Source: Pseudanabaena sp. FACHB-2040 (GTDB lineage Bacteria; Cyanobacteriota; Cyanobacteriia; Phormidesmidales; Phormidesmidaceae). Taken from it: a stretch of DNA of 64,000 bases. Both the position numbers and the translations under genes were made by a program. Each line of letters begins with the position of its first letter. Position 1 is the first letter of the stretch. The stretch is from positions 186,001 through 250,000 of the forward strand of contig NZ_JACJQO010000019.1 of NCBI RefSeq assembly GCF_014696715.1, in the 5' to 3' direction. The notes below the pieces were generated by a model, which did no database searches, had not been told where the DNA came from, and was given only the letters and a program-made list of their open reading frames with translations. Of this stretch, positions 1 through 64,000 are shown piece after piece.

Positions 1-1
1 C

Positions 2-1354
2 CTACCTCCTCCACCCCCTCCAGCTCCCTCCAAATCCCCCACCCTACCCTTTGAAAACTCCCCGCCCAAAGCAGCTGCCCGCTCTACCTTCAAAGTGATG
101 AGAGAGCTGCCTGCCTCTGAGCCTATTGCAACCGAGCCAGAATCCACACCCGAACCTACACCCGAATCTCCTCCAAGAGCGCTTGATGAAGCCGCGCCCC
201 CCTTAGAGAACCCTCAAGACTGGCCCAATCGGGCCGAATTTTTCTACAGCAGGCGGCGCTACACGACTCAGGTGGCGACAACGGGTACGGCGCGGGAGCT
301 GACCATCCGCAACCCTGAGGGGCAGAGGCTAGTGGTGATGCTGCCAGAACGGCAGGGCTTTCTCTGCATTCCTGGCGATCCACCGCGCCCGGTAGACCTA
401 GCCGAGCCGTACTACTTCAACCTGTTGCGAGCCGGTCTGAGTGCCCTGGAGATTCGGCAAAAGACGCGCCTGCTGATTGAAAAAGACGAGCTGCTGGCCG
501 AAAAAAATAACCACATCGACACGCTGATCCAGCAGGTAGCCCTGCTTGAGCAAAAGCTCAACCAGCTTTCGAGCGAGCAGCGCCAGCAGTTTAAAGCATT
601 GCAGCAAGAGCTAGAGCAGCAAGAGACAGCCATCCAATCTCAGGAGGCCCACATCGCTCAGCTCCAGTCTCAAATGGAGTCAGAAACTCCCCGGCTCAAT
701 CCACAAGACCTCAAGCGGCAAGTGCGGCAGGCAGTGGGGGACAAAGCCTGGTACTGCCTAACTCAGCAGAGCCAGAAAGATTTATATGCCGCCTATAAAC
801 ACCAAGCCATCATCCAGGCCGAGCAGAGCGATCCGGCGCTAGCAGACTACTCTGAGGCCGGGCTGCGGCTGGGGTTTGCCGTTGAACGGGAGGTGATTCA
901 GCCTTTCTTCCGCGATCTCTACCAGTTTCTGCTCGATCAGGGCAGCCCCGAGATGGGCGGGCTATTGCTAGGCCCACAGAAGAAATACACTCTAGGCATG
1001 CTGCCACCGATTTTGGCCCAGGAGTGGTCTTCGCTAAAAGACGCAGCGCTCAAAGCGGATCGGCCTACGGCTAAAAATCGGCTCTATGGCAAAGCCAGTG
1101 CTGGGGGGCAAATGTCGAGTAGCGATCGCACCCGTCTCAATGCCTTTTTGCAGCAGTGGGAGCACCCGATCGCAGATTGGTTTGGGCGGGCTCCGGCTGA
1201 AGCGGCCTCCTGCATCGACCAAATAAGCAAGCTGCGCAATATCGCAGCCCACGCCGAAAGCGTACTCTCCGGCTGGCACTACCAGCTGCTGCACCAGAAG
1301 GTTTTGGGAGACGACCAGCAGAAGGGTCTCTTCCAAAATATTTACCACAGCTAA
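2..1354 (+). CDS. Proline-rich coiled-coil protein with HEPN-like C-terminal motif (5' partial)
   Basis: The reading frame is open to the window edge upstream of the ATG at 95 and encodes a proline/serine-rich stretch, so the gene very probably begins outside the window. Numbering from the ATG at 95: residues 1-45 are low-complexity and Pro/Glu-rich, 46-120 form a compact domain, about 125-195 is a Gln/Glu-rich coiled coil, and 205-419 is a mostly helical domain. Near the C-terminus the segment LRNIAAHAE places Arg381 and His386 in the R-x4-H spacing of HEPN-type domains. That match is a short-motif inference. I do not recognise the family as a whole and assign no function. Confidence 0.75.
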   Translation, partial: LPPPPPPAPSKSPTLPFENSPPKAAARSTFKVMRELPASEPIATEPESTPEPTPESPPRALDEAAPPLENPQDWPNRAEFFYSRRRYTTQVATTGTARELTIRNPEGQRLVVMLPERQGFLCIPGDPPRPVDLAEPYYFNLLRAGLSALEIRQKTRLLIEKDELLAEKNNHIDTLIQQVALLEQKLNQLSSEQRQQFKALQQELEQQETAIQSQEAHIAQLQSQMESETPRLNPQDLKRQVRQAVGDKAWYCLTQQSQKDLYAAYKHQAIIQAEQSDPALADYSEAGLRLGFAVEREVIQPFFRDLYQFLLDQGSPEMGGLLLGPQKKYTLGMLPPILAQEWSSLKDAALKADRPTAKNRLYGKASAGGQMSSSDRTRLNAFLQQWEHPIADWFGRAPAEAASCIDQISKLRNIAAHAESVLSGWHYQLLHQKVLGDDQQKGLFQNIYHS

Positions 1355-1503
1355 GAGCAGCAGACTCAAGCTAGGATAGCCCCATTAAGTTCCTGTAAAG
1401 TGAAACAATTCCTAGCGGGGTTAGTCGGTATTTCCCCGTAAAAAGAAGACAGGGAAACGCAACCTCTATTGTCTGCTCCCATGCCGTCAACCATGACTCG
1501 CCC

Positions 1504-2481
1504 ATGCCTAGACCTGCCGACCTCAAGCCGCTGCTGATCGCTGCTGGGGCTTTTACTCTGGTCGGATGTACTACCACCGCCAGCCCCGGCTCTCGCCCCA
1601 TCCGATTTGTCACCGTGCAGCCAATTCAGGTGTGCGATGACTTTGGCCTGATTTGCGCTGATTTAGCCACTTTTGCTGAGTCCACCTCTAAAATTTGGGC
1701 TCAGGCCGATATTGAAGTCAGCTTTCTGCCGCCCAATCGGTTGCTGGGCTCGCGGTTCTTGACTATCGACTCTCGCGAGGAATTTGCTGAACTGTCGTTT
1801 GCTGGAGGGTCGGGAGCCTATGGCCGCAATCCCTCTTCAACCCGCACCTCTGGCCCTATCAACATGTGGTTTGTCGATGAGATTTTGCAGGGGGCATTTG
1901 AGGTTTTCGGCCTAGCGTGGGTGGATGCCAACGGGGTTTTGATCAGCGACAGTATTTTGGGCTTCAATAATGGGCGGGGCCGGATCGATACGGTTGCCCA
2001 CGAAATTGGCCACAACCTGGGCCTGACCCACTCCAGCCTAGGCGGGGGCAGTGCCAACAATCTCATGACTGATGGCAGAGATCGAGCCGTTCCCACGACC
2101 CTCAATGACATCAATCCTGATGGGGCTAGACTGTCGCGGCTGACCGATGATCAGGTTGGTCGAGCCCGCAGCAGCCGACTGGTTTCAGGCAGCCCAGGCC
2201 CAACGCCTATAGTGGTGCCGATTGATCCCTTTCCCATCATCTTGCCGCTCCTGGAAGATAGCGACTTTGATGCTGTGCCTGTGGCGCTGGCTACCCCCTT
2301 GTCTCCCATTGCTGAAGCGTTTGCCGCACCGGTCAAAGCCCCTGCGGACTTTGAGGATGAAATGCTGCTAGCGACGCAGTTTGTGCCAGAGCCGACAGCC
2401 CAATCAGTCCCTGAGCCGCTAGGGCTATCCTGGTTAGGCGGCGGTATGCTGGCGTGGTTATTTTGGCGGAGGCAGCGATGA
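1504..2481 (+). CDS. Metzincin-like zinc protease with lipobox and PEP-CTERM anchor
   Basis: This 325-residue exported protein carries HEIGHNLGLTH at residues 166-176, the HExxHxxGxxH zinc signature of metzincin peptidases. Met188 in NNLM is a plausible Met-turn. The N-terminus is hydrophobic and ends in LVGC (Cys22), a good lipobox. The C-terminus has VPEPLG (302-307), a hydrophobic helix and an Arg-rich tail, the PEP-CTERM layout read by exosortase systems. A probable job is extracellular proteolysis or matrix processing. Carrying two sorting signals at once is odd. The stop codon overlaps the ATG of the next gene, so the pair is probably co-translated. Confidence 0.85.
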   Translation: MPRPADLKPLLIAAGAFTLVGCTTTASPGSRPIRFVTVQPIQVCDDFGLICADLATFAESTSKIWAQADIEVSFLPPNRLLGSRFLTIDSREEFAELSFAGGSGAYGRNPSSTRTSGPINMWFVDEILQGAFEVFGLAWVDANGVLISDSILGFNNGRGRIDTVAHEIGHNLGLTHSSLGGGSANNLMTDGRDRAVPTTLNDINPDGARLSRLTDDQVGRARSSRLVSGSPGPTPIVVPIDPFPIILPLLEDSDFDAVPVALATPLSPIAEAFAAPVKAPADFEDEMLLATQFVPEPTAQSVPEPLGLSWLGGGMLAWLFWRRQR

Positions 2482-3056
2482 TGACGATAGTTGCAGGACT
2501 TTTAGGCACCCTGACTCTGCTGTTGGGGTCAGCAAGCTCACCTAGCGCAGCTGCCGAGGAGATGCCGATGCTAAGTGAAGATGCGATCGCACGTCCCCCT
2601 GCCCATCAAGCGATTGTTTCTCCTGACCAAACCCACATTCTGGTGCTACAGAGCGGGGCCAACGATACGCCACAGACACTAACGGCAACGCTCTACAGCG
2701 CCAGCGGCAGCCTCTGCCAGCCCCAGTGGACCCAGACCCTGCCTCAGGAATATGGCCCTCGCTTTGTCCTAGTGAGCGACCTGGGCTACACCGTTCTGCT
2801 AGACGAGTGGATTAATGTGGCCAGCGATTATGCAGTGATGGTGCTTAATCCCGATGGGCAGAGGGTGGCCCAACACAGTTTCGACGAAGTGGCGGCAGTG
2901 CTGCAGACGCCCAGAGCCGAAATTGTAGAAAAGGCTCGCTATGGCTGGTGGATTTCGAGTGCGCCCATGCTCAGCCGCAACGACCAGACAGTCCAGGTTG
3001 ACACGGCAGGCAAGCGCCTACACATCGGTACGACCGACGGACGGCTCTCGCTTTAA
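2478..3056 (+). CDS. Small secreted protein of unknown function, coupled to the protease
   Basis: I chose the ATG at 2478 over an earlier in-frame start at 2454. A perfect GGAGG lies at 2468-2472 and the ATG overlaps the upstream TGA, a typical translational-coupling arrangement. The 192-residue product opens with a hydrophobic signal-peptide-like segment ending near an Ala-rich cleavage site. The rest is a beta-rich soluble domain containing a phrase (VLVSDLGYTVLLDEW) like those of beta-propeller blades, but too short for a full propeller. No catalytic motif is visible. The tight overlap suggests it works with, or is a partner or substrate of, the protease. Confidence 0.75.
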   Translation: MMTIVAGLLGTLTLLLGSASSPSAAAEEMPMLSEDAIARPPAHQAIVSPDQTHILVLQSGANDTPQTLTATLYSASGSLCQPQWTQTLPQEYGPRFVLVSDLGYTVLLDEWINVASDYAVMVLNPDGQRVAQHSFDEVAAVLQTPRAEIVEKARYGWWISSAPMLSRNDQTVQVDTAGKRLHIGTTDGRLSL

Positions 3057-3116
3057 TTCTCTCCCGCGGCTAAGCGCACAGACTTCGAGGCTCGACCCAG
3101 GACAGTAGATAAAACC

Positions 3117-3809
3117 TCAAAGCTCAAAATTAAAGCCTTTTTCTTTGAGCTGGCAGTACCGCTGAGGGTCAAATTGGTAGAGCTGAGCCGCTCGGTGAGC
3201 CACCCCAGTCTGCTTTTCGGGCAGGGGAATGAGCAGCTCCATATTGAGGATTTTCTTGCGGAAATTGCGCTTGTCTAGGGGTGCGGCCAAGATTACCTCG
3301 TAGAGCTGCTGCAGCTGGGTCAGGGTAAATTTTCCGGGCAGCAGCTCAAAGCCAATCGGCTCGTAGCGAATTTTGTTTCTCAGCCGAGTCAAAGCGACCT
3401 GGGCGATCTCGCAGTGGTCAAAGGCCAAGGGCGGCAGGTCCTCCACGGCAAACCAGCGGGCAGCACGGGCATCAGTCGCTGCCTGCACAGCATGATCATG
3501 GAGGTTGACCAGGGCATAGTAGGCCACAGTGATGATGCGATCGCGCGGATCTCGATCGACTCGGCCAAAGGTGTAAAGCTGCTCTAGAAATAAATGCCGC
3601 ACGCCAGTTTCTTCTGCCAACTCTCGCAGCGCCGCCGCCTCTAGCGACTCCTCAGGCCGCACAAAGCCGCCCGGCAAAGCCCACTGCTGCTCAAACGGCG
3701 GCAGCTGACGCTGGATCAGCAAGACCTTCAGCCCATCCTGACCATTGAGGCCAAACACAGCGCAGTCTACAGTTAAACCGGCCCGAGGATAGGCATAGCA
3801 GTAAGACAT
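3117..3809 (-). CDS. Nudix hydrolase, NrtR-like (ADP-ribose-type Nudix plus winged helix)
   Basis: Residues 48-70 form an intact Nudix box (G-x5-E-x7-REUxEExGU; R62, E63, E66, E67 present) in an N-terminal domain of about 145 residues. The C-terminal part, about 155-215 with a [23 protein letters not shown] region, resembles the winged helix of NrtR regulators, in which a Nudix fold senses ADP-ribose and the winged helix represses NAD-biosynthesis genes. Because the catalytic residues are intact it could also be an active ADP-ribose or sugar-nucleotide pyrophosphatase. A nicotinamidase-like gene 2.5 kb away, with a palindrome in its leader, supports a role in NAD metabolism. The NrtR assignment is inferred. 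Confidence 0.85.
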
Positions 3810-3941
3810 AGAGGGAGCAGAGCCGTCAAATTGCCCCTTCCATTACAGCCATTTTCGCTTGCACTCGCCACCCATCCACGCCCTCAATCCTAGCTGCAGC
3901 TTACTGATCCAATAATCCGCCCCCGATGCCACCCAGCCCGG

Positions 3942-5660
3942 TCAGATGAAAGCTGGCATTCTGGGGATGGCGCTCTGATGCAGGGGCAGACAAATCTCAA
4001 AGGTCGTGCCACCAGCTTGATTCGAAACTACGGACAGAGTGCCACCGTGGGTCTGAGTGACAATCTGGTGGGCAATGGCCAGCCCCATGCCCGTGCCCTC
4101 TCCGACTGGCTTAGTGGTAAAGAAGGGATCAAAGACTAAATCCTTGACTGCTTCAGCAATGCCGATTCCGTTGTCTGTAATGCCAATGCAGACCTGCTCA
4201 GTATTCCAATGGGTGGTTAGCGTTACTGTCGGTACAGTATCCTCCCAGATCTGGTTGGTTTGAAATGTGCGGGCATCGAGCGCGTCGATGGCATTCTCTA
4301 GCAGCTTGACAAAGACTTGATTGAGCTGGCCCGCGTAGCACTCCACCTTGGGCATGTCCGTGTACTGGCGCAAAATCATGATTTCCGGCCGTCCTACGGT
4401 AGCCGCTAGCCGGTGCCGCAAGAGCTGCAGTGCGTCTTCTAGACCCTCAGTTAGCCGGACGGGCTTGAGTTCGGCTTCATCTAGCCGCGAGAAGTTGCGC
4501 AGGGCGGTAACAATATCCCGAATCCGGCTGGCTCCGTGTTCCATAGATCCCAGCAACCTGGGAGTGTCCTGAATGACAAAGTCCAAGTCCAATTCGTCTA
4601 GATGAGCCTGCACCGGAGCCGGTAGAGCGGCACCGTGTTGCTGACACAACACTGCCAGTTCCAGCAGATCCCGGGCAAAGCCCTGCAGGTAGGCCAAGTT
4701 GCCGGTAATCACGCCCAGGGGATTGTTGACCTCATGAGAAATGCCTGCAACTAGCCGCCCAAGGCTAGACATTTTCTCAGTTTGTACCAAAGCGGCCTGA
4801 GCAGCCCGCAACTCTCTCAGGGTCTTTTTTACGCCGTCTTCTACTCGCTGACGATGGGCCACTTCCTGCTGTAGCTGCGCTAGCAGGGTGGCCTGGTGGA
4901 GCACTTTAGCTTCTAGAGAGATTAGCAGGGCAATGCCAATCACAATGCCGGCCACGGCGCTAATCAAGTTATCGAGAAAGCCCAAATCCATCGCCATCAG
5001 ACTCGGCAGCGCCATCATATCGATGTCTAGGCTGGGAAAGATGGCGGCTGGCAGCGGGGCTGGCCCAAAGTGGACTGCCGTCATGCCCGTGTAGTGCATG
5101 GAGGAGACAGCTAACCCTATCAGCAGAGCGCTGCTGACTTTTTGCAGGCTGCCGATGAGGGTGCTCGCTTGACGCAGGCAAAAGGTTATCCAGAGGGCGA
5201 CAAAGGAAACTGCGATCGCAATCACCACAGAGGCCGCGACGGTAGAAAGGTTATACCGGGCCATCAGGGGCAGCCGCATGGCGGCCATTCCCAGATAGTG
5301 CATAGCTGCAATCGAGAGCCCCATCAACACACTGCCCAGCACCACATGGCGCAGCCCCAGAACAGGGCGGCTTACCAGACACAGCGCCAAACCCGCCGCT
5401 AGCACAGGCGGCAAGGCTGAGAGCACCACCATCACAAGGTCATACTGCACCGGCACCGGCAGCTCAAACGCCAGCATGCCGATAAAGTGCATGCTCCAGA
5501 CGCCTGTGCTGAATGCGATCGCACCCCCTGCTAGCCAAAAGGTGCGGCTCCGGCCCTTAGCCGTAGCCACCTGCCCTGCAAAATCAAGAGCTGCATAGGC
5601 GGCCAAAACAGATAGCAAAAAGGAAAGCGCAACTAGCCGCAAATCGTAGTGATTTAACAT
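3942..5660 (-). CDS. MHYT-domain membrane sensor histidine kinase
   Basis: Seven or so membrane segments fill the first 260 residues and include three MHYT-type motifs (MHFIGM, MHYLGM, MHYTGM), the signature of a sensor proposed to bind copper and detect O2, CO or NO. A short coiled coil leads into a HisKA domain with the phospho-acceptor in SHEVNNPLG. This is followed by an N box (LLENAIDAL), G1 (ITDNGIGI) and G2 (GTGMGLAIA) of the ATPase domain. No receiver domain is attached and no response regulator is adjacent, so it is an orphan kinase here. I prefer the ATG at 5660 over a TTG six codons upstream because the first helix starts right after it. Confidence 0.9.
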   Translation of the reverse strand: MLNHYDLRLVALSFLLSVLAAYAALDFAGQVATAKGRSRTFWLAGGAIAFSTGVWSMHFIGMLAFELPVPVQYDLVMVVLSALPPVLAAGLALCLVSRPVLGLRHVVLGSVLMGLSIAAMHYLGMAAMRLPLMARYNLSTVAASVVIAIAVSFVALWITFCLRQASTLIGSLQKVSSALLIGLAVSSMHYTGMTAVHFGPAPLPAAIFPSLDIDMMALPSLMAMDLGFLDNLISAVAGIVIGIALLISLEAKVLHQATLLAQLQQEVAHRQRVEDGVKKTLRELRAAQAALVQTEKMSSLGRLVAGISHEVNNPLGVITGNLAYLQGFARDLLELAVLCQQHGAALPAPVQAHLDELDLDFVIQDTPRLLGSMEHGASRIRDIVTALRNFSRLDEAELKPVRLTEGLEDALQLLRHRLAATVGRPEIMILRQYTDMPKVECYAGQLNQVFVKLLENAIDALDARTFQTNQIWEDTVPTVTLTTHWNTEQVCIGITDNGIGIAEAVKDLVFDPFFTTKPVGEGTGMGLAIAHQIVTQTHGGTLSVVSNQAGGTTFEICLPLHQSAIPRMPAFI

Positions 5661-6152
5661 GCAGGGAACAAAAATCAATCGAGGGAGAGAAGCTGAATGA
5701 TTTCAAAACTAAGCCCGTTAACAGACTGAGCTCTAGCAACTTAGCTTGATCAGCCTTTGAGTTGGAAAAGGATGATTTCAAGCGGTCAGGGACTAGAGCT
5801 CTGGTTTGGGCTCTGCTAGCGGCACAGCGCGACTGCAGCGGCCTTACAAAAGTACACAGAAACAGGATCTAAACTCAGAATCTAGGGGGCGATGCTTGAA
5901 GCGAACTTTCAGAAAGCAATATCGAGTAGAGGCGAAACGATAAAAGCCAAACAATAGATGCAACCCAGAGCTCTCTACCTACTCATACCGGCACAGGAAT
6001 GGCAGTCCAGTAATTTTCGGTAAAGATAAGCATTTTGGCTTACCCGGAGCAAACCCTTAATGATGTTCATTAAGTTTATTTAACTGTATTTATATCTGAC
6101 GTCAGTCGTTGGGCAGATACTGCTCTGAACCGATGTGCTTTTTTTTACTCAG

Positions 6153-6175
6153 CTTAGTGTTAACATAACACCAAG
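6153..6175. promoter_or_regulatory. Interrupted palindrome, candidate operator
   Basis: The core is GTGTTA-aca-TAACAC, perfect on both arms. It extends outward to 11-bp arms with one mismatch and sits 113 bases upstream of the nicotinamidase-like start. The size and symmetry fit a dimeric winged-helix repressor. The nearby NrtR-like Nudix protein is the obvious candidate to bind it, but that link is inference. Confidence 0.5.
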
Positions 6176-6207
6176 ACTTCCTCTAAAACTAAGTTTGTTT
6201 TAGGTCA

Positions 6208-6243
6208 AAGCTCGGCCCCTCCCGTCTCCACTGGGCCGAGTTT
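6208..6243 (+). promoter_or_regulatory. GC-rich hairpin in the mRNA leader
   Basis: CTCGGCCC (6211-6218) pairs with GGGCCGAG (6233-6240) around a 14-nt loop, with further A-U/G-U pairs at the base. It lies about 45 bases before the ATG of the downstream gene. Only a short, poor T-run follows, so it may be a weak terminator/attenuator or an mRNA-stabilising element. Confidence 0.5.
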
Positions 6244-6288
6244 GCTATCGTTCGAAAAGAAGCCAGAGGATCCATCACGAAAATTGCT

Positions 6289-7326
6289 ATGACCACTCCA
6301 CCTCCCCTGCCGTTGCCCACTTTCTTTAAGCCTGATCGGGTTGGTGAGGTCTGGCGCGTGCCCTACGAGGAGCGGGCACAGCAGGCCAAAGCCTGGGCCA
6401 AAGAATACCAAATCACCCCTGCCAGTCAGGATGCGCCTCAGATCTGCCTGCTGGCCATTGATGTACAAAACACCTTCTGCATCCCCGGCTTTGAATTGTT
6501 TGTTGGCGGGCGCTCTGGCCTGGGTGCAGTAGAAGACAATACCCGGCTGTGCCAGTTTATTTACCGCAATTTGGGCCTGATCACCGAAATTGCCCCGACC
6601 CTCGACACCCACACCGTCCTACAAATCTTCCACGCCGAGTTTTGGGTCAATGCAGCCGGGGAAAACCCGCCGCCCATGACCCTGATCCACGCCGACGACG
6701 TGATCCAGGGCAAGTGGCAGGTCAATCCAGCGATCGCTCACAGCATTAATGGCGACTACAGTTCCCTACAGGAATACGCGCTGCACTATACCCGCCAGCT
6801 CGACGAGCGGGGTAAATATCCGCTCACCATCTGGCCCTACCACTCCATGCTGGGCGGCATCGGCCATGCGCTAGTATCTGCCTTCGAAGAGGCCTGCTTT
6901 TTTCACAACCTAGCTCGCAACAGCCAAACCCGCTTTGAGGTCAAAGGCGGCAACCCCCTCACCGAAAACTACTCGGTGCTAAGCCCGGAGGTGCTAGAAG
7001 ATGGACGAGGAGATGCGATCGCACAAAAAAACAGCCCCCTGATCGAAAAGCTCCTCACCTTCGATGCAGTAATCATCGCTGGACAGGCCAAGAGTCACTG
7101 CGTCGCTTGGACTGTCGAAGATCTACTCAGCGAAATTCTGGTTAAAGATCCTCAACTTGCTCAAAAGGTCTACTTGCTTGAGGACTGCACCTCTCCTGTC
7201 GTTGTCCCTGGTGTGGTTGACTTTACCGACTCAGCTAACGATACCTTTGCCCGCTTCGCCCAAGCCGGTATGCATTTGGTACAGTCTTCTACACCGCTGG
7301 CTGACTGGCCCAATTTGGCCCTCTGA
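6289..7326 (+). CDS. Isochorismatase-fold hydrolase, nicotinamidase-like
   Basis: The 345-residue protein has the cysteine-hydrolase layout. Asp58 in LLAIDVQNTFC and Cys271 in AGQAKSHC are the expected acid and nucleophile, with Lys176 a candidate for the third catalytic residue. DTHTVLQIFH (Asp106, His108, His115) resembles the metal-binding segment of nicotinamidases, and WPYHSMLGG resembles their WPxHC region. It would deamidate nicotinamide to nicotinate in the NAD salvage pathway. It is longer than typical bacterial nicotinamidases of about 210 residues, through an N-terminal extension and insertions, so a related amide substrate is possible. The structured leader suggests regulation. 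Confidence 0.8.
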   Translation: MTTPPPLPLPTFFKPDRVGEVWRVPYEERAQQAKAWAKEYQITPASQDAPQICLLAIDVQNTFCIPGFELFVGGRSGLGAVEDNTRLCQFIYRNLGLITEIAPTLDTHTVLQIFHAEFWVNAAGENPPPMTLIHADDVIQGKWQVNPAIAHSINGDYSSLQEYALHYTRQLDERGKYPLTIWPYHSMLGGIGHALVSAFEEACFFHNLARNSQTRFEVKGGNPLTENYSVLSPEVLEDGRGDAIAQKNSPLIEKLLTFDAVIIAGQAKSHCVAWTVEDLLSEILVKDPQLAQKVYLLEDCTSPVVVPGVVDFTDSANDTFARFAQAGMHLVQSSTPLADWPNLAL

Positions 7327-7462
7327 AGTCGACTGGTTGAATACAGCGATTTTCAGATCAATCAGCTACAGGCTGGGGTGGACAGACGGGTAGACGGGTG
7401 GATGACGTAGATAGGTAGATGGGTGGCAAATGCAGGCGCAAGTGGCCGGCAAAGATACAGAA

Positions 7463-7514
7463 GGCCTTGATCTGCGGTTACCAGTGAATAAACACTTGCC
7501 GCACTATCAAGGCC
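7463..7514 (+). terminator. Extended imperfect stem-loop downstream of the nicotinamidase-like gene
   Basis: Nested complementary segments GGCCTTGAT/ATCAAGGCC, TGCGG/CCGCA and AGTG/CACT fold into one long hairpin with small internal loops. It lies between the convergent genes ending at 7326 and 7566. No T-run follows, so it may be a 3'-end processing or stability structure, or a small RNA, rather than a simple terminator. Confidence 0.5.
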
Positions 7515-7565
7515 CTAGGCCAAATGGCCGTAAACCAATATTGAACTGTCTCTGCCTAGCGTAGG

Positions 7566-8060
7566 CTAAATCTCTTCGCGATCCTCTTCGGCGGCTGGAA
7601 CCACTTCAGGAATAGTCGGGTCCACTATTGGCAGGGGCTTAGGCTGATCCATCGGAACCGGTTTGGGTGCAAGGGGCGGGGTGGGGCTAGGCGCAGAAGC
7701 GACAGGGACCTCTTCTTTAAGGCCTAGCTGCTGTCTGGCCTGAGCCAGCAGGTACATAGCCCCTGACTTGACTGCTTCTAGCAGAGACTGCCCTGTAGTT
7801 CCCAAAGGCTGAGTCGCAGTGCCCTCGGCTTTTTGACTCAGACCGTTGTACCAAATTCTAGCTTTGCCGCCCAGCTGAATCGAGTTGTTCCAAAACCAGT
7901 CAGCCCCGACAAAAAACAGGCAAATTACCAACCAGACCAGAACGCCGGTTTCTCGAAGAATAATCCAGGTAAGCGTTAGCGTTTTTGTATAGGCAGCGCC
8001 TGTATCGGGAGCCAGCAGAAGCTGACCAACCTTATTAGCTTGATCTTTAATTCTGTCCAT
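7566..8060 (-). CDS. Single-pass membrane protein, conserved hypothetical
   Basis: This is a 164-residue protein with one or two hydrophobic segments around residues 28-55, then a short amphipathic region and a proline-rich, finally acidic tail (about 120-164). The layout, with a membrane anchor and a disordered Pro/Glu tail, suggests a scaffold or cell-envelope linker. No catalytic residue pattern is visible. It lies just downstream of the glycosyltransferase gene on the same strand, with a gap of about 110 bases. I do not recognise the family and infer no function beyond membrane association. Confidence 0.75.
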   Translation of the reverse strand: MDRIKDQANKVGQLLLAPDTGAAYTKTLTLTWIILRETGVLVWLVICLFFVGADWFWNNSIQLGGKARIWYNGLSQKAEGTATQPLGTTGQSLLEAVKSGAMYLLAQARQQLGLKEEVPVASAPSPTPPLAPKPVPMDQPKPLPIVDPTIPEVVPAAEEDREEI

Positions 8061-8169
8061 AATTACTCACACCATGATGACGGCTGCTGTTGCTGTTATC
8101 CAGTAAAGCCTTCGCTCACTGACAGTATACGAGCTCAAAAACGAGCCAGGGGGCATAAAAATGCCATCT

Positions 8170-9141
8170 TTACTCATTCCAAATCTTCTTCAAAACAGTA
8201 GCCGGAGCGATGTCCGCCACCTTGCCAGTATCAGAGACAACTCCCGAAAACCGCATTTCCTCGCCCGCTGCTGGCGGCAATTGACGGTCTGGATGGTTGG
8301 CTCCAAAAAGGCCCAGAGTAAACACCTTCAGGGCAATCGCTAAATACAGCGGATAGCTGTCGGGACTGATCAGCAAATTCGCCCCGGCCACTAGGGCGGC
8401 CACCTGACCGATGGTCTCTGGCTGCAAAACTCTCAAGTCAGGAACCAGTCGAGCCAAAGCGGCAATTGTATCAAAGGTAGTCGGCGTTTGCAGAAGCACT
8501 AGCGGCAGCTCCGGCTGGCGGCTCTGAAAATCCTTGAGAATGGTGGCCCAGCTCTCCACTGGATAGTTGTCTGGACCTTTACCCGGCAGCGATTCGGCAG
8601 GGCCGGGGTAGACCAAAACATAGCCCTGATCGCCCAGATCTGCCTGTTTGCGGGCAGAGTCGGCCCAGGCAATGTCTCCTTGCGGCACATTAAGAGCTAG
8701 ATCAGGACAGGAACCCGACACATTTAGACCCTGTAGCAAGTCATGATATTGCTCAGCCAAATACTGATCTCGCTTGAGCGGCAGCTTTTGGGTCAGAAGC
8801 AGGCTGTTTGCGCCGCCTTCGTAGCCAATTCGATTCGGCACGCCGCTGAGCCAGAGCAGCAGGCCAATCGACCAACTCTGAGTCAGGGTAATGGCAATTT
8901 CAAACTCGCGATCGCGAACAATGCCCAGCAGGTTGGCCCAGTCAGCCGGGCTGTTGCGGGTCTGAAAGCTGTAAGGAATGACTTCCTTGACGAGCTTAGA
9001 CAGCTGGTAGGCATCTTTTGCTTGAGGTTCGACAACAACATGGATCTCAGCTTTGGGAAAAGCGTCATACAACTGCCGAATGGTCGGGAAAAAGAGGATC
9101 TGGTCGTCGATTCCGCCTGGAACAAGAGCCAATACTCGCAT
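8170..9141 (-). CDS. Glycosyltransferase family 9 (heptosyltransferase-like)
   Basis: The 323-residue protein starts MRVLALVPGGIDDQILFFPT, the N-terminal pattern of GT9 / ADP-heptose:LPS heptosyltransferase-like enzymes (GGIGD..L..P.). A second Rossmann half carries VLVYPGPAE.LPGKG and a late AGANLLISPDSYPLYLA, matching the donor-binding region G.D.G..H in position but with Ser-Tyr in place of the usual Gly-His. It probably transfers a sugar during envelope polysaccharide synthesis. The gene is divergent from ispD, with about 160 bases between the starts. Family assignment is firm; substrate is unknown. Confidence 0.85.
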   Translation of the reverse strand: MRVLALVPGGIDDQILFFPTIRQLYDAFPKAEIHVVVEPQAKDAYQLSKLVKEVIPYSFQTRNSPADWANLLGIVRDREFEIAITLTQSWSIGLLLWLSGVPNRIGYEGGANSLLLTQKLPLKRDQYLAEQYHDLLQGLNVSGSCPDLALNVPQGDIAWADSARKQADLGDQGYVLVYPGPAESLPGKGPDNYPVESWATILKDFQSRQPELPLVLLQTPTTFDTIAALARLVPDLRVLQPETIGQVAALVAGANLLISPDSYPLYLAIALKVFTLGLFGANHPDRQLPPAAGEEMRFSGVVSDTGKVADIAPATVLKKIWNE

Positions 9142-9301
9142 AGTGTCTAGTTCTCGCCTATCCGCAACACATTGTAGTTGAACCTGGAGAGGATTTAGAG
9201 ACTATCCAGTTGACAAGACGGATTAAATTTCACGTTTTTTTCAAGGTAGGGTGATAAAAGGTTCAATATTTTCCCCATTGCTGAAGGAGACAGGCAAACA
9301 A

Positions 9302-10027
9302 GTGCATCTTTTGATTCCAGCCGCTGGCATGGGGCGACGCATGGGGGCTGACCGCAATAAAGTCCTGCTGACGCTGCTCAATCGCCCAATTGTCGCCTGG
9401 ACCCTGCTCGCTGCAGAGGCAGCCCAGTCAATTCGCTGGATTGGAATTATCTGCCAACCCGCCGACGAGCCTGTTTTAGCCGAGATTTTGGCCGATCTCT
9501 CCCTGCAAACACCCATAGTCTTTATTCCTGGTGGCAATACTCGGCAAGAGTCGGTTTACAACGGACTGCGGGGGCTGCCTGCGGGAGCCCAGCGAGTGCT
9601 GGTACACGATGCGGCCCGCTGCTTGGCAACGCCGGATCTGTTTGATCGCTGTGCTCAAGCGCTGACTACCTGCTCTGGCCTAATTGCGGCGGTGCCGGTG
9701 AAAGACACGATCAAAGTTGTCGATAGCTCAAACCAGGTGCAAGAGACTCCCGATCGAGCCCGACTTTGGGCCGCGCAAACGCCTCAGGGCTTTGAGGTGC
9801 CGCTGCTGCGCCAGTGCCACGATAAGGGTTGGCAGCAGGGCTGGGAGGTCACCGACGATGCAGCCCTGTTTGAAAAATGTGGGCTGCCGGTGCAGATTGT
9901 GCCGGGAGAAGAAACTAACTTAAAGGTGACTACGCCGGTCGATCTTGCGATCGCAGAATTTATCCTACGGCAGCGAGGCTTTACCTCAGCCCCAGAATCA
10001 ACCCAAAAAGAATCGGCCAAAAAATAA
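9302..10027 (+). CDS. ispD: 2-C-methyl-D-erythritol 4-phosphate cytidylyltransferase
   Basis: IspD makes CDP-methylerythritol from MEP and CTP, the third step of the non-mevalonate isoprenoid pathway that feeds carotenoids, chlorophyll phytol and quinones. The signature LLIPAAGMGRRMGADRNKVL sits at the start, with VLVHDAARCL and the C-terminal KVTTPVDLAIAE also typical. I favour the GTG at 9302, which gives 241 residues, the usual length. AAGGAG lies at 9284-9289. An upstream in-frame GTG at 9251 would add 17 atypical residues. Confidence 0.95.
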   Translation: MHLLIPAAGMGRRMGADRNKVLLTLLNRPIVAWTLLAAEAAQSIRWIGIICQPADEPVLAEILADLSLQTPIVFIPGGNTRQESVYNGLRGLPAGAQRVLVHDAARCLATPDLFDRCAQALTTCSGLIAAVPVKDTIKVVDSSNQVQETPDRARLWAAQTPQGFEVPLLRQCHDKGWQQGWEVTDDAALFEKCGLPVQIVPGEETNLKVTTPVDLAIAEFILRQRGFTSAPESTQKESAKK

Positions 10028-10057
10028 GAGATGTTCCGCAGTTCACGCAACATCTCT
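10027..10057 (+). terminator. Hairpin after ispD
   Basis: AGAGATGTT and AACATCTCT form a 9-bp stem with a 13-nt loop, starting at the ispD stop codon. The following sequence is A-rich rather than T-rich, so termination strength is uncertain. Confidence 0.5.
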
Positions 10058-10138
10058 CAAAATTGAGTAAGGTTAGGCTCGAATATTTTGGACGTGGGTC
10101 TGCTTACCCCAGCCTGATAACCCAGTGAAGCTGACCCT

Positions 10139-10261
10139 CTACAGGTCTCCGCCGCGGAAGAACAGTAGAAAAACGATGGTCGGTCCAGCAATCACGATCA
10201 TTGCCAGCATGAGCAGCTGAGCAATCAGTTCAAAATTAATGCTGTTCAAGAAACTTAACAT
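10139..10261 (-). CDS. psb30: Photosystem II reaction centre protein Psb30 (Ycf12)
   Basis: This 40-codon gene is too short for ordinary ORF calling. The translation is a short polar N-terminus (MLSFLNSINFE), one membrane helix containing LIAQLLMLAMIVIAGP, and a short cytoplasmic tail ending RGGDL. This matches the pattern of Psb30/Ycf12, the small single-helix subunit at the periphery of the PSII core near PsbE/PsbJ (family knowledge). The start is preceded by a strong GGGAGGA Shine-Dalgarno with good spacing. It is transcribed convergently to ispD and has its own leader; the AT-rich gap 10262-10382 probably holds its promoter. Confidence 0.93.
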   Translation of the reverse strand: MLSFLNSINFELIAQLLMLAMIVIAGPTIVFLLFFRGGDL

Positions 10262-10382
10262 GTATCCTCCCAACACAGACCGATTGAAATTGGAGCTACA
10301 TCAGCCATCCGTTGGGTATTTTACCTGTTAATGTAGCGCTCATTTTAGATAAGTTTACAAAATTCTAAGGAGACAATCCACT

Positions 10383-10739
10383 GTGGCTACCTGGAAATGC
10401 GTCAAGCAGTGCGGTGCCTGCTGCCACCTAGACCCCTCCGAGCGACCCGACCTAGAGGACTACCTATCGAGCGAAGATTTAGAGCGTTACCTCAGCCTGG
10501 TTGGCGAAGACGGCTGGTGTATTAACTATGACCAGAGCAACCGCGAATGTCGGATCTATGCCGATCGGCCTTGGTTCTGTCGGGTAGAGGCAACCACCTT
10601 TAAAGCGCTGTATGGCATTGAAGCCAAAGAACTCAATGAATTTGCCATAGACTGCTGTGAGCAGCAGATCGAGGGCGTCTATGGAACTGGCAGCGAAGAG
10701 CTTGAGCACTTCTTTAACGCTGTGGGCATAGAGGAATGA
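10383..10739 (+). CDS. YkgJ-family cysteine cluster protein
   Basis: The 118-residue protein has CVKQCGACCHL at residues 6-16 plus further cysteines in WCINYD, ECRIYADRPWFCR and DCCEQQ. This is the CxxxCGxCC...C...C pattern of YkgJ / Fe-S or zinc cluster proteins (UPF0153). A metal-cluster oxidoreductase or metal-handling role is likely, but the substrate is unknown. The start is a GTG preceded by AAGGAGA. The two downstream Mn-exporter-like genes are on the same strand after an 88-base gap, so a link to metal homeostasis is possible but unproven. Confidence 0.85.
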   Translation: MATWKCVKQCGACCHLDPSERPDLEDYLSSEDLERYLSLVGEDGWCINYDQSNRECRIYADRPWFCRVEATTFKALYGIEAKELNEFAIDCCEQQIEGVYGTGSEELEHFFNAVGIEE

Positions 10740-10827
10740 TAAGGCCATGGTCTTGTCGTATGGGGATTTCTGGCAGATAATGAAAGGAATATGAAATAGC
10801 CCAGTACCTTCTGCCAAGCTACAGCCT

Positions 10828-11292
10828 GTGACCTCTTCTCCAGTAACCTCTAATCCCTGGTCTGTTTTAGATTCAAACGCCTGTTTTCCCTTTGATGCTC
10901 CGGTAAATGCTGTGGTTGATACCGAGACTGACATTGCTCCGCCTGCTACAGCAGCTTCCCAGGTGCCTGCACAGGTAGACCTAGTAACTTCTGAGAGCTC
11001 TGAGCCAACGGTGGGCTTTTGGCGAGTTTTCTTCTCTACTTTTGTCACCATCTTTCTAGCAGAGCTAGGCGATAAGACCCAGGTCACCACGCTGCTGATG
11101 AGCGCCGAGTCCCATGCGCCCTGGATTGTGTTTTTGGGAGCCAGCAGCGCTTTAATCGCTACTAGCCTAATTGGCGTTCTTCTAGGGCAGTGGTTGGCCA
11201 ACCGCCTCTCGCCCCGCACCCTAGATAAAGCAGCCGGTTGCCTGCTGCTGGCCATCACTGGGTGGCTACTTTGGGATATTTCTGGCTTTTAG
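10828..11292 (+). CDS. GDT1/UPF0016 half-protein, Mn2+ exporter subunit 1
   Basis: This 154-residue product has a disordered acidic N-terminus of about 60 residues and then three membrane helices. The first helix carries ELGDKTQ, the ExGDK(S/T) signature of the TMEM165/GDT1/Mnx cation exchangers. Full-length members carry the motif twice in six helices, whereas here each half is a separate gene. Two-gene versions (hemi manganese exchangers, Hmx1/Hmx2) are known in cyanobacteria and export Mn2+ from the cytoplasm or load it into thylakoids. The start is GTG. The partner gene begins 9 bases after the stop. Confidence 0.9.
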   Translation: MTSSPVTSNPWSVLDSNACFPFDAPVNAVVDTETDIAPPATAASQVPAQVDLVTSESSEPTVGFWRVFFSTFVTIFLAELGDKTQVTTLLMSAESHAPWIVFLGASSALIATSLIGVLLGQWLANRLSPRTLDKAAGCLLLAITGWLLWDISGF

Positions 11293-11301
11293 GAGAAACT
11301 C

Positions 11302-11580
11302 ATGGATTGGAAGTTGCTCGGCCTGAGTTTCTTGGCCGTTTTTGTGTCAGAACTGGGCGATAAAAGCCAGCTGGCTGCGATCGCACTCGGAGGCAGCTCC
11401 CAATCGCCCCGAGCTGTCTTTTTTGGGGCCACTGCCGCCCTGCTGCTGGCCAGCTTTTTAGGCGTCATCTTGGGTGGTGGCACTGCTCACCTGCTTCCAG
11501 CCCACCTGGTCAAAACCGTAGCGGCTGTCGGCTTCGGCCTCATGGCAGTGCGCCTACTCTGGCCTAGCTCAGCCGAGTAA
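11302..11580 (+). CDS. GDT1/UPF0016 half-protein, Mn2+ exporter subunit 2
   Basis: The 92-residue protein has three helices with SELGDKSQ in the first, the second copy of the GDT1 signature. It lacks the N-terminal extension of its partner. The gene follows the first half by 9 bases with its own GGAGAA ribosome site, so the two are surely one operon and probably assemble as a heterodimer that rebuilds the six-helix exchanger. The operon ends at a strong terminator at 11614-11645. Confidence 0.9.
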   Translation: MDWKLLGLSFLAVFVSELGDKSQLAAIALGGSSQSPRAVFFGATAALLLASFLGVILGGGTAHLLPAHLVKTVAAVGFGLMAVRLLWPSSAE

Positions 11581-11613
11581 AGCTTTTTCATACCCACTTA
11601 AACCCTCAAGCGA

Positions 11614-11647
11614 AAGAAGGGAAGCAGCTGGCTGCTTCCCTTCTTTT
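11614..11647 (+). terminator. Rho-independent terminator after the Mn-exporter pair
   Basis: A stem of about 14 bp, AAGAAGGGAAGCAG with CTGCTTCCCTTCTT, is closed by a tight loop and followed by TTTTGCTT. It lies 33 bases after the second GDT1 stop. Confidence 0.85.
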
Positions 11648-11762
11648 GCTTAAATACATTCAGGTTCAGACCCGTCAAACCTGGGCAAATGAGCTAAAGA
11701 CCCTGAGAGTTCCCCGCGTTCCTGCGTCTCCCCCTGCCCGCGTCTCTCTCCATTCCGCTGCC

Positions 11763-12287
11763 CTACTGATCCGCAGGCTGCAGGTCGCTGTAGCACAGCC
11801 GCAGCAGCAGAGCACTTGCCACCAGTTTCACCCCTTCCAAAGCCCAATACAGGGCGTGCATTTGATTCATACCAGCCGGAATTTCCTGAGGCTGAAACAG
11901 ATCGAGGGGCATGCCCAACGCACTCATGGTCGGCGTTAGCAGGTACGTGTAAATCAAGGCAATGCCCAGCAGTACGCCAGCTAGCTCCAGAGACCAGCGG
12001 CTGCGGGTTCCGCTCACTAGCACGCTCGACTCATCCCGCTGATGGCGCAGTACCAACAACCCGGTTAGCACTACCGCTCCACACAAAATTTCTACGCGAT
12101 TAAATAACCAAAACAGGGAATAGCCTGCCGTCCCAAAGTTGTCTTGGCTCATCATGCCAGAGACAAATAAACCCGGCATGATCAAGAAATCGATCAGCAC
12201 GCTGCTGCTGAACCAAAATGCGATCGCAAACAGCACGAGATTATGCCAGTTTGCGGGCTTCAACCTAGGATTTGAGGAGATATTCAT
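11763..12287 (-). CDS. Four-helix membrane protein, DUF4149-like
   Basis: The 174-residue protein has four clear membrane helices, with a long first helix (NLVLFAIAFWFSSSVLIDFLIMPGLF), a middle NRVEIL motif and a final helix near ALEGVKLVASALLL. The layout and motifs resemble the DUF4149 family of bacterial membrane proteins of unknown role. I chose the ATG at 12287; an upstream TTG at 12296 would add three residues. It is convergent with the Mn-exporter operon and shares the intergenic terminator region. Function is unknown. Confidence 0.8.
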   Translation of the reverse strand: MNISSNPRLKPANWHNLVLFAIAFWFSSSVLIDFLIMPGLFVSGMMSQDNFGTAGYSLFWLFNRVEILCGAVVLTGLLVLRHQRDESSVLVSGTRSRWSLELAGVLLGIALIYTYLLTPTMSALGMPLDLFQPQEIPAGMNQMHALYWALEGVKLVASALLLRLCYSDLQPADQ

Positions 12288-12640
12288 AAGGCCCAAGTAA
12301 GGATGATTCAGTCATATTTAATAGGCTAGCCAAACTAAACCGTTTTCACTATGAAAAATCATTTCGGCTAAACCGTTCTTATTAATCCGTTTAGACCGGC
12401 AACATTAAGTAACCTCAGCCCTAGACCCAGCCTAAAGAACCTGAGAAAGGCGGTAAAGATTCCTCACTTTCTGTATACAACCTTTAATAGGCTACCTACA
12501 GATTTTAATTAAATGAACAGCTCGCTAGATGACCTTGATAAGGCGGCTAGCGAAATCGAAAATGCCTTTATGCTCGGCTGATTACAATAAAACTGAGGGG
12601 GCAAGAACTACCTGCCTCTGCCCAGACCCAACGATCACCC
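12288..12640. other. Intergenic region without a convincing gene
   Basis: This divergent gap is AT-rich and must hold promoters for both neighbours. A 22-codon ORF from 12511 has no ribosome site or recognisable product. Nothing else is supported. Confidence 0.5.
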
Positions 12641-13243
12641 ATGACTCACATAGCAATCCAACGATCTGCTCTGCTGGCGGTTGCCGGAGTTCTGACTGCG
12701 ACAGCTGGTCTCGCTTTGATGCCAAGCCTGCGTCTATTGGCCCCAGCGGCTGCGGTAGAACTGGCCCAGCAGCCCACTTCCTTTGTGCAGCAGCCCCGGC
12801 TCATCGAGTCATCTACCACCCGCAACCTGGTGAGTCAGCTCAATGCCACCTACTATGTGACCCTAGACCTGCCTGCTGGCGCTGATGTCGGTCTTCAAAC
12901 CGTACAGATTCGGCTGACTGAGGGCCGAGACCCCATTTTCCGCTTTCGCCCAGACGACACTCAGGTTTTTGAGGGCACCCGTTACGACCGGGGCACCGAG
13001 ATTCCTGTCGGGGTGGTGACGCAGGATAGAGATGAAAATACGCTAACTGTTCAGCTTGACCCAGCCGTCTTGCCCGGTCGCACTGTAACGTTGGCCCTTC
13101 GCCCTGAGCGGAATCCCCGATTTGAAGGGATTTACCTGTTTGAAGTAACTGCCTTTCCGGCAGGAGAGCAGGTCCAGCCCAGATTTACCGGCTATGCCCG
13201 CCTGCACTTCTACCGCAACGATCGCGATCGCCGCCTGATCTAA
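12641..13243 (+). CDS. DUF2808 secreted protein
   Basis: This 200-residue protein has an N-terminal signal peptide (hydrophobic 9-38, Ala-rich end) and a beta-rich domain with phrases such as ATYYVTLDLPAGADVGLQTV and a C-terminal ARLHFYR. These fit DUF2808, a cyanobacteria-enriched periplasmic or envelope family of unknown function. The charged, hydrophobic-poor mature part suggests a soluble periplasmic domain. The gene ends by overlapping the 3' end of the convergent glycosyltransferase gene by 4 bases, leaving no room for separate terminators. Function is not established. Confidence 0.8.
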   Translation: MTHIAIQRSALLAVAGVLTATAGLALMPSLRLLAPAAAVELAQQPTSFVQQPRLIESSTTRNLVSQLNATYYVTLDLPAGADVGLQTVQIRLTEGRDPIFRFRPDDTQVFEGTRYDRGTEIPVGVVTQDRDENTLTVQLDPAVLPGRTVTLALRPERNPRFEGIYLFEVTAFPAGEQVQPRFTGYARLHFYRNDRDRRLI

Positions 13244-14661
13244 GGCATTTCTCCTGAGATATCAATTGGCAGATCGTCTTCTAGCCCCAGGTGCGTCGTT
13301 TTGACCCAGCGCAGGCGCTTCTGCCTAACAGAAAGCCGCATAGCCATTGCTGAAATAACCAGCAGCCAGTGAAACATGTAGACAAAGCCGCGCAGGGTCT
13401 GCACCAGAGAAGGCCACATTGCCTGTTGCTGGGTACGCCGGATACCGGCAAACATGCCCAGCATCGACAGCGAGAAAGCCAGACTCGTCAGCGGAGCAAA
13501 CACGGGCACACGGTTGCGGGCTAGGGCCAACAGCAGATCGGGCAGGGCGACCGTCGGTAGGCCGTACTGCATCAGCCAAAAGACGAATAGGTCAAAGGAC
13601 TTGCTGGGGGTCATGCGGTTTTGGGCAATCAGTCGCCAGTAATCTAGGTAGCGCTGGTAGCCTCCCTCTGCCCAACGGTTGCGCTGGTGCCAGAGCGCCA
13701 CAGCCTGGGTTACCCCTTCCTCTCGCACCGCTGGATGCAGGCAAAACTGGATGTCCCAACCATTGAGATGCAGGCGCATGGTCAGATCTAGGTCGTCGGT
13801 GATGGTCTCTTCGTTCCAGCCACCGCAGTGCTCAATCGCTTCTCGGCGGACAAACTGACCGTTACCCCTGAGTTCGCCAATGCCGCCAACCGCAATGCGC
13901 TGCTGCTGAAAATACGAGTCTAGGGCCATCTCAGCCTGCTGGCCGCGCGTCCAGAAGTTGGCCCCGGCATTGGCAATCGCCTTTCTTACCTGAACTGCGC
14001 CTACGCTCTCCTGAGCAAAATAGGGCACCACTCGCCGCAACAAATCAGCAGGAACCTGGGCATCCGCATCAAAGACGGCAATCAGATCGCCCTGTGTGTT
14101 AGGCCAGACCTCGTTCAAGGCTCCAGACTTGCCGCCGGTAGCCCCCGCAGGCCGCCTGACTACATGGAGTTGGGGATATTCTTGGGTTAGCCGATTCAAA
14201 ACTTGGGGGGTGCGATCGCTACTGTTGTCGTCAATAATCCACAGGTCATAGCGACAGGTCGGGTAGTCCAGATTACACAGAGCATCCACTAGCTTAGTGA
14301 TGACAGACTCTTCGTTCTTGGCGGCTACCAAAACCGAGACATAGGGCCAAGCGGCCCAGGTTTCCTTGTCGACAGTTGAAGTTTGAGAGGGAACAGTGAC
14401 TGTTGAAGTAGGCTGAACCGACGGCATCAAAGCCGGCGCGGCACTAGGACGAGCAAACAGGAGTCTAACAGCATGGGTGCTGAGCACTAGGGTCATTCCC
14501 CAGACGAGCCAGCTTCCCCAAGACACCAAATGCAGCAGCAGTGTGCTGCCCCAGAGCATTGTCAGGGTAAAGGCTGCCTTACGACGACGTCCGGCATAAC
14601 CAGGAAATTCATCGATATCAAACTCGTCAAAGTAGGCCGAGGGCTCAACAAAGTCAGACAT
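13240..14661 (-). CDS. Processive family 2 glycosyltransferase (cellulose-synthase/BcsA-like fold)
   Basis: The 473-residue membrane enzyme has N-terminal helices (about 31-70), then a GT2 catalytic domain: VSVLVAAKNEE (108-118), DDNSSD (144-149), DAD at 198-200, TDDLD at 288-292 and QRNRW at 326-330. Two or three C-terminal helices follow. The D, DxD, D, Q(Q/R)xRW set marks a processive beta-glycosyltransferase that polymerises and exports a sugar chain from a nucleotide-sugar donor. No PilZ domain or subunit gene is adjacent, so the product (cellulose, GlcNAc polymer or other) cannot be fixed from the sequence. Confidence 0.88.
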   Translation of the reverse strand: MSDFVEPSAYFDEFDIDEFPGYAGRRRKAAFTLTMLWGSTLLLHLVSWGSWLVWGMTLVLSTHAVRLLFARPSAAPALMPSVQPTSTVTVPSQTSTVDKETWAAWPYVSVLVAAKNEESVITKLVDALCNLDYPTCRYDLWIIDDNSSDRTPQVLNRLTQEYPQLHVVRRPAGATGGKSGALNEVWPNTQGDLIAVFDADAQVPADLLRRVVPYFAQESVGAVQVRKAIANAGANFWTRGQQAEMALDSYFQQQRIAVGGIGELRGNGQFVRREAIEHCGGWNEETITDDLDLTMRLHLNGWDIQFCLHPAVREEGVTQAVALWHQRNRWAEGGYQRYLDYWRLIAQNRMTPSKSFDLFVFWLMQYGLPTVALPDLLLALARNRVPVFAPLTSLAFSLSMLGMFAGIRRTQQQAMWPSLVQTLRGFVYMFHWLLVISAMAMRLSVRQKRLRWVKTTHLGLEDDLPIDISGEMP

Positions 14662-15086
14662 GAAGGTTTCTTAGTTACTCCTGAAAGGTCAAGGCTGAAA
14701 CACGGAGTGGGCGCAGCCACAGCAGGTACACTTTGTCAGCCTAAAGAATTCCCTAGCGAGCCACTGTTGTCAGCAGAGGAAGGGCGTAGATCAACGGCAC
14801 AACGATAAAGATTACGCTGTCCTCTTCAACTTTTGGTCGTGAGTGGAATTCCTTATTCTAAGATGTTAGCGGTTTGCTACCCTCCATAGAGAGATCTGTT
14901 GCCCAACTCTGTCTGGAATTTGCTGCCGATTGAACTAGCTGACGTCAAATCTCCAAGATGAGGACTTGATTTGATAAAGAAAGGCTCTTTTTGGGGAAAT
15001 CTCCTCATAAGTTCCCGTCTCACCTGGCTGGGAACCTTAGCATCTGGTCTTAATGACTTTCGAAGACGCACTCTGTAAAAACACTC
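14662..15086. other. Intergenic region, promoters only expected
   Basis: This gap lies between divergent genes. An 83-codon minus-strand frame crosses it but runs into the next gene, has no ribosome site and no recognisable sequence. I see no RNA gene or repeat. Confidence 0.5.
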
Positions 15087-15467
15087 ATGGGTCTCAAATT
15101 CGAGGATATTCAACCGGCCTCTAAGCAAGACGTCAGCGTCTATGTACCCTATTATCAGGGCACTAAACGCAATGCTCTACCCTATGCCATTGGACTGTAT
15201 AAACAAGGCAACTTGGAGGGTGAACGGCACATCGAGGAAGGTGACAGCATTCCCTTTGTCGCTACTTGGAATGTCTCTATGCTGCCAGCGGATCTGACCC
15301 GCTGTCGAATGCAGTTTGATGACGATGCCGATCTCAGCTACGAGATTACAATGGCAACGTTTGAATTTGTAGACTTTCTCTTTGACGTAGTCGCTTCTCT
15401 GCGGCACAAGCAACCGGCTGACTTTGCTAAGGGCTTTTACCGCAAGCTGCTGCGGCTAGATGACTAG
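15087..15467 (+). CDS. Conserved hypothetical protein, 126 residues
   Basis: This acidic soluble protein starts MGLKFEDIQPASKQD. It contains aromatic-rich segments (YVPYYQG, EFVDFLFDVVASL) and no signal peptide or membrane helix. The normal codon usage and unbroken reading frame, on the opposite strand from the preceding gene, support a real gene. I do not recognise the family and see no catalytic motif. The neighbours do not point to a pathway. Confidence 0.75.
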   Translation: MGLKFEDIQPASKQDVSVYVPYYQGTKRNALPYAIGLYKQGNLEGERHIEEGDSIPFVATWNVSMLPADLTRCRMQFDDDADLSYEITMATFEFVDFLFDVVASLRHKQPADFAKGFYRKLLRLDD

Positions 15468-15732
15468 AGATCAGAGCTTTTTTGCCTGAGCTAGCAGGTC
15501 TCAGCCTGAACCAGAGGGTGAGTGCCGAATCTGCAGGTGCGATCGCAAAGCCGCTCAGGTCAATCTCTAGCCAGATTTAACCCACTGGTCAAGGCGTTAG
15601 CCTGTTCAGGCTTAGTCGAAAACCCTCTGAGCAACCCCTGACAGATAGCTGATAAACATTTCCGATATCGCTCAGGTGGCACAATGGAAGGAGCTTATTC
15701 TTGACTCTAAGCGTGACTGAAGGAGTGTCAGA

Positions 15733-16827
15733 GTGCCCAGAACAGTAAAGCATTTGCTGATTGGATCAACCGAAGCTTACAGCGGCAAATCTGCAACTGT
15801 ACTGGGTATTGCCTTTCAACTTCGGGCAAGCGGCTTTGACATTGCCTACGGCAAACCCATCGGCACTTGGCTAGATGAAGCCAACGGCCTGGGAGATCCC
15901 GACGTGGCCTTTATGGCCCAGACGCTTGCTCTGCCTCAAGAGCGCCTGCGTCCCCCGATCCTCTCGTTAACTGCAGATACAATTGCGGCTCAGCTCAATC
16001 AAAACGGTGAACAGAGCCACCTCCACACGCTCAGCCACTACGCCCAAGGACAGGGAGAAGATTTGCTGCTGCTAGAGGGGCCTGGCAACCTCGATGAAGG
16101 CGTGCTGTTTAACCTGTCACTTCCCCAAATCGCCGAAACGATCGATGCCCCAGTCTTGCTAGTTGCGCGCTTTCATTCAGCACTGGTTGTAGACGCCCTG
16201 TTATCGGCTAAGCAGCGCCTAGGCCAACGCCTGCTCGGAGTGCTGATCAACGACATTCCCACTGATCAAATTTCAGCAGTAGAAACTTCGGTGGTGCCTT
16301 ATCTAGAGCGCCATGAGGTGCCAGTGCTAGCCTTAATACCCCGCACTCCCTTGATGCGGAGCATCAGCGTGCGAGAAATTGTGACCTGCTTAGAGGCAGA
16401 AGTTCTGTGTCGCGCGGATCGCCTAGATCTGATGGTAGAGAGCCTCAGCATTGGAGCAATGAACGTCAACTCCGCCTTGCGCTATTTCCGTAAAGGAACC
16501 AACATGGCGGTTGTAACCGGCGGCGATCGCACTGACATTCAGCTAGCTGCCCTAGAAACCTCGACTCAGTGCCTGGTATTGACCGGACATCTGCCGCCAT
16601 CACCAGAAATTTTGGCGCGGGCCACTGATTTAGAGGTGCCTATTCTTTCTGTAGACTGCGACACCTTAACTACGGTCGAGCGCATTGATCAGCTATTTGG
16701 GCAGGTGCGCTTACATGAAACTGTCAAGGTTGAGTGCGTTAAGCAGCTAATGACAAACCATTTGGACCTAACTCGCCTGCTGAGTTTGCTCAATCTCAAA
16801 CTGCCAGTTACGACTTCTCAGAGCTAA
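15733..16827 (+). CDS. BioD-like P-loop plus DRTGG-domain protein (phosphotransacetylase-family annotation)
   Basis: The N-terminal half begins with LLIGSTEAYSGKSATVLG, a dethiobiotin-synthetase-type P-loop. The second half carries a DRTGG-type domain (TNMAVVTGGDRTDIQL around residues 256-271). The same two-domain layout occurs at the N-terminus of long bacterial phosphotransacetylases, but the catalytic acetyltransferase domain is missing here. Stand-alone versions are common in cyanobacteria and are probably nucleotide-binding regulators; function is unproven. The start is a GTG behind GAAGGAG. A TACAAT -10-like box for the next gene lies just after the stop. Confidence 0.85.
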   Translation: MPRTVKHLLIGSTEAYSGKSATVLGIAFQLRASGFDIAYGKPIGTWLDEANGLGDPDVAFMAQTLALPQERLRPPILSLTADTIAAQLNQNGEQSHLHTLSHYAQGQGEDLLLLEGPGNLDEGVLFNLSLPQIAETIDAPVLLVARFHSALVVDALLSAKQRLGQRLLGVLINDIPTDQISAVETSVVPYLERHEVPVLALIPRTPLMRSISVREIVTCLEAEVLCRADRLDLMVESLSIGAMNVNSALRYFRKGTNMAVVTGGDRTDIQLAALETSTQCLVLTGHLPPSPEILARATDLEVPILSVDCDTLTTVERIDQLFGQVRLHETVKVECVKQLMTNHLDLTRLLSLLNLKLPVTTSQS

Positions 16828-16884
16828 CGCGAACGTCACAGGTCTGATACAATTGAGCCCGTCTCTTTTGCAGCGGTGTAGCCT

Positions 16885-17400
16885 TTGAGTCAGTCCATCG
16901 ACGCGCCTTCTGAAGTTTCAAAAGTTGATGTCTTCCTGCAGGAACTGGCCGCCATTCAACAGCCAGGTTCTAAGCGGGTTGCTATTTTGGGTTCCCGTCA
17001 CGTTCCGATCACTCATCAGCAGCTGATTGAGCTGTTGACCTATGCGCTGGTGTTGGGCGGTAACCGCATTCTTACCTCCGGAGCCACAGGGACCAACTCA
17101 GCAGCAATTCGGGGAGCAATGAAGGCTGACCCCAATCTGCTGACGGTCATTTTGCCCCAGAGCCTGTCGCGCCAGCCCCGCGAGTCGAGGGATCAGCTCG
17201 ATCAGGTGACCCATCTGGTGGAAAATGGCGCTAACGATAACATGTCTCTGGCAGAGGCCAGCGCCATTTGCAACCAGGAGATAATTTCTCGTTGCCAGCA
17301 GCTCATCTGCTTTGCCTTTCACGACAGCCACACGCTGCTGCGCACCTGCCAAGATGCAGAAGATCAGCGTAAGATTGTGACGCTATTTTATTTTGACTAA
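16885..17400 (+). CDS. DprA/LOG-like Rossmann protein
   Basis: The 171-residue protein has RVAILGSRHVPITHQQ and LGGNRILTSGATGTNSAAIRGAM, a nucleotide-binding Rossmann-like region reminiscent of the DprA (DNA-processing) and lysine-decarboxylase-like families. It is shorter than true DprA, so a DNA-uptake role is only a guess. The start is TTG, because no in-frame ATG or GTG precedes the conserved part and an upstream GTG is followed by a stop. The stop overlaps the first ATG of the MAPEG gene (TAATG). Confidence 0.75.
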   Translation: MSQSIDAPSEVSKVDVFLQELAAIQQPGSKRVAILGSRHVPITHQQLIELLTYALVLGGNRILTSGATGTNSAAIRGAMKADPNLLTVILPQSLSRQPRESRDQLDQVTHLVENGANDNMSLAEASAICNQEIISRCQQLICFAFHDSHTLLRTCQDAEDQRKIVTLFYFD

Positions 17401-17807
17401 TGATGACACCGTCTGGCTTTTTGCTGGTTTCCATCGTCATCGGCTCAGTCTTGATCTACCTGCCTTTTCTGGTCGTAGGCTATGCCAGATTTCAGGTGGG
17501 TTACGATACCTCTGCTCCCAGGGCAGTGTTCGACAAGCTGCCGCCCTATGCTAAAAGGGCTACCTGGGCGCATCAAAATAGCTTTGAAGCCTTTACACTG
17601 TTTGCTCCAGCGGCTTTGATGGCCTACGTAACCGGGCAGTCTTCGCAAGTGGCTGTGGGCGCAGCTATTGTCTATCTAATTGGCCGCACGCTCTATTCTG
17701 TGTTCTACATTTTGGATGTGCCGCTGTTGCGATCGCTCATGTTTGGCCTCGGCAGTTTAGGAACCTTTACGCTGTTTGTCGTCAGCTGCCGTTCTGTCCT
17801 AATGTAG
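17400..17807 (+). CDS. MAPEG-family membrane protein
   Basis: The 135-residue protein has four hydrophobic helices and the MAPEG-like phrase [19 protein letters not shown]. Further helices include the [21 protein letters not shown] region. MAPEG proteins act in glutathione or eicosanoid metabolism in eukaryotes; bacterial members are often glutathione-transferase-like but mostly uncharacterised. The first ATG overlaps the stop of the previous gene, so the two are translationally coupled. Confidence 0.88.
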
Positions 17808-17838
17808 TAACCTGCTGGACTCTCTAACGAAACTCTGC

Positions 17839-18333
17839 ATGGCTTCTTCTACTTATTCTTTTGACATTGTCAGCGACTTTGACCGGCAGGAGTTAGTCAA
17901 CGCGTTGGACCAGACCCGCCGGGACGTATCAAGTCGCTACGACCTGAAAGACACTAAAACAACGCTGGATTTAGGCGACGAAGCGATCACCATTGAAACC
18001 GCTAGCGAAATGACTTTAGATGCGGTGAAAGACGTGCTGCAGCAAAAGGCGGCCAAGCGCGATCTCTCGCTCAAGATTTTTGAATACGGCTCAATCGAAT
18101 CGGCCAGCGGTAATCGGATTCGCACCGAAGTTAAGCTCAAAAAGGGCCTCAGCCAGGAGCTTGCCAAGCAAATCTCAAAGCTGATCCGCGACAACCTGAA
18201 GAAGGTGCAAGCATCGATTCAGGGCGATTCAGTACGGATTTCGGCCAAGTCTAAAGACGACCTGCAGGAGGCCATCCAGCTAGTGAAGCAGGAAGACTGG
18301 CCGGTCGCCCTCCAGTTTACGAACTACCGCTAG
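17839..18333 (+). CDS. YajQ-family nucleotide-binding protein
   Basis: The 164-residue protein opens with [20 protein letters not shown] and continues with a second RNP-like repeat ([22 protein letters not shown]). Both are hallmarks of the YajQ/UPF0234 double ferredoxin-like fold. Family members bind nucleotides, and in some bacteria cyclic di-GMP, acting as effectors. It lies 31 bases after the MAPEG gene on the same strand. Length and start fit the family. Confidence 0.92.
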
Positions 18334-18399
18334 AGGGACTGCTACACTTAACTCGATCGCGGCTCGATCGTGCCGATCGCCCCAAGAGACGTCAAGTAA

Positions 18400-19746
18400 A
18401 TGCTCTCTTGGGGAAATGTTTTTAACGCACCCTCACCAATTTTGACTGGAATCCAGCTCGAACTTTTTCCAGAGCCCTCTGGGCAATCCACAAACATAAG
18501 GGGTCGCATTGCGAACAGAGTCAGGCTGGAGGATCAGTCTTTCCATGAGTGGTATCGGTTCATTTTGTCCTTTCCGCCTCACTTAGTGCGGCAGTATTTC
18601 CATCGCTTTGAGTTGGGCCCAGATCAGACAGTTCTAGATCCGTTTTGCGGTACTGGCACAACCGTTGTTGAGGCCAAGCTCAATCGCATTTCAGGCATTG
18701 GAATCGAGGCCAATCCAGTGGCTCACTTCGCCAGCTATACCAAAACAAACTGGTCAATAGATCCCGACAATTTAGTTAAGCAGGCTCAGTCAATTGCTCA
18801 AGCAGTAACCGAGCACAAAGAGTTTTACGAGCCACCAGCGCTGCGCACGTTGCCCGACACAGCCGTTAAGCTGCTGCCCGCCAACGCCATCAGCCCCCTA
18901 CCGCTGCACAAGGCTTTGGTGCTGCTGGAGCAGATTAATGCCTCGCTAGAGGGCACCCTGGCAGATCACGCCCGATTAGCCTTTGCCAAAGCCATTGTTC
19001 TCTCGTGCAGCAATCTACGGTTTCGGCCAGAAGTCGGCATTCGACCCCAAAAAAGAGAAGATGCCCCGGTTGTCGAAAGCTGGCTAGACGAGATTTACAC
19101 CATGGCTGAGGACTTGACTTACGTCAAGACAGCCTCGGGTCCGGCCGCCAGAATTCATTTAGGCGATGCTAGGAATTTACGCCAGCATTTAGAGCCTCAG
19201 TCCATTGACTGCGTGTTTACCTCGCCCCCCTATCCCAACGAGAAGGACTACACCCGAGCCACTCGTCTAGAGTCAGTGCTGCTGGGCTTTATTCAGTCTA
19301 AGGAGGATCTGAGGTATCTCAAGGAGAGACTGCTGCGGTCAAATACCCGCAATGTTTACCGAGACGACGATGACGACCAGTGGGTCAAGCAGCACCCAAA
19401 AATTCAGGAGATTGCCTCAAACATTGAAAATCGCCGGCTGGAGTTGGGCAAAACCTCAGGTTTTGAGAAAAAGTATGGGCGGGTCACCCAGCTGTATTTT
19501 GGGGGAATGGCTCGCCATTTTCTGGCCCTTCAGCCTTTTCTCAAGCCAGGGGCCTGGCTGGGGTATGTGGTAGGCGATCAGGCCTCTTTTTTTCAGGTGC
19601 TTATTCCCACAGGGCAGATTTTGGCCGAAATTGCGGCCTCTGTGGGATACGAAGTTGTTAGTCTAGACCTGTTTCGCACCCGATTGGCCTCGGTAACCCA
19701 GCAACAGATGCGGGAGGAAGTCGTGGTCCTGCGCTGGCCCGGCTGA
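18400..19746 (+). CDS. Orphan site-specific DNA methyltransferase (N4-cytosine/N6-adenine type)
   Basis: The 448-residue enzyme has motif I DPFCGTGTT at residues 80-88 and catalytic motif IV TSPPYPN at 274-280. A nearby GIGIEANPVAHFASY segment is also typical of S-adenosylmethionine-dependent amino-methyltransferases that act on bases in duplex DNA. No restriction endonuclease or specificity subunit is adjacent, so it is an orphan. Such orphans often methylate genome-wide in cyanobacteria. The target site cannot be read from the protein. HIP1-like CGATCG sequences lie just upstream of its start. Confidence 0.88.
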   Translation: MLSWGNVFNAPSPILTGIQLELFPEPSGQSTNIRGRIANRVRLEDQSFHEWYRFILSFPPHLVRQYFHRFELGPDQTVLDPFCGTGTTVVEAKLNRISGIGIEANPVAHFASYTKTNWSIDPDNLVKQAQSIAQAVTEHKEFYEPPALRTLPDTAVKLLPANAISPLPLHKALVLLEQINASLEGTLADHARLAFAKAIVLSCSNLRFRPEVGIRPQKREDAPVVESWLDEIYTMAEDLTYVKTASGPAARIHLGDARNLRQHLEPQSIDCVFTSPPYPNEKDYTRATRLESVLLGFIQSKEDLRYLKERLLRSNTRNVYRDDDDDQWVKQHPKIQEIASNIENRRLELGKTSGFEKKYGRVTQLYFGGMARHFLALQPFLKPGAWLGYVVGDQASFFQVLIPTGQILAEIAASVGYEVVSLDLFRTRLASVTQQQMREEVVVLRWPG

Positions 19747-19816
19747 TCCCTAGCCTTGCTGATGGGCCTTGCTGCTGCCTGGGCACTCTGAGGCTGAAGC
19801 TAAGTTTTTGGGTGCG

Positions 19817-21346
19817 ATGCTATCAAGGGTTTGGAGCGCGGCGCTAATCGGCATTGATGCCGTTAAAGTCGGTGTGGAGGTAGACCTCTCGGGCGGGTTG
19901 CCGGGCGTGGTCGTAGTAGGACTGCCTGATACGGCAGTGCAGGAGTCGCGGGAACGAGTCAAGGCGGCCTTGAAAAACGCCGGATACCCCTTCCCCATGC
20001 GCAAGGTGGTGATCAACCTGACCCCAGCCGACCTGCGGAAGGAGGGGCCTATTTTTGACCTGCCCATCAGCGTGGGCATCTTGGCCGCCTCGGAACAGGT
20101 CAACAGTGACTTTTTGAACGATCTGTTGTTTTTAGGCGAAGTTTCGCTGGATGGCTCACTGCGGCCCGTCGCGGGAGTACTGCCTATTGCCGCTGCCGCT
20201 CAAGGACTGGGCATTCGCGGGCTGGTGGTGCCAGCCGATAACGGACGCGAGGCTGCCGTTGTCCCAGGGCTGACGGTGTATGCCTTTAAGCACCTCTCGG
20301 AGGTGGCAGATTTTTTGAACAATCCGGAGCAGCATTTGCCGGTGCAGATCGATGGACTAGCGGAGCTGGTGCGATCGCAAACCCCCACCCTAGACCTGCG
20401 CGATGTCAAGGGCCAAACCCAGGCTCGTCGGGCACTAGAAATTGCTGCTGCTGGGGGGCACAATCTGGTCTTTGTCGGTCCACCCGGCAGCGGCAAAACC
20501 ATGCTGGCTCGCCGTTTGCCCTCCATCCTGCCGCCCCTCACCTTTGAAGAGGCCTTGGAAGTCACCCAGATTCATTCTGTCGCCGGGCTGTTAAAGGACA
20601 AGGGATCTCTGGTCAGCACTCGCCCGTTTCGCAGCCCCCATCATTCTGCCTCTGGCCCCTCCCTAGTGGGCGGCGGCAGCTTTCCCAGGCCGGGGGAAAT
20701 CTCTCTGGCTCACAGAGGGATCCTTTTTCTAGACGAACTGACAGAGTTTAAACGCGATGTCCTCGAATTTCTGCGTCAGCCGTTGGAAGACGGTTACGTC
20801 ACCATTTCACGCACCCGCCAGTCCGTTGTCTTTCCCTCACAGTTCACCCTAATTGCCAGCACCAACCCCTGCCCCTGTGGCTACTATGGCGACTCTGTCC
20901 AGCCCTGCACCTGCACCCCCCGCAGCCGGGAGCAATACTGGGCCAGACTATCAGGCCCACTGATGGACCGGATCGATTTGCAGGTAGTCGTCAGTCGTCT
21001 CAAACCGGAAGAAATGACAGGGCATACACCCGGCGAAGATTCTTCAGCAGTGATACAGCGGGTCGAAACGGCTCGAAAGCAGGCTTACCAGCGCTTCAAG
21101 GCCGAATCGGGCTTACAGTGCAACGCCGACATGCAGAGCCGCCACCTAAAGCAGTGGTGCCCTTTAGACGACGCCTGCCGAACTTTGCTGGAAGGGGCTG
21201 TGCGAAAGCTGGGCCTGTCTGCCAGAGCCACCGATCGCATTCTCAAAGTCGCTAGAACCATCGCTGATTTGGCCGAGGCCGACAGCCTACAGACGCACCA
21301 TGTAGCAGAAGCGATTCAATACCGCACCATCGACCGTATGCAGTAG
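19817..21346 (+). CDS. YifB/ComM-family Mg-chelatase-like AAA ATPase
   Basis: The 509-residue protein begins MLSRVWSAALIGIDA. It has an N-terminal Lon-protease-like fold domain (VDLSGGLPGVVVVGLPD), then an AAA+ core with Walker A GPPGSGKTM and Walker B LFLDELTEF, sensor TNPCPCG with a zinc-like CPCG...CTC segment, and a C-terminal Mg-chelatase-like domain. ComM homologues are helicases that extend heteroduplex during natural transformation and branch migration. The ATG at 19817 replaces an in-frame TTG at 19769 that would add 16 unconserved residues. Confidence 0.92.
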   Translation: MLSRVWSAALIGIDAVKVGVEVDLSGGLPGVVVVGLPDTAVQESRERVKAALKNAGYPFPMRKVVINLTPADLRKEGPIFDLPISVGILAASEQVNSDFLNDLLFLGEVSLDGSLRPVAGVLPIAAAAQGLGIRGLVVPADNGREAAVVPGLTVYAFKHLSEVADFLNNPEQHLPVQIDGLAELVRSQTPTLDLRDVKGQTQARRALEIAAAGGHNLVFVGPPGSGKTMLARRLPSILPPLTFEEALEVTQIHSVAGLLKDKGSLVSTRPFRSPHHSASGPSLVGGGSFPRPGEISLAHRGILFLDELTEFKRDVLEFLRQPLEDGYVTISRTRQSVVFPSQFTLIASTNPCPCGYYGDSVQPCTCTPRSREQYWARLSGPLMDRIDLQVVVSRLKPEEMTGHTPGEDSSAVIQRVETARKQAYQRFKAESGLQCNADMQSRHLKQWCPLDDACRTLLEGAVRKLGLSARATDRILKVARTIADLAEADSLQTHHVAEAIQYRTIDRMQ

Positions 21347-21401
21347 GAACACAAGAACAGACGTAACGAACAGACGCAATAGGCGATTTAAGTTAACGCT
21401 G

Positions 21402-22118
21402 CTACCCGGCTGCCGCAGGGCTAGCAACCTGGTCAGTAATGAATCCAGCAGCCGTACACTCTTCGATAATTTGTAGAACAAACGGCCATAGCTCAGGCGC
21501 ACCGACTTCAACTGGGGCCATGCGCTGCATCACCTGTTCACGGGTAATGCCGTGCTGCTTCCAGGTACCGCCAGCGGTGCGCTGGTTGTGCAGCAGCGGC
21601 TGAATCCGATCTAGAGCAGCCGCAAACCGGGCGGTGGGGGTTGTCTGCTCCTCAAACTCTTGCCACAGGCAGCGAATTTCTAGCTGTTGGTCGGGGGGCA
21701 AGAGGCCAAACAGGCGATCGGCAGCGGCCTGCTCTCGTTCGGCCTTATTCAAATTAGCGGCAGCATCGTAACAAAAGGTGTCCCCTGCATCAATCTCAAC
21801 TAGATCGTGAATCAGCAGTTGTTTAATCGCCTGCGTGATCTCTACTTTGGGGGGCGCGTATTCTGCCAGGGTCAGTGCCATCAGCGCCAGATGCCAGGAA
21901 TGTTCGGCGCTGTTTTCCTGACGCGATCCGTCCATCAGCAAGGTTTGCCGAAGAATAGTTTTAAGCCGATCAATTTCGCAGATAAAGTCAATCTGCTGTC
22001 GTAGCCGCTGGTTCATAGGTAGCGCTTGTGCTGTGACTGCAACCCCAGTTGTAACTTGAATTGTGGTGCTGGGCGGGTCTTGTGGGAGATTTGGGTGCAG
22101 CAGAGTCTTTTGCTGCAC
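21402..22118 (-). CDS. HD-domain phosphohydrolase (YfbR/HDDC2-like)
   Basis: The body contains ENSAEHSWHLALMALTLAEY (His pair), IHDLVEIDAGD (HD) and a later Asp in AALDRIQPLL. This is the H...HD...D metal-binding set of HD-domain 5'-deoxynucleotidase-like proteins. It probably dephosphorylates nucleotides. The outer frame opens at a GTG at 22118. An ATG at 22016 (MNQRLRQQ) matches the usual start of the family, and the extra 34 residues are low-complexity, so the shorter form is likely real. Confidence 0.85.
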   Translation of the reverse strand: MQQKTLLHPNLPQDPPSTTIQVTTGVAVTAQALPMNQRLRQQIDFICEIDRLKTILRQTLLMDGSRQENSAEHSWHLALMALTLAEYAPPKVEITQAIKQLLIHDLVEIDAGDTFCYDAAANLNKAEREQAAADRLFGLLPPDQQLEIRCLWQEFEEQTTPTARFAAALDRIQPLLHNQRTAGGTWKQHGITREQVMQRMAPVEVGAPELWPFVLQIIEECTAAGFITDQVASPAAAG

Positions 22119-22142
22119 CTGCCTCTACAGAGCAAATAATGT

Positions 22143-22148
22143 TATGAT
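22143..22148 (+). promoter_or_regulatory. -10 box of the SRP RNA
   Basis: TATGAT lies 5 bases before the first base of the RNA. I see no convincing -35 hexamer at standard spacing. Confidence 0.5.
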
Positions 22149-22153
22149 GTAAT

Positions 22154-22252
22154 GGACTCGGACCCATGCGGTCGCAACGCCCAAATCATGTCAGGACCGG
22201 AAGGTAGCAGCATTACGGGATGCTTGTGACAGGCGTGGTCTCCGGGTCTTTT
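22154..22252 (+). ncRNA. ffs: Signal recognition particle RNA (4.5S-like)
   Basis: The conserved domain IV core (GTCAGGACCGGAAGGTAGCAGC region starting at 22190, with the GGAA tetraloop) is unmistakable. It is flanked by complementary arms between the GGACCC-containing 5' part and CGGGTC at the 3' end. It is the RNA of the Ffh-RNA particle that targets membrane proteins to the Sec machinery. A T-rich tail follows the hairpin. The exact ends are estimated. Confidence 0.95.
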
Positions 22253-22373
22253 GGTTTTTAGGAAGTCCTTGGGGTGAATCTACCACTTCTCTGGACGGTT
22301 TTTGCAGGTGGCAGTCGATTAAGTTTCTCCCTATCCTGGGAAGATGTACGGGATAGGTTAGGAGCCTGGGAAT

Positions 22374-22745
22374 ATGGCTGGTTTTGGTGACCTGGTCCAA
22401 AAAGCATTTTATCTGGGGGTAGGCGTTGCTTCTTACGCGGGTGAGAAGGTAGGCGTTACTCTAAAAGACGTTCGAGTACAGGCTCAAAAGCTGGTAGATG
22501 AGCTGGTGGCTCGCGGCGAGATTACTGCCGAAGAGGCCCAGCGCTTGGTCAACGAAATGGTCAGTCGGGCGCAGCAGGATGAAGGGGTAGCTACTAGCGG
22601 TACAGCCAGTGAGCCTCGGCGAATTGAAATTTTAGATGATGCTGACGGAGGTGACTTGTCACCCGAAGAGCAGCAGGCGGAAGAGCTGCGGCGTCAGGTG
22701 GCTAACCTGCGGCAGGAGCTAGAGCAGTTAAGGCGGGAGTCCTAG
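22374..22745 (+). CDS. Phasin-family-like protein
   Basis: The 123-residue protein has an amphipathic helix-rich N-terminus (GDLVQKAFYLGVGVASYAGEKVG) like phasin or polyhydroxyalkanoate-granule-associated proteins, a central Glu/Gln-rich segment with an acidic patch, and a C-terminal coiled coil (ELRRQVANLRQELEQLR). No phaC or phaE gene is adjacent, so a granule role is only inferred; such proteins may also be general coiled-coil stabilisers. It precedes the next gene on the same strand by 26 bases. Confidence 0.7.
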   Translation: MAGFGDLVQKAFYLGVGVASYAGEKVGVTLKDVRVQAQKLVDELVARGEITAEEAQRLVNEMVSRAQQDEGVATSGTASEPRRIEILDDADGGDLSPEEQQAEELRRQVANLRQELEQLRRES

Positions 22746-22771
22746 TTCAGATTACAGGCAGGGGTCAACCA

Positions 22772-23281
22772 ATGGATGAGTGGTCTAAGCAGTTTTTCCG
22801 GTCTCTAGGGACAGCTTCCCAGGATGCTGAGCAGTGGCTTCAGCAGGTCGCACAGCACTTAGCAGAAGCCTCAGATTCTTTTGTACAGGCGACTGACGAG
22901 TGGAGCGATCAGGTTCAGCAGGCGATTGAGCCTGAACTAGAGCGCATCATCGACAACATTGGCCGCCAAGTGGAGCCTTGGGAAGAAGCCGTAGGATCTC
23001 AGGTAGAGGACGTGGCCGACCGCCTAGAGCAGGTGCTTGATCCGCTGCTGACACCCTTTGTGTCTGGCATTGGCCTGCTGGTCGAAACGATCACAGCTCC
23101 AATCAACAGTACGGTTGAGCCGATGCTCCAGAACCATCCTGTTTGTGTGGGCTGCCGCAACTATTGCGGGCGAGCCTACGGTGACAACATGCTGGTTTGT
23201 GCCATGCATCCCTACGGCCCAGAGGCAGAAACCTGTGAGGACTGGGAATCGATCTGGCCGAATTACGACAGCAATGGGTAA
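22772..23281 (+). CDS. Conserved cyanobacterial protein with C-terminal Cys/His module
   Basis: The 169-residue protein has a long, acidic helical region (about 1-115). Its distinctive C-terminal module has CVGCRNYCG at about 125-133 followed by VCAMHPYGPEAETCEDWE. Four or five cysteines and one histidine in a compact segment suggest a metal-binding or redox knuckle. I have seen this kind of tail in several cyanobacterial proteins of unknown function. It is coupled by position to the phasin-like gene. Its last 19 bases overlap the convergent thiD. Confidence 0.75.
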   Translation: MDEWSKQFFRSLGTASQDAEQWLQQVAQHLAEASDSFVQATDEWSDQVQQAIEPELERIIDNIGRQVEPWEEAVGSQVEDVADRLEQVLDPLLTPFVSGIGLLVETITAPINSTVEPMLQNHPVCVGCRNYCGRAYGDNMLVCAMHPYGPEAETCEDWESIWPNYDSNG

Positions 23282-24081
23282 AAGTGGCCGACTGGCCCTT
23301 GCCCGCTGCCGAGGCTTAAGGCGTGGTGCAGCGCCTGGGTGACATAATGCTTGGCGCGTTCCACGGCCTCTAGCCCAGTAAAGCCTAGGGCCAGGTTAGC
23401 TGCGATCGCAGCCGAAAGCGTACAGCCAGTGCCATGGGTGTTGATAGTTTCAACTGTTTCTGTTTTGAGGATGATGGGCTGCTGTCCATCAAACCAGACA
23501 TCGACGCCTCGCAGATCTCCAGCCATGCCGCCGCCTTTGACTAGGACGGCTTTTGACCCCTGCTGGTAAATTGCCTGAGCTGCTGCCTGCATATCTTCTA
23601 AGGTATGAATCTCGAAGCCGCTCAGAATTTGGGCTTCGTAGCGATTGGGTGTAAGCACCGTAGCCAAGGGGACGAGCGACTGACGCAGGGTTGCGATCGC
23701 ATCATCATCGATTAGCTGAGCCCCACTCCGGGAAACCATTACCGGATCGACTACCAGCTGGTGAATCTTTAAGGCTTGCAGGGCATCCGCCACGGCAGCC
23801 ATGATGGGCTGGTTAAGCAGCATGCCAGTCTTGGCTGCGCCAACGCCAATATCTTCAACAACGGCCTGGATCTGAGCCGTCACCGCTTCGGGCGGCAACG
23901 CATCAACCCGATTAACGCCTAGGGTATTTTGAGCAGTCACACAGGTGAGCGCACTAGTACCATGCACTCGATGAAACGAGAAGGTGCGTAAATCGGCCTG
24001 TATACCTGCGCCGCCGCCGCTGTCTGAGCCAGCAATTGTCAGGGCAACAGGAACAGCTTCAATCCCAGCCATACCTAACAT
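23263..24081 (-). CDS. thiD: Hydroxymethylpyrimidine/phosphomethylpyrimidine kinase
   Basis: ThiD phosphorylates HMP and HMP-phosphate to make the pyrimidine half of thiamin. The 272-residue protein opens with VALTIAGSDSGGGAGIQAD, the ribokinase-family signature. It also has VDPVMVSRSGAQL and the terminal GTGCTLSAAIAA anion-hole/catalytic base region. The length fits the family. No TPP riboswitch is visible in the 150-base upstream gap. The gene overlaps the end of the convergent gene by 19 bases. Confidence 0.95.
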   Translation of the reverse strand: MLGMAGIEAVPVALTIAGSDSGGGAGIQADLRTFSFHRVHGTSALTCVTAQNTLGVNRVDALPPEAVTAQIQAVVEDIGVGAAKTGMLLNQPIMAAVADALQALKIHQLVVDPVMVSRSGAQLIDDDAIATLRQSLVPLATVLTPNRYEAQILSGFEIHTLEDMQAAAQAIYQQGSKAVLVKGGGMAGDLRGVDVWFDGQQPIILKTETVETINTHGTGCTLSAAIAANLALGFTGLEAVERAKHYVTQALHHALSLGSGQGPVGHFYPLLS

Positions 24082-24232
24082 CAGATCCTATTCAATGCCC
24101 ATGCTATAGCAGCAGGGTGAAACGTTTCCACCATAAACTAAGCCGAGATCAGATCTCGACCAAAGCAAGCTATGGAGCACCTACAGAGCCAACCTGTTAG
24201 GGTTGGAGGTGCGATCGCAACCGTGCGCGATC

Positions 24233-25552
24233 CTAGCGATTGTTAGGGCGGCGACGCTGTAGAAACTCCGGAATATCCAGTCCACCTGGCCCAGTAGTAG
24301 CAGCATTTCCGCTCGGTTGAGAAGCAGCAGGAGGTGGCGTACTAAAGGTTCGCTTAAAAGGCGTTACCCGAGAGGCCTCAGTCTCTACCTGGACAGCAGC
24401 CTGAGTATTAAACCCAGTCGCAATCACCGTGATCCGCACCTCTCCCTGCATCCGATCATCAATGACAGCACCAAAGATGATATTAGCGTTGGGATCGACT
24501 GCTTCATAGATAATTTCAGCCGCTGCATTGACCTCATGCAGAGTCAGGTCGCTACCGCCAGTGACATTAAAGACGGCTCCAGAAGCGCCATCAATCGAAG
24601 CTTCAAGGAGGGGAGAAGAGATCGCCGCAATGGCCGCTTCCCGAGCTCTAGACTTGCCAGAGCCAACGCCAATTCCCATCAACGCTGTGCCAGCATCAGC
24701 CATGACTGCCCGTACATCGGCAAAGTCAACATTGACCAGGCCAGGAATTGTAATGATGTCAGAGATGCCCTGAACCCCCTGGCGCAGAATATCATCAGCC
24801 ACTCGAAAAGCTTCTTGCACTGGAGTCTGCTCGGAGATAACCGACAAGAGTTTGTCGTTAGGGATGATGATTAACGTATCAACCCGCCCCTGCAGAGCTG
24901 CAATACCCTCCTCCGCTTGGGCCATTCGACGACGACCTTCAAACGTAAAGGGGCGAGTTACCACCCCTACAGTCAGAGCCCCCACTTCCTTAGCGACCTC
25001 GGCCACAATAGGAGCAGCCCCAGTTCCAGTACCACCGCCCATGCCAGCCGTGATAAAGACCAGATCCGACGCCTCTAAGGCCTGAGCCAGCTCATCTCGG
25101 GATTCTTCAGCAGCTTTTTGGCCAATCGCCGGGTTGCCACCTGCCCCAAGCCCTCGGGTCAGCTTCTGCCCAATTTGTAGGGAATTATTGGTTGTAGCAA
25201 TGTGGAGTGCTTGAGCGTCTGTGTTAACTGACCAAAACTCAATGCCCGACAAGCCGCTACTGATCATGCGGTTGACAGCGTTGCAGCCACCCCCACCAAC
25301 CCCAATTACCTTGATTCTGGCAATACTGCTGGGAAAGATGTCTCCATTGTTAGCCATTTCTGCTGACATGACTCTGGCATCGCTGGATTGATTATGGGCA
25401 AACCCTGAGTGGGTAAAAGGGTTGGAATGAGAAACAGAGTTAGTCATAGGGTCTGCCGACGGAAAACCATCTGGCTGATTGACTGGAAAATCGTGATTGT
25501 AAAAGCTGTTTAATTGGCCATCGGGTGGCATGGATACGTCGGACATAGACAC
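24233..25552 (-). CDS. ftsZ: Cell division protein FtsZ
   Basis: The 439-residue tubulin homologue polymerises into the Z-ring with GTP. Visible landmarks are [15 protein letters not shown], the tubulin signature [10 protein letters not shown], the [10 protein letters not shown] region, the GTALMGIG loop and the C-terminal peptide [14 protein letters not shown] that binds partner proteins. A long, Ser/Asn-rich N-terminal extension of about 80 residues is typical of cyanobacterial FtsZ. ftsQ lies just upstream on the same strand with a 239-base gap, so this is a minimal division cluster. The start at 25552 is kept because the ORF opens there with [10 protein letters not shown]. Confidence 0.97.
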
Positions 25553-25791
25553 CGGGGGTTAAAGAAGATACAACTTAGCTCCAACTTGCCAAGCTCAGGC
25601 CGATTTTAGACAACTATAGAGTACTTCGGTTGAAAAACCAAACCACTGAATAATTTCAGAAAATCTCTCAGCATTAAAGTGTAAGCCAGCAAAGGCGGAA
25701 CCTTTTGTCTGTGAAAGACAGTCTAACTCTGGAAAATATCCAGTAGAAGCTAGATTTTAAGAAATAAGGCTATTTTTCAGCGTTTCTTTAG

Positions 25792-26628
25792 CTAGGGAGC
25801 GCTGACTCCAGTTCGGGTAGCTTGCAGTACCTGAATTGAGGGCAGATCTGGATTGCTCAAATCGATAAAAGCAAGTTGCTTGCGGTCAAACTGTTTAGTT
25901 AGATCCCGCATTTGGTCTAGAGTAGACAGTTTCTCCTTAAAACGATCTGGAAAGGAACCGACGTGAACCATCCCTAGGTCGGTGTGCAGAATAAGATTGG
26001 CCGGGTCTTGCCAGTCTAATTCCGAAATAGTAATAGGGCTCTGAATTACTGCCTGGTAGATTTCAGGCCAGTAAGGTCGATACTGCTCCTGCATGCCCCG
26101 GACTTTTAGCTCAGGAAGCGAGAGAACTTCTCCCTGAAACGTAAAGCTGGACTGCGGCATCCAGACACCATCTGCGTCCAATAGACCGACTTGAATGTAA
26201 CTCCCCTCACCTCTAGAGGCATCTGCCGGGGGTAGGGCAACCGCTACGGGAACCCGCTCCTGCACCTGCACCTGCAGTTGGGGAGGGAAAAGCTGGCGGG
26301 TAACGGTAGCTTGAGTAATAGGTGCTCTGGACTGGAGCTGCTGAGCTAGAGTTGCAGGCTCAACCTTGAGCAGCGGTTTTGGATATTCGATGGGGATCAG
26401 TGACTGAATGGCCTGATCTGAGAGCAAGTGATTACCTTTCACTTCAATTTGATCAGCACTTTTGATCAGCCAGATCGGCCGGGTTGCCCCCCAAAAAAGG
26501 CCAGCAGTCAGGCCAGTCATTGCCAAGATCTGCCACGAGCCTTGTAGTAGGTGGATTCGTCGCTGCCGCCGGAGGGATTGTCTACGTTCTCTCAGCTCAT
26601 TGGGAGAAACAGAGGAGACATGGGTCAT
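25792..26628 (-). CDS. ftsQ: Cell division protein FtsQ (DivIB-like)
   Basis: The 278-residue protein has a short basic cytoplasmic N-terminus, one membrane helix (about residues 32-52), then an extracytoplasmic POTRA-like domain (KSADQIEVKGNHLLSDQAIQSLIP) and the FtsQ C-terminal region. It belongs to the divisome subunit linking the Z-ring to septal peptidoglycan synthesis. It lies upstream of ftsZ in the same orientation. The assignment rests on architecture, order and the POTRA-like segment. Confidence 0.88.
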   Translation of the reverse strand: MTHVSSVSPNELRERRQSLRRQRRIHLLQGSWQILAMTGLTAGLFWGATRPIWLIKSADQIEVKGNHLLSDQAIQSLIPIEYPKPLLKVEPATLAQQLQSRAPITQATVTRQLFPPQLQVQVQERVPVAVALPPADASRGEGSYIQVGLLDADGVWMPQSSFTFQGEVLSLPELKVRGMQEQYRPYWPEIYQAVIQSPITISELDWQDPANLILHTDLGMVHVGSFPDRFKEKLSTLDQMRDLTKQFDRKQLAFIDLSNPDLPSIQVLQATRTGVSAP

Positions 26629-26686
26629 AGCTGCTGAATTACGTTGAGAAAGACCATTCTCACTGCCTTGAGGGGCTAGTCATAAA

Positions 26687-27130
26687 TTAGTTTGATGCCG
26701 ATTGTAGCGCTTGCACCTCTCGGCGCAAATAATTCAACCACTGAATAGTCAAAGAGAGATCGGTGAAAGGAATTTCTTGAGAGACATTATCCCTCAGGGT
26801 CAACACAAGGGCACTGCGACGGGCCTTTTCAGGCGGGTGTTCCGGATCTACGGTCTGCCCATCAGCCTTTAGGGTGAGCTGACTGACTTCCGATAGGGAT
26901 AGGGTCTTTAGGTCAACCGGGCCTTTGCGAGTTGGAATGCCCCAGGTTAGCCGCGTACCAGACTGCCCTAGAACGGCAAAAATATCATATTTTGCTCGCT
27001 CAAACTGCTGCGCCCAGACCTTGTACGCTTCAACTTTTTGATACTCATTCCGGCCTGCCCAGGCTAGTCCGATAAAAACGGCCAGCAGCGGCAGCCAGAG
27101 CAGCCCACGTTCCATATGTTGCTCCTGCAA
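26687..27130 (-). CDS. Hypothetical single-pass membrane protein upstream of ftsQ
   Basis: The 147-residue product has an N-terminal hydrophobic segment (LLWLPLLAVFIGLAWAG) and a soluble domain with no recognised motif. It is on the same strand as ftsQ and ftsZ, 58 bases before ftsQ, suggesting a joint transcript and an envelope or division role. The first ATG at 27130 and the Met six residues later are both plausible. I do not recognise the family. Confidence 0.7.
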   Translation of the reverse strand: MQEQHMERGLLWLPLLAVFIGLAWAGRNEYQKVEAYKVWAQQFERAKYDIFAVLGQSGTRLTWGIPTRKGPVDLKTLSLSEVSQLTLKADGQTVDPEHPPEKARRSALVLTLRDNVSQEIPFTDLSLTIQWLNYLRREVQALQSASN

Positions 27131-27454
27131 TTGGTGCCTATTGATTGTATCTGCAGATCTGAAGAGGGTTGAGAAGGCTTAGCGTTTAAGCAATCGCAGC
27201 CGATCTGAAGTGAGAAAAAAGGCGGAAGGCAGCCTTTGGGGGGATGCCTTTTTTGTCACAGGTTAGGCGAACTAAATTTCACGATAAAGCGTTTGTAAAT
27301 TCTTGCAACAAAGGATAACAGGGCTTTAGGGCGACATGGATAAAGTATGGCTAAGGCTCTTCAAGGGAGCGGACCAGTTCCTATAAGTGCTGGCTTCCCC
27401 TTCAATGGATTGGGCTTTGCCTTTGCTTCATTTTTGTTCTGAGGAGGCGGTATT
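27131..27454. other. Regulatory gap upstream of psaK
   Basis: This gap between the divergent gene at 27130 and psaK contains a terminator-shaped hairpin (27215-27254), a 32-codon in-frame upstream ORF (27347-27442) and an HLR1-like pair of half sites (27292-27309). No other gene is supported. Confidence 0.6.
27215..27254. terminator. Terminator-like hairpin with no obvious gene
   Basis: AAAAAAGGC pairs with GCCTTTTTT over a 22-nt G-rich loop. It ends in a T-run on both strands. No annotated transcript ends here, so it may close a small RNA or insulate psaK. Confidence 0.6.
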
Positions 27455-27715
27455 TTGAACTTTTTCCCCGTGCTGGCACTATTTGCCGATACATCTGCCT
27501 GGAGCCCCAAAGTGGGAGCTGTGATGATCATTGCCAACATTTTGGCGATCGTAATTGGCCGGCTCACCATTAAGTACCCTAATGTTGGGCCGCAACTGCC
27601 CGCGCCTCAATTCTTTGGAGGGCTGAGCCTGCCGGCATTGCTGGCAACTACAAGCTTTGGGCATCTCATCGGCGCAGGCGCAATTTTGGGCCTGAGCAAC
27701 ATGGGTATTCTCTAG
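27455..27715 (+). CDS. psaK: Photosystem I reaction centre subunit X (PsaK)
   Basis: The 86-residue protein has two membrane helices and the PsaK landmarks WSPKVGAVMIIANILAI and GGLSLPALLATTSFGHLIGAG. PsaK sits at the PSI periphery and is involved in state transitions and antenna docking. The TTG at 27455 is preceded by GAGGAGG at 27441-27447. The only ATG in frame is 36 codons upstream, with a TGA between. PSI genes often respond to light through RpaB/HLR1; a candidate site lies upstream. Confidence 0.93.
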   Translation: MNFFPVLALFADTSAWSPKVGAVMIIANILAIVIGRLTIKYPNVGPQLPAPQFFGGLSLPALLATTSFGHLIGAGAILGLSNMGIL

Positions 27716-27741
27716 ACTCTCTAAAAAGCCTGCTATTGGCA

Positions 27742-27785
27742 AAAGGGGGAGTGCAGTGGTCTTTTAGCCACCGCACTCCCCCTTT
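27742..27785. terminator. Strong bidirectional terminator between psaK and the SLH gene
   Basis: AAAGGGGGAGTGC pairs with GCACTCCCCCTTT, with extra inner pairs around a short loop, and the pair ends in a poly-T on each strand. It sits in the convergent gap and serves both genes. Confidence 0.85.
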
Positions 27786-27810
27786 AACTTTGGAGATTTC
27801 TAGGCGAAAA

Positions 27811-28860
27811 TTAGCGAGTCGTGGACGGTAGAGGTTGGGCAGGTTGGGCGGGTTCAGAACTTGCTGCCGCTGCTGAGGCCGAATCACCCTGACGAACCTG
27901 GGCCGCCGAAACCCCTTCAGTTTGAGAGCCAAATCGCCAGAGAACGGCAGCAGCCTCAGCCTCGGTTACCCCTCTATCGGGCTGGAACAAAGTGGTATAG
28001 CCAAAGGCGCGACGGATGTTGGAAAACTCACCGTTCTGATAATCTGCCGCGACTGCCCGCAAGGCCAAGGGCTCGATTTTGCCTGTGTCTTGAAACCCCC
28101 AGCTTTCGGTGACAGCTTCTACGGACGTGGTTGGAAGGCCCTGTCGGGTATCAAGCGGCACTTTCCAGAGAATCAAGTCTTTGCGGGTGAGGGCATCTTC
28201 AGGCCGAAAGTTGACCGCAGTGGAGTTGCCAGTCAGGGCGCTGGGAATCAGTCCGGCTTCGGCCAGACCCTGAATCGCAGCAAAGTCGGGGTGGGAGGTC
28301 GGTACGTCTTTGAAGGCGGCAGTGGCGCTGGCAACGCCCGCTCGAATTCTTCTATCGGGCTGATCTGCATAGAACCGATTGTTGGCTGCTAACAGCCAAT
28401 AGGCATAGTCGCTGCGCGTGATCACCTGATTGGGGCTAAAGTCCTGCTCGCTCTGGGCTTCACCTTCAGGGGTAGGGGATTTGCTGAGCAAACCCAGCGC
28501 TAATAAGTCAGTAACGTACTGGCGCAGTTCTTCAGGAACTTCGGCCAGCGCTGCAGGGGTAGCGCTACTGTCAGGAAGGGCATCAACTTCTGCTGCAGAG
28601 TCTGGCTGGCCGGGTTCGGTCGGGCTATCGACACCCCTAGCAGGTGTAGCCGCCATCCCTACCTCGTCTCCAGCACTGGGGCTACCGCTATCTGTTTGAG
28701 TGCCAAAGGGAGGGTTATCAGCCAGTTGGGGATCGGCCTCAAAAGACCGCTCCAGGGAGTTGCCCAGGGAGCTACCAGCACAGCTCGTAACGAACAGGCT
28801 AAAACCTAGCAGGCAGGCAGTCAAAAGGGAGCGAGAAGGAGTCACAGGGCTTAAACGCAA
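27811..28860 (-). CDS. SLH-domain lipoprotein
   Basis: The 349-residue protein has a lipobox (FVTSC, Cys27), a Ser/Pro/Asp-rich linker (30-105) and two or three S-layer-homology-type segments, including ITRSDYAYWLLAANN and FRPEDALTRKDLILW. SLH repeats bind cell-wall polymers or envelope carbohydrates. The tail is Ala/Ser/Pro-rich. The protein is probably a surface- or periplasm-anchored linker. It ends at the shared terminator with psaK. Confidence 0.85.
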   Translation of the reverse strand: MRLSPVTPSRSLLTACLLGFSLFVTSCAGSSLGNSLERSFEADPQLADNPPFGTQTDSGSPSAGDEVGMAATPARGVDSPTEPGQPDSAAEVDALPDSSATPAALAEVPEELRQYVTDLLALGLLSKSPTPEGEAQSEQDFSPNQVITRSDYAYWLLAANNRFYADQPDRRIRAGVASATAAFKDVPTSHPDFAAIQGLAEAGLIPSALTGNSTAVNFRPEDALTRKDLILWKVPLDTRQGLPTTSVEAVTESWGFQDTGKIEPLALRAVAADYQNGEFSNIRRAFGYTTLFQPDRGVTEAEAAAVLWRFGSQTEGVSAAQVRQGDSASAAAASSEPAQPAQPLPSTTR

Positions 28861-28956
28861 GAACGCTGCAAGAATTTACCTACGATCCTACGCTAGCGTA
28901 GATGCCCCTAGACTGGGGATAACCGCCCCTAGAGACCCTTTGCTTTGGTGACCGGC

Positions 28957-29892
28957 ATGACAGCCCTGCCTCTGATTATTGACTGTGATCCCGGTGTGGA
29001 CGATGCGATCGCACTCCTTCTAGCCTTGGCCTCTCCAGAAGCCCTCAACCTGCTAGGCATCACCACGGTTGCTGGAAACGTGCCGCTGTCGCTAACCCAG
29101 CAAAATGCCCTCAAGATCTGTGAACTGGCCGGACGCCCAGAGGTTCCCATCTTTGCCGGATGCCCCCGGCCCCTGCTGCGGCCCCTGCTGACGGCAGAGC
29201 ACGTCCACGGCACCACTGGGTTAGAAGGCGTGACCTTTCCCAACCCCAGCATGTCGCTCCAGTCACAGCATGGCGTGGCATTTCTAATGGAGCGGCTGAC
29301 TCAGACCGAGCGGCCCATCACCCTGGCTACCCTAGGACCACTGACCAATATTGCGGTAGCGCTGATCCAGGAGCCTGCGATCGCAAATCAGATTGAGCGC
29401 ATCGTAGTCATGGGCGGCGCAATCACCCAGGGCAACGTCACGCCAGCCGCCGAGTTCAATATTTATGTTGATCCCCACGCCGCTCAGGTCGTGTTTGAAG
29501 CGGGGCTAAACCTAACGCTGATCAGCCTGGATGTGACCCATCAGGTGCTGACAACCCCGGAACGATTAGAGCGGATTCGCGCTATCAATACCCCCGTGAG
29601 TGCAGCCGCTGCTGACTTATTGGCCTATTACGGCACAGCCGATGCCGAGCGCTATGGCCTCCCCGGTGCACCGCTCCACGATCCTTGCGTCATTGCTTAT
29701 TTGCTCGCTCCCCATCTCTTCTCAGGGCGAGCTTTAAGAGTTGATATTGAAGTTAACAGTCCGCTGACTTTGGGACAAACGCTCGTTGACTGCTGGCAAT
29801 CCACAGCCCAACCGCCCAACGCCCAGGTGATTGAGCAGGTAGATGCTGATGGACTCTATGGTCTCTTAATAAATCAGCTAGCAAAACTATAA
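28957..29892 (+). CDS. Nucleoside hydrolase (IunH-like)
   Basis: The 311-residue protein starts MTALPLIIDCDPGVDDAIAL, containing the DxDxGxDD calcium-site motif. It also has VVMGGAITQGNVTPAAEFNIYVDP and the C-terminal HDPC. It hydrolyses the N-glycosidic bond of ribonucleosides for base salvage. TTG (28945) and GTG (28948) lie upstream in frame, but the ATG at 28957 fits the family start. The gene is divergent from the SLH lipoprotein. Confidence 0.92.
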   Translation: MTALPLIIDCDPGVDDAIALLLALASPEALNLLGITTVAGNVPLSLTQQNALKICELAGRPEVPIFAGCPRPLLRPLLTAEHVHGTTGLEGVTFPNPSMSLQSQHGVAFLMERLTQTERPITLATLGPLTNIAVALIQEPAIANQIERIVVMGGAITQGNVTPAAEFNIYVDPHAAQVVFEAGLNLTLISLDVTHQVLTTPERLERIRAINTPVSAAAADLLAYYGTADAERYGLPGAPLHDPCVIAYLLAPHLFSGRALRVDIEVNSPLTLGQTLVDCWQSTAQPPNAQVIEQVDADGLYGLLINQLAKL

Positions 29893-29952
29893 AGGCGAAC
29901 AGGCTCCGAAAAATCCGGTTGATAGAATAAAGGCACTTTACCGGGTTGGCGG

Positions 29953-30540
29953 ATGAGCTACACCACCGAACAGCTCCTCGAAATTCTCGACCAGGAACTC
30001 CGGGCCAACTGGAAAGGAGAGCGAGTGCTGCTATCCTCCAGCCAGCGGCTTGATCATCCCGCTATCGCTAAGGCCCTAGGCCCGGAAAAGCTCAGTAAAG
30101 TCTTTGCCATTCAAGATTTCCGGGCCCAGATCCACCAATACCAGCAGGAGCACGGGGTGTCGGGTCTGGTCTGGCACACCTGCCGCTTTCGCGAGCGCTC
30201 CATCCGCTTTCCCGAGCTGCACCCCCAGCTAGCCGCTATTCCCCAAGACAAAGTCACCTTGATAGCAGCCAAAACCTCGGTCCTCAGCTTCTGGCGAGAA
30301 TCGATGGTCGGCATGCGGCTGTGGATAGCCGGAACACCGCCGTGCCCAACCACCATAGAACACGTAGAAACGCTCATTTCCCAGGCAGAATGGGCCGAGA
30401 TCGATGCGACCCGGACGGAACTCTACCTGAGCCTTTGCTGGGGCGATCCCAAGGAGTGCCGTAACGATTGGGCCAGACCTGAATCTGGCTGTGAGCGGAT
30501 CATTGCGGCCCCATCGCAGCCCAGCGGAATCAAGGTATAG
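29953..30540 (+). CDS. Conserved protein preceding ccmK3
   Basis: The 195-residue soluble protein has no signal peptide or membrane helix. It has conserved-looking aromatic phrases (LVWHTCRFRERSIRFPELHP, SFWRESMVGMRLWIAGTPPCP) and several cysteines. It stops 38 bases before ccmK3 on the same strand, so co-transcription with the shell genes is likely. A carboxysome-related role is an inference from position only. I do not recognise the family. Confidence 0.75.
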   Translation: MSYTTEQLLEILDQELRANWKGERVLLSSSQRLDHPAIAKALGPEKLSKVFAIQDFRAQIHQYQQEHGVSGLVWHTCRFRERSIRFPELHPQLAAIPQDKVTLIAAKTSVLSFWRESMVGMRLWIAGTPPCPTTIEHVETLISQAEWAEIDATRTELYLSLCWGDPKECRNDWARPESGCERIIAAPSQPSGIKV

Positions 30541-30578
30541 TTGAGGATCGAACGGGGCCAGGTACAGGAGACTGAGTT

Positions 30579-30890
30579 ATGGCGATTGCTGTAGGTGTGA
30601 TTGAGACGCAGACCTTTCCAGCGGTGCTAGCAGCAGCTGATGCAATGGTGAAAGCGGCCCGCGTCACTTTAGTGAAGTACGACCGATCCGAGAGTGGCCG
30701 CCAGTTTGTCGCGGTGCGCGGCCTAGTCGCCGAGGTTAAACGGGCTATGGAAGCGGGCCTAGCTGCCGCCGATGCCTGTCCCGGTGCAGCCGAGGTCACA
30801 ACCCACATCATCATCCCCAACCCTGAGGAGAACATTGAAGCCGTGCTGCCTATCGAGTTCACGCCACAGTCAGAGCCTTTTTGGGTCTGA
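30579..30890 (+). CDS. ccmK3: Carboxysome shell protein CcmK3 (BMC domain)
   Basis: The 103-residue BMC-domain protein starts MAIAVGVIETQTFPAVLAAA and carries the paralogue-specific VTLVKYDRSESGR in place of the GYxxxGSGR of CcmK1/2/4. That divergence, and position immediately before ccmK4, identify the CcmK3 class, which does not form homohexamers but caps or mixes with CcmK4. It modulates shell permeability to bicarbonate and RuBP. AGGAGA precedes the ATG. The gap to ccmK4 is 154 bases. Confidence 0.93.
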   Translation: MAIAVGVIETQTFPAVLAAADAMVKAARVTLVKYDRSESGRQFVAVRGLVAEVKRAMEAGLAAADACPGAAEVTTHIIIPNPEENIEAVLPIEFTPQSEPFWV

Positions 30891-30990
30891 GCAGCACTGC
30901 TAAAGCATTACTAAGTCTGACGAACCTTAAAGAATTGCGGGAAGGCCACTAATAACGCTGGGATTGTCTTCTTTCGGTGCCTAAGCCTCG

Positions 30991-30996
30991 TACAAT
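30991..30996 (+). promoter_or_regulatory. -10-like box TACAAT upstream of ccmK4
   Basis: TACAAT lies 48 bases before the ccmK4 ATG in a 154-base gap, with no good -35 hexamer at 16-18 bp. It suggests that ccmK4 can be transcribed apart from ccmK3. Confidence 0.4.
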
Positions 30997-31044
30997 TGAG
31001 GTTGGATTTTTTTGAACTGACAGGATTTTCTGAGGAGATCGGCA

Positions 31045-31392
31045 ATGCCACAGGCAGTCGGGTCACTTGAGACGAGAGGGTTTCCACCAGTTTTAGCCGC
31101 CGCTGACGCGATGGTAAAGGCAGGGCGGGTTACGCTCGTCGGCTATTTGCGGGCCGGCAGCGCCCGGTTTTGCGTCAACATTCGGGGGGATGTGTCGGAG
31201 GTTAAAGCCGCTATGGCAGCAGGCGTAGAAGCGGCTGAAAACACGCCAGGCGGCATTCTAGAAACCTGGGTTATCATTCCTCGCCCCCATGAAAACGTGG
31301 TGGCCATTTTGCCGATTGAGTTTAATGATGATGTTGAGGTTTATCGTCAGGCCGTAGAGCAGCCCATCTTACCGGGCAGCGGTCCTCGTTAA
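31045..31392 (+). CDS. ccmK4: Carboxysome shell protein CcmK4 (BMC domain)
   Basis: The 115-residue BMC-domain protein starts MPQAVGSLETRGFPPVLAAA and has [42 protein letters not shown] and an extended Pro-containing C-tail. These are CcmK4 class features. It forms hexagonal shell tiles and can mix with CcmK3. The pair forms the ccmK3-ccmK4 satellite locus found outside the main ccmKLMNO operon. A very strong terminator follows at 31429-31458. Confidence 0.94.
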   Translation: MPQAVGSLETRGFPPVLAAADAMVKAGRVTLVGYLRAGSARFCVNIRGDVSEVKAAMAAGVEAAENTPGGILETWVIIPRPHENVVAILPIEFNDDVEVYRQAVEQPILPGSGPR

Positions 31393-31428
31393 GCTAAGCA
31401 ACCTTTTCTTTCTAACTTTTCAAAACGC

Positions 31429-31458
31429 ACCAAAAGCGCCCCATGGGGCGCTTTTGGT
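31429..31458. terminator. Perfect 30-bp palindromic terminator after ccmK4
   Basis: ACCAAAAGCGCCCC is followed by AT and the exact complement GGGGCGCTTTTGGT. A-rich and T-rich arms make it functional in both directions, fitting the convergent gene at 31491. Confidence 0.9.
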
Positions 31459-31490
31459 CCTTTAGCCAAATTAAAAGGAGCACAGCGCCC

Positions 31491-32024
31491 TTAGCTAGCG
31501 ATGATTGCATTCAGTTCGCGGACAGCCAGAATCAGGCCTCCGCTGGTAGTCACCATCAAGGTTTCATCGCCGCTTTGCGCTAGCTTAGCTGCGATCGCAA
31601 TCGCCTCTGCCGCCCCTGTCACCTGCCGAAAAACGCTGTAGTAACGACCGTTGTGGCTAATCCCGTCGACAACCTGGCTGAGATCGGGCACCTTTAAGCT
31701 GCAGCGAGTGTAGCTACTAGCGTCGCTCAAGATTAAGCAGGGAGAAGGGCCAAAAGCAGGCTTGAGAGAGTGGCGCGGGTCTTTGGCTGGCGGTGCATAC
31801 TGGGCTTGAGGCTCATTAACCCAAATGCCGTAGCCCCGCCGAGTGAGCGTCATAACAATCTCGTCGTCGCGCTTGCCTAGGCGAGTTGCGATCGCAATCG
31901 CCCGCTGAGCCTCAGGAATAGCGCGAAAAAAGCTGTAAAACCGGCCATCTAAGGCCACGGCCGAGATCCGCTGAGGCATATCAGGCACCCGAACGTGGCA
32001 AGGGATATAGGCCGCTCGCTCCAT
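31491..32024 (-). CDS. Protein with internal tandem duplication, cyanobacterial hypothetical
   Basis: From the ATG at 32024 the 177-residue protein consists of two related halves. CHVRVPDMPQ...GRFYSFFRAIPEAQRAIAIATRLG aligns with CSLKVPDLSQ...GRYYSVFRQVTGAAEAIAIAAKLA. Each half ends in a short beta hairpin. A longer frame starting at a GTG at 32096 adds 24 unconserved residues. No catalytic motif is obvious, and I do not recognise the family. Position between ccmK4 and chlD gives no clear function. Confidence 0.75.
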   Translation of the reverse strand: MERAAYIPCHVRVPDMPQRISAVALDGRFYSFFRAIPEAQRAIAIATRLGKRDDEIVMTLTRRGYGIWVNEPQAQYAPPAKDPRHSLKPAFGPSPCLILSDASSYTRCSLKVPDLSQVVDGISHNGRYYSVFRQVTGAAEAIAIAAKLAQSGDETLMVTTSGGLILAVRELNAIIAS

Positions 32025-32096
32025 CAAGAACTTGCAGTAGATAGCGTGGGCAGGAGTAAAGCCAGGGCGATGTGAAGCAGCAGCGCTTGTGTACAC

Positions 32097-32422
32097 GGCA
32101 GAGTTCTCTTATCAAGGATTTGCAGCAAGAACAGAGCCTAGGCCATCTGCTCAAGCTTTTTTTTCTGCTGCTAGAATGCCCAATTTCAAAGGGCTGCCAA
32201 CGGTTTCAAAAAGATCTTCTGCAGCTTCACCGCCCAATTCTGCCGCTGTTGTTTCAGCTTAATTCCCAGATCAAATCCCTTTCTTTAAAGGCAGAAGACA
32301 GAATAGCCTTGTCTCCCCCATCGCCCCACCCGTCCCATCACCTTTACCGCCCCACCCTCACCGCCCCACCCATCCACCCAATTCCTGATACCCTGGAAGA
32401 TCGGACGTTACACACCTGCCCC
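32097..32422. other. Gap upstream of chlD with C-rich repeats
   Basis: The frame of chlD is open upstream of its real start, but the residues it encodes (Ser/His/Pro-rich) are not conserved. The interval contains an 8-nt T-run near 32157 and, at about 32315-32385, a degenerate run of CCGCCCCACC/CCATCCACCC units, the complement of GGGTGGATGG. No gene is supported. Confidence 0.5.
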
Positions 32423-34477
32423 ATGACTGTTGCTGCAAGCCCTTCTCTGACCACCGTTTTTCCTTTGACAGCGGTGATTGAACAGGAAGCGATTAAGCTG
32501 GCGCTGCTGCTGGCCGCTGTGGATCCGGGCTTAGGTGGTGTAGTCATCGCCGGACGCCGAGGAACAGCCAAATCAGTGATGGCGCGGGCCTTGCATCAGC
32601 TCTTGCCGCCCATTGAAGTGATTAAAGGCTCCTGTTGTAATGCTGATCCCACCGATCCCTGCCAGTGGGACGATGAAACGCTACAGCGATTGGGCGCAGA
32701 GCTGCGCGACGTAGCTGACTTACCCACCCAGGTGATTGCTGCTCCTTTTGTGCAGATTCCACTGGGAGTCACTGAGGATCGGCTGCTGGGCTCGGTAGAT
32801 GTAGCTAAGTCCATCAAAGCTGGGGAGACTATTTTTCAGCCAGGGCTGCTGGCCGAAGCTAATCGGGGCGTGCTCTACATCGACGAAATTAACCTGCTAG
32901 ATGAGCAGATCGCCAATCTGCTGCTGGGCACGCTTTCGGAAAAACGCAACCAGATTGAGCGCGAAGGCATTAGCTTTCAGCATCCCTGCGAGCCGCTGCT
33001 AATTGCTACCTACAACCCAGAAGAGGGGGTGCTGCGAGAACATTTGCTCGATAGGATTGCGATCGCACTCTCCGCCGACGCCCTGCTGAGCCTAGAAAAC
33101 CGAGTCGAGGTAGTAGAGCAGGTCAATCGCTTTACTCGCGATCCCCAAGCTTTTCTAGCCGAGTATGCCGAAGAACTCGATGCCCTCAAGACCCAGATCA
33201 TCCTGGCGCGGGAGTGGCTAAAGGATGTTCGCATCACCCGAGAGCAGGTTCAGTACCTGGTGACAGAAGCGCTGCGAGGCGGCGTCCAGGGGCACCGGGC
33301 AGAGCTGTTTGCTGTGCGGGTCGCCAAAGCCCACGCCGCTCTCGACGGGCGGGCAACGGTGACAGCAGAAGATCTGCGAGCGGCAGTAGAGCTGGTGATT
33401 ATCCCTCGCTCGCTGACCCAACAACCCCCTTCAGAAGAACCGCCGCCACCCCCACCACCGCCGCCACCCCAAAATCAGGACGAGTCTGAGGAACCTCAGG
33501 ACGAGCCCGAGGAACCCGAGGACAACTCAGAAGACGAGCCCGAGCCGGAGGAGGAGCAGGAAGAGACTCCCCCTTCAGTACCAGAGGAGTTTATTTTTGA
33601 CCCAGAAGGCGTCATTCTCGATCCGGCGATGCTGATGTTTGCCCAGGCCATGAGCCGTCAGGGCAAGTCGGGTAGCCAAAGCCTGGTGATATCAGAAGAT
33701 CGAGGCCGCTACATCAAGCCGGTACTGCCCCAAGGCCCAGTGCGGCGCATTGCTGTAGACGCAACGCTGCGGGCCGCCGCCCCCTACCAAAAAGCCCGCC
33801 GAGAGCGCTATCCCAACCGCAAGGTCGTGGTCGAAGAAGCCGACATTCGGGCTAAGCGGCTGGCTCGCAAGGCTGGCTCGCTGATCATCTTTGTGGTCGA
33901 TGCCTCCGGGTCGATGGCGCTGAACCGAATGCAGTCTGCCAAAGGAGCGGTGATGCAGCTGCTGACCGAAGCTTACCAAAGCCGGGATGAAGTCTCGCTG
34001 ATCCCCTTTCGAGGAGAGCAAGCCGAAGTGCTGCTGCCGCCGACGCGCTCCATTGCTATGGCCCGTCGTCGATTAGAGCGTCTGCCCTGCGGCGGCGGCT
34101 CACCGCTCGCCCACGGATTGACCCAAGCGGTGCGCGTAGGCACCAACGCTCAGCAGTCGGGCGATATTGGCAATGTAATTATTGTGGCCATTACCGATGG
34201 CCGGGGTAACGTGCCGCTGGCCCGCTCCTTGGGCGAGCCGCTAGAACCCGACGAAAAGCCGGATATTAAGCGGGAGCTGCTAGACATTGCTGGCCGCATT
34301 CGGGCAATGGGCTACCAGCTGGTGATTATCGACACCGAGCGCAAGTTTGTCTCGACCGGTTTTGGCAAAGAACTGGCCAAAACGGCAGGGGGAAAATACT
34401 ATCAATTGCCCAAGGCCACCGATCAAACGATTGCCGCGATGACGCGGGGTGCGATCGCAGATATGAAGGCCCGGTAA
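32423..34477 (+). CDS. chlD: Magnesium-protoporphyrin chelatase subunit ChlD
   Basis: ChlD, with ChlI and ChlH, inserts Mg2+ into protoporphyrin IX, the first committed step of chlorophyll synthesis. From the ATG at 32423 the 684-residue protein has an AAA+ domain with P-loop GRRGTAKS, Walker-B-like LYIDEINLL and sensor segments. A Pro-rich then acidic linker (about 330-385) and a C-terminal VWA domain with the MIDAS motif DASGSMALN follow. The length matches the family. The ORF extends 351 bases upstream, but that part is a low-complexity artefact. Confidence 0.95.
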
Positions 34478-34580
34478 AGGTTTTCCGCTTTGGGAGTCTT
34501 TTATGGCGAGTTAAGGTCGTTAAAAGGGCAACCTTATATCGGAAAGCAGCCCTGGGGATGTTTTTCCAACTCTGCACCTA

Positions 34581-36461
34581 GTGGCCTCTCAACCCGCTCC
34601 CATGGAGAACCGAGTCCTTTCGTCAAACCCCCGTCATCGCATTTTGGCGGCGATCATGATGACCGATGCCGTGGGTTTTAGTGCCCGCATGTCGGTTGAC
34701 GAGGAATCGACGCTGCGGCTGATTGACCGAGATCTAAAGCTAATTGGAGAACTGTGCGAAGCCTTTGAAGGCACCCTATTGAAATCGACCGGAGATGGCC
34801 TGCTGGTCTACTTTGTCAGCGCCGTTCAGGCCGTCTCCTGTGCCCTGGAGATTCAGCAGCGGCTGGCGGATCTCAATCAAGACCAAACTGGTGTTCCAGG
34901 GTTAATGCACCGCATCGGCATTCACCTGGGAGACATCCTGGTAAATGAGTCGGATGTCATGGGCAATGGCGTAAACATTACAGCGCGACTCCAGACCTAC
35001 GCCAAACCAGGCGGCCTGTGCATTTCTCAGACGATTCACGATGTGGTCAAAGCCCGGCTGCAGCTCAATGCTGCCTTCCTCGGTCCGCTGAAGCTTAAGA
35101 ACATTCAAGAGCCGGTGCCAGCCTATCAGGTTGACCCGCTGCCAGAAAATGAAGATGCTGAGGGGCATACTTCCCTGACGGACGCTACCCATCCAATAGT
35201 GGTGACGCCGGAGGCAACGCTGGCAACAGCAATTGCCGGGCTCCAGAGCAACACCCACTACCCGCGCATTAAGAAGCTGATCTTTGCGGCCTGCCAGCAG
35301 GCTTGGGAAAACGACACGGCGGTGCTGGATCAGTTTGAGCTAAAGGCCCTACTAGAAACATTGAGACAGCGGTATCCGACGCTGGCAGCCCTGAAAGCTC
35401 AGCTAAACCGGATTGTGGCTGGCCTCAACCGTCGGGCCTTCTACGAAGCGGTGGCCGCTACTGTCTTGATGCAGATAGAACCGTGGTACCGCCAGACCAT
35501 GGAGTTGACCCAAATGCTGGGTGAAGTGACAGCTCTGGGGCTGGCCCCATCTGCTCCCCAGCCCTACGAAGCCATTGCCGTGACGCTGGAAACCCTGTCC
35601 GATGCTCTGCGGGTGCGCAAGCTGCTCTACTGCATTTGCCACAACATTTGGGAAAACGATCGCAGCATTCTGGAAAACTACAGCCTTGAGCAGCTAGTCC
35701 GGCAAACCCATACCGTTTCCCCCACAGCTCAGGACTTAAAATATCAGCTGAGCCGAATTGTTAAGCGGCTCAACCGCAAAGCCGAATATACCCGGCTAGC
35801 CAACGCCATTATTGAACAATTCCAAAGGCTGTATGCTTCGGAGCCGGAGTTGACCCAGATATCGGCCCCGGTAGATAGAGAAGCGGTTGAGGTGAACAGC
35901 GAGGTTACCTCAATTGAGCAGTTTCCGGCGGCAGTTCAAGATATGACCACGCTGCACACGGCTCTCTCGGTGCCGATTATCTCAGCTGGGGAGGTACGGC
36001 CTATCCCGGTGATGCCAGTGGGGCTGCTTGACCGTCGTAATCTATTTGGCCTGCGGCAGGAAATTATGCGGTATGCCAACCCCCTGCGCGCTAAGGTGCT
36101 GCTACACTCCTGCCTACACGGGCCTTTTAGCTTTAGCCGTCAAGACTGGTCAGCGCTCAAGAGCCAGACCCTAGATCAACTGCTGCAGGAAACCTTCGAC
36201 TACTGCCCCACCTTTGCTGACCTGGAAAGCAAGCTGACCATTCTGTCTCACTGTCTAGATAATGCTGGAGAGAATGTGGCGGTAGCCGGTGCGATCGCAC
36301 GCGCTATGAAAGCCTACTACCCTCCCGATCCACCCTGCAGCGGCACTAACCAGCCCCCGGCAGTGGGTAGTCAATCAGAGGCTGTTGCTCCACCCAGCGC
36401 CACGCTGCCTCCCCCTCCTAATCAGATCCAAACTGCGCTTTCCCTGCCGAGAGCAGGATAA
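34581..36461 (+). CDS. Class III adenylate/guanylate cyclase with three C-terminal repeats
   Basis: The 626-residue protein opens with a cyclase homology domain (about 20-190). MTDAVGFSA (metal Asp29), KSTGDGLL (Lys68, Asp72) and GNGVNITARL (Arg136) form the class III catalytic set, so it probably makes cAMP. No membrane or PAS domain is present. After a short linker come three related helical modules of about 80 residues starting near 215, 335 and 480, with a KLLxxxC...WEND...L...LK.QL..IV..LNR-like pattern in the first two. A Pro-rich tail ends the protein. The start is a GTG; an ATG lies seven codons later. Confidence 0.88.
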   Translation: MASQPAPMENRVLSSNPRHRILAAIMMTDAVGFSARMSVDEESTLRLIDRDLKLIGELCEAFEGTLLKSTGDGLLVYFVSAVQAVSCALEIQQRLADLNQDQTGVPGLMHRIGIHLGDILVNESDVMGNGVNITARLQTYAKPGGLCISQTIHDVVKARLQLNAAFLGPLKLKNIQEPVPAYQVDPLPENEDAEGHTSLTDATHPIVVTPEATLATAIAGLQSNTHYPRIKKLIFAACQQAWENDTAVLDQFELKALLETLRQRYPTLAALKAQLNRIVAGLNRRAFYEAVAATVLMQIEPWYRQTMELTQMLGEVTALGLAPSAPQPYEAIAVTLETLSDALRVRKLLYCICHNIWENDRSILENYSLEQLVRQTHTVSPTAQDLKYQLSRIVKRLNRKAEYTRLANAIIEQFQRLYASEPELTQISAPVDREAVEVNSEVTSIEQFPAAVQDMTTLHTALSVPIISAGEVRPIPVMPVGLLDRRNLFGLRQEIMRYANPLRAKVLLHSCLHGPFSFSRQDWSALKSQTLDQLLQETFDYCPTFADLESKLTILSHCLDNAGENVAVAGAIARAMKAYYPPDPPCSGTNQPPAVGSQSEAVAPPSATLPPPPNQIQTALSLPRAG

Positions 36462-36467
36462 CAGCCC

Positions 36468-37460
36468 ATGAACGCCAGCGAGCTACTGCACCACTATGCC
36501 CAAGGAAACCTGAACTTCAAGGGTGAACCCTTAGTCGGCATTAACTTAGAAGGTGCCGATCTAATTGGCGCAAACCTGTCCCAGGCCGACCTAGAAAACG
36601 CAAACCTGATGCTGGCCTACCTAAGTCGGGCCAACTTTAGAAAAGCCAATCTGCACCGGGCTCAGCTATCCGGGGCCAACCTCAACCAGGCAGATCTGTC
36701 TGGAGCCGTGTTGCGAGACGCTGATCTGCATGGAGCCAGCCTGCAAAATGCTGACCTGCGGAGCGCTGACATGACCTTAGCTGACCTGTTAGATGCCAAC
36801 CTCAGCGAGGCTGACCTGCGCAATGCCGACCTCAGTGGAGCCAACTTAACTGGAGCCTGTCTGCGGGGAGCCAACCTACGATTAGAGCGACGCAGCTACT
36901 TTGTTAATTTGCGTGGGGCCAACCTTCACAAAGCAGACCTGCGAGGAACCAACCTAGCCGGGGCCGATCTAACCAACGTTGATCTAAGCGGCGCAAATTT
37001 GAGTGAGGCTGTTTTAAGGGGCGTGAACCTAGCTGGGGCTAATCTCCGAGGCGCAATTTTATCCCACGCCTACCTAGCAGAGGCCGATCTAACTGGGGCC
37101 GATTTAGACGAAACCGTGCTAACTCACGCCAACCTCTCTCGCTGCATTCTCAATAGCGCCAGCCTCAGGTACAGCCAGCTTCAGGGAGCCAGCCTCACCG
37201 AAGCCAAACTGCAGCAGGCTCAACTCTCCGATGCCGACCTGCAAATGGCCCGAATGAACCGAGCCGATCTTAGCCGCGTCGATCTACAGCGGGCCAACCT
37301 GCGTGAAGTCATGCTAGTAGACGCCTACTTGGGACGGGCCAACCTAGCCGAGGCCGACCTGACAGCAGCCGTGTTGACTCGCGCAGAAATCAGCAGCACC
37401 AATCTAACTGGAGCGATTTTGACGGGCACAACCCTACCCGACGGCAGCGTTCACAGCTAA
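36468..37460 (+). CDS. Pentapeptide repeat protein
   Basis: The 330-residue protein is built almost entirely of A(D/N)LxX pentapeptides, for example GANLSQADLENANLMLAY, which fold into a right-handed quadrilateral beta helix. The core has many consecutive repeats with one short break near residue 140. It begins 6 bases after the cyclase stop, so co-translation or a shared transcript is likely. Pentapeptide proteins have varied roles, from gyrase shielding to scaffolds. No localisation signal is present and the function is unknown. Confidence 0.93.
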   Translation: MNASELLHHYAQGNLNFKGEPLVGINLEGADLIGANLSQADLENANLMLAYLSRANFRKANLHRAQLSGANLNQADLSGAVLRDADLHGASLQNADLRSADMTLADLLDANLSEADLRNADLSGANLTGACLRGANLRLERRSYFVNLRGANLHKADLRGTNLAGADLTNVDLSGANLSEAVLRGVNLAGANLRGAILSHAYLAEADLTGADLDETVLTHANLSRCILNSASLRYSQLQGASLTEAKLQQAQLSDADLQMARMNRADLSRVDLQRANLREVMLVDAYLGRANLAEADLTAAVLTRAEISSTNLTGAILTGTTLPDGSVHS

Positions 37461-37564
37461 AACTCCGTCGGTAGGAAGATGAGCAGCCCTGAGAAGGATG
37501 TCAATAGCTAACAACTGAGGTTTTCTATAGCTTGGTAGAAGAGCTAATAGAGCAAGGAGATTTC

Positions 37565-38530
37565 ATGGCATTGGGCATGCTGGTTGAGGGTAGCTGGGTA
37601 AAGGAACGGGACCAAGAGGATACAGATGGCCGTTTTATCCGACCCTCAACGACTTTTCGTAACTGGATTACCGCTGATGGATCGAGCGGCTTTAAAGCTG
37701 AGGCAGGGCGCTACCATCTCTACGTTTCCTGGGCCTGTCCGTGGGCACACCGGACTGCCATCACCCGCAAGCTAAAGGGCTTAGAAGAGGTGATCGGACT
37801 ATCGGCAGTGGATCCAATAATGGGGGAAGAGGGCTGGTTTTTCTCAGATTTTCCTGGAGCCATGCCCGACTCAGTGAACGGGGCGCAGTACCTACGAGAC
37901 ATCTACCTCAAGGCTGAGCCCGACTTTACCGGACGCGTAACGGTACCTGTGCTGTGGGATAAACAGACAGAGACGATTGTCAATAATGAATCTCGCGAAG
38001 TCGTGCGAATGCTAAATAAGAAATTTGGCAGCTTCGCTAAGAATGACATCGACCTGTGTCCACCCGATTTACACGATCAGATTGAAGCCGCCATTGAGGC
38101 TATTTATCAACCTATTAATAACGGGGTTTATCGAGCCGGCTTTGCGACCAAGCAGACAGCTTATGAAAATGCCGTCACCGAGCTATTCGATGCCCTTGAT
38201 TACTGGGAAACGGTTCTAGAAAAGCAGCGCTATCTATGTGGTAATCGCTTTACCGAAGCGGACATCTTCATGTTTACCACTCTTTTTCGCTTTGATGCGG
38301 TTTATGTTACTCACTTCAAATGTAACCTCCGCCGGATTGTAGACTACCCTAATTTGTGGAACTACCTGAAGGATATCTATCAAATACCGGGAATTCGAGA
38401 AGTGTGTTACTTAGATCACATCAAGCTGCACTACTACCGCAGCCACCCAAATGTGAATCCCACTGGAATTGTCCCTAAGGGGCCTATTCTTAACTTTGAT
38501 GAGCCTCACGACAGAGCCCGGTTGGTGTAG
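37565..38530 (+). CDS. Glutathionyl-hydroquinone reductase-like (omega-class GST fold)
   Basis: The 321-residue protein has the thioredoxin-fold catalytic motif CPWAHR (Cys58 from the ATG at 37565) and a C-terminal all-helical GST domain with a large insertion. These features, with the TTFRNWI and GRYHLYVSWACPWAHR context, resemble the YqjG/ECM4-like family that reduces glutathionyl-hydroquinones. An in-frame TTG at 37532 lies upstream, but AAGGAG at 37554-37559 supports the ATG. The gene is flanked by a strong terminator downstream. Confidence 0.9.
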   Translation: MALGMLVEGSWVKERDQEDTDGRFIRPSTTFRNWITADGSSGFKAEAGRYHLYVSWACPWAHRTAITRKLKGLEEVIGLSAVDPIMGEEGWFFSDFPGAMPDSVNGAQYLRDIYLKAEPDFTGRVTVPVLWDKQTETIVNNESREVVRMLNKKFGSFAKNDIDLCPPDLHDQIEAAIEAIYQPINNGVYRAGFATKQTAYENAVTELFDALDYWETVLEKQRYLCGNRFTEADIFMFTTLFRFDAVYVTHFKCNLRRIVDYPNLWNYLKDIYQIPGIREVCYLDHIKLHYYRSHPNVNPTGIVPKGPILNFDEPHDRARLV

Positions 38531-38845
38531 GTGGGTTGGGTCATCAAACTCGGCAATTAAGCACCTGTAAATACCTATTAGCTTGTTCAAAAAATCTTAA
38601 AGGGTTGCCCTATGGGGCAGCCCTTTAAGGTAAGAAGCAAACGAACGAGGGCTTTATCCCGGAACCAATTAGGTATTCGAACAATTACCTTTTGGGGCTA
38701 TGCTTCCCTGTTCTTTTGATAGAGTCTTACAGGCATTATTAATGATTAGTCTAGCTATCAGGGCATGAGTTAATGACAGTTGCGGTCGCTTAAAAGGACC
38801 TAGATTGTTTCTTGTCTTGCTGTTTATTCTTCAACTTTAATCACC
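38531..38845. other. Intergenic region with terminator and weak promoter
   Basis: The left part holds the terminator at 38596-38629. A TTGATA at 38716 with an AT-rich stretch about 17 bases later is a possible weak promoter for the DUF4142 gene. Nothing else is supported. Confidence 0.5.
38596..38629 (+). terminator. Rho-independent-like hairpin after the GST-like gene
   Basis: CTTAAAGGG-T-TGCCC pairs with GGGCA-G-CCCTTTAAG. One G-U wobble occurs in a 15-bp stem closed by TATG. No classical T-run follows. Confidence 0.75.
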
Positions 38846-39592
38846 ATGAAAATGCGCCGTTACACCAAAAGAACCACTGCATTTCTAGGCGCTGTTGCGC
38901 TCACTTCTCTGATCAGTCTGCCAGCAGTCGCTCAGATGAATCAACCCAATACACCTGGCGCAGGGCAAACCCCTCAGACCGTACCGGGCCAACAGCAACA
39001 GCGGCCCGGAGGCGTGAACCAGCCTGGGAACGTAAACCAGCCAGGTAGGCTGCCAGGACAGCAACCAGGGAACGTGAATCAGCCAGGCACTCAGCAAAGC
39101 CCTCAAGTAAGGCCCGGACAACAGCAGCAAGCTGCAGCTATCAGCAGCTTGGACCGCGAGTTTATAATCATGGCCGCTCAGGGAAATAATGCTGAGATTC
39201 AAACTTCTCAGCTAGCTTTGCAGCGCTCTCAAGATCAGCAGGTGAGAAGCTTTGCTCAGCAGATGATTGAAGAGCATACTCAGGCAAACGAGCGACTGGC
39301 GACGATCGCTAGACAGTACGGCGTTAACCTACCCGCAGATCCGGGGCCGCTGAATACTGCGATCGCACAGGAGCTAGCCTCGCTGAGCGGAGCCAACTTC
39401 GACCGTGCCTACATGGAAGCTCAAGAAAACGCACACCTAAGAACGATCGGTCTCTATAGAACCGTCATCCAGCAAGGCCGGACTCCAGATGTCCAGAGCT
39501 ATGCATCTACTTTACTGCCCAACATTGATGGTCACTACCAGATGGCCAATCAAATGGTCAATCAGTTTAGGGCAGGCAACATCCGACGTTAA
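38846..39592 (+). CDS. DUF4142 secreted protein
   Basis: The 248-residue protein has a signal peptide (basic start, hydrophobic 12-30, AVAQ cleavage) and a Pro/Gly/Gln-rich linker with repeated NVNQPG-type units (about 55-90). The C-terminal DUF4142 domain is a ferritin-like helical bundle with SSLDREFIIMAAQGNNAEIQ, the typical start of DUF4142. The domain is commonly periplasmic and of unknown activity. The gene ends in a strong terminator at 39629-39670. Confidence 0.9.
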   Translation: MKMRRYTKRTTAFLGAVALTSLISLPAVAQMNQPNTPGAGQTPQTVPGQQQQRPGGVNQPGNVNQPGRLPGQQPGNVNQPGTQQSPQVRPGQQQQAAAISSLDREFIIMAAQGNNAEIQTSQLALQRSQDQQVRSFAQQMIEEHTQANERLATIARQYGVNLPADPGPLNTAIAQELASLSGANFDRAYMEAQENAHLRTIGLYRTVIQQGRTPDVQSYASTLLPNIDGHYQMANQMVNQFRAGNIRR

Positions 39593-39628
39593 AAAAGTAC
39601 CGCTAACTGCGATAAAGCAAAGTAAGGC

Positions 39629-39670
39629 AAAGTAAAAAGGCTGAGGATATTTCCTCAGCCTTTTTACTTT
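39629..39670 (+). terminator. Strong terminator after the DUF4142 gene
   Basis: An 18-bp perfect stem made from AAAGTAAAAAGGCTGAGG and its complement has an ATATTT loop and a final T-run. Confidence 0.9.
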
Positions 39671-39735
39671 TTGAATAGATCTTCCACGCCAGGGTTACCT
39701 AGGCCCTTAGTGATAGGGGTTACAGGAAACAACAA

Positions 39736-40476
39736 TTAGGCAGGCAGCTCAGTAATCTGGGCTCTAATCAGAAGCGCAAGGCTACCCCGACGCACTTCTA
39801 GCTTCTGAATTTGAACAGCAACTCCATTAACGTGAAGAAAGGGCAGATGGATAAGCTGCTTAAACTTCTGGATAAAGGCCAGCATGATCTCTACAGAAAG
39901 GGCTTGACCTTGTCCAAAGGCAAAATTCTCTAGAAGAACAGAATGGTCATCGGTGCGGGGATAGACTGTGCCTTGCACCTGGAGCTGTTGTTCTCTGCCT
40001 CCGTCGAACACCTCTATATTGCCACCAAAGGCCACTTTGCCTTCGCCCGGAAGCCTCACTTCTATAGGAGGCAACAGCTTAAACGGCACCCTTTCTCCCT
40101 CTACATCTAGCTGAATAACAAATTGCTTGTCGCGCAGCAGATCAGAGCTTAACGTCCGGTTAAGATCGTCTTCTGTGAGAACAACTCGGCTAATAGAGTT
40201 GACTGGCTCATTGAGCTCAAGCTTGCCAAATAAAGCGCTCAGTGGATTGATTGAGATTTCGTCTGTCTGGACTTCTAATTCCTGTACACTGATGCCCTGT
40301 TGAGCAACAATATCTTTACTTGAAATGGAAACAGAATCCATTTTTCCCTGGGCTATCTTTCCCAAGTCGGTATGAATATTAATGTCCATTTTGTCAGCAT
40401 TATTTAGCTGACTAGACAGCAGCATCTCAATTAATTTTGAGGCTGCTTGCCCCTCTAAGCTTTGCTCCTCTGGCAT
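39736..40476 (-). CDS. DUF2993 protein (LmeA-like phospholipid-binding)
   Basis: The 246-residue product from the ATG at 40476 starts MPEEQSLEGQAASKLIEMLLSSQL. It carries beta-rich segments such as VQELEVQTDEISINPLSALFGKLELNEP, fitting DUF2993 lipid-binding/LmeA-like proteins, which in cyanobacteria are of unknown role. No signal peptide is evident. An upstream in-frame start at 40527 adds 17 atypical residues. A GGAG precedes the ATG at about 11 bases. Confidence 0.85.
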   Translation of the reverse strand: MPEEQSLEGQAASKLIEMLLSSQLNNADKMDINIHTDLGKIAQGKMDSVSISSKDIVAQQGISVQELEVQTDEISINPLSALFGKLELNEPVNSISRVVLTEDDLNRTLSSDLLRDKQFVIQLDVEGERVPFKLLPPIEVRLPGEGKVAFGGNIEVFDGGREQQLQVQGTVYPRTDDHSVLLENFAFGQGQALSVEIMLAFIQKFKQLIHLPFLHVNGVAVQIQKLEVRRGSLALLIRAQITELPA

Positions 40477-40732
40477 TATGCTGTAATCTCCTGGGTGGAT
40501 GAAGGGAAAAGGAATAGGTGCTGGCATGCTGCTGGTTTTCTAGGATTTCCTGAAGCTGAAACTGAAAGTACAGCTACTCAAATCCCATCTCTTCAGCGTA
40601 GGTGGCTGTTTGTAGAGAGGCGTCAATCTTTTGAAGTAAATGGCTTTCACTCTAAAAGCAGGGATGACCTTTGTTCATTCTTGTTAGGTTGCTGAACAGG
40701 ACAGGCAAGCCGAATAGAACAGGGAGCATAGT

Positions 40733-41236
40733 GTGCTGCTGATTGTGGATATGGACGGCACAATTCGAAAGCCGCTCAGTGGGGCTCAATATTTTGAGCA
40801 TCCCGAAGATCAGACTTTAATTGAGGGAGCTCATCAAGTCATTCAGGCGTTCCAAAAACAGGGTCAGATTGTTGGAGTGACCAATCAGGGAGGGGTCGCA
40901 GCGGGGCACAAGTCTTTGCAGGAGTGCATTCAGGAGCAGCAATACACTCTGGCTTTGGTACCTGAACTTGAGGAAATTTTCTTTTGTCCTGATTTTCGGG
41001 GCCAAAAGTGTTTCCGCGTAACCCGCAGCGGGGTACACAATCACAGCAAAACTCAGTGGTCAGGACAGTTTCGTAAGCCCGGGCCGGGAATGCTGAAGTT
41101 GGTAATGCGGCTGTATCAGCAAAAGCCGGAGGAATGTCTCTATGTTGGCGACCGCCCGGAGGACAGAACTGCAGCTCAACGAGCGGGCGTTTCTTTCTAT
41201 TGGGCCAAAGACTGGATTGAGCAATCTACTGATTAG
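40733..41236 (+). CDS. HAD-superfamily IIIA-type phosphatase
   Basis: The 167-residue protein has all HAD catalytic motifs: DMDGTI (Asp nucleophile), VTNQGGV (motif II Thr), a Lys-containing RKPGPGM region and the acidic GDRPED. The TNQ.G and the size are like histidinol-phosphatase / heptose-bisphosphatase-type (polynucleotide-kinase-3'-phosphatase-like) HAD enzymes. The natural substrate is unknown. GTG at 40733 follows AGGGAG at 6 bases. The small acidic gene follows 87 bases later. Confidence 0.85.
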   Translation: MLLIVDMDGTIRKPLSGAQYFEHPEDQTLIEGAHQVIQAFQKQGQIVGVTNQGGVAAGHKSLQECIQEQQYTLALVPELEEIFFCPDFRGQKCFRVTRSGVHNHSKTQWSGQFRKPGPGMLKLVMRLYQQKPEECLYVGDRPEDRTAAQRAGVSFYWAKDWIEQSTD

Positions 41237-41323
41237 CCGCATTCTGACTATTTGAGGATTTCGCAACTGCTAAACCTAGTTAAGCTGCAAACACAAATCC
41301 CGGAAGCTTTGGAGGATTACGAT

Positions 41324-41515
41324 ATGCCTGAGCAATCAGAACAACAATCGAATTCATCGTCTGAGTCAGAACGAGGAGTGCGGGTGAGTGCTGAGCAGGA
41401 AATGTTGAGCTCAACCGATCAGGTCGATCTCGATACAACCATGTCTAGCATGAATATTCCGATTGAGAATGAAGACAGCCTCGACAGCGAAGACTCTGAC
41501 AGCAGCCAGAGTTAA
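41324..41515 (+). CDS. Short acidic serine-rich protein
   Basis: From the ATG at 41324, which has GGAGG at 41311-41315, the 63-residue protein is almost entirely acidic and Ser/Gln-rich with no hydrophobic core. It is intrinsically disordered by sequence. Such proteins exist in cyanobacteria but have no known function. A frame starting at 41252 would add 24 residues without a ribosome site. The gene is followed by a terminator at 41543-41562. Confidence 0.6.
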   Translation: MPEQSEQQSNSSSESERGVRVSAEQEMLSSTDQVDLDTTMSSMNIPIENEDSLDSEDSDSSQS

Positions 41516-41542
41516 TGAGCGGGCAAGTTTTTGATTTTTGAG

Positions 41543-41562
41543 GGGCGCACCGAGGTGCGCCC
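41543..41562 (+). terminator. Hairpin after the acidic gene
   Basis: GGGCGCACC and GGTGCGCCC form a 9-bp GC-rich stem with a 2-base gap, so the inner pair probably opens to give a 4-nt loop. It lies 27 bases after the stop and is also shared with the convergent gene. Confidence 0.75.
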
Positions 41563-41580
41563 TTGCCTGTATTGTAGGAA

Positions 41581-42087
41581 TTATTTACTGTCACCCATCA
41601 GGGTCTGAACAGCAGTCGTGATTTCGGGCAGTGCGATCGCAAATGAAGCCAGTGAAGCCAGTGAAGCCAGCTGACAGTATTCGCAAAGCGCCTTATTTTC
41701 CTGCCATTCCTCACTCGCTAGTTTGACGTTGGTAGCGATATCTAGCAGCAGCTTGGCTCCCATCGCAATGGGCAGCAGAGGCTGAGTTTTGGCCCGGTCT
41801 TCGCCACCTGCGCCCGCTAACCAAGCCGTGAGGGCGTAGGTCGTAACCATCATTAGGCCATCTGGTGTGTCGAGCCGCTTGTAAGCATACTCAGACGAAT
41901 CAACCTTATCAGCGTCGAAAATCGACACGGGAGGGTCAGGCAAATGCTTGATAATACCTGTTTGGTAAAGAGAGACAAGCTGGCCCATCGTAGCTCCAAG
42001 CATCGATAGACCGATAATCTGGCGGCGGCGCTGCAGGTCGGGGCTAGTGCCTTCCCGCAGTTCGCGGCTCAACTGTTGGGGATCCAT
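41581..42087 (-). CDS. Membrane protein with VKOR-like CxxC motif
   Basis: The 168-residue protein has three or four hydrophobic segments (GLSMLGATMGQLVSLYQTG; LMMVTTYALTAWLAG; LLPIAMGAKLLLDIATNV; the final helix) and CEYCQ at about 135. Position and membrane topology resemble the CxxC of vitamin K epoxide reductase-like thiol oxidoreductases. The second Cys pair expected for VKOR is absent, so it may be a partial relative. The LASLASLAS segment is encoded by a tandem 9-bp DNA repeat at 41646-41672. Confidence 0.7.
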   Translation of the reverse strand: MDPQQLSRELREGTSPDLQRRRQIIGLSMLGATMGQLVSLYQTGIIKHLPDPPVSIFDADKVDSSEYAYKRLDTPDGLMMVTTYALTAWLAGAGGEDRAKTQPLLPIAMGAKLLLDIATNVKLASEEWQENKALCEYCQLASLASLASFAIALPEITTAVQTLMGDSK

Positions 42088-42542
42088 AAAAAATTACGTC
42101 CTCTATCAAAGACTTAAGCGGTGATTCGCCTTCATCTTAAGAATTTGCCGCATTAGAGACGTCTTACTCATGAGACACCAACAGAAAGTTTTATTTGGGT
42201 CGCAAGAATGATTTCAGAAAGTATAGTTTCTCCTACTTGAGCAGCCAGCAAACTAGCGCTGCCACTGTATTTGTGGAACTCAATAGAGATCGTAAAAATA
42301 GACTTTCACTATTGATGAGGCAGTTACAAATTAAGTTAAATTTTTGGGAGACATCAGCAAGAGACGAGCATTAAAACCTGAAGTAGGCTTAAACACTACG
42401 TCCTCTGTGCTGCAACTATGAAATTGTTTAAATTGAATGTCTAGTGAACTTCAGAACTTTAAAGAAGTAAAGCCGGGCTGCCTCGTTTAATCAATCCCAC
42501 CTGATTTCAAGCTGATGGCAATCCGGCTTCTAACTGCCTGAA
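42088..42542. other. AT-rich intergenic region, no gene seen
   Basis: The 455-base gap lies between two minus-strand genes. It is lower in GC than its neighbours and shows no open frame or RNA fold I can support. It probably holds the promoter of the VKOR-like gene. Confidence 0.5.
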
Positions 42543-42869
42543 CTAGGAGTTAGGCATGGTGCCCGTGTTGCTGCCAACTTCGCGGCGCTCAGCCTTGAAG
42601 TACCATTCTCCGCTCTCATCTTGAGCGAAAGTATTTCTGACCGAGCTCCAAGCTACGTCGTGGGCTCCGCCTTCGCTGAGGCCATCATCAACGGCGCTCT
42701 TGAAGGCTGCCATAAAGATTTGCTTGGCCTCTTGAGGCAGGGACTGGGCCTCTTGGGGCAAAACATCTTCATTATAGTCAGCGACGTTGTTGTCAGACTT
42801 GGAGCTGTGGACTTGTGACTCTTGAGATGAAGCTTCGTTGCTTTGATATTCTGTATTTTCGTTAGGCAT
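42543..42869 (-). CDS. ChaB-family protein
   Basis: The 108-residue protein has a disordered, acidic N-terminus and the ChaB domain from about residue 40. LPQEAKQIFMAAFKSAVDDG and AHDVAWSSVRNTFAQDESGEWYF are recognisable from the cation-transport-regulator (ChaB) family, although a direct role in transport is not proven. A 12-bp palindrome AACATGCATGTT lies just upstream of its ribosome site. Confidence 0.85.
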   Translation of the reverse strand: MPNENTEYQSNEASSQESQVHSSKSDNNVADYNEDVLPQEAQSLPQEAKQIFMAAFKSAVDDGLSEGGAHDVAWSSVRNTFAQDESGEWYFKAERREVGSNTGTMPNS

Positions 42870-42883
42870 GAGGTTGTCTCCTA

Positions 42884-42895
42884 AACATGCATGTT
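42884..42895. promoter_or_regulatory. 12-bp palindrome AACATGCATGTT in the chaB leader
   Basis: Perfect palindrome between the putative promoter and the AGGAGA ribosome site of the ChaB-like gene. It may be an operator or chance. Confidence 0.35.
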
Positions 42896-43179
42896 CTTAC
42901 CTAGGTAATAGGACACCTCAACCGTACTCAACCTCTCTCTACAGCCATAATCTTTATGCTTGAATCCGATTCCTTAATGAGGGCAATTCCATCTTTTGAG
43001 AGGTGCGATCGCAACACCACCCCTCCGTAAATCCCATGTGTCTTGTTTGATAGTTAACCTCAATGAACCGACAAAGCTGCTGAAGCAGCCAGCTGAGCAC
43101 AATCAAAACCGCCCGCTTCGAGCCCTTGCAAAGGCCACTGTAAGACTCAAAAACTCGCTATTCTAGAAAAGCCAAAGCA
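42896..43179. other. Intergenic promoter region between chaB-like gene and trmFO
   Basis: With the palindrome and the chaB leader this is a 310-base gap between divergent genes. It contains one HIP1 site near 43006 and no supported gene. Confidence 0.5.
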
Positions 43180-44583
43180 GTGGACACAGCGGGAATGCCA
43201 GAAGACATGCAGCCGATTCATGTAATTGGGGGAGGATTGGCCGGAACTGAGGCGGCATGGCAAATTGCGCGGGCGGGCATACCGGTGGTGCTCCATGAAA
43301 TGCGGCCCCTAAAGCAGTCTCCAGCTCACCACTCAGAGCATTTGGCAGAATTGGTGTGCAGCAACTCCTTTGGGGCTCAGGCGACCGACCGGGCATCGGG
43401 ATTGCTCCACGAAGAACTGCGGCAGCTAGGCTCTATTGTTATCGGCAAGGCAAATCAGCATCAGGTGCCAGCGGGAGGAGCCTTGGCTGTGGATCGAGGC
43501 GTGTTTAGCCAGGATTTGACCGAGACGCTGGCAAATCACCCGCTGATTGAGCTGCGGCGGAACGAAGTTACCCACATTCCCGAGGAGGGTGTGGTGGTGC
43601 TGACCACAGGGCCACTGACCAGTGAGGCGCTGTCTACCGATCTGCTGCGGTTGACCGGACAGGCCTACATGAGCTTTTTTGATGCGGCTAGCCCCATTGT
43701 GGTGGGTGACAGCATCAACCGCGAGGTGGCGTTTATGGCTTCGCGCTACGACCGAGGCGAGGCAGCTTATCTGAACTGCCCCATGAACCGGGAGCAGTAC
43801 CTACAGTTTTGGCAATCCCTCTGTGAAGCAGAGCAGGCAGAGCTGAAGGATTTTGAGCGAGAGACGGCGAAGTTTTTTGAGGGTTGTCTGCCGATTGAGG
43901 AGATGGCGCGGCGGGGAGAAGACACCATGCGCTATGGTCCGCTCAAGCCCGTAGGGCTTTTTGACGCCCGATTTGGCGACTTTAAAGACCCCGACAACAA
44001 AGACAAAAAGCCCTACGCCGTGGTGCAGCTGCGGCAGGAAGATCGAGCCGGTAACCTGTGGAACATCGTGGGCTTTCAGACTAACTTGCGCTGGGGCGAG
44101 CAGAAGCGCGTCTTTCAGCTCATTCCCGGTCTGGAAAATGCTGAATTTGTCCGCATGGGGGTGATGCACCGCAACACCTTTATCAACTCGCCAGAGCTGC
44201 TGAGCGCGGGTTTGCAGTTCAAAACCCGTCCAACGCTGCTGGCAGCGGGTCAATTGGTGGGCACAGAAGGCTACACTGCCGCCACTGCTGGGGGCTGGCT
44301 GGCTGGCACTAATGCCGCTCGCGTTGCCCTAGGCCAAGCCCCGCTAACGCTGCCGGTAACCACAATGATGGGATCGCTGTTTGACTTCATCAGCTCGGCA
44401 GAACCGAAGCACTTTCAGCCGATGCCGCCTAACTTCGGCATTTTACCGGCGCTGCCGACCAAGATTAAGAACAAGCGGGAGCGATATGGGAAGTATTGCG
44501 ATCGCAGCCTCACCGATCTCTTAACCTGGGCCAGTCAACACAGCATTCAGCTAAAGCAGCGGGATTTGGTTGTTAGCGCTTAG
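43180..44583 (+). CDS. trmFO: FAD/folate-dependent tRNA (uracil-5-)-methyltransferase TrmFO
   Basis: TrmFO methylates U54 of tRNA using methylenetetrahydrofolate and FAD. The protein has the FAD-binding [13 protein letters not shown], the conserved [22 protein letters not shown] segment and a C-terminal [23 protein letters not shown]-binding region. It is related to GidA but shorter, matching the TrmFO class. The frame opens with GTG at 43180; the ATG at 43195 ([14 protein letters not shown]) is the likelier start. The gene lies between unrelated neighbours. Confidence 0.95.
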
Positions 44584-44622
44584 CGAGAAATCATTACGCT
44601 AGGCAGGTCCTAGTTAAGCGCA

Positions 44623-45222
44623 TTAAATACAGGCAAGATAGGGAGCCAAATACTTTCGCCCGCGCTCAATGAAGTACGGCGAGAAAAGCGCTTCATAATC
44701 TTTTCTAACAAGTTCCATCGCTGCTTCCAATCGCTGACGTCCGCAGGCTATAAATTGACCTGCAGAGCCTGCATAAAACTGACGATCTGCGCCTGGAAGA
44801 TGATACTTAAAGGTCTGCCAGTAAAGCTCACGAAACTCCTTCATGTAGATCTTTACTTCAGGATCAAACGCGATAGTTCCCTTGCTGGGGAAATACAGTT
44901 TCTGCTCATTAATAAATCCAATCACCTTTCGCATAGACTCACGGGTTTTATCTGCTGGCAAGCTGTGTTTGTTGTTTAATCGAAATCCCCATTGAACGCA
45001 GCCATTAGTCACTTCAAGTACACGCAGTTCGGCCAAATGCATCAAGTCATCTTGACTAAACTTTTCTACTTGGCTAATTGCTTGCTCAATTAGCTCCTGA
45101 AATCCTGAGTAATCTTGCTCAAAATATTCCTGAAGTTCATTAATTTTGGAAAGACCTTCCCAATCCACGTCTTTGAGAGACACAACATCTACCCCTTGCA
45201 CAAAAAATATACGAGTTGCCAA
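44623..45222 (-). CDS. Hypothetical protein, 199 residues
   Basis: The soluble protein is rich in aromatic and charged residues and has no membrane segment or signal peptide. A LQEYFEQDYSGFQELIEQAISQVEKF stretch is helical. No catalytic motif or known family is recognised. It has an ordinary ATG and lies convergent with trmFO, with a gap of 39 bases. Composition is slightly more AT-rich than neighbours, which could reflect recent gain, but the evidence is thin. Confidence 0.65.
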   Translation of the reverse strand: MATRIFFVQGVDVVSLKDVDWEGLSKINELQEYFEQDYSGFQELIEQAISQVEKFSQDDLMHLAELRVLEVTNGCVQWGFRLNNKHSLPADKTRESMRKVIGFINEQKLYFPSKGTIAFDPEVKIYMKEFRELYWQTFKYHLPGADRQFYAGSAGQFIACGRQRLEAAMELVRKDYEALFSPYFIERGRKYLAPYLACI

Positions 45223-45508
45223 TAGTTAATCTATATGAGTTTCTAATAACAGTTTCCACTGTCTATGAGCAGGTTTGTGACAGAAAGGCATCTATCTTTT
45301 GGCAGTAACAGGCAAAAAATATGGCTATTCCGTCGATAACTTGTAGTGAATTGTTAAACAGTTCACAAGTGTTAACATACCTGTCATAGAACCTTGACTT
45401 TGTTAAGGCACTGCTCTGCCGATGGTTGGCGTTGTTGCTTGAAGTCGGGCAACGCGGCTTTAGAGCCAAACCTTCAGAGCGTGATATGAGCTGACACACT
45501 AAAATCCC

Positions 45509-46774
45509 ATGCCAAATCGAACAGACCGTTTTAGGCCCCAGCCTCATACCGAAGCTGCTGATCGCGCTATTCGCTTGAAGCAGCACAAGGCTTTGTTTGG
45601 CTTGCTTTCGCTCGCTGCCGGGCTGATTTTTCTTCAGGGCTACATGATTGCGCCCCTGATTCCGCGCCTAGCTGAAGTCTTTAACGTTCCAGTTCAAGAA
45701 ATCGGCTTCATCGTTCCCGCCTACATGCTGTCCTATGCGTTGATGGCGCTGTTCTACGGAGTGCTGTCTGACCGATTTGGGCGGTGGTCTATCATCCGCA
45801 TTTCGCTGATCATTTTTGTTGTCTGTACTGCATTGACCGCAACTGCTCAAACAGCGGCTCAGCTCTCGTTTTGGCGACTGCTGACTGGCCTTGGAGCCAG
45901 TGGTGTTATTCCACTCACCTTTGCCTTGGTCGGCGATCTCTTTCCCTTTGAGCAGCGCGGCAGCAAGCTGGGGCTGGTGTTTGCCGCAATGGAGGGCGGT
46001 ATGGCAGCAGGTTCTGCGGGAGGTGCCATTCTAGAGCCCTTTATCGGCTGGCGGTGGCTCTTTGTGGGAACAGCCGTTTTAGCAGCAATCGTGCTTTGGC
46101 GGCTCCACCCCTATGGGGCCTTGTTCGACACTCCCAAAGTGGATAAGCTGCCCAGCCTGCGCCAAGTATTTAGGGGATACAGCCAGATCCTGTCCAGCTT
46201 TCGGGGGCAGCGAACCTATGCCTACGTGTTGTGGAACGGCATTTACCACTCTGGCGTATATACCTGGCTGGGGCTATACCTGTCGCAGCGCTATGGCATG
46301 GATGCGCTCAGTATTGGCCTGACCATTCTCGGCTACGGTATTCCGGGGCTGCTGCTGAGTTCTTTAATCGGTCGAGCTGTCGATCGTTGGGGCCGACGCT
46401 GGCTGGTGCCGCTGGGGCTGGTGATGGCGGCCTTGGCTGGCCTAGCGATGATTCCTAAAATTCCGGCTGTTGGCACAACCCTTGCAGTGCTGGTGCTGTC
46501 TTTGGGGTATGACCTGACTCAGCCTTTATTTGTCGGCATTGTGACGGACTTGGGCGACGAAAACAGCTTGGGCCAAACGATGGGCCTGAAGGTATTTACT
46601 CTATTTACCGGATTTGGTGTGGGCAGTCTCGTGTTTGGCGAACTCCTGCGGTTTGGCTTTGGGCCATCTCTGGCCCTTTTCGGCGGCATTCAGCTAATTA
46701 TTGGGCTAGTTGCCGTTGCTCTATTTTGGCGAGAAGTGCCGTCGCTGAAGCGAGAGGCCCAAATCAGTTCGTAG
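45509..46774 (+). CDS. Major facilitator superfamily transporter (DHA-like)
   Basis: The 421-residue protein has 12 hydrophobic segments and the MFS motif A GVLSDRFGRWSI between helices 2 and 3. A motif-C-like GLGASGVIPLTFALVGD region follows further on. These features fit the drug:H+ antiporter-1 type of exporters, but substrate is not predictable. Its start is an ATG with no clear Shine-Dalgarno. It is flanked by a 286-base gap before and a hydrophobic protein gene after. Confidence 0.88.
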   Translation: MPNRTDRFRPQPHTEAADRAIRLKQHKALFGLLSLAAGLIFLQGYMIAPLIPRLAEVFNVPVQEIGFIVPAYMLSYALMALFYGVLSDRFGRWSIIRISLIIFVVCTALTATAQTAAQLSFWRLLTGLGASGVIPLTFALVGDLFPFEQRGSKLGLVFAAMEGGMAAGSAGGAILEPFIGWRWLFVGTAVLAAIVLWRLHPYGALFDTPKVDKLPSLRQVFRGYSQILSSFRGQRTYAYVLWNGIYHSGVYTWLGLYLSQRYGMDALSIGLTILGYGIPGLLLSSLIGRAVDRWGRRWLVPLGLVMAALAGLAMIPKIPAVGTTLAVLVLSLGYDLTQPLFVGIVTDLGDENSLGQTMGLKVFTLFTGFGVGSLVFGELLRFGFGPSLALFGGIQLIIGLVAVALFWREVPSLKREAQISS

Positions 46775-46810
46775 TAGATTGCTTGAGAGGGTTGTGCCCA
46801 CCTTACAAAA

Positions 46811-47317
46811 CTATTCTTGGAGTCTCTGCCCTTGATAAACCGTTGGAATGGCTATCGTCATCAACATTACTAAGTTGGCAATCCAGAACAGGACAACACT
46901 AACAAAGCCCAGCAATGGCAGACCTGACAAGGATAGCTGGGTGAATCCATCCAGTAATTGCCACAGCCGAAAAGCGGTGTAGCCAAAGCCGATGGGTACC
47001 ACAACACTAGAGACTAACCATTGACTGAATACGCGCTCAGAAATTAACTGTATAGCAACTACGACTAGATAACTCCCCCAGAACATTAGTGAGGCAGGTT
47101 GTCCCCACGCCTGAATGCACAGGGCAATTGGCAGTAAAACCCCAATAACTAAGGCTAACTTGACCCACCATCTCAGAAATGAAAATTGCTGTTCACTGAA
47201 TCCAATTTCTGCCGAGAAGGGAAGCTGTTGAGCTTTAACACCAAAGCCATAGCCAGTAGCTAGGCTGGTGATAACTAAAACAAAAAGCGTAGTAACTAGT
47301 CCGGTGTTGATTGCCAT
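46811..47317 (-). CDS. Hydrophobic membrane protein, unknown
   Basis: From the ATG at 47317 the 168-residue protein has about five hydrophobic helices. A longer frame up to 47407 adds 30 residues, but that piece overlaps a palindromic interspersed repeat (47376-47453), so it is almost certainly not native coding sequence. No motif is recognised. It is convergent with the MFS gene by 36 bases. Function is unknown. Confidence 0.65.
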   Translation of the reverse strand: MAINTGLVTTLFVLVITSLATGYGFGVKAQQLPFSAEIGFSEQQFSFLRWWVKLALVIGVLLPIALCIQAWGQPASLMFWGSYLVVVAIQLISERVFSQWLVSSVVVPIGFGYTAFRLWQLLDGFTQLSLSGLPLLGFVSVVLFWIANLVMLMTIAIPTVYQGQRLQE

Positions 47318-47375
47318 AATTGTCCAAGCATCGGTCAGACTAGGAGAGATATCTAAAGCTAAAATAAACACCTTT

Positions 47376-47455
47376 AGGATGGGCAAAGGGCGATAGCCCA
47401 TGCCCATCTTTTAATCTTACATGCATTGATGGGCACACTTTGCTTTGCCCATCCT
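47376..47455. repeat. Two-hairpin interspersed repeat (GATGGGCA family)
   Basis: Two hairpins are built from GATGGGCA and TGCCCATC: 47378-47385 with 47401-47408, and 47428-47435 with 47446-47453. The unit TAGGATGGGCA...GCCCATCCTA is a common cyanobacterial miniature repeat. It overlaps the upstream end of the frame of the membrane-protein gene. Confidence 0.8.
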
Positions 47456-47498
47456 ACAAAACTAATTTTTACCCTTGTCAAATAAGTGATTCTTACTA

Positions 47499-47960
47499 CT
47501 ACAGCGTAGCTAGGCGTTGGCGCAAGGCTTCGATTTGAGCTTTACGCATCTGCAGCGTTGGGTGAGAATCCAAAAATTTCGCTTGGTCTTGAGCATACTG
47601 CACCTCTAAACCAGCAATTTCAGACTCGATAGCACTAGCGGTAGCGACAACAACCGCATTTTGACTACTATCGGGCTGCAGCTGGGAAAGGCGTTTTTCA
47701 AGACTCAATTGCTGCTCTTGCAAATGAACCATCATAGGTGCTTCTTGCGTGAATATTTCGCCCTGAAGAACTTTTTCAACTTCTAGTTGGGCGATCTGCT
47801 GAGCTAGAGCAGTGGCAGTGGCTTGCTGTACACGTTCTTCATGATTGGCATTGAGTTCAGCAACAGGAGCTTCGCTTTTGAGAAGTTGGGCGCTTGCGAT
47901 CGCACCTGCTGATACCAAAGCCACGCCACACGTTAAGGCCGCTAATTGCTTTGAATTCAT
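47499..47960 (-). CDS. Secreted coiled-coil protein
   Basis: From the ATG at 47960 the 153-residue protein has a signal peptide (MNSKQLAALTCGVALVSAGAIASA) and a Gln/Ala-rich alpha-helical body with heptad-like repeats throughout. No hydrophobic anchor follows, so it is probably periplasmic or secreted and oligomeric. No domain is recognised. The frame extends 44 codons further upstream but with an atypical sequence and no ribosome site, so the shorter form is preferred. Confidence 0.7.
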   Translation of the reverse strand: MNSKQLAALTCGVALVSAGAIASAQLLKSEAPVAELNANHEERVQQATATALAQQIAQLEVEKVLQGEIFTQEAPMMVHLQEQQLSLEKRLSQLQPDSSQNAVVVATASAIESEIAGLEVQYAQDQAKFLDSHPTLQMRKAQIEALRQRLATL

Positions 47961-48225
47961 TGTGATTGCCTTAGCAATGTTGATTAATGAAAGCGTTTGC
48001 ATATCTAAGACGTATTTTAGGAAAGTTAGTTCCTTAAAAATAAGCCACCAACAGATTAGCTTGCAGCCGCTCCCCACAAAATTCAGCAGCATAACCGTCG
48101 CAACTGTCGGCCGTAGATAACCTTAAGCGCTCAGCAGGTAACCTTTTGGCGATCGGTATGCGTTGAAATTGTTAGGACGCGGTTTTTATCGATACGGTAT
48201 TCCAATCGACAAAATCCTAGGTTAA

Positions 48226-48888
48226 CTATCCTTCCCTAGAAGTTGTACTTGCTCCTCTACCTCGTCGAATTCGACCATAGAGTATTAGGCAGCCAGCACT
48301 CACCACTACCAAGGCAGACGATGGCTCAGAAACAGCAGCAGTCTGTGTGTTGAATTGGAACCGCCCACGTAGTGCAGGAGCGGTAGGACTCTCTGATCTT
48401 TGCAGAAACTCTGCATCAAAGGTCAAAATTTGCGAACGGTCAGGTGTAAAAGTTACTTCATTGATGGTGAAGCTACCAAAGACCTGGTTTGAACCACGGT
48501 TCTGAAAGGATATATCCAAACCTGCAAACCCAGGTGGCGCAAAGTCGGCTCGTCGAGCTTCGGGGTAGAATCCCGGCTGAATTGGGATACCTAATGCATC
48601 CGTTCCAAAAAATACAAGAGCGAATTCATTTTCAGGTGTCGATGAACGATCCAGAACCCAGAGCAACTCGGCGGGGCTACCATCGGATAGACTACGACGA
48701 ATCTCAGCAGAAATACTGTCACCAAGGTTAGTGTCATAAGTAATATCAAACGTGTTACCTGACCCTATGTAGTCACCAGGTTCACTGTCTAACATCAAAC
48801 GTGCAAAGTCTGCACGGGCTACCGTGGCTGTGCACGGAACTATTAACCCAGTTAGGACCATCAAAGAAACAAATTGACTACGAAGCAT
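48226..48888 (-). CDS. PEP-CTERM-like secreted protein
   Basis: The 220-residue protein has a signal peptide (hydrophobic 9-25, TVARA) and a beta-rich extracellular body. The C-terminus has a SEPSS-type motif (AAVSEPSSALVVVSAGCLILY), a hydrophobic segment and an Arg-rich tail (GRIRRGRG). This is a PEP-CTERM-like sorting signal, with the first Pro replaced by Ser. It is the second candidate of this type in the window, after the metzincin at 1504. No catalytic site is visible. Confidence 0.8.
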   Translation of the reverse strand: MLRSQFVSLMVLTGLIVPCTATVARADFARLMLDSEPGDYIGSGNTFDITYDTNLGDSISAEIRRSLSDGSPAELLWVLDRSSTPENEFALVFFGTDALGIPIQPGFYPEARRADFAPPGFAGLDISFQNRGSNQVFGSFTINEVTFTPDRSQILTFDAEFLQRSESPTAPALRGRFQFNTQTAAVSEPSSALVVVSAGCLILYGRIRRGRGASTTSREG

Positions 48889-49078
48889 TGAGATACTCCT
48901 TGTTAAATAAAAATTTGATTAAAGCTTAGAGACTGCACCCAACCAAACGCCCTCACAGCTATCTTTCAACTAAAGAAAGCCTAGTCATTCGAACCTCACA
49001 TCCCTACAACAATTGTTTAGAAATAAATTTTTCACCTAATATCCTAGTTTGGGTAACCAGGTGGACATGACTCTGTCC

Positions 49079-49153
49079 AACACTTCCATAGGGGTAATTA
49101 GGTGAAAACATGTCAGCTTAGCATCCATAAGGGGGATTAGGTTGAAAAATCAG
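49079..49153 (+). repeat. GATTAGGTGAAAA-type direct repeats, downstream copies
   Basis: Two copies, near 49079-49118 (AACACTTCCATAGGGG then TAATTAGGTGAAAA) and 49121-49153 (CCATAAGGGGGATTAGGTTG), share a CCATA-GGGG-ATTAGGT core. A weaker third copy precedes them near 49049. The same unit recurs at 50897-50933, on the other side of the nuclease gene. Confidence 0.65.
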
Positions 49154-49180
49154 TAAAAGTAAGATGTGTTAGGCGTAGCT

Positions 49181-49215
49181 GTAACGCATTTTTTAACCGT
49201 AAGCGAATGCGTTAC
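49181..49215. repeat. Inverted repeat GTAACGCATT / AATGCGTTAC
   Basis: The perfect 10-bp arms are separated by 15 bases. The unit and the following TGCTAGCGCATCCTAC resemble a widespread cyanobacterial palindromic repeat family. Confidence 0.6.
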
Positions 49216-49333
49216 GCTGGTGCTAGCGCATCCTACTGGACTCCTTTTTCAAGAACATCGATTTCATACCGGAGTATGTTTAGAAGATCCAAGCTTTAAT
49301 GCAGAAATTAGATTCTTTTTGTAAAAGAGCTTA

Positions 49334-50755
49334 CTAAGATTTGCTCGCCGATGGCTTAATTCTCCCGTCAACTATAATTTCAGGGACTTTCTTGCCAGAT
49401 TCTACATCTCTTTGTCTTCGTTTTTTTAGATTTTCAAAGGCCGTAATTTTGTCTGTATTTCTAATAACTAAAAGGATGCTGTGGCTCGCCCCTTCGGCTT
49501 CATTATAGATGGGCAGTTGGGCTGCGTAAGCATGGCTTAAATTATTTTTTGTGTATTTGATCTCTACGTTGACCTTGGCTTTGCCACTAGATAATTTAAA
49601 GTCAACAGGTCCACGACCAGCATCTGATTCTGGACTTAAATCCAGACTATTTGCATTACAATAGGCTTCCGCAATTCCAAAAAATAAGCGCTGAGCAAAT
49701 CTTTCATGTTTGCATTGATCATACTTATCCCAGAATACGATTGACAACCCATTTTTTTCAACAAGTTTTTTGAAATGATTACAAATTACAACAACCATTT
49801 CAAGAATATTTTCAGGAGAAACTACTTTATCAGTCTCAATCGAAAGAGGATATTTCTTAGAATACTCTTGTGCTATTTCTAGCCAATTAAATTCACCTAA
49901 AGGATCTTCTACAAAATCATAAGGCTCGGTTCTACTGGCTTTATACAACTCAATGAGTTCTCTTAAAGCATCAGGATTATCGATAAAGAGGCGCTTCAGT
50001 TCTGATTTTCTTAAACTCTTAAAAGCCTTTTCCCATTCTTCTCCTATCATTGAGTTTATTTGACTACGTAGTTTGGAGTTATGATCAACAACTTCATCAA
50101 TATCGCTTCTATCGTTTGCGACGGGAAAATCATTAAGTATTTCTTGCGGTATCAGAATTAAGGGGTTTTTTGTCCTCTTGTTAATTGGAAGTAAATATTC
50201 AACTCCACTTAATTCTACTTTTTGAGATTCTAGCTTTAACTTAGTCGCTTGATTTTCTGAGTATTTAGCAAGGTCAGGCAACATGATCCTTGCAGTCATA
50301 TCGCTAACTCTATCCGCGCCTATATTCTCTTCTAACAAACCAATAATCTCAAACATTTCAGGATCAGTTATTCCTACTTCGATTATTTCACGAGCAGTGA
50401 CCGCTAAATTTCTTGCTAGTTCTGGACCTATACCTCTCCCAGAATTTCCCTCGCTTGAATAGCCAAGACTCAAGAAGCCAGGCTCTTTGAAAGTCAGTAA
50501 CCTCACAGCATTACGGAAAAATATATCCTCACTACTCTTGGATTTGACTAATGTTTTAATTATTTTTTCAAAGTGCTTTCTAAAGTTCTCATATGAACCT
50601 TTTAATTCTTGAATATGTGTTTGCTTTAAAGGTCTTGGATCTAAATATAATCCTGAATCAATTCCAATAAAACCGTTAAAAATTTTTTCTCGATCAAGTA
50701 CCTCTGCCGAGACGTCTAGTACTTGGTTCAATTTATGTGTAGTTTGTTTACCCAT
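49334..50755 (-). CDS. PD-(D/E)xK nuclease-like protein, candidate defence gene
   Basis: The 473-residue protein has two visible parts. An N-terminal region contains GNSGRGIG (103-110) and IGADRVSDMT (145-154). A C-terminal region has GPVDFKL (Asp385) and VEIKY (Glu398-x-Lys400), with 12 residues between Asp and Glu: the D-(x)n-ExK core of restriction-endonuclease-like nucleases. The gene is clearly more AT-rich than all its neighbours. It sits alone between repeats. That composition and isolation, with a nuclease fold, are typical of anti-phage or mobile genes, but no partner gene is present. I do not recognise the family. Confidence 0.75.
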   Translation of the reverse strand: MGKQTTHKLNQVLDVSAEVLDREKIFNGFIGIDSGLYLDPRPLKQTHIQELKGSYENFRKHFEKIIKTLVKSKSSEDIFFRNAVRLLTFKEPGFLSLGYSSEGNSGRGIGPELARNLAVTAREIIEVGITDPEMFEIIGLLEENIGADRVSDMTARIMLPDLAKYSENQATKLKLESQKVELSGVEYLLPINKRTKNPLILIPQEILNDFPVANDRSDIDEVVDHNSKLRSQINSMIGEEWEKAFKSLRKSELKRLFIDNPDALRELIELYKASRTEPYDFVEDPLGEFNWLEIAQEYSKKYPLSIETDKVVSPENILEMVVVICNHFKKLVEKNGLSIVFWDKYDQCKHERFAQRLFFGIAEAYCNANSLDLSPESDAGRGPVDFKLSSGKAKVNVEIKYTKNNLSHAYAAQLPIYNEAEGASHSILLVIRNTDKITAFENLKKRRQRDVESGKKVPEIIVDGRIKPSASKS

Positions 50756-51452
50756 ATTAATTCAAGAAAACCTCAATGAATGCTAAGACCCACGCGGGTA
50801 TAGCGTTAAGTCTATATTTTCGAGGTTGACTGCTTGCGTTATTTTTAGTGACTGTTTCTGGTCAGGCTAACAATTACTTAGAGAGAAACTTTCTGCCCAA
50901 CACCCTAATTAGGGTGATTAGGTGAAAAAATTCAGTATAGCCATTATCTCTAGGGAAGTCGAATTGTTTAGGTTTTGTTTCCTGCCTATCAGCAGGCATT
51001 TGCACTTGACGGCAGGATAAGGCGGTTAACTGCTGCGAGAGCGTTGCTGTTTGAATCGATTTTGCAGGCAAATCTGACTCAAGACAGAACAGGTGAGCAT
51101 TGACTTGGGGTTGTAGGCGTAGCTCAGGGCGGCAAACCAGCATTACGTTACAAGACACCGCTGGCATCTGCAAAAAGTTTCCTCACACAGTTGACGTCTG
51201 CTTAGAGCACACCGTATTCTCATTCATTAAGCTGTCGTGCGCGGCAGCCTAGACACAGAACTCATGGACTTAGCGCCGCCTGCAAGTGTTCTCAGCACAA
51301 ACAGGCGACTGTTCCCCCGAAGCTGGTACAAGCAGTTCGGAGGCTTGGAGGTTAGTTTACCTCCCCTGCCGCCCCGATTGCACACAACCACGGGGCTGCT
51401 AGGAAAGTGAGTTCTGGTTTCCTAGTTCACACTACATAGGGACCAGAACCAC
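50756..51452. other. Gene-free 0.7 kb region with repeats and hairpins
   Basis: The left part contains the third flanking direct repeat (50897-50933). A 99-codon minus-strand frame at 50874-51173 overlaps that repeat and has no recognisable protein. The right part (51300-51440) has at least three hairpins: CGCCTG/CAGGCG, CCGAA/TTCGG and GCCCCG/CGGGGC. A structured RNA is possible, but no known family is recognised. Confidence 0.5.
50897..50933 (+). repeat. GATTAGGTGAAAA-type direct repeat, upstream copy
   Basis: AACACCCTAATTAGGG then TGATTAGGTGAAAAAATT matches the downstream unit at 49079 closely in the same orientation. It also contains the perfect palindrome CCCTAATTAGGG (50901-50912). Confidence 0.65.
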
Positions 51453-51698
51453 ATGTTTCAATCGAATGATTTGGGCGCTCAGCCGCCCACAGTTCCCCCT
51501 GCCCAATCTTCTCAACCTAAACCAAGGCGAGAGAAAGTTACCAACGTGCTTTACGGCAGTTTGGAAGCACTTGATCGCATGACCAAGCAGCTGCATACGC
51601 TCCACTATGCCGACCCCAACGACTGGAGCGACCCCATTCCCAGCGGCAGAGACAGCCAGTGGATGGTGGTTTTGATTAAGCATCTGCTGATTGAATAA
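51453..51698 (+). CDS. Small conserved hypothetical protein, 81 residues
   Basis: The protein has a disordered Pro/Gln-rich N-terminus and a C-terminal helix with LYGSLEALDRMTKQLHTLHYADPNDWSDP. The DPNDWSDP and WMVVLIKHLL segments look conserved. Its ATG follows an AGGGACC-containing leader. I do not recognise the family, and no function is proposed. It is followed by a palindromic repeat at 51732-51776. Confidence 0.7.
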   Translation: MFQSNDLGAQPPTVPPAQSSQPKPRREKVTNVLYGSLEALDRMTKQLHTLHYADPNDWSDPIPSGRDSQWMVVLIKHLLIE

Positions 51699-51731
51699 GC
51701 CTTTATACAAGTAGAGGCTGTTTGAGAAGTA

Positions 51732-51776
51732 GTTTCGTAGGTTGGGTTTTGCCGAGCCTCAACACCAACCTACGGA
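51732..51776. repeat. CGTAGGTTGG palindromic repeat
   Basis: CGTAGGTTGG pairs with CCAACCTACG over a loop of about 20 nt. This is a widespread cyanobacterial hairpin repeat. It overlaps the upstream part of the frame of the phosphatase gene and argues against a start at 51742. Confidence 0.75.
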
Positions 51777-51873
51777 ATTAAACCAAGGCACTAATGCAAA
51801 CGGTGTAACGGTTGGCCCTATCCAAAACAGCGGCCCTCTGCTACTAAAGAGGTGTGATTTACCGAGAGCTTTC

Positions 51874-52737
51874 ATGCCTGACCTGCCAACGCCGCGCCAG
51901 ATTATCGAAACGCTGCTGCCTCAGCTTCGCGTTGCGGCTGCTTACGCCTACGAAATTCAGTCTAGAATCGCCTCTCTCCCCTCTAAAGATGCCGACAACT
52001 TCTTCGGGGCGGCCCTATCCGATGCCGACCTCTCGGTTCAGACCTTTATCGAAGTCGCCATGCTAGGGCTGTTTCCCCAGGTGCGATTTTTTGGAGAGGA
52101 GCACGAAAAGACCTACAACACCAAGTACTTTCGGGGCATTACCCTAGGCGAGCAGGACGACTACCTGGTGACGCTCGACCCGATTGACGGCACTCGCTTT
52201 TACCTAGATGGGCACTCAAATTTTCAGATTATTTTGTCGGTGCTAAACCGGGATGACTTTGAGGGTGCGATCGCAATTACCCCTGCCCAAAACATCTACT
52301 ACTACGCGCTCCGAGGGCAGGGGGCCTTTAAGGGTCACCTGCACGATTCTTTGGAAGACTGCGTGCCTTTGCAGGTTGAGTCTCCTCAAAATGCGGTTTT
52401 CTTGGGCTTTAGTATGGGCGGTCTAGCCAAACCCTTGCAGGATCGCTACTCAGTCATCAGCGTCAGCACCGACTATTCCCAGCAGACCCGAATTCCCAGC
52501 GTCAACGGCCTGCTCAGCGGCGAAATTTCGGGGGCAGTGCTAGCCAAAGGTAACTTCATCGATGGGGCAGCTCTGGCCTTTATTGCCCGTGAAATGGGCT
52601 ATATCGCCACTACCTTAGACGGTTCACCCTTTCCGCCGCTGCATACCTGTGAGAACTACCAGCTTCCTGGCCTAGTGATCGCAGCAACGGAGCAGATCTT
52701 GATGGATCTGCTCCGCGCAGTTAAAGCTCAGCTCTAG
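51874..52737 (+). CDS. Inositol monophosphatase-family (FIG) phosphatase
   Basis: From the ATG at 51874 the protein carries LVTLDPIDGTRFYL (the DPIDGT metal-binding motif) and GEEH earlier in the sequence. The C-terminal SGEISGAVLAKGNFIDGAALAFI matches the motif-2 Asp (IDGAALAF, in place of the usual WDxAA). It is a Mg-dependent, Li-sensitive-type phosphatase, perhaps acting on inositol phosphate, 3'-phosphoadenosine phosphate or fructose 1,6-bisphosphate. The frame starts at 51742, but the first 44 residues come from a repeat and are dropped. It is convergent with recA, one base apart. Confidence 0.88.
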   Translation: MPDLPTPRQIIETLLPQLRVAAAYAYEIQSRIASLPSKDADNFFGAALSDADLSVQTFIEVAMLGLFPQVRFFGEEHEKTYNTKYFRGITLGEQDDYLVTLDPIDGTRFYLDGHSNFQIILSVLNRDDFEGAIAITPAQNIYYYALRGQGAFKGHLHDSLEDCVPLQVESPQNAVFLGFSMGGLAKPLQDRYSVISVSTDYSQQTRIPSVNGLLSGEISGAVLAKGNFIDGAALAFIAREMGYIATTLDGSPFPPLHTCENYQLPGLVIAATEQILMDLLRAVKAQL

Positions 52738-52738
52738 C

Positions 52739-53812
52739 TTAGAAGTCTTGATCTTCTAAGACTTCCTCCTCCGCTTCATCTCCCGGCTCAACTTCAATGG
52801 GAGCCGCGTTGCCCGACATAAGCTTTTGCTTTAGCGCCTGCTCAATGTCCTGGGCAACCTGGGGATTTTCTTTCATGTAGATAATGGCATTGTCGCGGCC
52901 CTGACTGATGTTTTCGCCGTTGTAGCTATACCAGGCTCCCTTGCGGGTGACAATGCCGTTTTGCTCAGCCAGATCGACCAGACAGCCGATGGTTGAGATA
53001 CCTTCCCCAAAGATCACGTCAAACTCAGCTATGCGGAAGGGAGGGGCCACCTTGTTTTTAGCCACCTTCACCTTGGCCCGAATGCCAAACTCCTCAGTAC
53101 CCTTTTTCAGGGTTTGGATGCGGCGAATATCGAGCCGCACCGAGGCATAAAACTTAAGGGCATTGCCGCCGGTTGTGGTTTCTGGGTTGCCGTAGGAAAC
53201 ACCGATCTTGAGCCGGAGCTGGTTGAGGAAAATTACAGTACAGCCAGATTTGCCGATGTTGCCGGTAATTTTCCGCAGGGCTTGGCTCATGAGGCGGGCC
53301 TGTAGGCCGACGTGAGTATCGCCCATTTCACCTTCGATTTCGGCGCGAGGCACCAGGGCCGCTACCGAGTCCACCACCACAATATCTACCGCAGAGGATC
53401 GCACCAGCTGATCGACGATCTCTAGGCCCACTTCTCCAGTATCGGGTTGAGCGACCAACAGTTCTTCAATGTTGACGCCCAGTCTCTTGGAGTACTCTGG
53501 GTCGAGAGCATGTTCAGCATCGACAAAGGCAGCGGTGCCCCCCGCTTTTTGGACTTCTGCGATCGCATGTAGCGCCAGCGTCGTCTTACCAGAGCTCTCT
53601 GGCCCATAGATCTCAATTACTCGGCCCTTAGGCAAGCCGCCCCCCAGCGCCAAATCTAGCGTTAGCGCTCCAGTTGAGATTGTCTCCACCTTCATCCGGC
53701 CCGCGTCGCCCAGCCGCATGATGGAGCCTTTGCCGAAGTTTCGCTCAATCTGGCTTAGCACCAGGCTGAGCGCTTTTTGTTTATCGGAGTTATCCGCTGA
53801 AGCCTTAGCCAT
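52739..53812 (-). CDS. recA: Recombinase A
   Basis: RecA forms filaments on single-stranded DNA and drives strand exchange and SOS control. From the ATG at 53812 the 357-residue protein has Walker [10 protein letters not shown], Walker [10 protein letters not shown], the L1/L2 loops (GNPETTTGG) and the acidic C-tail. The frame continues to 53920, but the ATG at 53812 ([11 protein letters not shown]) after AGAGGCGC is the normal start. A palindrome lies upstream of this start. Confidence 0.97.
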
Positions 53813-53924
53813 GCGCCTCTCACTCAAAGAATTATGCAGCAACAAAAAGTACGTGTCGCAACCGTTAGGTGCTAGTCTACCGGGAAACTTAGCCTTTGAA
53901 TGGCTGACCTTTCCATACAAATGT

Positions 53925-53940
53925 ACTATACCAGTATAGT
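53925..53940. promoter_or_regulatory. Palindrome in the recA-xseA intergenic region
   Basis: ACTATAC-ca-GTATAGT forms a 16-bp inverted repeat with perfect 7-bp arms. It overlaps the TATAGT/TATACT -10-like boxes expected for recA and lies between two divergent repair genes. It does not match the published cyanobacterial LexA box closely. It may bind another regulator, or be chance. Confidence 0.45.
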
Positions 53941-54015
53941 CCTATTCAAGGGTTTATTGCATCCTTAAACTAAGAGTGCCCCGTTTGATCCGGTTGATCC
54001 TTTCGGTTGTTCCTG

Positions 54016-55263
54016 ATGGATGCGTTTGCCCCTAACTTTTCGATCTCTTCCTTTGCCCTCAGCGTTGCTGGGCTGACGGAGTATATCAAGGCCGTCTTAG
54101 AGGAAAACAGCACCCTGCGGCAGGTTTGGGTTGTTGGCGAAGTCTCTAGCACCAAGTCACACTCCAGCGGCCTATTTTTTACCCTGCAAGACGAAGCGGG
54201 CACAGCGACAATTAACTGCGTAGCCTGGCGCAGCCAGCTGACCAAGCTCGCCAACCTACCTGAGATAGGTGCTCAAATTACTGTGCTGGGCAGCGTTCGG
54301 GTCTACCCTCAGCGCAGCAACTATCAGCTCACCGTTTGGCAGGTGCTGCCTACGGGCGACGGGCTGCGGGCGCTACGCTACCGTCAGCTACGCCAGCAGC
54401 TAACAGCAGAGGGCCTGTTTGACCCAGAGCGCAAGCGGCTCTTGCCGCGCTACCCCACCGCTTTGGCGGTAGTTACGTCCCCCCAAGCGGCTGCCTGGGG
54501 AGATATTCAGCGCACCTTGCAGCAGCACCATCCTGGCCTGCCCGTCATCTTTTCTCCGGCCACGGTACAGGGCGATCAAGCGCCTGCCTCTATTGTTCGC
54601 GCTCTGCAGCGAGTGGCTAAAGATGGTCGGGCTGATGTGCTGTTGCTGTCTCGTGGTGGCGGCGCAACTGAGGATCTAGACTGCTTTAACGATGAGCGAG
54701 TCGTGCGAGCGGTGGCTGCCTGCCCGATTCCAGTCATCACAGGAATTGGGCACCAGAGAGACGAGTCTCTGGCCGATTTAGCAGCAGACGTGTGTGCCCA
54801 CACGCCCACAGCTGCCGTTGCCATAGCAGTACCCGCGCTAGAGACCTGGCTAGCCGAACACCAAGAGCGGCTGCACCAGATCACGCTACTGATGCAGGAA
54901 ACGCTGTACGAAGCAGATCTTAAGAGCGGATCTCTGCGGCAGCGGCTGCAGCGCCTACGCCTAGATCGCCAGGTGCACCAAGAGCAGACCCGTCTAAGGC
55001 AGCTCAAGCGGCGGCTGGCTCAGGCCGTACAGGTGCGGCTGCGGCAGGCCGAAGACCGCTGCACCGCCCTACAGGAGCAGCTAACGACGCTAGATCCAGA
55101 GTCTGTCTTGCGGCGGGGCTATGCTCTGGTGCGGGCAGAAGGGGGCGAAGTGGTGACTCAGGCCAGCGCTTTGAACACGGGGCAATCCCTTAGCATTCAG
55201 CTAGCTCAGGGCCGCTTGACAGCTCAAATCACAGCCATTGAAGCCGATGACCCAGGCCCCTAA
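54016..55263 (+). CDS. xseA: Exodeoxyribonuclease VII large subunit
   Basis: XseA is the catalytic subunit of ExoVII, which degrades single-stranded DNA. It contains the N-terminal OB domain (LRQVWVVGEVSSTKSHSSGL) and the catalytic region VLLLSRGGGATEDLDCFNDE with PVITGIGHQRDESLADLAAD and PTAAVA. A coiled-coil arm (residues about 290-370) completes the architecture. The ATG at 54016 is preferred over a TTG at 54007. xseB follows 53 bases later, and recA is divergent. Confidence 0.95.
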   Translation: MDAFAPNFSISSFALSVAGLTEYIKAVLEENSTLRQVWVVGEVSSTKSHSSGLFFTLQDEAGTATINCVAWRSQLTKLANLPEIGAQITVLGSVRVYPQRSNYQLTVWQVLPTGDGLRALRYRQLRQQLTAEGLFDPERKRLLPRYPTALAVVTSPQAAAWGDIQRTLQQHHPGLPVIFSPATVQGDQAPASIVRALQRVAKDGRADVLLLSRGGGATEDLDCFNDERVVRAVAACPIPVITGIGHQRDESLADLAADVCAHTPTAAVAIAVPALETWLAEHQERLHQITLLMQETLYEADLKSGSLRQRLQRLRLDRQVHQEQTRLRQLKRRLAQAVQVRLRQAEDRCTALQEQLTTLDPESVLRRGYALVRAEGGEVVTQASALNTGQSLSIQLAQGRLTAQITAIEADDPGP

Positions 55264-55316
55264 CCCCTAATTTTGTAAAGATTACCTGTAAAGATACCTT
55301 GTAAGGAACTGGCCTC

Positions 55317-55544
55317 ATGCCCGCTAAATCTACTCGCAAATCGGCTCCCGACGACTGGAATTATGAGGTCGCTGTCAGCGAAGTCGAAACCCTAATTGCC
55401 CAGCTAGAAGCGGGCGAGCTGCCTCTAGCAGATGTGTTTACCCAGTTTGAAAAGGCAGTGACCGTGCTCCAGCAGTGCGAAACCTATCTCACTGCAAAGC
55501 GGCAGCAGGTAGACCTGCTGATTGAAACGTTAGAAGAAGCTTAA
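55317..55544 (+). CDS. xseB: Exodeoxyribonuclease VII small subunit
   Basis: The 75-residue protein is a helical XseB: NYEVAVSEVETLIAQLEAGELPLADVFTQFEKAVTVLQQCE carries the conserved EEALxxLExIVxxLExGxxxLxxxL pattern. It wraps around the XseA arms to form the active multimer. It follows xseA on the same strand and is convergent with gpsA, with a one-base gap. The length and order make the call firm. Confidence 0.95.
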   Translation: MPAKSTRKSAPDDWNYEVAVSEVETLIAQLEAGELPLADVFTQFEKAVTVLQQCETYLTAKRQQVDLLIETLEEA

Positions 55545-55545
55545 A

Positions 55546-56544
55546 CTAGGGCCGAGGCGGCTGGACTGGTTCGATTTTCCCAGGATCGACGGCCTCTGGC
55601 TTGAGTTCTCTACCCATCAGGGCCATTACCGCTTCTTGGGGCGTGATTTCTCCCTTGAGCAGGCAGTGTACCTGATAGGAAATTGGGGCATAGATGTTTT
55701 CCCGCTGGGCAATCGCCATCAGCACGTGGGCCGTGTTGACCCCTTCGGCAGTGCTGCCCAGATCTTCTAAAATTTGCTCCAGCGGCTTGCCTTGGGCTAG
55801 CCCGCAGCCGACTCGGTAATTGCGGCTTAGGGGGCTGGTGCAGGTGGCTAGCATATCGCCCAAGCCCGATAGGCCAAAGAAGGTATCGGGCCGTCCGCCT
55901 AAATGAGTGCCAATACGAATGACCTCGGGCAGGGCGCGGGTGATTAGGGCAGCGCGGGCATTGTAGCCCAGGTTGAGGCCGTCGCACACACCGACTGCGA
56001 TCGCAATTACATTCTTCAGCGTGCCCCCCAGTTCAGCCCCCAGCGGATCACTGCTGCTGTAGACCCGAAAGGTTTCAGAGGCGAAGACGCGCTGTAGCGT
56101 GGCTGCTGCCGCTGCCGTCTCACTCGCCACTACCGTTGCCGCAGGCAGATCCGCCTCAATCTCCTTTGACAGGTTAGGCCCCGATAGCACTACCACAGGA
56201 TGGCCGGGAAACGCCTGTTTGAAAATACGCGATGGCGTTAGGGTCGTGGCTGGGTCTAACCCCTTGGTAGCGGTTCCCAAAATGCTGCTCTCCGGCAAGT
56301 TGAGTGCAACTAGCCGCTCTACCAGTTCAGGCACCCCTTTCATCGGAATGACCGAGAGAATCACCTCAGCTTCGGCCACTGCCGCCTCAAGGCTTAAGGT
56401 ACCTCGCCGCGACCAGAGACGCACCTGGTGGCCGTTGTGGGTAGCCAGCCGAGACAGGGCCATGCCCCATGCCCCTGCCCCCAAAATTGCCAGCGTCACT
56501 GGCTCTGAATTTAGCTCAGGAAACGGTCGAGTCAACGCAGCCAT
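55546..56544 (-). CDS. gpsA: Glycerol-3-phosphate dehydrogenase [NAD(P)+]
   Basis: GpsA makes sn-glycerol 3-phosphate from dihydroxyacetone phosphate for phospholipid synthesis. The 332-residue protein has the Rossmann AILGAGAWGMALSRLATHNGH, the LSGPNLSKEI region and the AIAVGVCDGLNLGYNARAALITR catalytic region. The C-terminal half (GLSGLGDMLATCTSPLSRN) matches. Start and length fit. The gene is convergent with xseB by a one-base gap. Confidence 0.96.
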   Translation of the reverse strand: MAALTRPFPELNSEPVTLAILGAGAWGMALSRLATHNGHQVRLWSRRGTLSLEAAVAEAEVILSVIPMKGVPELVERLVALNLPESSILGTATKGLDPATTLTPSRIFKQAFPGHPVVVLSGPNLSKEIEADLPAATVVASETAAAAATLQRVFASETFRVYSSSDPLGAELGGTLKNVIAIAVGVCDGLNLGYNARAALITRALPEVIRIGTHLGGRPDTFFGLSGLGDMLATCTSPLSRNYRVGCGLAQGKPLEQILEDLGSTAEGVNTAHVLMAIAQRENIYAPISYQVHCLLKGEITPQEAVMALMGRELKPEAVDPGKIEPVQPPRP

Positions 56545-56921
56545 AAATCAGACTAAAGTCGCAACCATAGCGTACCGCACCAGCGCAACCCTCAGCCTGC
56601 CAGTAGTGGGCAAACGTTAACCCTCGGGAAGAAGTACAAAAAGAAGTAAAAAAGGAGACATCGATAGGGGCGTTATCCCCTAGCCGCAACTTTCCCGATT
56701 GAGCGAAAGTCTCTCACTGGAAAGATGAGGGAACAAAGCTTTACGTTCCACAATGATTGCTTTCAAGCTGCTGTGGCAGAGAGTAAAATACTTTTTTGCT
56801 TTCCGTCCTTCTGAAACGAAGAGTTTACGGCATCCTCGTATTTATACGTAGGGATTTCTGTAACAGACCGCTTTGGAATGCTGTCTAAATACTGTTTATC
56901 TGTTCCCTGTCTAGACAATCC
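56545..56921. other. Intergenic region with a small possible ORF
   Basis: The 377-base gap between divergent genes contains an aromatic/basic-rich ORF of 32 codons at 56753-56851 with no clear ribosome site. A GGGG/CCCC-type short hairpin lies near 56667. Promoters are expected here but not resolved. Confidence 0.45.
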
Positions 56922-57215
56922 ATGAATACTGTGTATCCAGTCAGGCTATTTATCCGCAACAAAGCTCGAGACAAGCTGTTAGAAGCCCTCGGCGGCAACC
57001 CGTCTGAGGTGTCTCTCGATGGCTCTCTGCTCTGGGATGTAACCAATACGCTGCTGCAGCCCACAACCAGCCCCAACCTGTACCGCCCCTACCCCTCACG
57101 AGATTTGGCTGCTCAAGTCGAAGAACAGACAGCGGATGAGATCGCTTCAGCCTACATCCGAATCAAGCAGCAGGCCACTAATCCCCTAGTGCAGCGACTC
57201 AACCAGCTGCTGTGA
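56922..57215 (+). CDS. Small hypothetical protein, 97 residues
   Basis: The 97-residue protein has no signal or membrane segment. Its sequence MNTVYPVRLFIRNKARDKLL...LLWDVTNTLLQPTTSPNLYRP has an ordinary composition and reads as a real protein. I do not recognise the family. It is followed by a good terminator at 57286-57325 and lies next to convergent cobQ, which gives no functional hint. Confidence 0.7.
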   Translation: MNTVYPVRLFIRNKARDKLLEALGGNPSEVSLDGSLLWDVTNTLLQPTTSPNLYRPYPSRDLAAQVEEQTADEIASAYIRIKQQATNPLVQRLNQLL

Positions 57216-57285
57216 CGGGCTCCATTTCTCCAACGACTTGCGGCTTACTGCCAAAGAACTTACGGGGCCAAAAATCATCACTCCG

Positions 57286-57325
57286 GTCGCCAACTGCTTA
57301 GACAGTTGGCGACGGCTTCTTTTTG
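57286..57325 (+). terminator. Rho-independent terminator
   Basis: GTCGCCAACTG (57286-57296) and CAGTTGGCGAC (57303-57313) form an 11-bp stem. A TTCTTTTT run follows. It terminates the 97-residue gene and separates it from cobQ. Confidence 0.9.
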
Positions 57326-57359
57326 GGTTGCCCCAGACTCGCGTTTTACCCTAATGGGC

Positions 57360-58850
57360 TCACTTCAGCAGCGGTTCTAGGTCAAGGTGAGACTCGATAG
57401 TGTCGGCCAGTGCATTTAGCATGGCCTCCCGCTGCTCTCGGTAGTTGGGAATACCGGTTGGCATCGAACCTAGGCCGCGCTGCTGGCGCAACCGGTTGAG
57501 CCAGGCTCGTCGCCAAGGCCCGTTGTCAAACACGCCGTGCAGGTAGGTGCCCCAGAGGGAAAGGGAGTTGTCCACCACGCCCAGACTGCGATCGTCAAAC
57601 AAAAACTCAAACTTGGTGCCGTTTTCGTCTTGGCCCTCAGAGAGAATGAGCTGAGTGCGCCCTTGGTGAAGCTCGTAGCCAGAGACAGGTAGCCCCTCTT
57701 GAGGAAATCGAGAGCTGACTGTGCGCTGGCGAGCTATCTTCTGTTGGGTGATTACGGTTCGTAGGGGAAACATTCCTAGACCCTGAAAGCGGCCTTCGTG
57801 ACCTTCTAATCCTTCCGGGTCGGCCAGAAACTGGCCCATCATTTGAAATCCGCCGCAAATCCCCATGATTGTGCCGCCAGCGGCAACGTAGTTTTGCAGA
57901 GATTCGGCCATGCCTGAGCGCTGCAGCTGCAACAGATCGGCAATTGTGGTCTTGGTGCCCGGCAAAATCACGGCATCGGGGTAGCCCAAGGTTTCTTTAG
58001 GACTGAGGTAAACCACCCGAACGCTGGGTTCCGATTCTAACGGGTCAAAGTCGGTAAAGTTGGAAATTCGGGGCAGGCGAATGACGGCAACGGTTACCTC
58101 TGCCTGTCCATTACCGCCAGGATTACGATCCATCAGCGATAGAGAGTCTTCTGCCGGGAAGGCTTCTTCAAGCCACGGAATCACGCCAAGAACGGGAATT
58201 CCGGTGCGTTCCTGCAGCCACTCAATACCGGGCTGAAGCAGCTCTAGCTGGCCGCGAAACTTATTGATGATAATGCCTTTGACTAAGGCGCGTTCGTCTG
58301 GGTCAAGCAGCTCCAGGGTGCCAACAATATGGGCAAACACGCCGCCTCGATCAATGTCGGCGACCAAAACGGTAGGGGCCTGCAGGTGCTTAGCCACCCG
58401 CATGTTGGTTAAGTCGCGATGCTTGAGATTGATCTCGGCAGGGCTGCCGGCCCCTTCACACACCACAAAGTCAAAATCCTGACTAAGGCGGGTCAGGCTT
58501 TCCTGAATAGCCTGCCAGCCCAGGTCAAAAAACTTCTCGTAATATTGGCTCGCGGTGGTGCGGCCAACGGGTCGGCCCTTAAGAATGACTTGGGAAGTCA
58601 TGTCACCCTGGGGCTTAAGCAGAATGGGGTTCATCTCAACCTGGGGCGGCACTCCAGCAGCCCAAGACTGAACCGCCTGAGCATAGCCTACTTCGGCTCC
58701 GCTCGCGGTGACATAGGAGTTAAGGGCCATATTTTGCCCCTTAAAAGGGGCAACTCGCCAACCTCGGCGGCTCAAGATTCGACAGAGCGCTGTCGTAATC
58801 AACGATTTTCCGGCATGAGATGAAGTTCCCACGACCATAATCGCTTTCAT
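57360..58850 (-). CDS. cobQ: Cobyric acid synthase (CobQ/CbiP)
   Basis: CobQ amidates cobyrinic acid a,c-diamide at four positions with glutamine and ATP, in B12 synthesis. From the ATG at 58850 (MKAIMVVGTSSHAGKSL) the 496-residue protein has the dethiobiotin-synthetase-like P-loop. The second part is a class I glutamine amidotransferase with the ICGGFQMMG nucleophile region. The frame extends further upstream but its first residues are unconserved, and GGAGAC precedes the chosen start. No cobalamin riboswitch is evident. Confidence 0.95.
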   Translation of the reverse strand: MKAIMVVGTSSHAGKSLITTALCRILSRRGWRVAPFKGQNMALNSYVTASGAEVGYAQAVQSWAAGVPPQVEMNPILLKPQGDMTSQVILKGRPVGRTTASQYYEKFFDLGWQAIQESLTRLSQDFDFVVCEGAGSPAEINLKHRDLTNMRVAKHLQAPTVLVADIDRGGVFAHIVGTLELLDPDERALVKGIIINKFRGQLELLQPGIEWLQERTGIPVLGVIPWLEEAFPAEDSLSLMDRNPGGNGQAEVTVAVIRLPRISNFTDFDPLESEPSVRVVYLSPKETLGYPDAVILPGTKTTIADLLQLQRSGMAESLQNYVAAGGTIMGICGGFQMMGQFLADPEGLEGHEGRFQGLGMFPLRTVITQQKIARQRTVSSRFPQEGLPVSGYELHQGRTQLILSEGQDENGTKFEFLFDDRSLGVVDNSLSLWGTYLHGVFDNGPWRRAWLNRLRQQRGLGSMPTGIPNYREQREAMLNALADTIESHLDLEPLLK

Positions 58851-58966
58851 GCAAAGTCTCCAAGGGTAGTTGTGGGGGTGACAACCATCAGGAAAGGTAA
58901 CCGGAGAGAGGGCTAAAATCGGGTCCAATCTCAGGGGCATCTAGAGACTGAATACTGTCGCAAAAC

Positions 58967-59386
58967 CTACTGTAGCCAGCCAGGAAAGCGCAGCCAGCGG
59001 CTCAACGCATTATATATGTGATCCCTGAGCCCCGACTGGAAATCCGGAAAACCCTCTGCCTCAAATTTTTCCAGGAGCTGCCGACCCAGCGGGGTGAGGC
59101 GAAAACTATCGGTAAGGCCTTGACCATCGACTTCTCGGCGCAGCAGCCCGACCGCTATTAGCCACATCAGCTCGCCGTCAGCCGTTAGCTCTGACAAGGG
59201 GGCGCGGGTATAGCCGTTGTGAATGCCGCGGTTGTCGGTAATAGTGCGCAGGGAGACACTTTGCGATCGCATATCCGCCAGCAGCTTGGGCCTAAAGGGT
59301 GAACACCGCAGAGCCCTTTCGGCCCGCCGTCTAGTTTCAGTAGGGTATTCAATGGCGTCCATTGGCCCAGACTTGGTGGATGTCAT
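58967..59386 (-). CDS. Hypothetical protein, winged-helix-like, 139 residues
   Basis: The soluble protein contains a helix-turn-helix-like segment (LTADGELMWLIAVGLLRREVDGQGLTDSFRLTPLGRQLLEKF), with a beta wing TDSFRLTPLG, resembling small winged-helix regulators. It starts MTSTKSGPMDAIEYP with the conserved-looking ERALRCSPF. It may be a DNA-binding regulator, but no direct evidence is available. The family name is not recalled with certainty. It is on the same strand as cobQ and upstream of it. Confidence 0.65.
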   Translation of the reverse strand: MTSTKSGPMDAIEYPTETRRRAERALRCSPFRPKLLADMRSQSVSLRTITDNRGIHNGYTRAPLSELTADGELMWLIAVGLLRREVDGQGLTDSFRLTPLGRQLLEKFEAEGFPDFQSGLRDHIYNALSRWLRFPGWLQ

Positions 59387-59479
59387 ACTCCGCTGCTCGC
59401 TACCATCTTTACAATTCTAGTCTGCTTATTTGACTGCTTAATTTTGGCACCGTGATTTTGACTGAAGAAAGCCTATTTC

Positions 59480-59493
59480 GTAACAAGAGATAC
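59480..59493 (+). promoter_or_regulatory. Candidate NtcA-binding site GTA-N8-TAC
   Basis: GTAACAAGAGATAC matches the GTAN8TAC core. TATCAA at 59516-59521 is 22 bases downstream, the spacing of NtcA-activated promoters. NtcA activates nitrogen-assimilation genes when 2-oxoglutarate is high. Guanidine use as a nitrogen source fits this control. Confidence 0.55.
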
Positions 59494-59598
59494 TTTTGGG
59501 ATGCGGATTGCTTGCTATCAATACAGTCAAGCAATTACAGCGTAGAAGCCTAGGGGCACGCTTTAGACCACTTGTTAGAGCATTTTTAGAATAGGAAG

Positions 59599-59735
59599 CT
59601 TCTAGGGTTCCGGTTTTGGTCTGCTGCCGCAGTCAAAATGTGCTGGTCCGAGAGAAGCAGCTGGTTATAAATGGGGACTCGTTCAACTTGACCCCATTTT
59701 GATCGGTCACACGGCGGGATAAAAGCCCGGGAGGC
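59599..59735 (+). promoter_or_regulatory. Guanidine-I (ykkC) riboswitch aptamer
   Basis: The conserved ykkC blocks appear in order: CTAGGGTTCCGG (59602-59613), CTGGTCCGAGAGA (59643-59655), ACACGGCGGGATAAAAGCC (59709-59727) and GGGAGGC (59729-59735). The 5' GCTTC and 3' GAGGC close the outer stem. The class binds guanidinium and turns on detoxification or degradation genes. Here it sits directly upstream of a guanidine hydrolase gene. Confidence 0.93.
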
Positions 59736-59769
59736 ATAGCGGAGCATTTAGCCGCTGGCTTCCTGGGCT
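59724..59769 (+). terminator. Riboswitch expression-platform terminator
   Basis: AGCCCGGGAGGC (59724-59735) pairs with GCTTCCTGGGCT (59758-59769), with an inner AGCGG/CCGCT stem. The 5' arm is also the 3' end of the aptamer, so ligand binding and termination are mutually exclusive. The downstream T content is modest. Confidence 0.85.
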
Positions 59770-59822
59770 TCGTTGTATTGTTCTATTGTCACTTCTGTAC
59801 CGTCACCTTCTACCCAAAAATC

Positions 59823-61010
59823 ATGAGCGATAATCCACTTTTTCAAAGTCCAGGTGCAGGCGGTGAGTCTGAGGCTAGACGCGCCCTCGATCTCGAAACC
59901 CATCTTCCTCTAACCGGTTGGCAGCAGGAAGTTTCTAAAGGTTTAGAGTACGGCTTAGAAGCTGCCGAAAGCATACAAGACCGCACCATTTCCACTTTTT
60001 CACGGGGAGAACTGCCTCACTATGCAGGCATCAATACCTTTTTGAAAGCTCCCTATTTGGAAGATGTCCGCAGAGTTGGTGAGTACAATGTTGCCATTGT
60101 CGGAGTACCCCACGACTCGGGAACAACCTATCGGCCCGGCACCCGTTTTGGCCCCCAGGGTATTCGCCGTATCTCCGCTCTCTATACCCCCTACAACTTT
60201 GAGTTTGGCGTAGATCTGCGCGAGCAAATTACCCTCTGCGATGTCGGCGATATCTTTACCATCCCAGGTAATAACGAAAAGTCCTTTGACCAGATTTCCA
60301 AGGGCATTGCTCACGTTTTTAGCTCGGGTGCATTTCCCATTATTTTGGGCGGCGACCACTCTATTGGCTTTCCCACCGTGCGAGGCGTGTGCCGCCATTT
60401 AGGTGACAAGAAAGTAGGCATTATTCACTTCGATCGCCATGTAGATACCCAGGAAACTGACCTGGATGAACGGATGCACACCTGCCCCTGGTTCCATGCC
60501 ACCAACATGGCCAATGCCCCAGCCAAAAACCTGGTACAGCTCGGTATCGGCGGTTGGCAGGTACCTCGCCAAGGAGTCAAAGTCTGTCGAGAGCGCGGCA
60601 CCAACATCCTAACCGTCACCGACATCACCGAAATGGGCCTCGATGCTGCCGCCGACTTTGCCCTAGAGCGCGCCCTCGACGGCACCGACTGCGTCTACAT
60701 CAGCTTCGACATCGACTGTATCGACGCAGGCTTTGTCCCCGGCACCGGCTGGCCCGAACCAGGCGGCCTGCTGCCCCGCGAAGTTCTCTACCTGCTGAAG
60801 AAAATCATTCGCAATGCTCCTGTCTGCGGCCTCGAAGTAGTCGAAGTCTCCCCCCCCTACGACGTCAGTGACATGACTGCCCTCATGGCCACCCGCGTCA
60901 TCTGTGACGCTATGGCTCACCTGGTCGTCTCCGGCCAACTCCCTCGCCGGGAAAAACCAGCCTACATCCATACCGAGGCCAACATGAACGTGGATCAGAA
61001 GTGGCGCTAG
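59823..61010 (+). CDS. gdmH: Guanidine hydrolase GdmH (ureohydrolase family)
   Basis: From the ATG at 59823 the 395-residue enzyme has the arginase-fold metal sites GGDHSIG, HFDRHVDTQ (in place of the usual DAHxD of arginase and agmatinase) and SFDIDCIDAGF. A long N-terminal extension is present. These features and the position before HypA/HypB-like genes behind a guanidine-I riboswitch match the Ni-dependent guanidine hydrolase Sll1077/GdmH of Synechocystis, which splits guanidine into ammonium and urea. Older annotation would call it agmatinase. The start at 59778 in the longer frame is rejected. Confidence 0.93.
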   Translation: MSDNPLFQSPGAGGESEARRALDLETHLPLTGWQQEVSKGLEYGLEAAESIQDRTISTFSRGELPHYAGINTFLKAPYLEDVRRVGEYNVAIVGVPHDSGTTYRPGTRFGPQGIRRISALYTPYNFEFGVDLREQITLCDVGDIFTIPGNNEKSFDQISKGIAHVFSSGAFPIILGGDHSIGFPTVRGVCRHLGDKKVGIIHFDRHVDTQETDLDERMHTCPWFHATNMANAPAKNLVQLGIGGWQVPRQGVKVCRERGTNILTVTDITEMGLDAAADFALERALDGTDCVYISFDIDCIDAGFVPGTGWPEPGGLLPREVLYLLKKIIRNAPVCGLEVVEVSPPYDVSDMTALMATRVICDAMAHLVVSGQLPRREKPAYIHTEANMNVDQKWR

Positions 61011-61016
61011 AAACCT

Positions 61017-61382
61017 ATGCACGAGACTGATATGACCAAGGCCCTCATCATCACCGTGCGAGACTGGTGGGCGTCTCAGCCGGAGCGGCCTAAGGTTTCC
61101 AAAATCCACCTGATTGTGGGGCAGTTTACCTGCGTTGAACCAGCCGGTTTACAGTTTGCTTTTGAGGTACAAACCCGAGGAACTTTCCTGGAAGGAGCCG
61201 AATTGGTGATTCGGGAAACACCGCTGATTGCCTTTTGCCATGCCTGTCAGAGCGAATATCGGCCCGAGATCGGCCTCCACTATGGCTGTCCCAGCTGCAA
61301 TGCCCCGATGGACGACATTCGCTCTGGCCGGGAATTGAAAATCGATCGGATCGAATACGGCTCGCCGGTTAGCACTTCGTAG
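61017..61382 (+). CDS. ghaA: HypA-like nickel chaperone (GhaA)
   Basis: The 121-residue protein starts MHET, giving the His2/Glu3 nickel ligands of HypA, and has two CxxC pairs, FCHACQ and GCPSCN, forming the zinc knuckle. It lies 6 bases after gdmH. In this setting it is the paralogue that matures GdmH rather than hydrogenase. No hydrogenase gene is present in the window. It ends at a stop codon that lies inside a palindromic repeat. Confidence 0.92.
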   Translation: MHETDMTKALIITVRDWWASQPERPKVSKIHLIVGQFTCVEPAGLQFAFEVQTRGTFLEGAELVIRETPLIAFCHACQSEYRPEIGLHYGCPSCNAPMDDIRSGRELKIDRIEYGSPVSTS

Positions 61383-61436
61383 AGATGCGATGAATCAAAC
61401 GCGACTCAATCAAGACCCAATTAATCGCGTCTCTAC
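61379..61436. repeat. Palindromic repeat between ghaA and ghaB
   Basis: GTAGAGATGCGAT (61379-61391) and ATCGCGTCTCTAC (61424-61436) are complementary with one G-U wobble. The unit resembles a widespread cyanobacterial repeat (GTAGAGACGCGAT). The left arm supplies the TAG stop of ghaA. It may form an RNA hairpin between the two genes. Confidence 0.75.
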
Positions 61437-61471
61437 CTTCCCACACTACCCACCCGACTTTTGGAGAAACC

Positions 61472-62185
61472 ATGCATCAAACCTTTGACGAAGCCCTAGG
61501 CATCAACCTTCTCCATGCCAACCAGGAAGGGGCAGACCACAACCGCGCCCACTTCGACGGGTGGGACATCACCTGCCTCAACATCATGAGCAGCCCAGGA
61601 GCAGGTAAAACGGCGCTGCTGGAGAAGACCCTAGCCGCCCTTAGCTCTGAACTCAAGATTGCCGTTATTGAAGGCGATATGACCACAGAGCTAGACGCCG
61701 ACCGGCTACGGCAGTATGGAGTACCCGTTATCGCTATCAACACGGGCCGCGCCTGCCACCTCGATGCGCGGATGGTGGCAGGCGGCATTCACCAGCTAGA
61801 GCATCAGCACAATCCAGCAGGTCTTGATCTAGTGCTGGTCGAAAACGTTGGCAATCTGGTGTGCCCAGCAGAGTTTGAAGTGGGGGAGCACGGTAAGGTA
61901 GCGCTGCTTAGCGTCACCGAAGGCGAAGACAAACCTCTGAAATATCCGGTGATGTTTAGAGAGGCAGATGTACTTCTGATCACAAAAATCGATCTGGCTC
62001 CCTATTTAGACGTAGATCTCAACCAAATTGCCGCCAATGCCCGCCAAATCAATCCTCAAGTTAAAATCATTCCCGTCTCCGCCAAAACCGAGGAAGGACT
62101 AGCAGCCTGGTTCGACTGGATCCGCGCTGCTGTAGGTAAGAGGTCGCCCCAACTCGTCTCTAGTGCTGATACCGCAAGACCTTGA
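61472..62185 (+). CDS. ghaB: HypB-like nickel-insertion GTPase (GhaB)
   Basis: The 237-residue GTPase has P-loop [22 protein letters not shown], metal-binding [10 protein letters not shown] (Cys-His) and [16 protein letters not shown], and the NKxD-like TKIDL. It lacks the N-terminal CxxCGC high-affinity nickel motif of classical HypB. With GhaA it would deliver nickel to GdmH. The 89-base gap before it is largely the palindromic repeat. The start at 61472 fits the family. Confidence 0.92.
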
Positions 62186-62229
62186 GGGAATCGGGATGCC
62201 TACTTGAGCACCGAAAACTCAAAGTAAAA

Positions 62230-62254
62230 GGAGATGCAGTTAAACTGCATCTCC
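62230..62254 (+). terminator. Hairpin after ghaB
   Basis: GGAGATGCAGTT pairs with AACTGCATCTCC around one central base (in practice a 3-nt loop). It lies 45 bases after the ghaB stop and probably ends the operon, although no T-run follows. Confidence 0.75.
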
Positions 62255-62316
62255 CCATAGGATCTACCGAAACTTGAAATCCGTGTTTAGGCCAAATGCA
62301 CTGACCTACTCTAGAT

Positions 62317-62356
62317 AGCTATAGCTTCAGCTATAGCTGAACTTTTCAGCTTTTCA
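62317..62356. repeat. Nested palindromes AGCTATAGCT/TTCAGCTATAGCTGAA
   Basis: Two AGCTATAGCT palindromes (62317-62326, 62329-62338) lie in tandem. The 16-bp palindrome TTCAGCTATAGCTGAA spans the second, and AGCTGAA/TTCAGCT follows. The block is in the convergent gap between ghaB and the WecG-like gene and can fold several ways, so a bidirectional terminator or a protein site is possible. Confidence 0.6.
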
Positions 62357-62399
62357 TCTTCGAGCACGTGAAGAAGCAACCCACTACCCCAAAGCAACA

Positions 62400-63317
62400 C
62401 TAGGGAGAAGTCACCCTAAGCTTTTTTAAGCGGGTTAGCTTTTCTTTGAGCAGCAGCCAGAAGAACGGCAGGTCATCTACCAGATAGCGTTTCCACAAAC
62501 GATGGGGCTCGGTAATCAGACGATACAGCCACTCCAAGCCAAGCTGACTCATAAGCTGAGGAGCACGGGGTTTGTTGCCTGCCTCGAAGTCGATTGCTGC
62601 TCCCACTGCCAGGAAAATATCAATGTTGGGCAGATGCTCTCTATACTTGGCGATCCACTTCTCTTGCTTAGGAGCGCCTACGCCTACCACCAAAACATTG
62701 GCTGAGGACTGGCGAACCATTTCCAGAATGGCCTGGCACTCATCCTCATTACGCTCAAATCCGAAAGAGGGGGAGTGAGCCTCAACAATGATCTCGCGGC
62801 CAATTCGCTCGTTGAGGCGGCGGCGCGCTCTAGCGGCAACCCCTTCAGCGCCTCCTAGCAGAAAGATCTTGATGTGCTCATTATCTTTGTGGTGCTCACA
62901 GAAGCTAGGGAATAGGTCTGAGCCTGAGATCTTAGCCTTAATAGGCGTTCCTAAGAACTTAGAGGCAAACATCAGAACCTGGCTGTCGCAAACTCGAAAG
63001 TCTGCCTGGCTATAGGCTTCAACGAACTCAGAGTCTCGCTGCAGCTTCATCAGGTGGTCCACATTAGGCGTGAAGACAACGCCTCGCGTCAGGTTGGTCA
63101 AAAATTCATTAATCGACAGATTGTCAATAGGAACATTTAGAATTTCAACCTGCTCACGCAAGTGAGCATACTGCTGCTTCTGGAGTTCTCGCGCTGTAGA
63201 CGTCAGCGCAGCCTTTCGAAACTCGCGGTAAAGCTGCTGAACCTGCTCTGATGACACCCGCTGAGTAGACTTGTGCTCCATAACTTTTCCCACGGTTATA
63301 AATTTCGGTAGATTCAT
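62400..63317 (-). CDS. WecG/TagA/CpsF-family glycosyltransferase
   Basis: The 305-residue protein has the family landmarks TPNVDHLMKLQRD, GSDLFPSFCEHH, LLGGAEGVAARA and VLVVGVGAPKQEKWI, with VGAAIDFEAGNKPRAP near the C-terminus. WecG/TagA enzymes add ManNAc-type sugars to lipid-linked intermediates in surface polysaccharide or teichoic acid synthesis. The substrate is unknown here. About 60 residues at the N-terminus are extra compared with the shortest homologues. AGAAG precedes the ATG at 63317. Confidence 0.92.
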   Translation of the reverse strand: MNLPKFITVGKVMEHKSTQRVSSEQVQQLYREFRKAALTSTARELQKQQYAHLREQVEILNVPIDNLSINEFLTNLTRGVVFTPNVDHLMKLQRDSEFVEAYSQADFRVCDSQVLMFASKFLGTPIKAKISGSDLFPSFCEHHKDNEHIKIFLLGGAEGVAARARRRLNERIGREIIVEAHSPSFGFERNEDECQAILEMVRQSSANVLVVGVGAPKQEKWIAKYREHLPNIDIFLAVGAAIDFEAGNKPRAPQLMSQLGLEWLYRLITEPHRLWKRYLVDDLPFFWLLLKEKLTRLKKLRVTSP

Positions 63318-63955
63318 CCACTTCTCTTAGACACCCTGAAGCCTGTGCAGGTTCGGAGATCTATGTTTGGACTGGAAGCGGTCGGCAAACAAACTAGGAT
63401 AGGGCTTCCTAATAGAGGGCTTGAAGGACTCATCAGAGCTACTCAAGCCAAAAGCTAGTTCAAAGTATCCCTGATACCGTCAAACAAACCGGGTTATCTC
63501 CATTTCAGTCCCCATGCCGTTTACAGCTCTGTGCTGCATAAAGAAGCGTTGAACGAGATCGGCAGAACAGTTTGAAATGAAGGGTCCTGACTTCTTGGCC
63601 TAGCCTTGAATACAGGACGCTAACATCACTCGCACATCAGTAAGGGGTGTATCTGATTTGCTTTGGAGCTCTGGGGCTGTACGTGATGCTACGTAATCAT
63701 GCTAAGTCACAGTTAAAGAAGGCGGCGCTGGTCTCCCATTGAGTTCACAAAAGCTGAACATGCTTGTGAAGTTTGCATATGGGCTGAATCCGGGCTTTCC
63801 TAAGCTACAGGTGGGCTTTGCGCAGACTAATGCGTTTAGCTTCAAAAAGGGGTCAGCCTTAAGGCAGAAAGTCAGTGATAGCTCAAAAGTCGAAAGCATC
63901 CTTTGGACTTCAAAGGATGCTTTCTTAAAGGCTGCTTTATTTAGAGGCTGATAAA
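63318..63955. other. Gene-free region before the tRNA
   Basis: This 638-base interval contains the WecG-like gene promoter and the trnQ terminator at 63892-63924. Small open frames near 63702-63995 overlap the tRNA and terminator and are not credible genes. I see no other feature. Confidence 0.5.
63892..63924 (-). terminator. Terminator of the tRNA-Gln transcript
   Basis: GAAAGCATCCTTTG pairs with CAAAGGATGCTTTC over a 5-nt loop, and the minus-strand sequence ends with a short T-run. It lies 31 bases downstream of the tRNA on the minus strand. Confidence 0.8.
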
Positions 63956-64000
63956 CTGGGGTGCTAGGATTCGAACCTAGGAATGGCGGGACCAAAACCC
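63956..64000 (-). tRNA. trnQ: tRNA-Gln(UUG), partial
   Basis: On the minus strand the sequence reads GGGTTTTGGTCCCG, an anticodon arm with loop TTTTGGT and anticodon TTG. Then come the variable region, the T-arm CCTAGGTTCGAATCCTAG and the 3' acceptor CACCCCA. The 5' half is outside the window. No CCA is encoded after the discriminator base. The call as Gln rests on the TTG anticodon. Confidence 0.88.

What the first reader, a model, noticed from the sequence alone, without database searches (positions are those of the whole stretch)
49334..50755. Undescribed PD-(D/E)xK nuclease-like gene in an AT-rich island
The protein pairs a C-terminal D-x12-ExK core (Asp385, Glu398, Lys400) with an N-terminal region holding GNSGRGIG and IGADRVSDMT, which I cannot assign to a named family. 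The gene stands alone, is much more AT-rich than both flanks and lies between near-identical repeats. Stand-alone nucleases of this kind are often anti-phage genes.
Basis: partly seen in the sequence, partly recalled or inferred. Interest (0 to 1): 0.75.

Follow-up and report, generated by a model that had tools for sequence, protein, structure and literature searches.

The report
Likely anti-phage nuclease beside integron sites
This cyanobacterial gene encodes a two-part protein, an unidentified front domain joined to a DNA-cutting back domain; it belongs to a widespread unnamed bacterial family that sits among anti-virus genes, and here it lies between copies of a docking site used by gene-capturing elements called integrons.

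Summary
The ORF is real (49334-50755, minus, 473 aa, GC 36% against 53% for the window). The C-terminal D385-x12-E398-x-K400 motif holds: D in 106, E in 107, K in 108 of 108 relatives; AlphaFold2 (pLDDT 88) shows a PD-(D/E)xK-type core. The N-terminal domain (about 1-212) has its own invariant residues (E91, G98, G106, D148, D152), no Pfam name and no PDB fold match. It is not wholly undescribed: phrog_30194 matches full length (function unknown) and PADLOC candidate PDC-M36A matches the N-terminal domain only. The family is large (342 loci, many phyla), patchy, has no general partner, and lies beside integrases and defence genes. The 'near-identical repeats' are two diverged copies of the attI-like region that adjoins this genome's intact integron integrase on another contig. 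About six more copies are scattered over the genome; all but one are followed by attC cassette ends on the same strand. The window gene itself has no attC, but five cyanobacterial relatives have one 5-12 bp after their stop codon. Best reading: a single-gene anti-phage nuclease gated by its N-terminal domain, spread partly as an integron cassette. Defence activity is inferred, not shown.

The parts
49334..50755 (-). ORF of 473 aa, two-domain PD-(D/E)xK nuclease-like protein, phrog_30194 family
50120..50755 (-). N-terminal domain, residues 1-212, fold unassigned; invariant E91, G98, G106, D148, D152
49721..50119 (-). mostly helical linker, residues 213-345
   Evidence: secondary structure of the AlphaFold2 model
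49337..49720 (-). C-terminal PD-(D/E)xK nuclease domain, residues 346-473
49556..49603 (-). catalytic motif D385-x12-E398-x-K400
   Evidence: 106, 107 and 108 of 108 relatives
50892..50989 (-). attI-like region upstream of the gene, with one 41-bp repeat unit; attI-type end AAGTAATTGTTAGCCTG follows at 50863-50879
   Evidence: 76% over 98 nt to the region upstream of intI, E 2.9e-12; end motif with 2 mismatches (by itself within chance, 15 of 100 shuffles had a match)
49008..49158 (-). second attI-like region, downstream of the gene, with three repeat units
   Evidence: 72% over 151 nt to the region upstream of intI, E 1.3e-13
48226..48888 (-). next ORF in the same direction (220 aa, PEP-CTERM-like tail by eye), possible second cassette
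   Evidence: no Pfam or PADLOC hit
48088..48178 (-). attC-like site after that ORF
   Evidence: covariance model R2, 28.4 bits, E 1.3e-4 in 64 kb; not reported by model R1

Best explanation
The gene encodes a stand-alone anti-phage effector: a metal-dependent PD-(D/E)xK nuclease (C-terminal) that is held in check and aimed by an N-terminal domain of unassigned fold. That domain reads some sign of infection, for example DNA ends, modified DNA, or a ligand bound near the invariant acidic residues and glycine motif. On activation the protein cuts DNA, either the phage's or, as abortive infection, the cell's. It needs no conserved partner. It spreads on phages, plasmids and integrative elements, and in cyanobacteria also as an integron cassette; here it sits between two attI-like regions in cassette orientation, its own attC not detectable. 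Shown: the ORF, motif conservation, predicted fold, neighbourhood bias, attI-like regions, attC beside relatives. Inferred: catalysis, sensing, phage restriction, and that this copy arrived as a cassette.
For: Catalytic residues kept in 106-108 of 108 relatives; predicted nuclease core, pLDDT 88; N-terminal domain independently conserved and shared with a PADLOC defence candidate; 139 PADLOC models hit among 146 nearest neighbours against 9 among 141 distant ones; restriction, Septu, Dsr1-like and pPIWI-RE genes beside plasmid copies; integrase or resolvase nearby in 19 and 12 loci; patchy presence; attI-like regions on both sides; attC 5-12 bp after the stop in five relatives.
Against: No activity was measured. 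The neighbour counts are of models, many redundant, not of genes. The N-terminal fold matches nothing, so sensing is a guess. The window gene has no attC, so its cassette origin is not proven. A few relatives have lost the catalytic residues (L009; L011 and L022 altered), so nuclease activity is not universal.
Confidence: 0.6

Rival explanations
1. A stand-alone restriction enzyme, most likely modification-dependent (Type IV-like): the N-terminal domain reads a base or site directly and the nuclease cuts nearby, with no switch needed.
For: Weak fold similarity of the full model to the two-domain nickase Nt.BspD6I and to BamHI and OkrAI; plasmid copies beside Type IIG and Type IV restriction genes; no partner needed.
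Against: The Nt.BspD6I match has TM 0.17 and rmsd 23 A, so it is not a true superposition; the N-terminal domain alone matches no DNA-reading fold; no methyltransferase accompanies the family generally.
Confidence: 0.22
2. A selfish or mobility nuclease that helps its element (integron cassette, prophage or satellite) spread or persist and does not defend the host.
For: Frequent adjacency to integrases and resolvases, carriage on viral contigs and plasmids, integron sites here.
Against: The same family occurs on unrelated kinds of elements, and beside many known defence genes; integron cassettes move by IntI alone (general knowledge).
Confidence: 0.1
3. A housekeeping DNA-repair or DNA-processing nuclease.
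For: The superfamily includes repair nucleases, and weak matches to MUS81, XPF and a Holliday junction resolvase appear; recA lies nearby.
Against: Absent from most relatives, unusually AT-rich, no conserved neighbourhood.
Confidence: 0.04

Closest known systems
phrog_30194 (PHROGs, unknown function)
   Same: Full-length match, E 3.7e-100, residues 12-472: the same family.
   Different: No function assigned; nothing beyond the entry is known here.
PDC-M36A (PADLOC phage defence candidate)
   Same: Shares the N-terminal domain, residues 29-217, E 2.3e-11; ten distant relatives match likewise.
   Different: The model's C-terminal half is not matched; the candidate is a multi-gene system by name, whereas this gene stands alone.
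Shedu (SduA)
   Same: Single-gene defence with an N-terminal domain that gates a C-terminal PD-(D/E)xK nuclease (PMC12904381).
   Different: No SduA or DUF4263 match in Pfam or PADLOC; only a weak fold match to its nuclease domain (E 0.47).
Anti-phage gene cassettes of Vibrio and mobile integrons
   Same: Small single-gene defence genes carried between integron recombination sites (reviewed in PMC12409362).
   Different: Cyanobacterial host; attI-like regions lie far from the integrase; no attC after the window gene.

Membership tests
PD-(D/E)xK nuclease superfamily | Conserved D and (D/E)xK catalytic residues | tested here: met
   D385 106/108, E398 107/108, K400 108/108
PD-(D/E)xK nuclease superfamily | Core of helix, three strands, helix, strand | tested here: met
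   Element order in the AlphaFold2 model; fold matches are weak, none at E 0.001
PD-(D/E)xK nuclease superfamily | Metal-dependent cleavage of nucleic acid | not testable with these tools
   Needs purified protein
phrog_30194 | Full-length profile match | tested here: met
   E 3.7e-100, 12-472; all 84 aligned members match
PDC-M36A | Match over the whole model | tested here: not met
   Only model positions 27-220 of 457
PDC-M36A | Partner gene of the candidate system | tested here: inconclusive
   No general partner; four cyanobacterial loci have a 157-173 aa gene directly upstream, and the two of these scanned have no PADLOC hit
Shedu (SduA) | DUF4263 / SduA profile | tested here: not met
   No hit in Pfam or PADLOC up to E 10
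Restriction enzyme with cognate methyltransferase | Adjacent methyltransferase gene | tested here: inconclusive
   None recognised by eye among ORFs at 44-56 kb; these ORFs were not all scanned against a library
Integron gene cassette | attI-like region upstream, gene in cassette orientation | tested here: met
   50892-50989, 76% to the region upstream of intI, E 2.9e-12
Integron gene cassette | attC directly after the gene | tested here: not met
   None after the window gene; present after five relatives
Integron gene cassette | Excision and insertion by IntI | not testable with these tools
   An intact intI exists on contig C8; activity needs an experiment

The most novel reading that the evidence does not exclude
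The N-terminal domain is a new kind of infection sensor, perhaps with its own ligand-binding or catalytic site, that controls a nuclease in a widespread, untested single-gene immune family; and this cyanobacterium keeps a distributed integron, in which one integrase serves several attI-like landing sites spread over the genome, some holding defence-type genes.
Probability: 0.3. Interest if true: 0.8.

Novelty: new variant of a known kind. Interest (0 to 1): 0.55.

Why it matters
If the defence role holds, a family found in hundreds of species across many phyla, and on phages, plasmids and integrons, becomes a named, testable immune system with a sensor of unknown fold. The dispersed attI-like regions would extend the idea of integrons as stores of anti-phage genes to cyanobacteria and to sites away from the integrase.

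Tried and rejected
Pfam (best E 0.025, below cut-off), NCBIfam and phage records gave nothing. PDB by sequence gave no meaningful relative; the top hit, E 0.0015, is a fimbrial fusion matched over 31 residues. The first genome-contig scan with one protein found nothing and an 18-sequence alignment was too diverse for patterns, so four closer sequences were used. Fold search of the N-terminal domain gave nothing. A first attC search by strict rules found none in the window or at the family genes, and a second rule-based score did not clearly separate the family from control ORFs (at score 12, 3 of 120 against 12 of 1381), so covariance models were used. Model R1 contained four family sites, so its hits there are not independent; R2 contained none and is the one cited for relatives. 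The empty-site test in the same-genus genome failed because its contig ends there. IS ends or MITEs as the source of the repeats were set aside once the repeats matched the region beside intI. tRNA and Rfam scans were empty.

Full report
What is there. The ORF at 49334-50755 on the minus strand encodes 473 aa. Its GC is 35.9% against 53.0% for the window; only 6 of 1252 sliding windows of that size are as low. The genome is a 6.28-Mb cyanobacterium in 44 contigs, the window is C19:186001-250000, and the gene occurs once. That it is a cyanobacterium is inferred from its nearest relatives and gene content.

The protein. Across 108 full-length relatives D is kept in 106, E in 107 and K in 108; E351, E376 and Q413 in 108, 107 and 106. 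The N-terminal part has its own invariant set, E91, G98, G106, D148 and D152, with D33, D39, P40 and S151 nearly so. AlphaFold2 on 84 sequences gives mean pLDDT 87.7 and the order helix 351-368, strands 372-375, 386-390 and 393-401, helix 406-421, strand 425-432, as expected of a PD-(D/E)xK core with the catalytic residues on or beside the expected elements. Foldseek against the PDB gives weak hits only, among them Nt.BspD6I, Cdn1, SfsA, BamHI, OkrAI and the Shedu nuclease domain. The N-terminal domain modelled alone (pLDDT 90.4) matches nothing, best E 1.6.

What it is called. Pfam and NCBIfam have no family for it. PHROGs has phrog_30194, unknown function, E 3.7e-100 over residues 12-472. 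PADLOC's candidate PDC-M36A matches residues 29-217 at E 2.3e-11 but not the nuclease half; ten relatives, most of them distant, behave the same way. No paper in the held library names PDC-M36. The PDC names are phage defence candidates; [quoted passage not shown]

Where the family occurs. A four-sequence alignment found 342 loci in species genomes; the 80 kept span Cyanobacteriota, Chloroflexota, Planctomycetota, Pseudomonadota, Bacillota, Acidobacteriota, Actinomycetota and others. Sixteen plasmid records and 17 viral contigs carry it. Within the phylum it is rare: 8 of 386 genomes, and 8 of 97 nearer relatives, the window's own genome included in both.

Neighbours. No gene accompanies the family generally. 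The commonest neighbour clusters are tyrosine integrases (19 loci) and small resolvases (12 loci), several directly adjacent. The 146 nearest neighbours hit 139 PADLOC models at E 1e-10; 141 genes more than 6.5 kb away in the same loci hit 9. These are counts of models, many redundant, not of genes, so the size of the contrast is not exact. In plasmids the gene lies beside Type IV and Type IIG restriction genes, a Septu PtuA, a Dsr1-like SIR2 gene and a pPIWI-RE gene.

The repeats. Both resemble a 256-bp region on contig C8 directly upstream of an intact integron integrase gene (TIGR02249, 476 bits against a cut-off of 265): 72% over 151 nt, E 1.3e-13, and 76% over 98 nt, E 2.9e-12. On C8 this region holds three 41-bp direct repeats followed by AAACAATTGTTAGCCTG. 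I call it attI-like from its position; recombination there is not shown. The same search finds it at C1:183212, C5:117336, C5:1081974, C5:1153425 and, more briefly, C14:18650; a related 13-mer marks C8:99443.

Cassettes. An attC covariance model, R1, built from seven sites, found further sites at four loci that had not gone into it. In 1.58 Mb of family loci R2 reported eight matches with E up to 2, five of them 5-12 bp after the stop codon of a family gene: L003 (E 1.7e-6), L005 (2.2e-6), L027 (0.00096), L014 (0.11) and L025 (0.22). The last two are weak alone but fall in the same place. The five lie in three separate branches of the family tree. The attI-like regions at C8:184534, C1, C5:117336, C5:1081974, C5:1153425 and C8:99443 have an attC downstream on the same strand; none was found in the stretch fetched around C14. 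In the window R2 reports an attC at 48088-48178, after the next ORF in the same direction, E 1.3e-4 (8.5e-6 over 4 kb with filters off); R1 did not report it. No attC follows the nuclease gene.

In the gene's direction the order is: attI-like region, nuclease gene, second attI-like region, a 220-aa ORF, attC. The simplest account is that the nuclease gene came in as a cassette and lost its attC. Duplication of the attI-like region around an older gene is an alternative. An empty site in the same-genus genome would have decided, but its contig ends there.

Function. The gene is very likely a nuclease. That it defends against phage is inferred from company, carriers and patchiness. Integron cassettes include anti-phage genes in Vibrio and in mobile integrons (PMC12409362), which fits. 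The best-supported mechanism is an N-terminal domain that detects infection and releases the nuclease, as DNA-end binding does in Shedu (PMC12904381), but this is analogy: no sequence relation to Shedu was found. A restriction enzyme that reads a base or site directly is the main rival.

Noticed in passing
51171-51697, with small ORF 51453-51698 (+): A repeated element of about 530 bp: eleven further near-complete copies at 79-89% identity elsewhere in the genome, two of them (C1, C5) also abutting an attI-like region. No Pfam hit for its small ORF and no Rfam hit.
   Followed up: partly
L172:4370-5218 (contig C1): At another attI-like region, a gene with an HNH domain and a Type IV restriction (mREase_IV) match, E 3.9e-10, is followed by a strong attC (E 1.4e-17, but part of model R1): a second defence-type cassette in this genome.
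   Followed up: partly
L005, L006, L008, L011: In one cyanobacterial branch a 157-173 aa gene of no known family lies directly upstream of the nuclease gene (0-21 bp), perhaps a partner of that subfamily.
   Followed up: partly
L009, L011, L022: Members whose nuclease residues are lost or altered; L011 and L022 are also longer (660 and 695 aa), which hints at replaced effectors on the same N-terminal domain.
   Followed up: no
L036, L054, L073: By eye, attC-like inverted repeats also flank family genes in Sulfurimonas, Alteromonas and Psychromonas; the cyanobacterial models did not report them at those genes, so this is a lead only.
   Followed up: no
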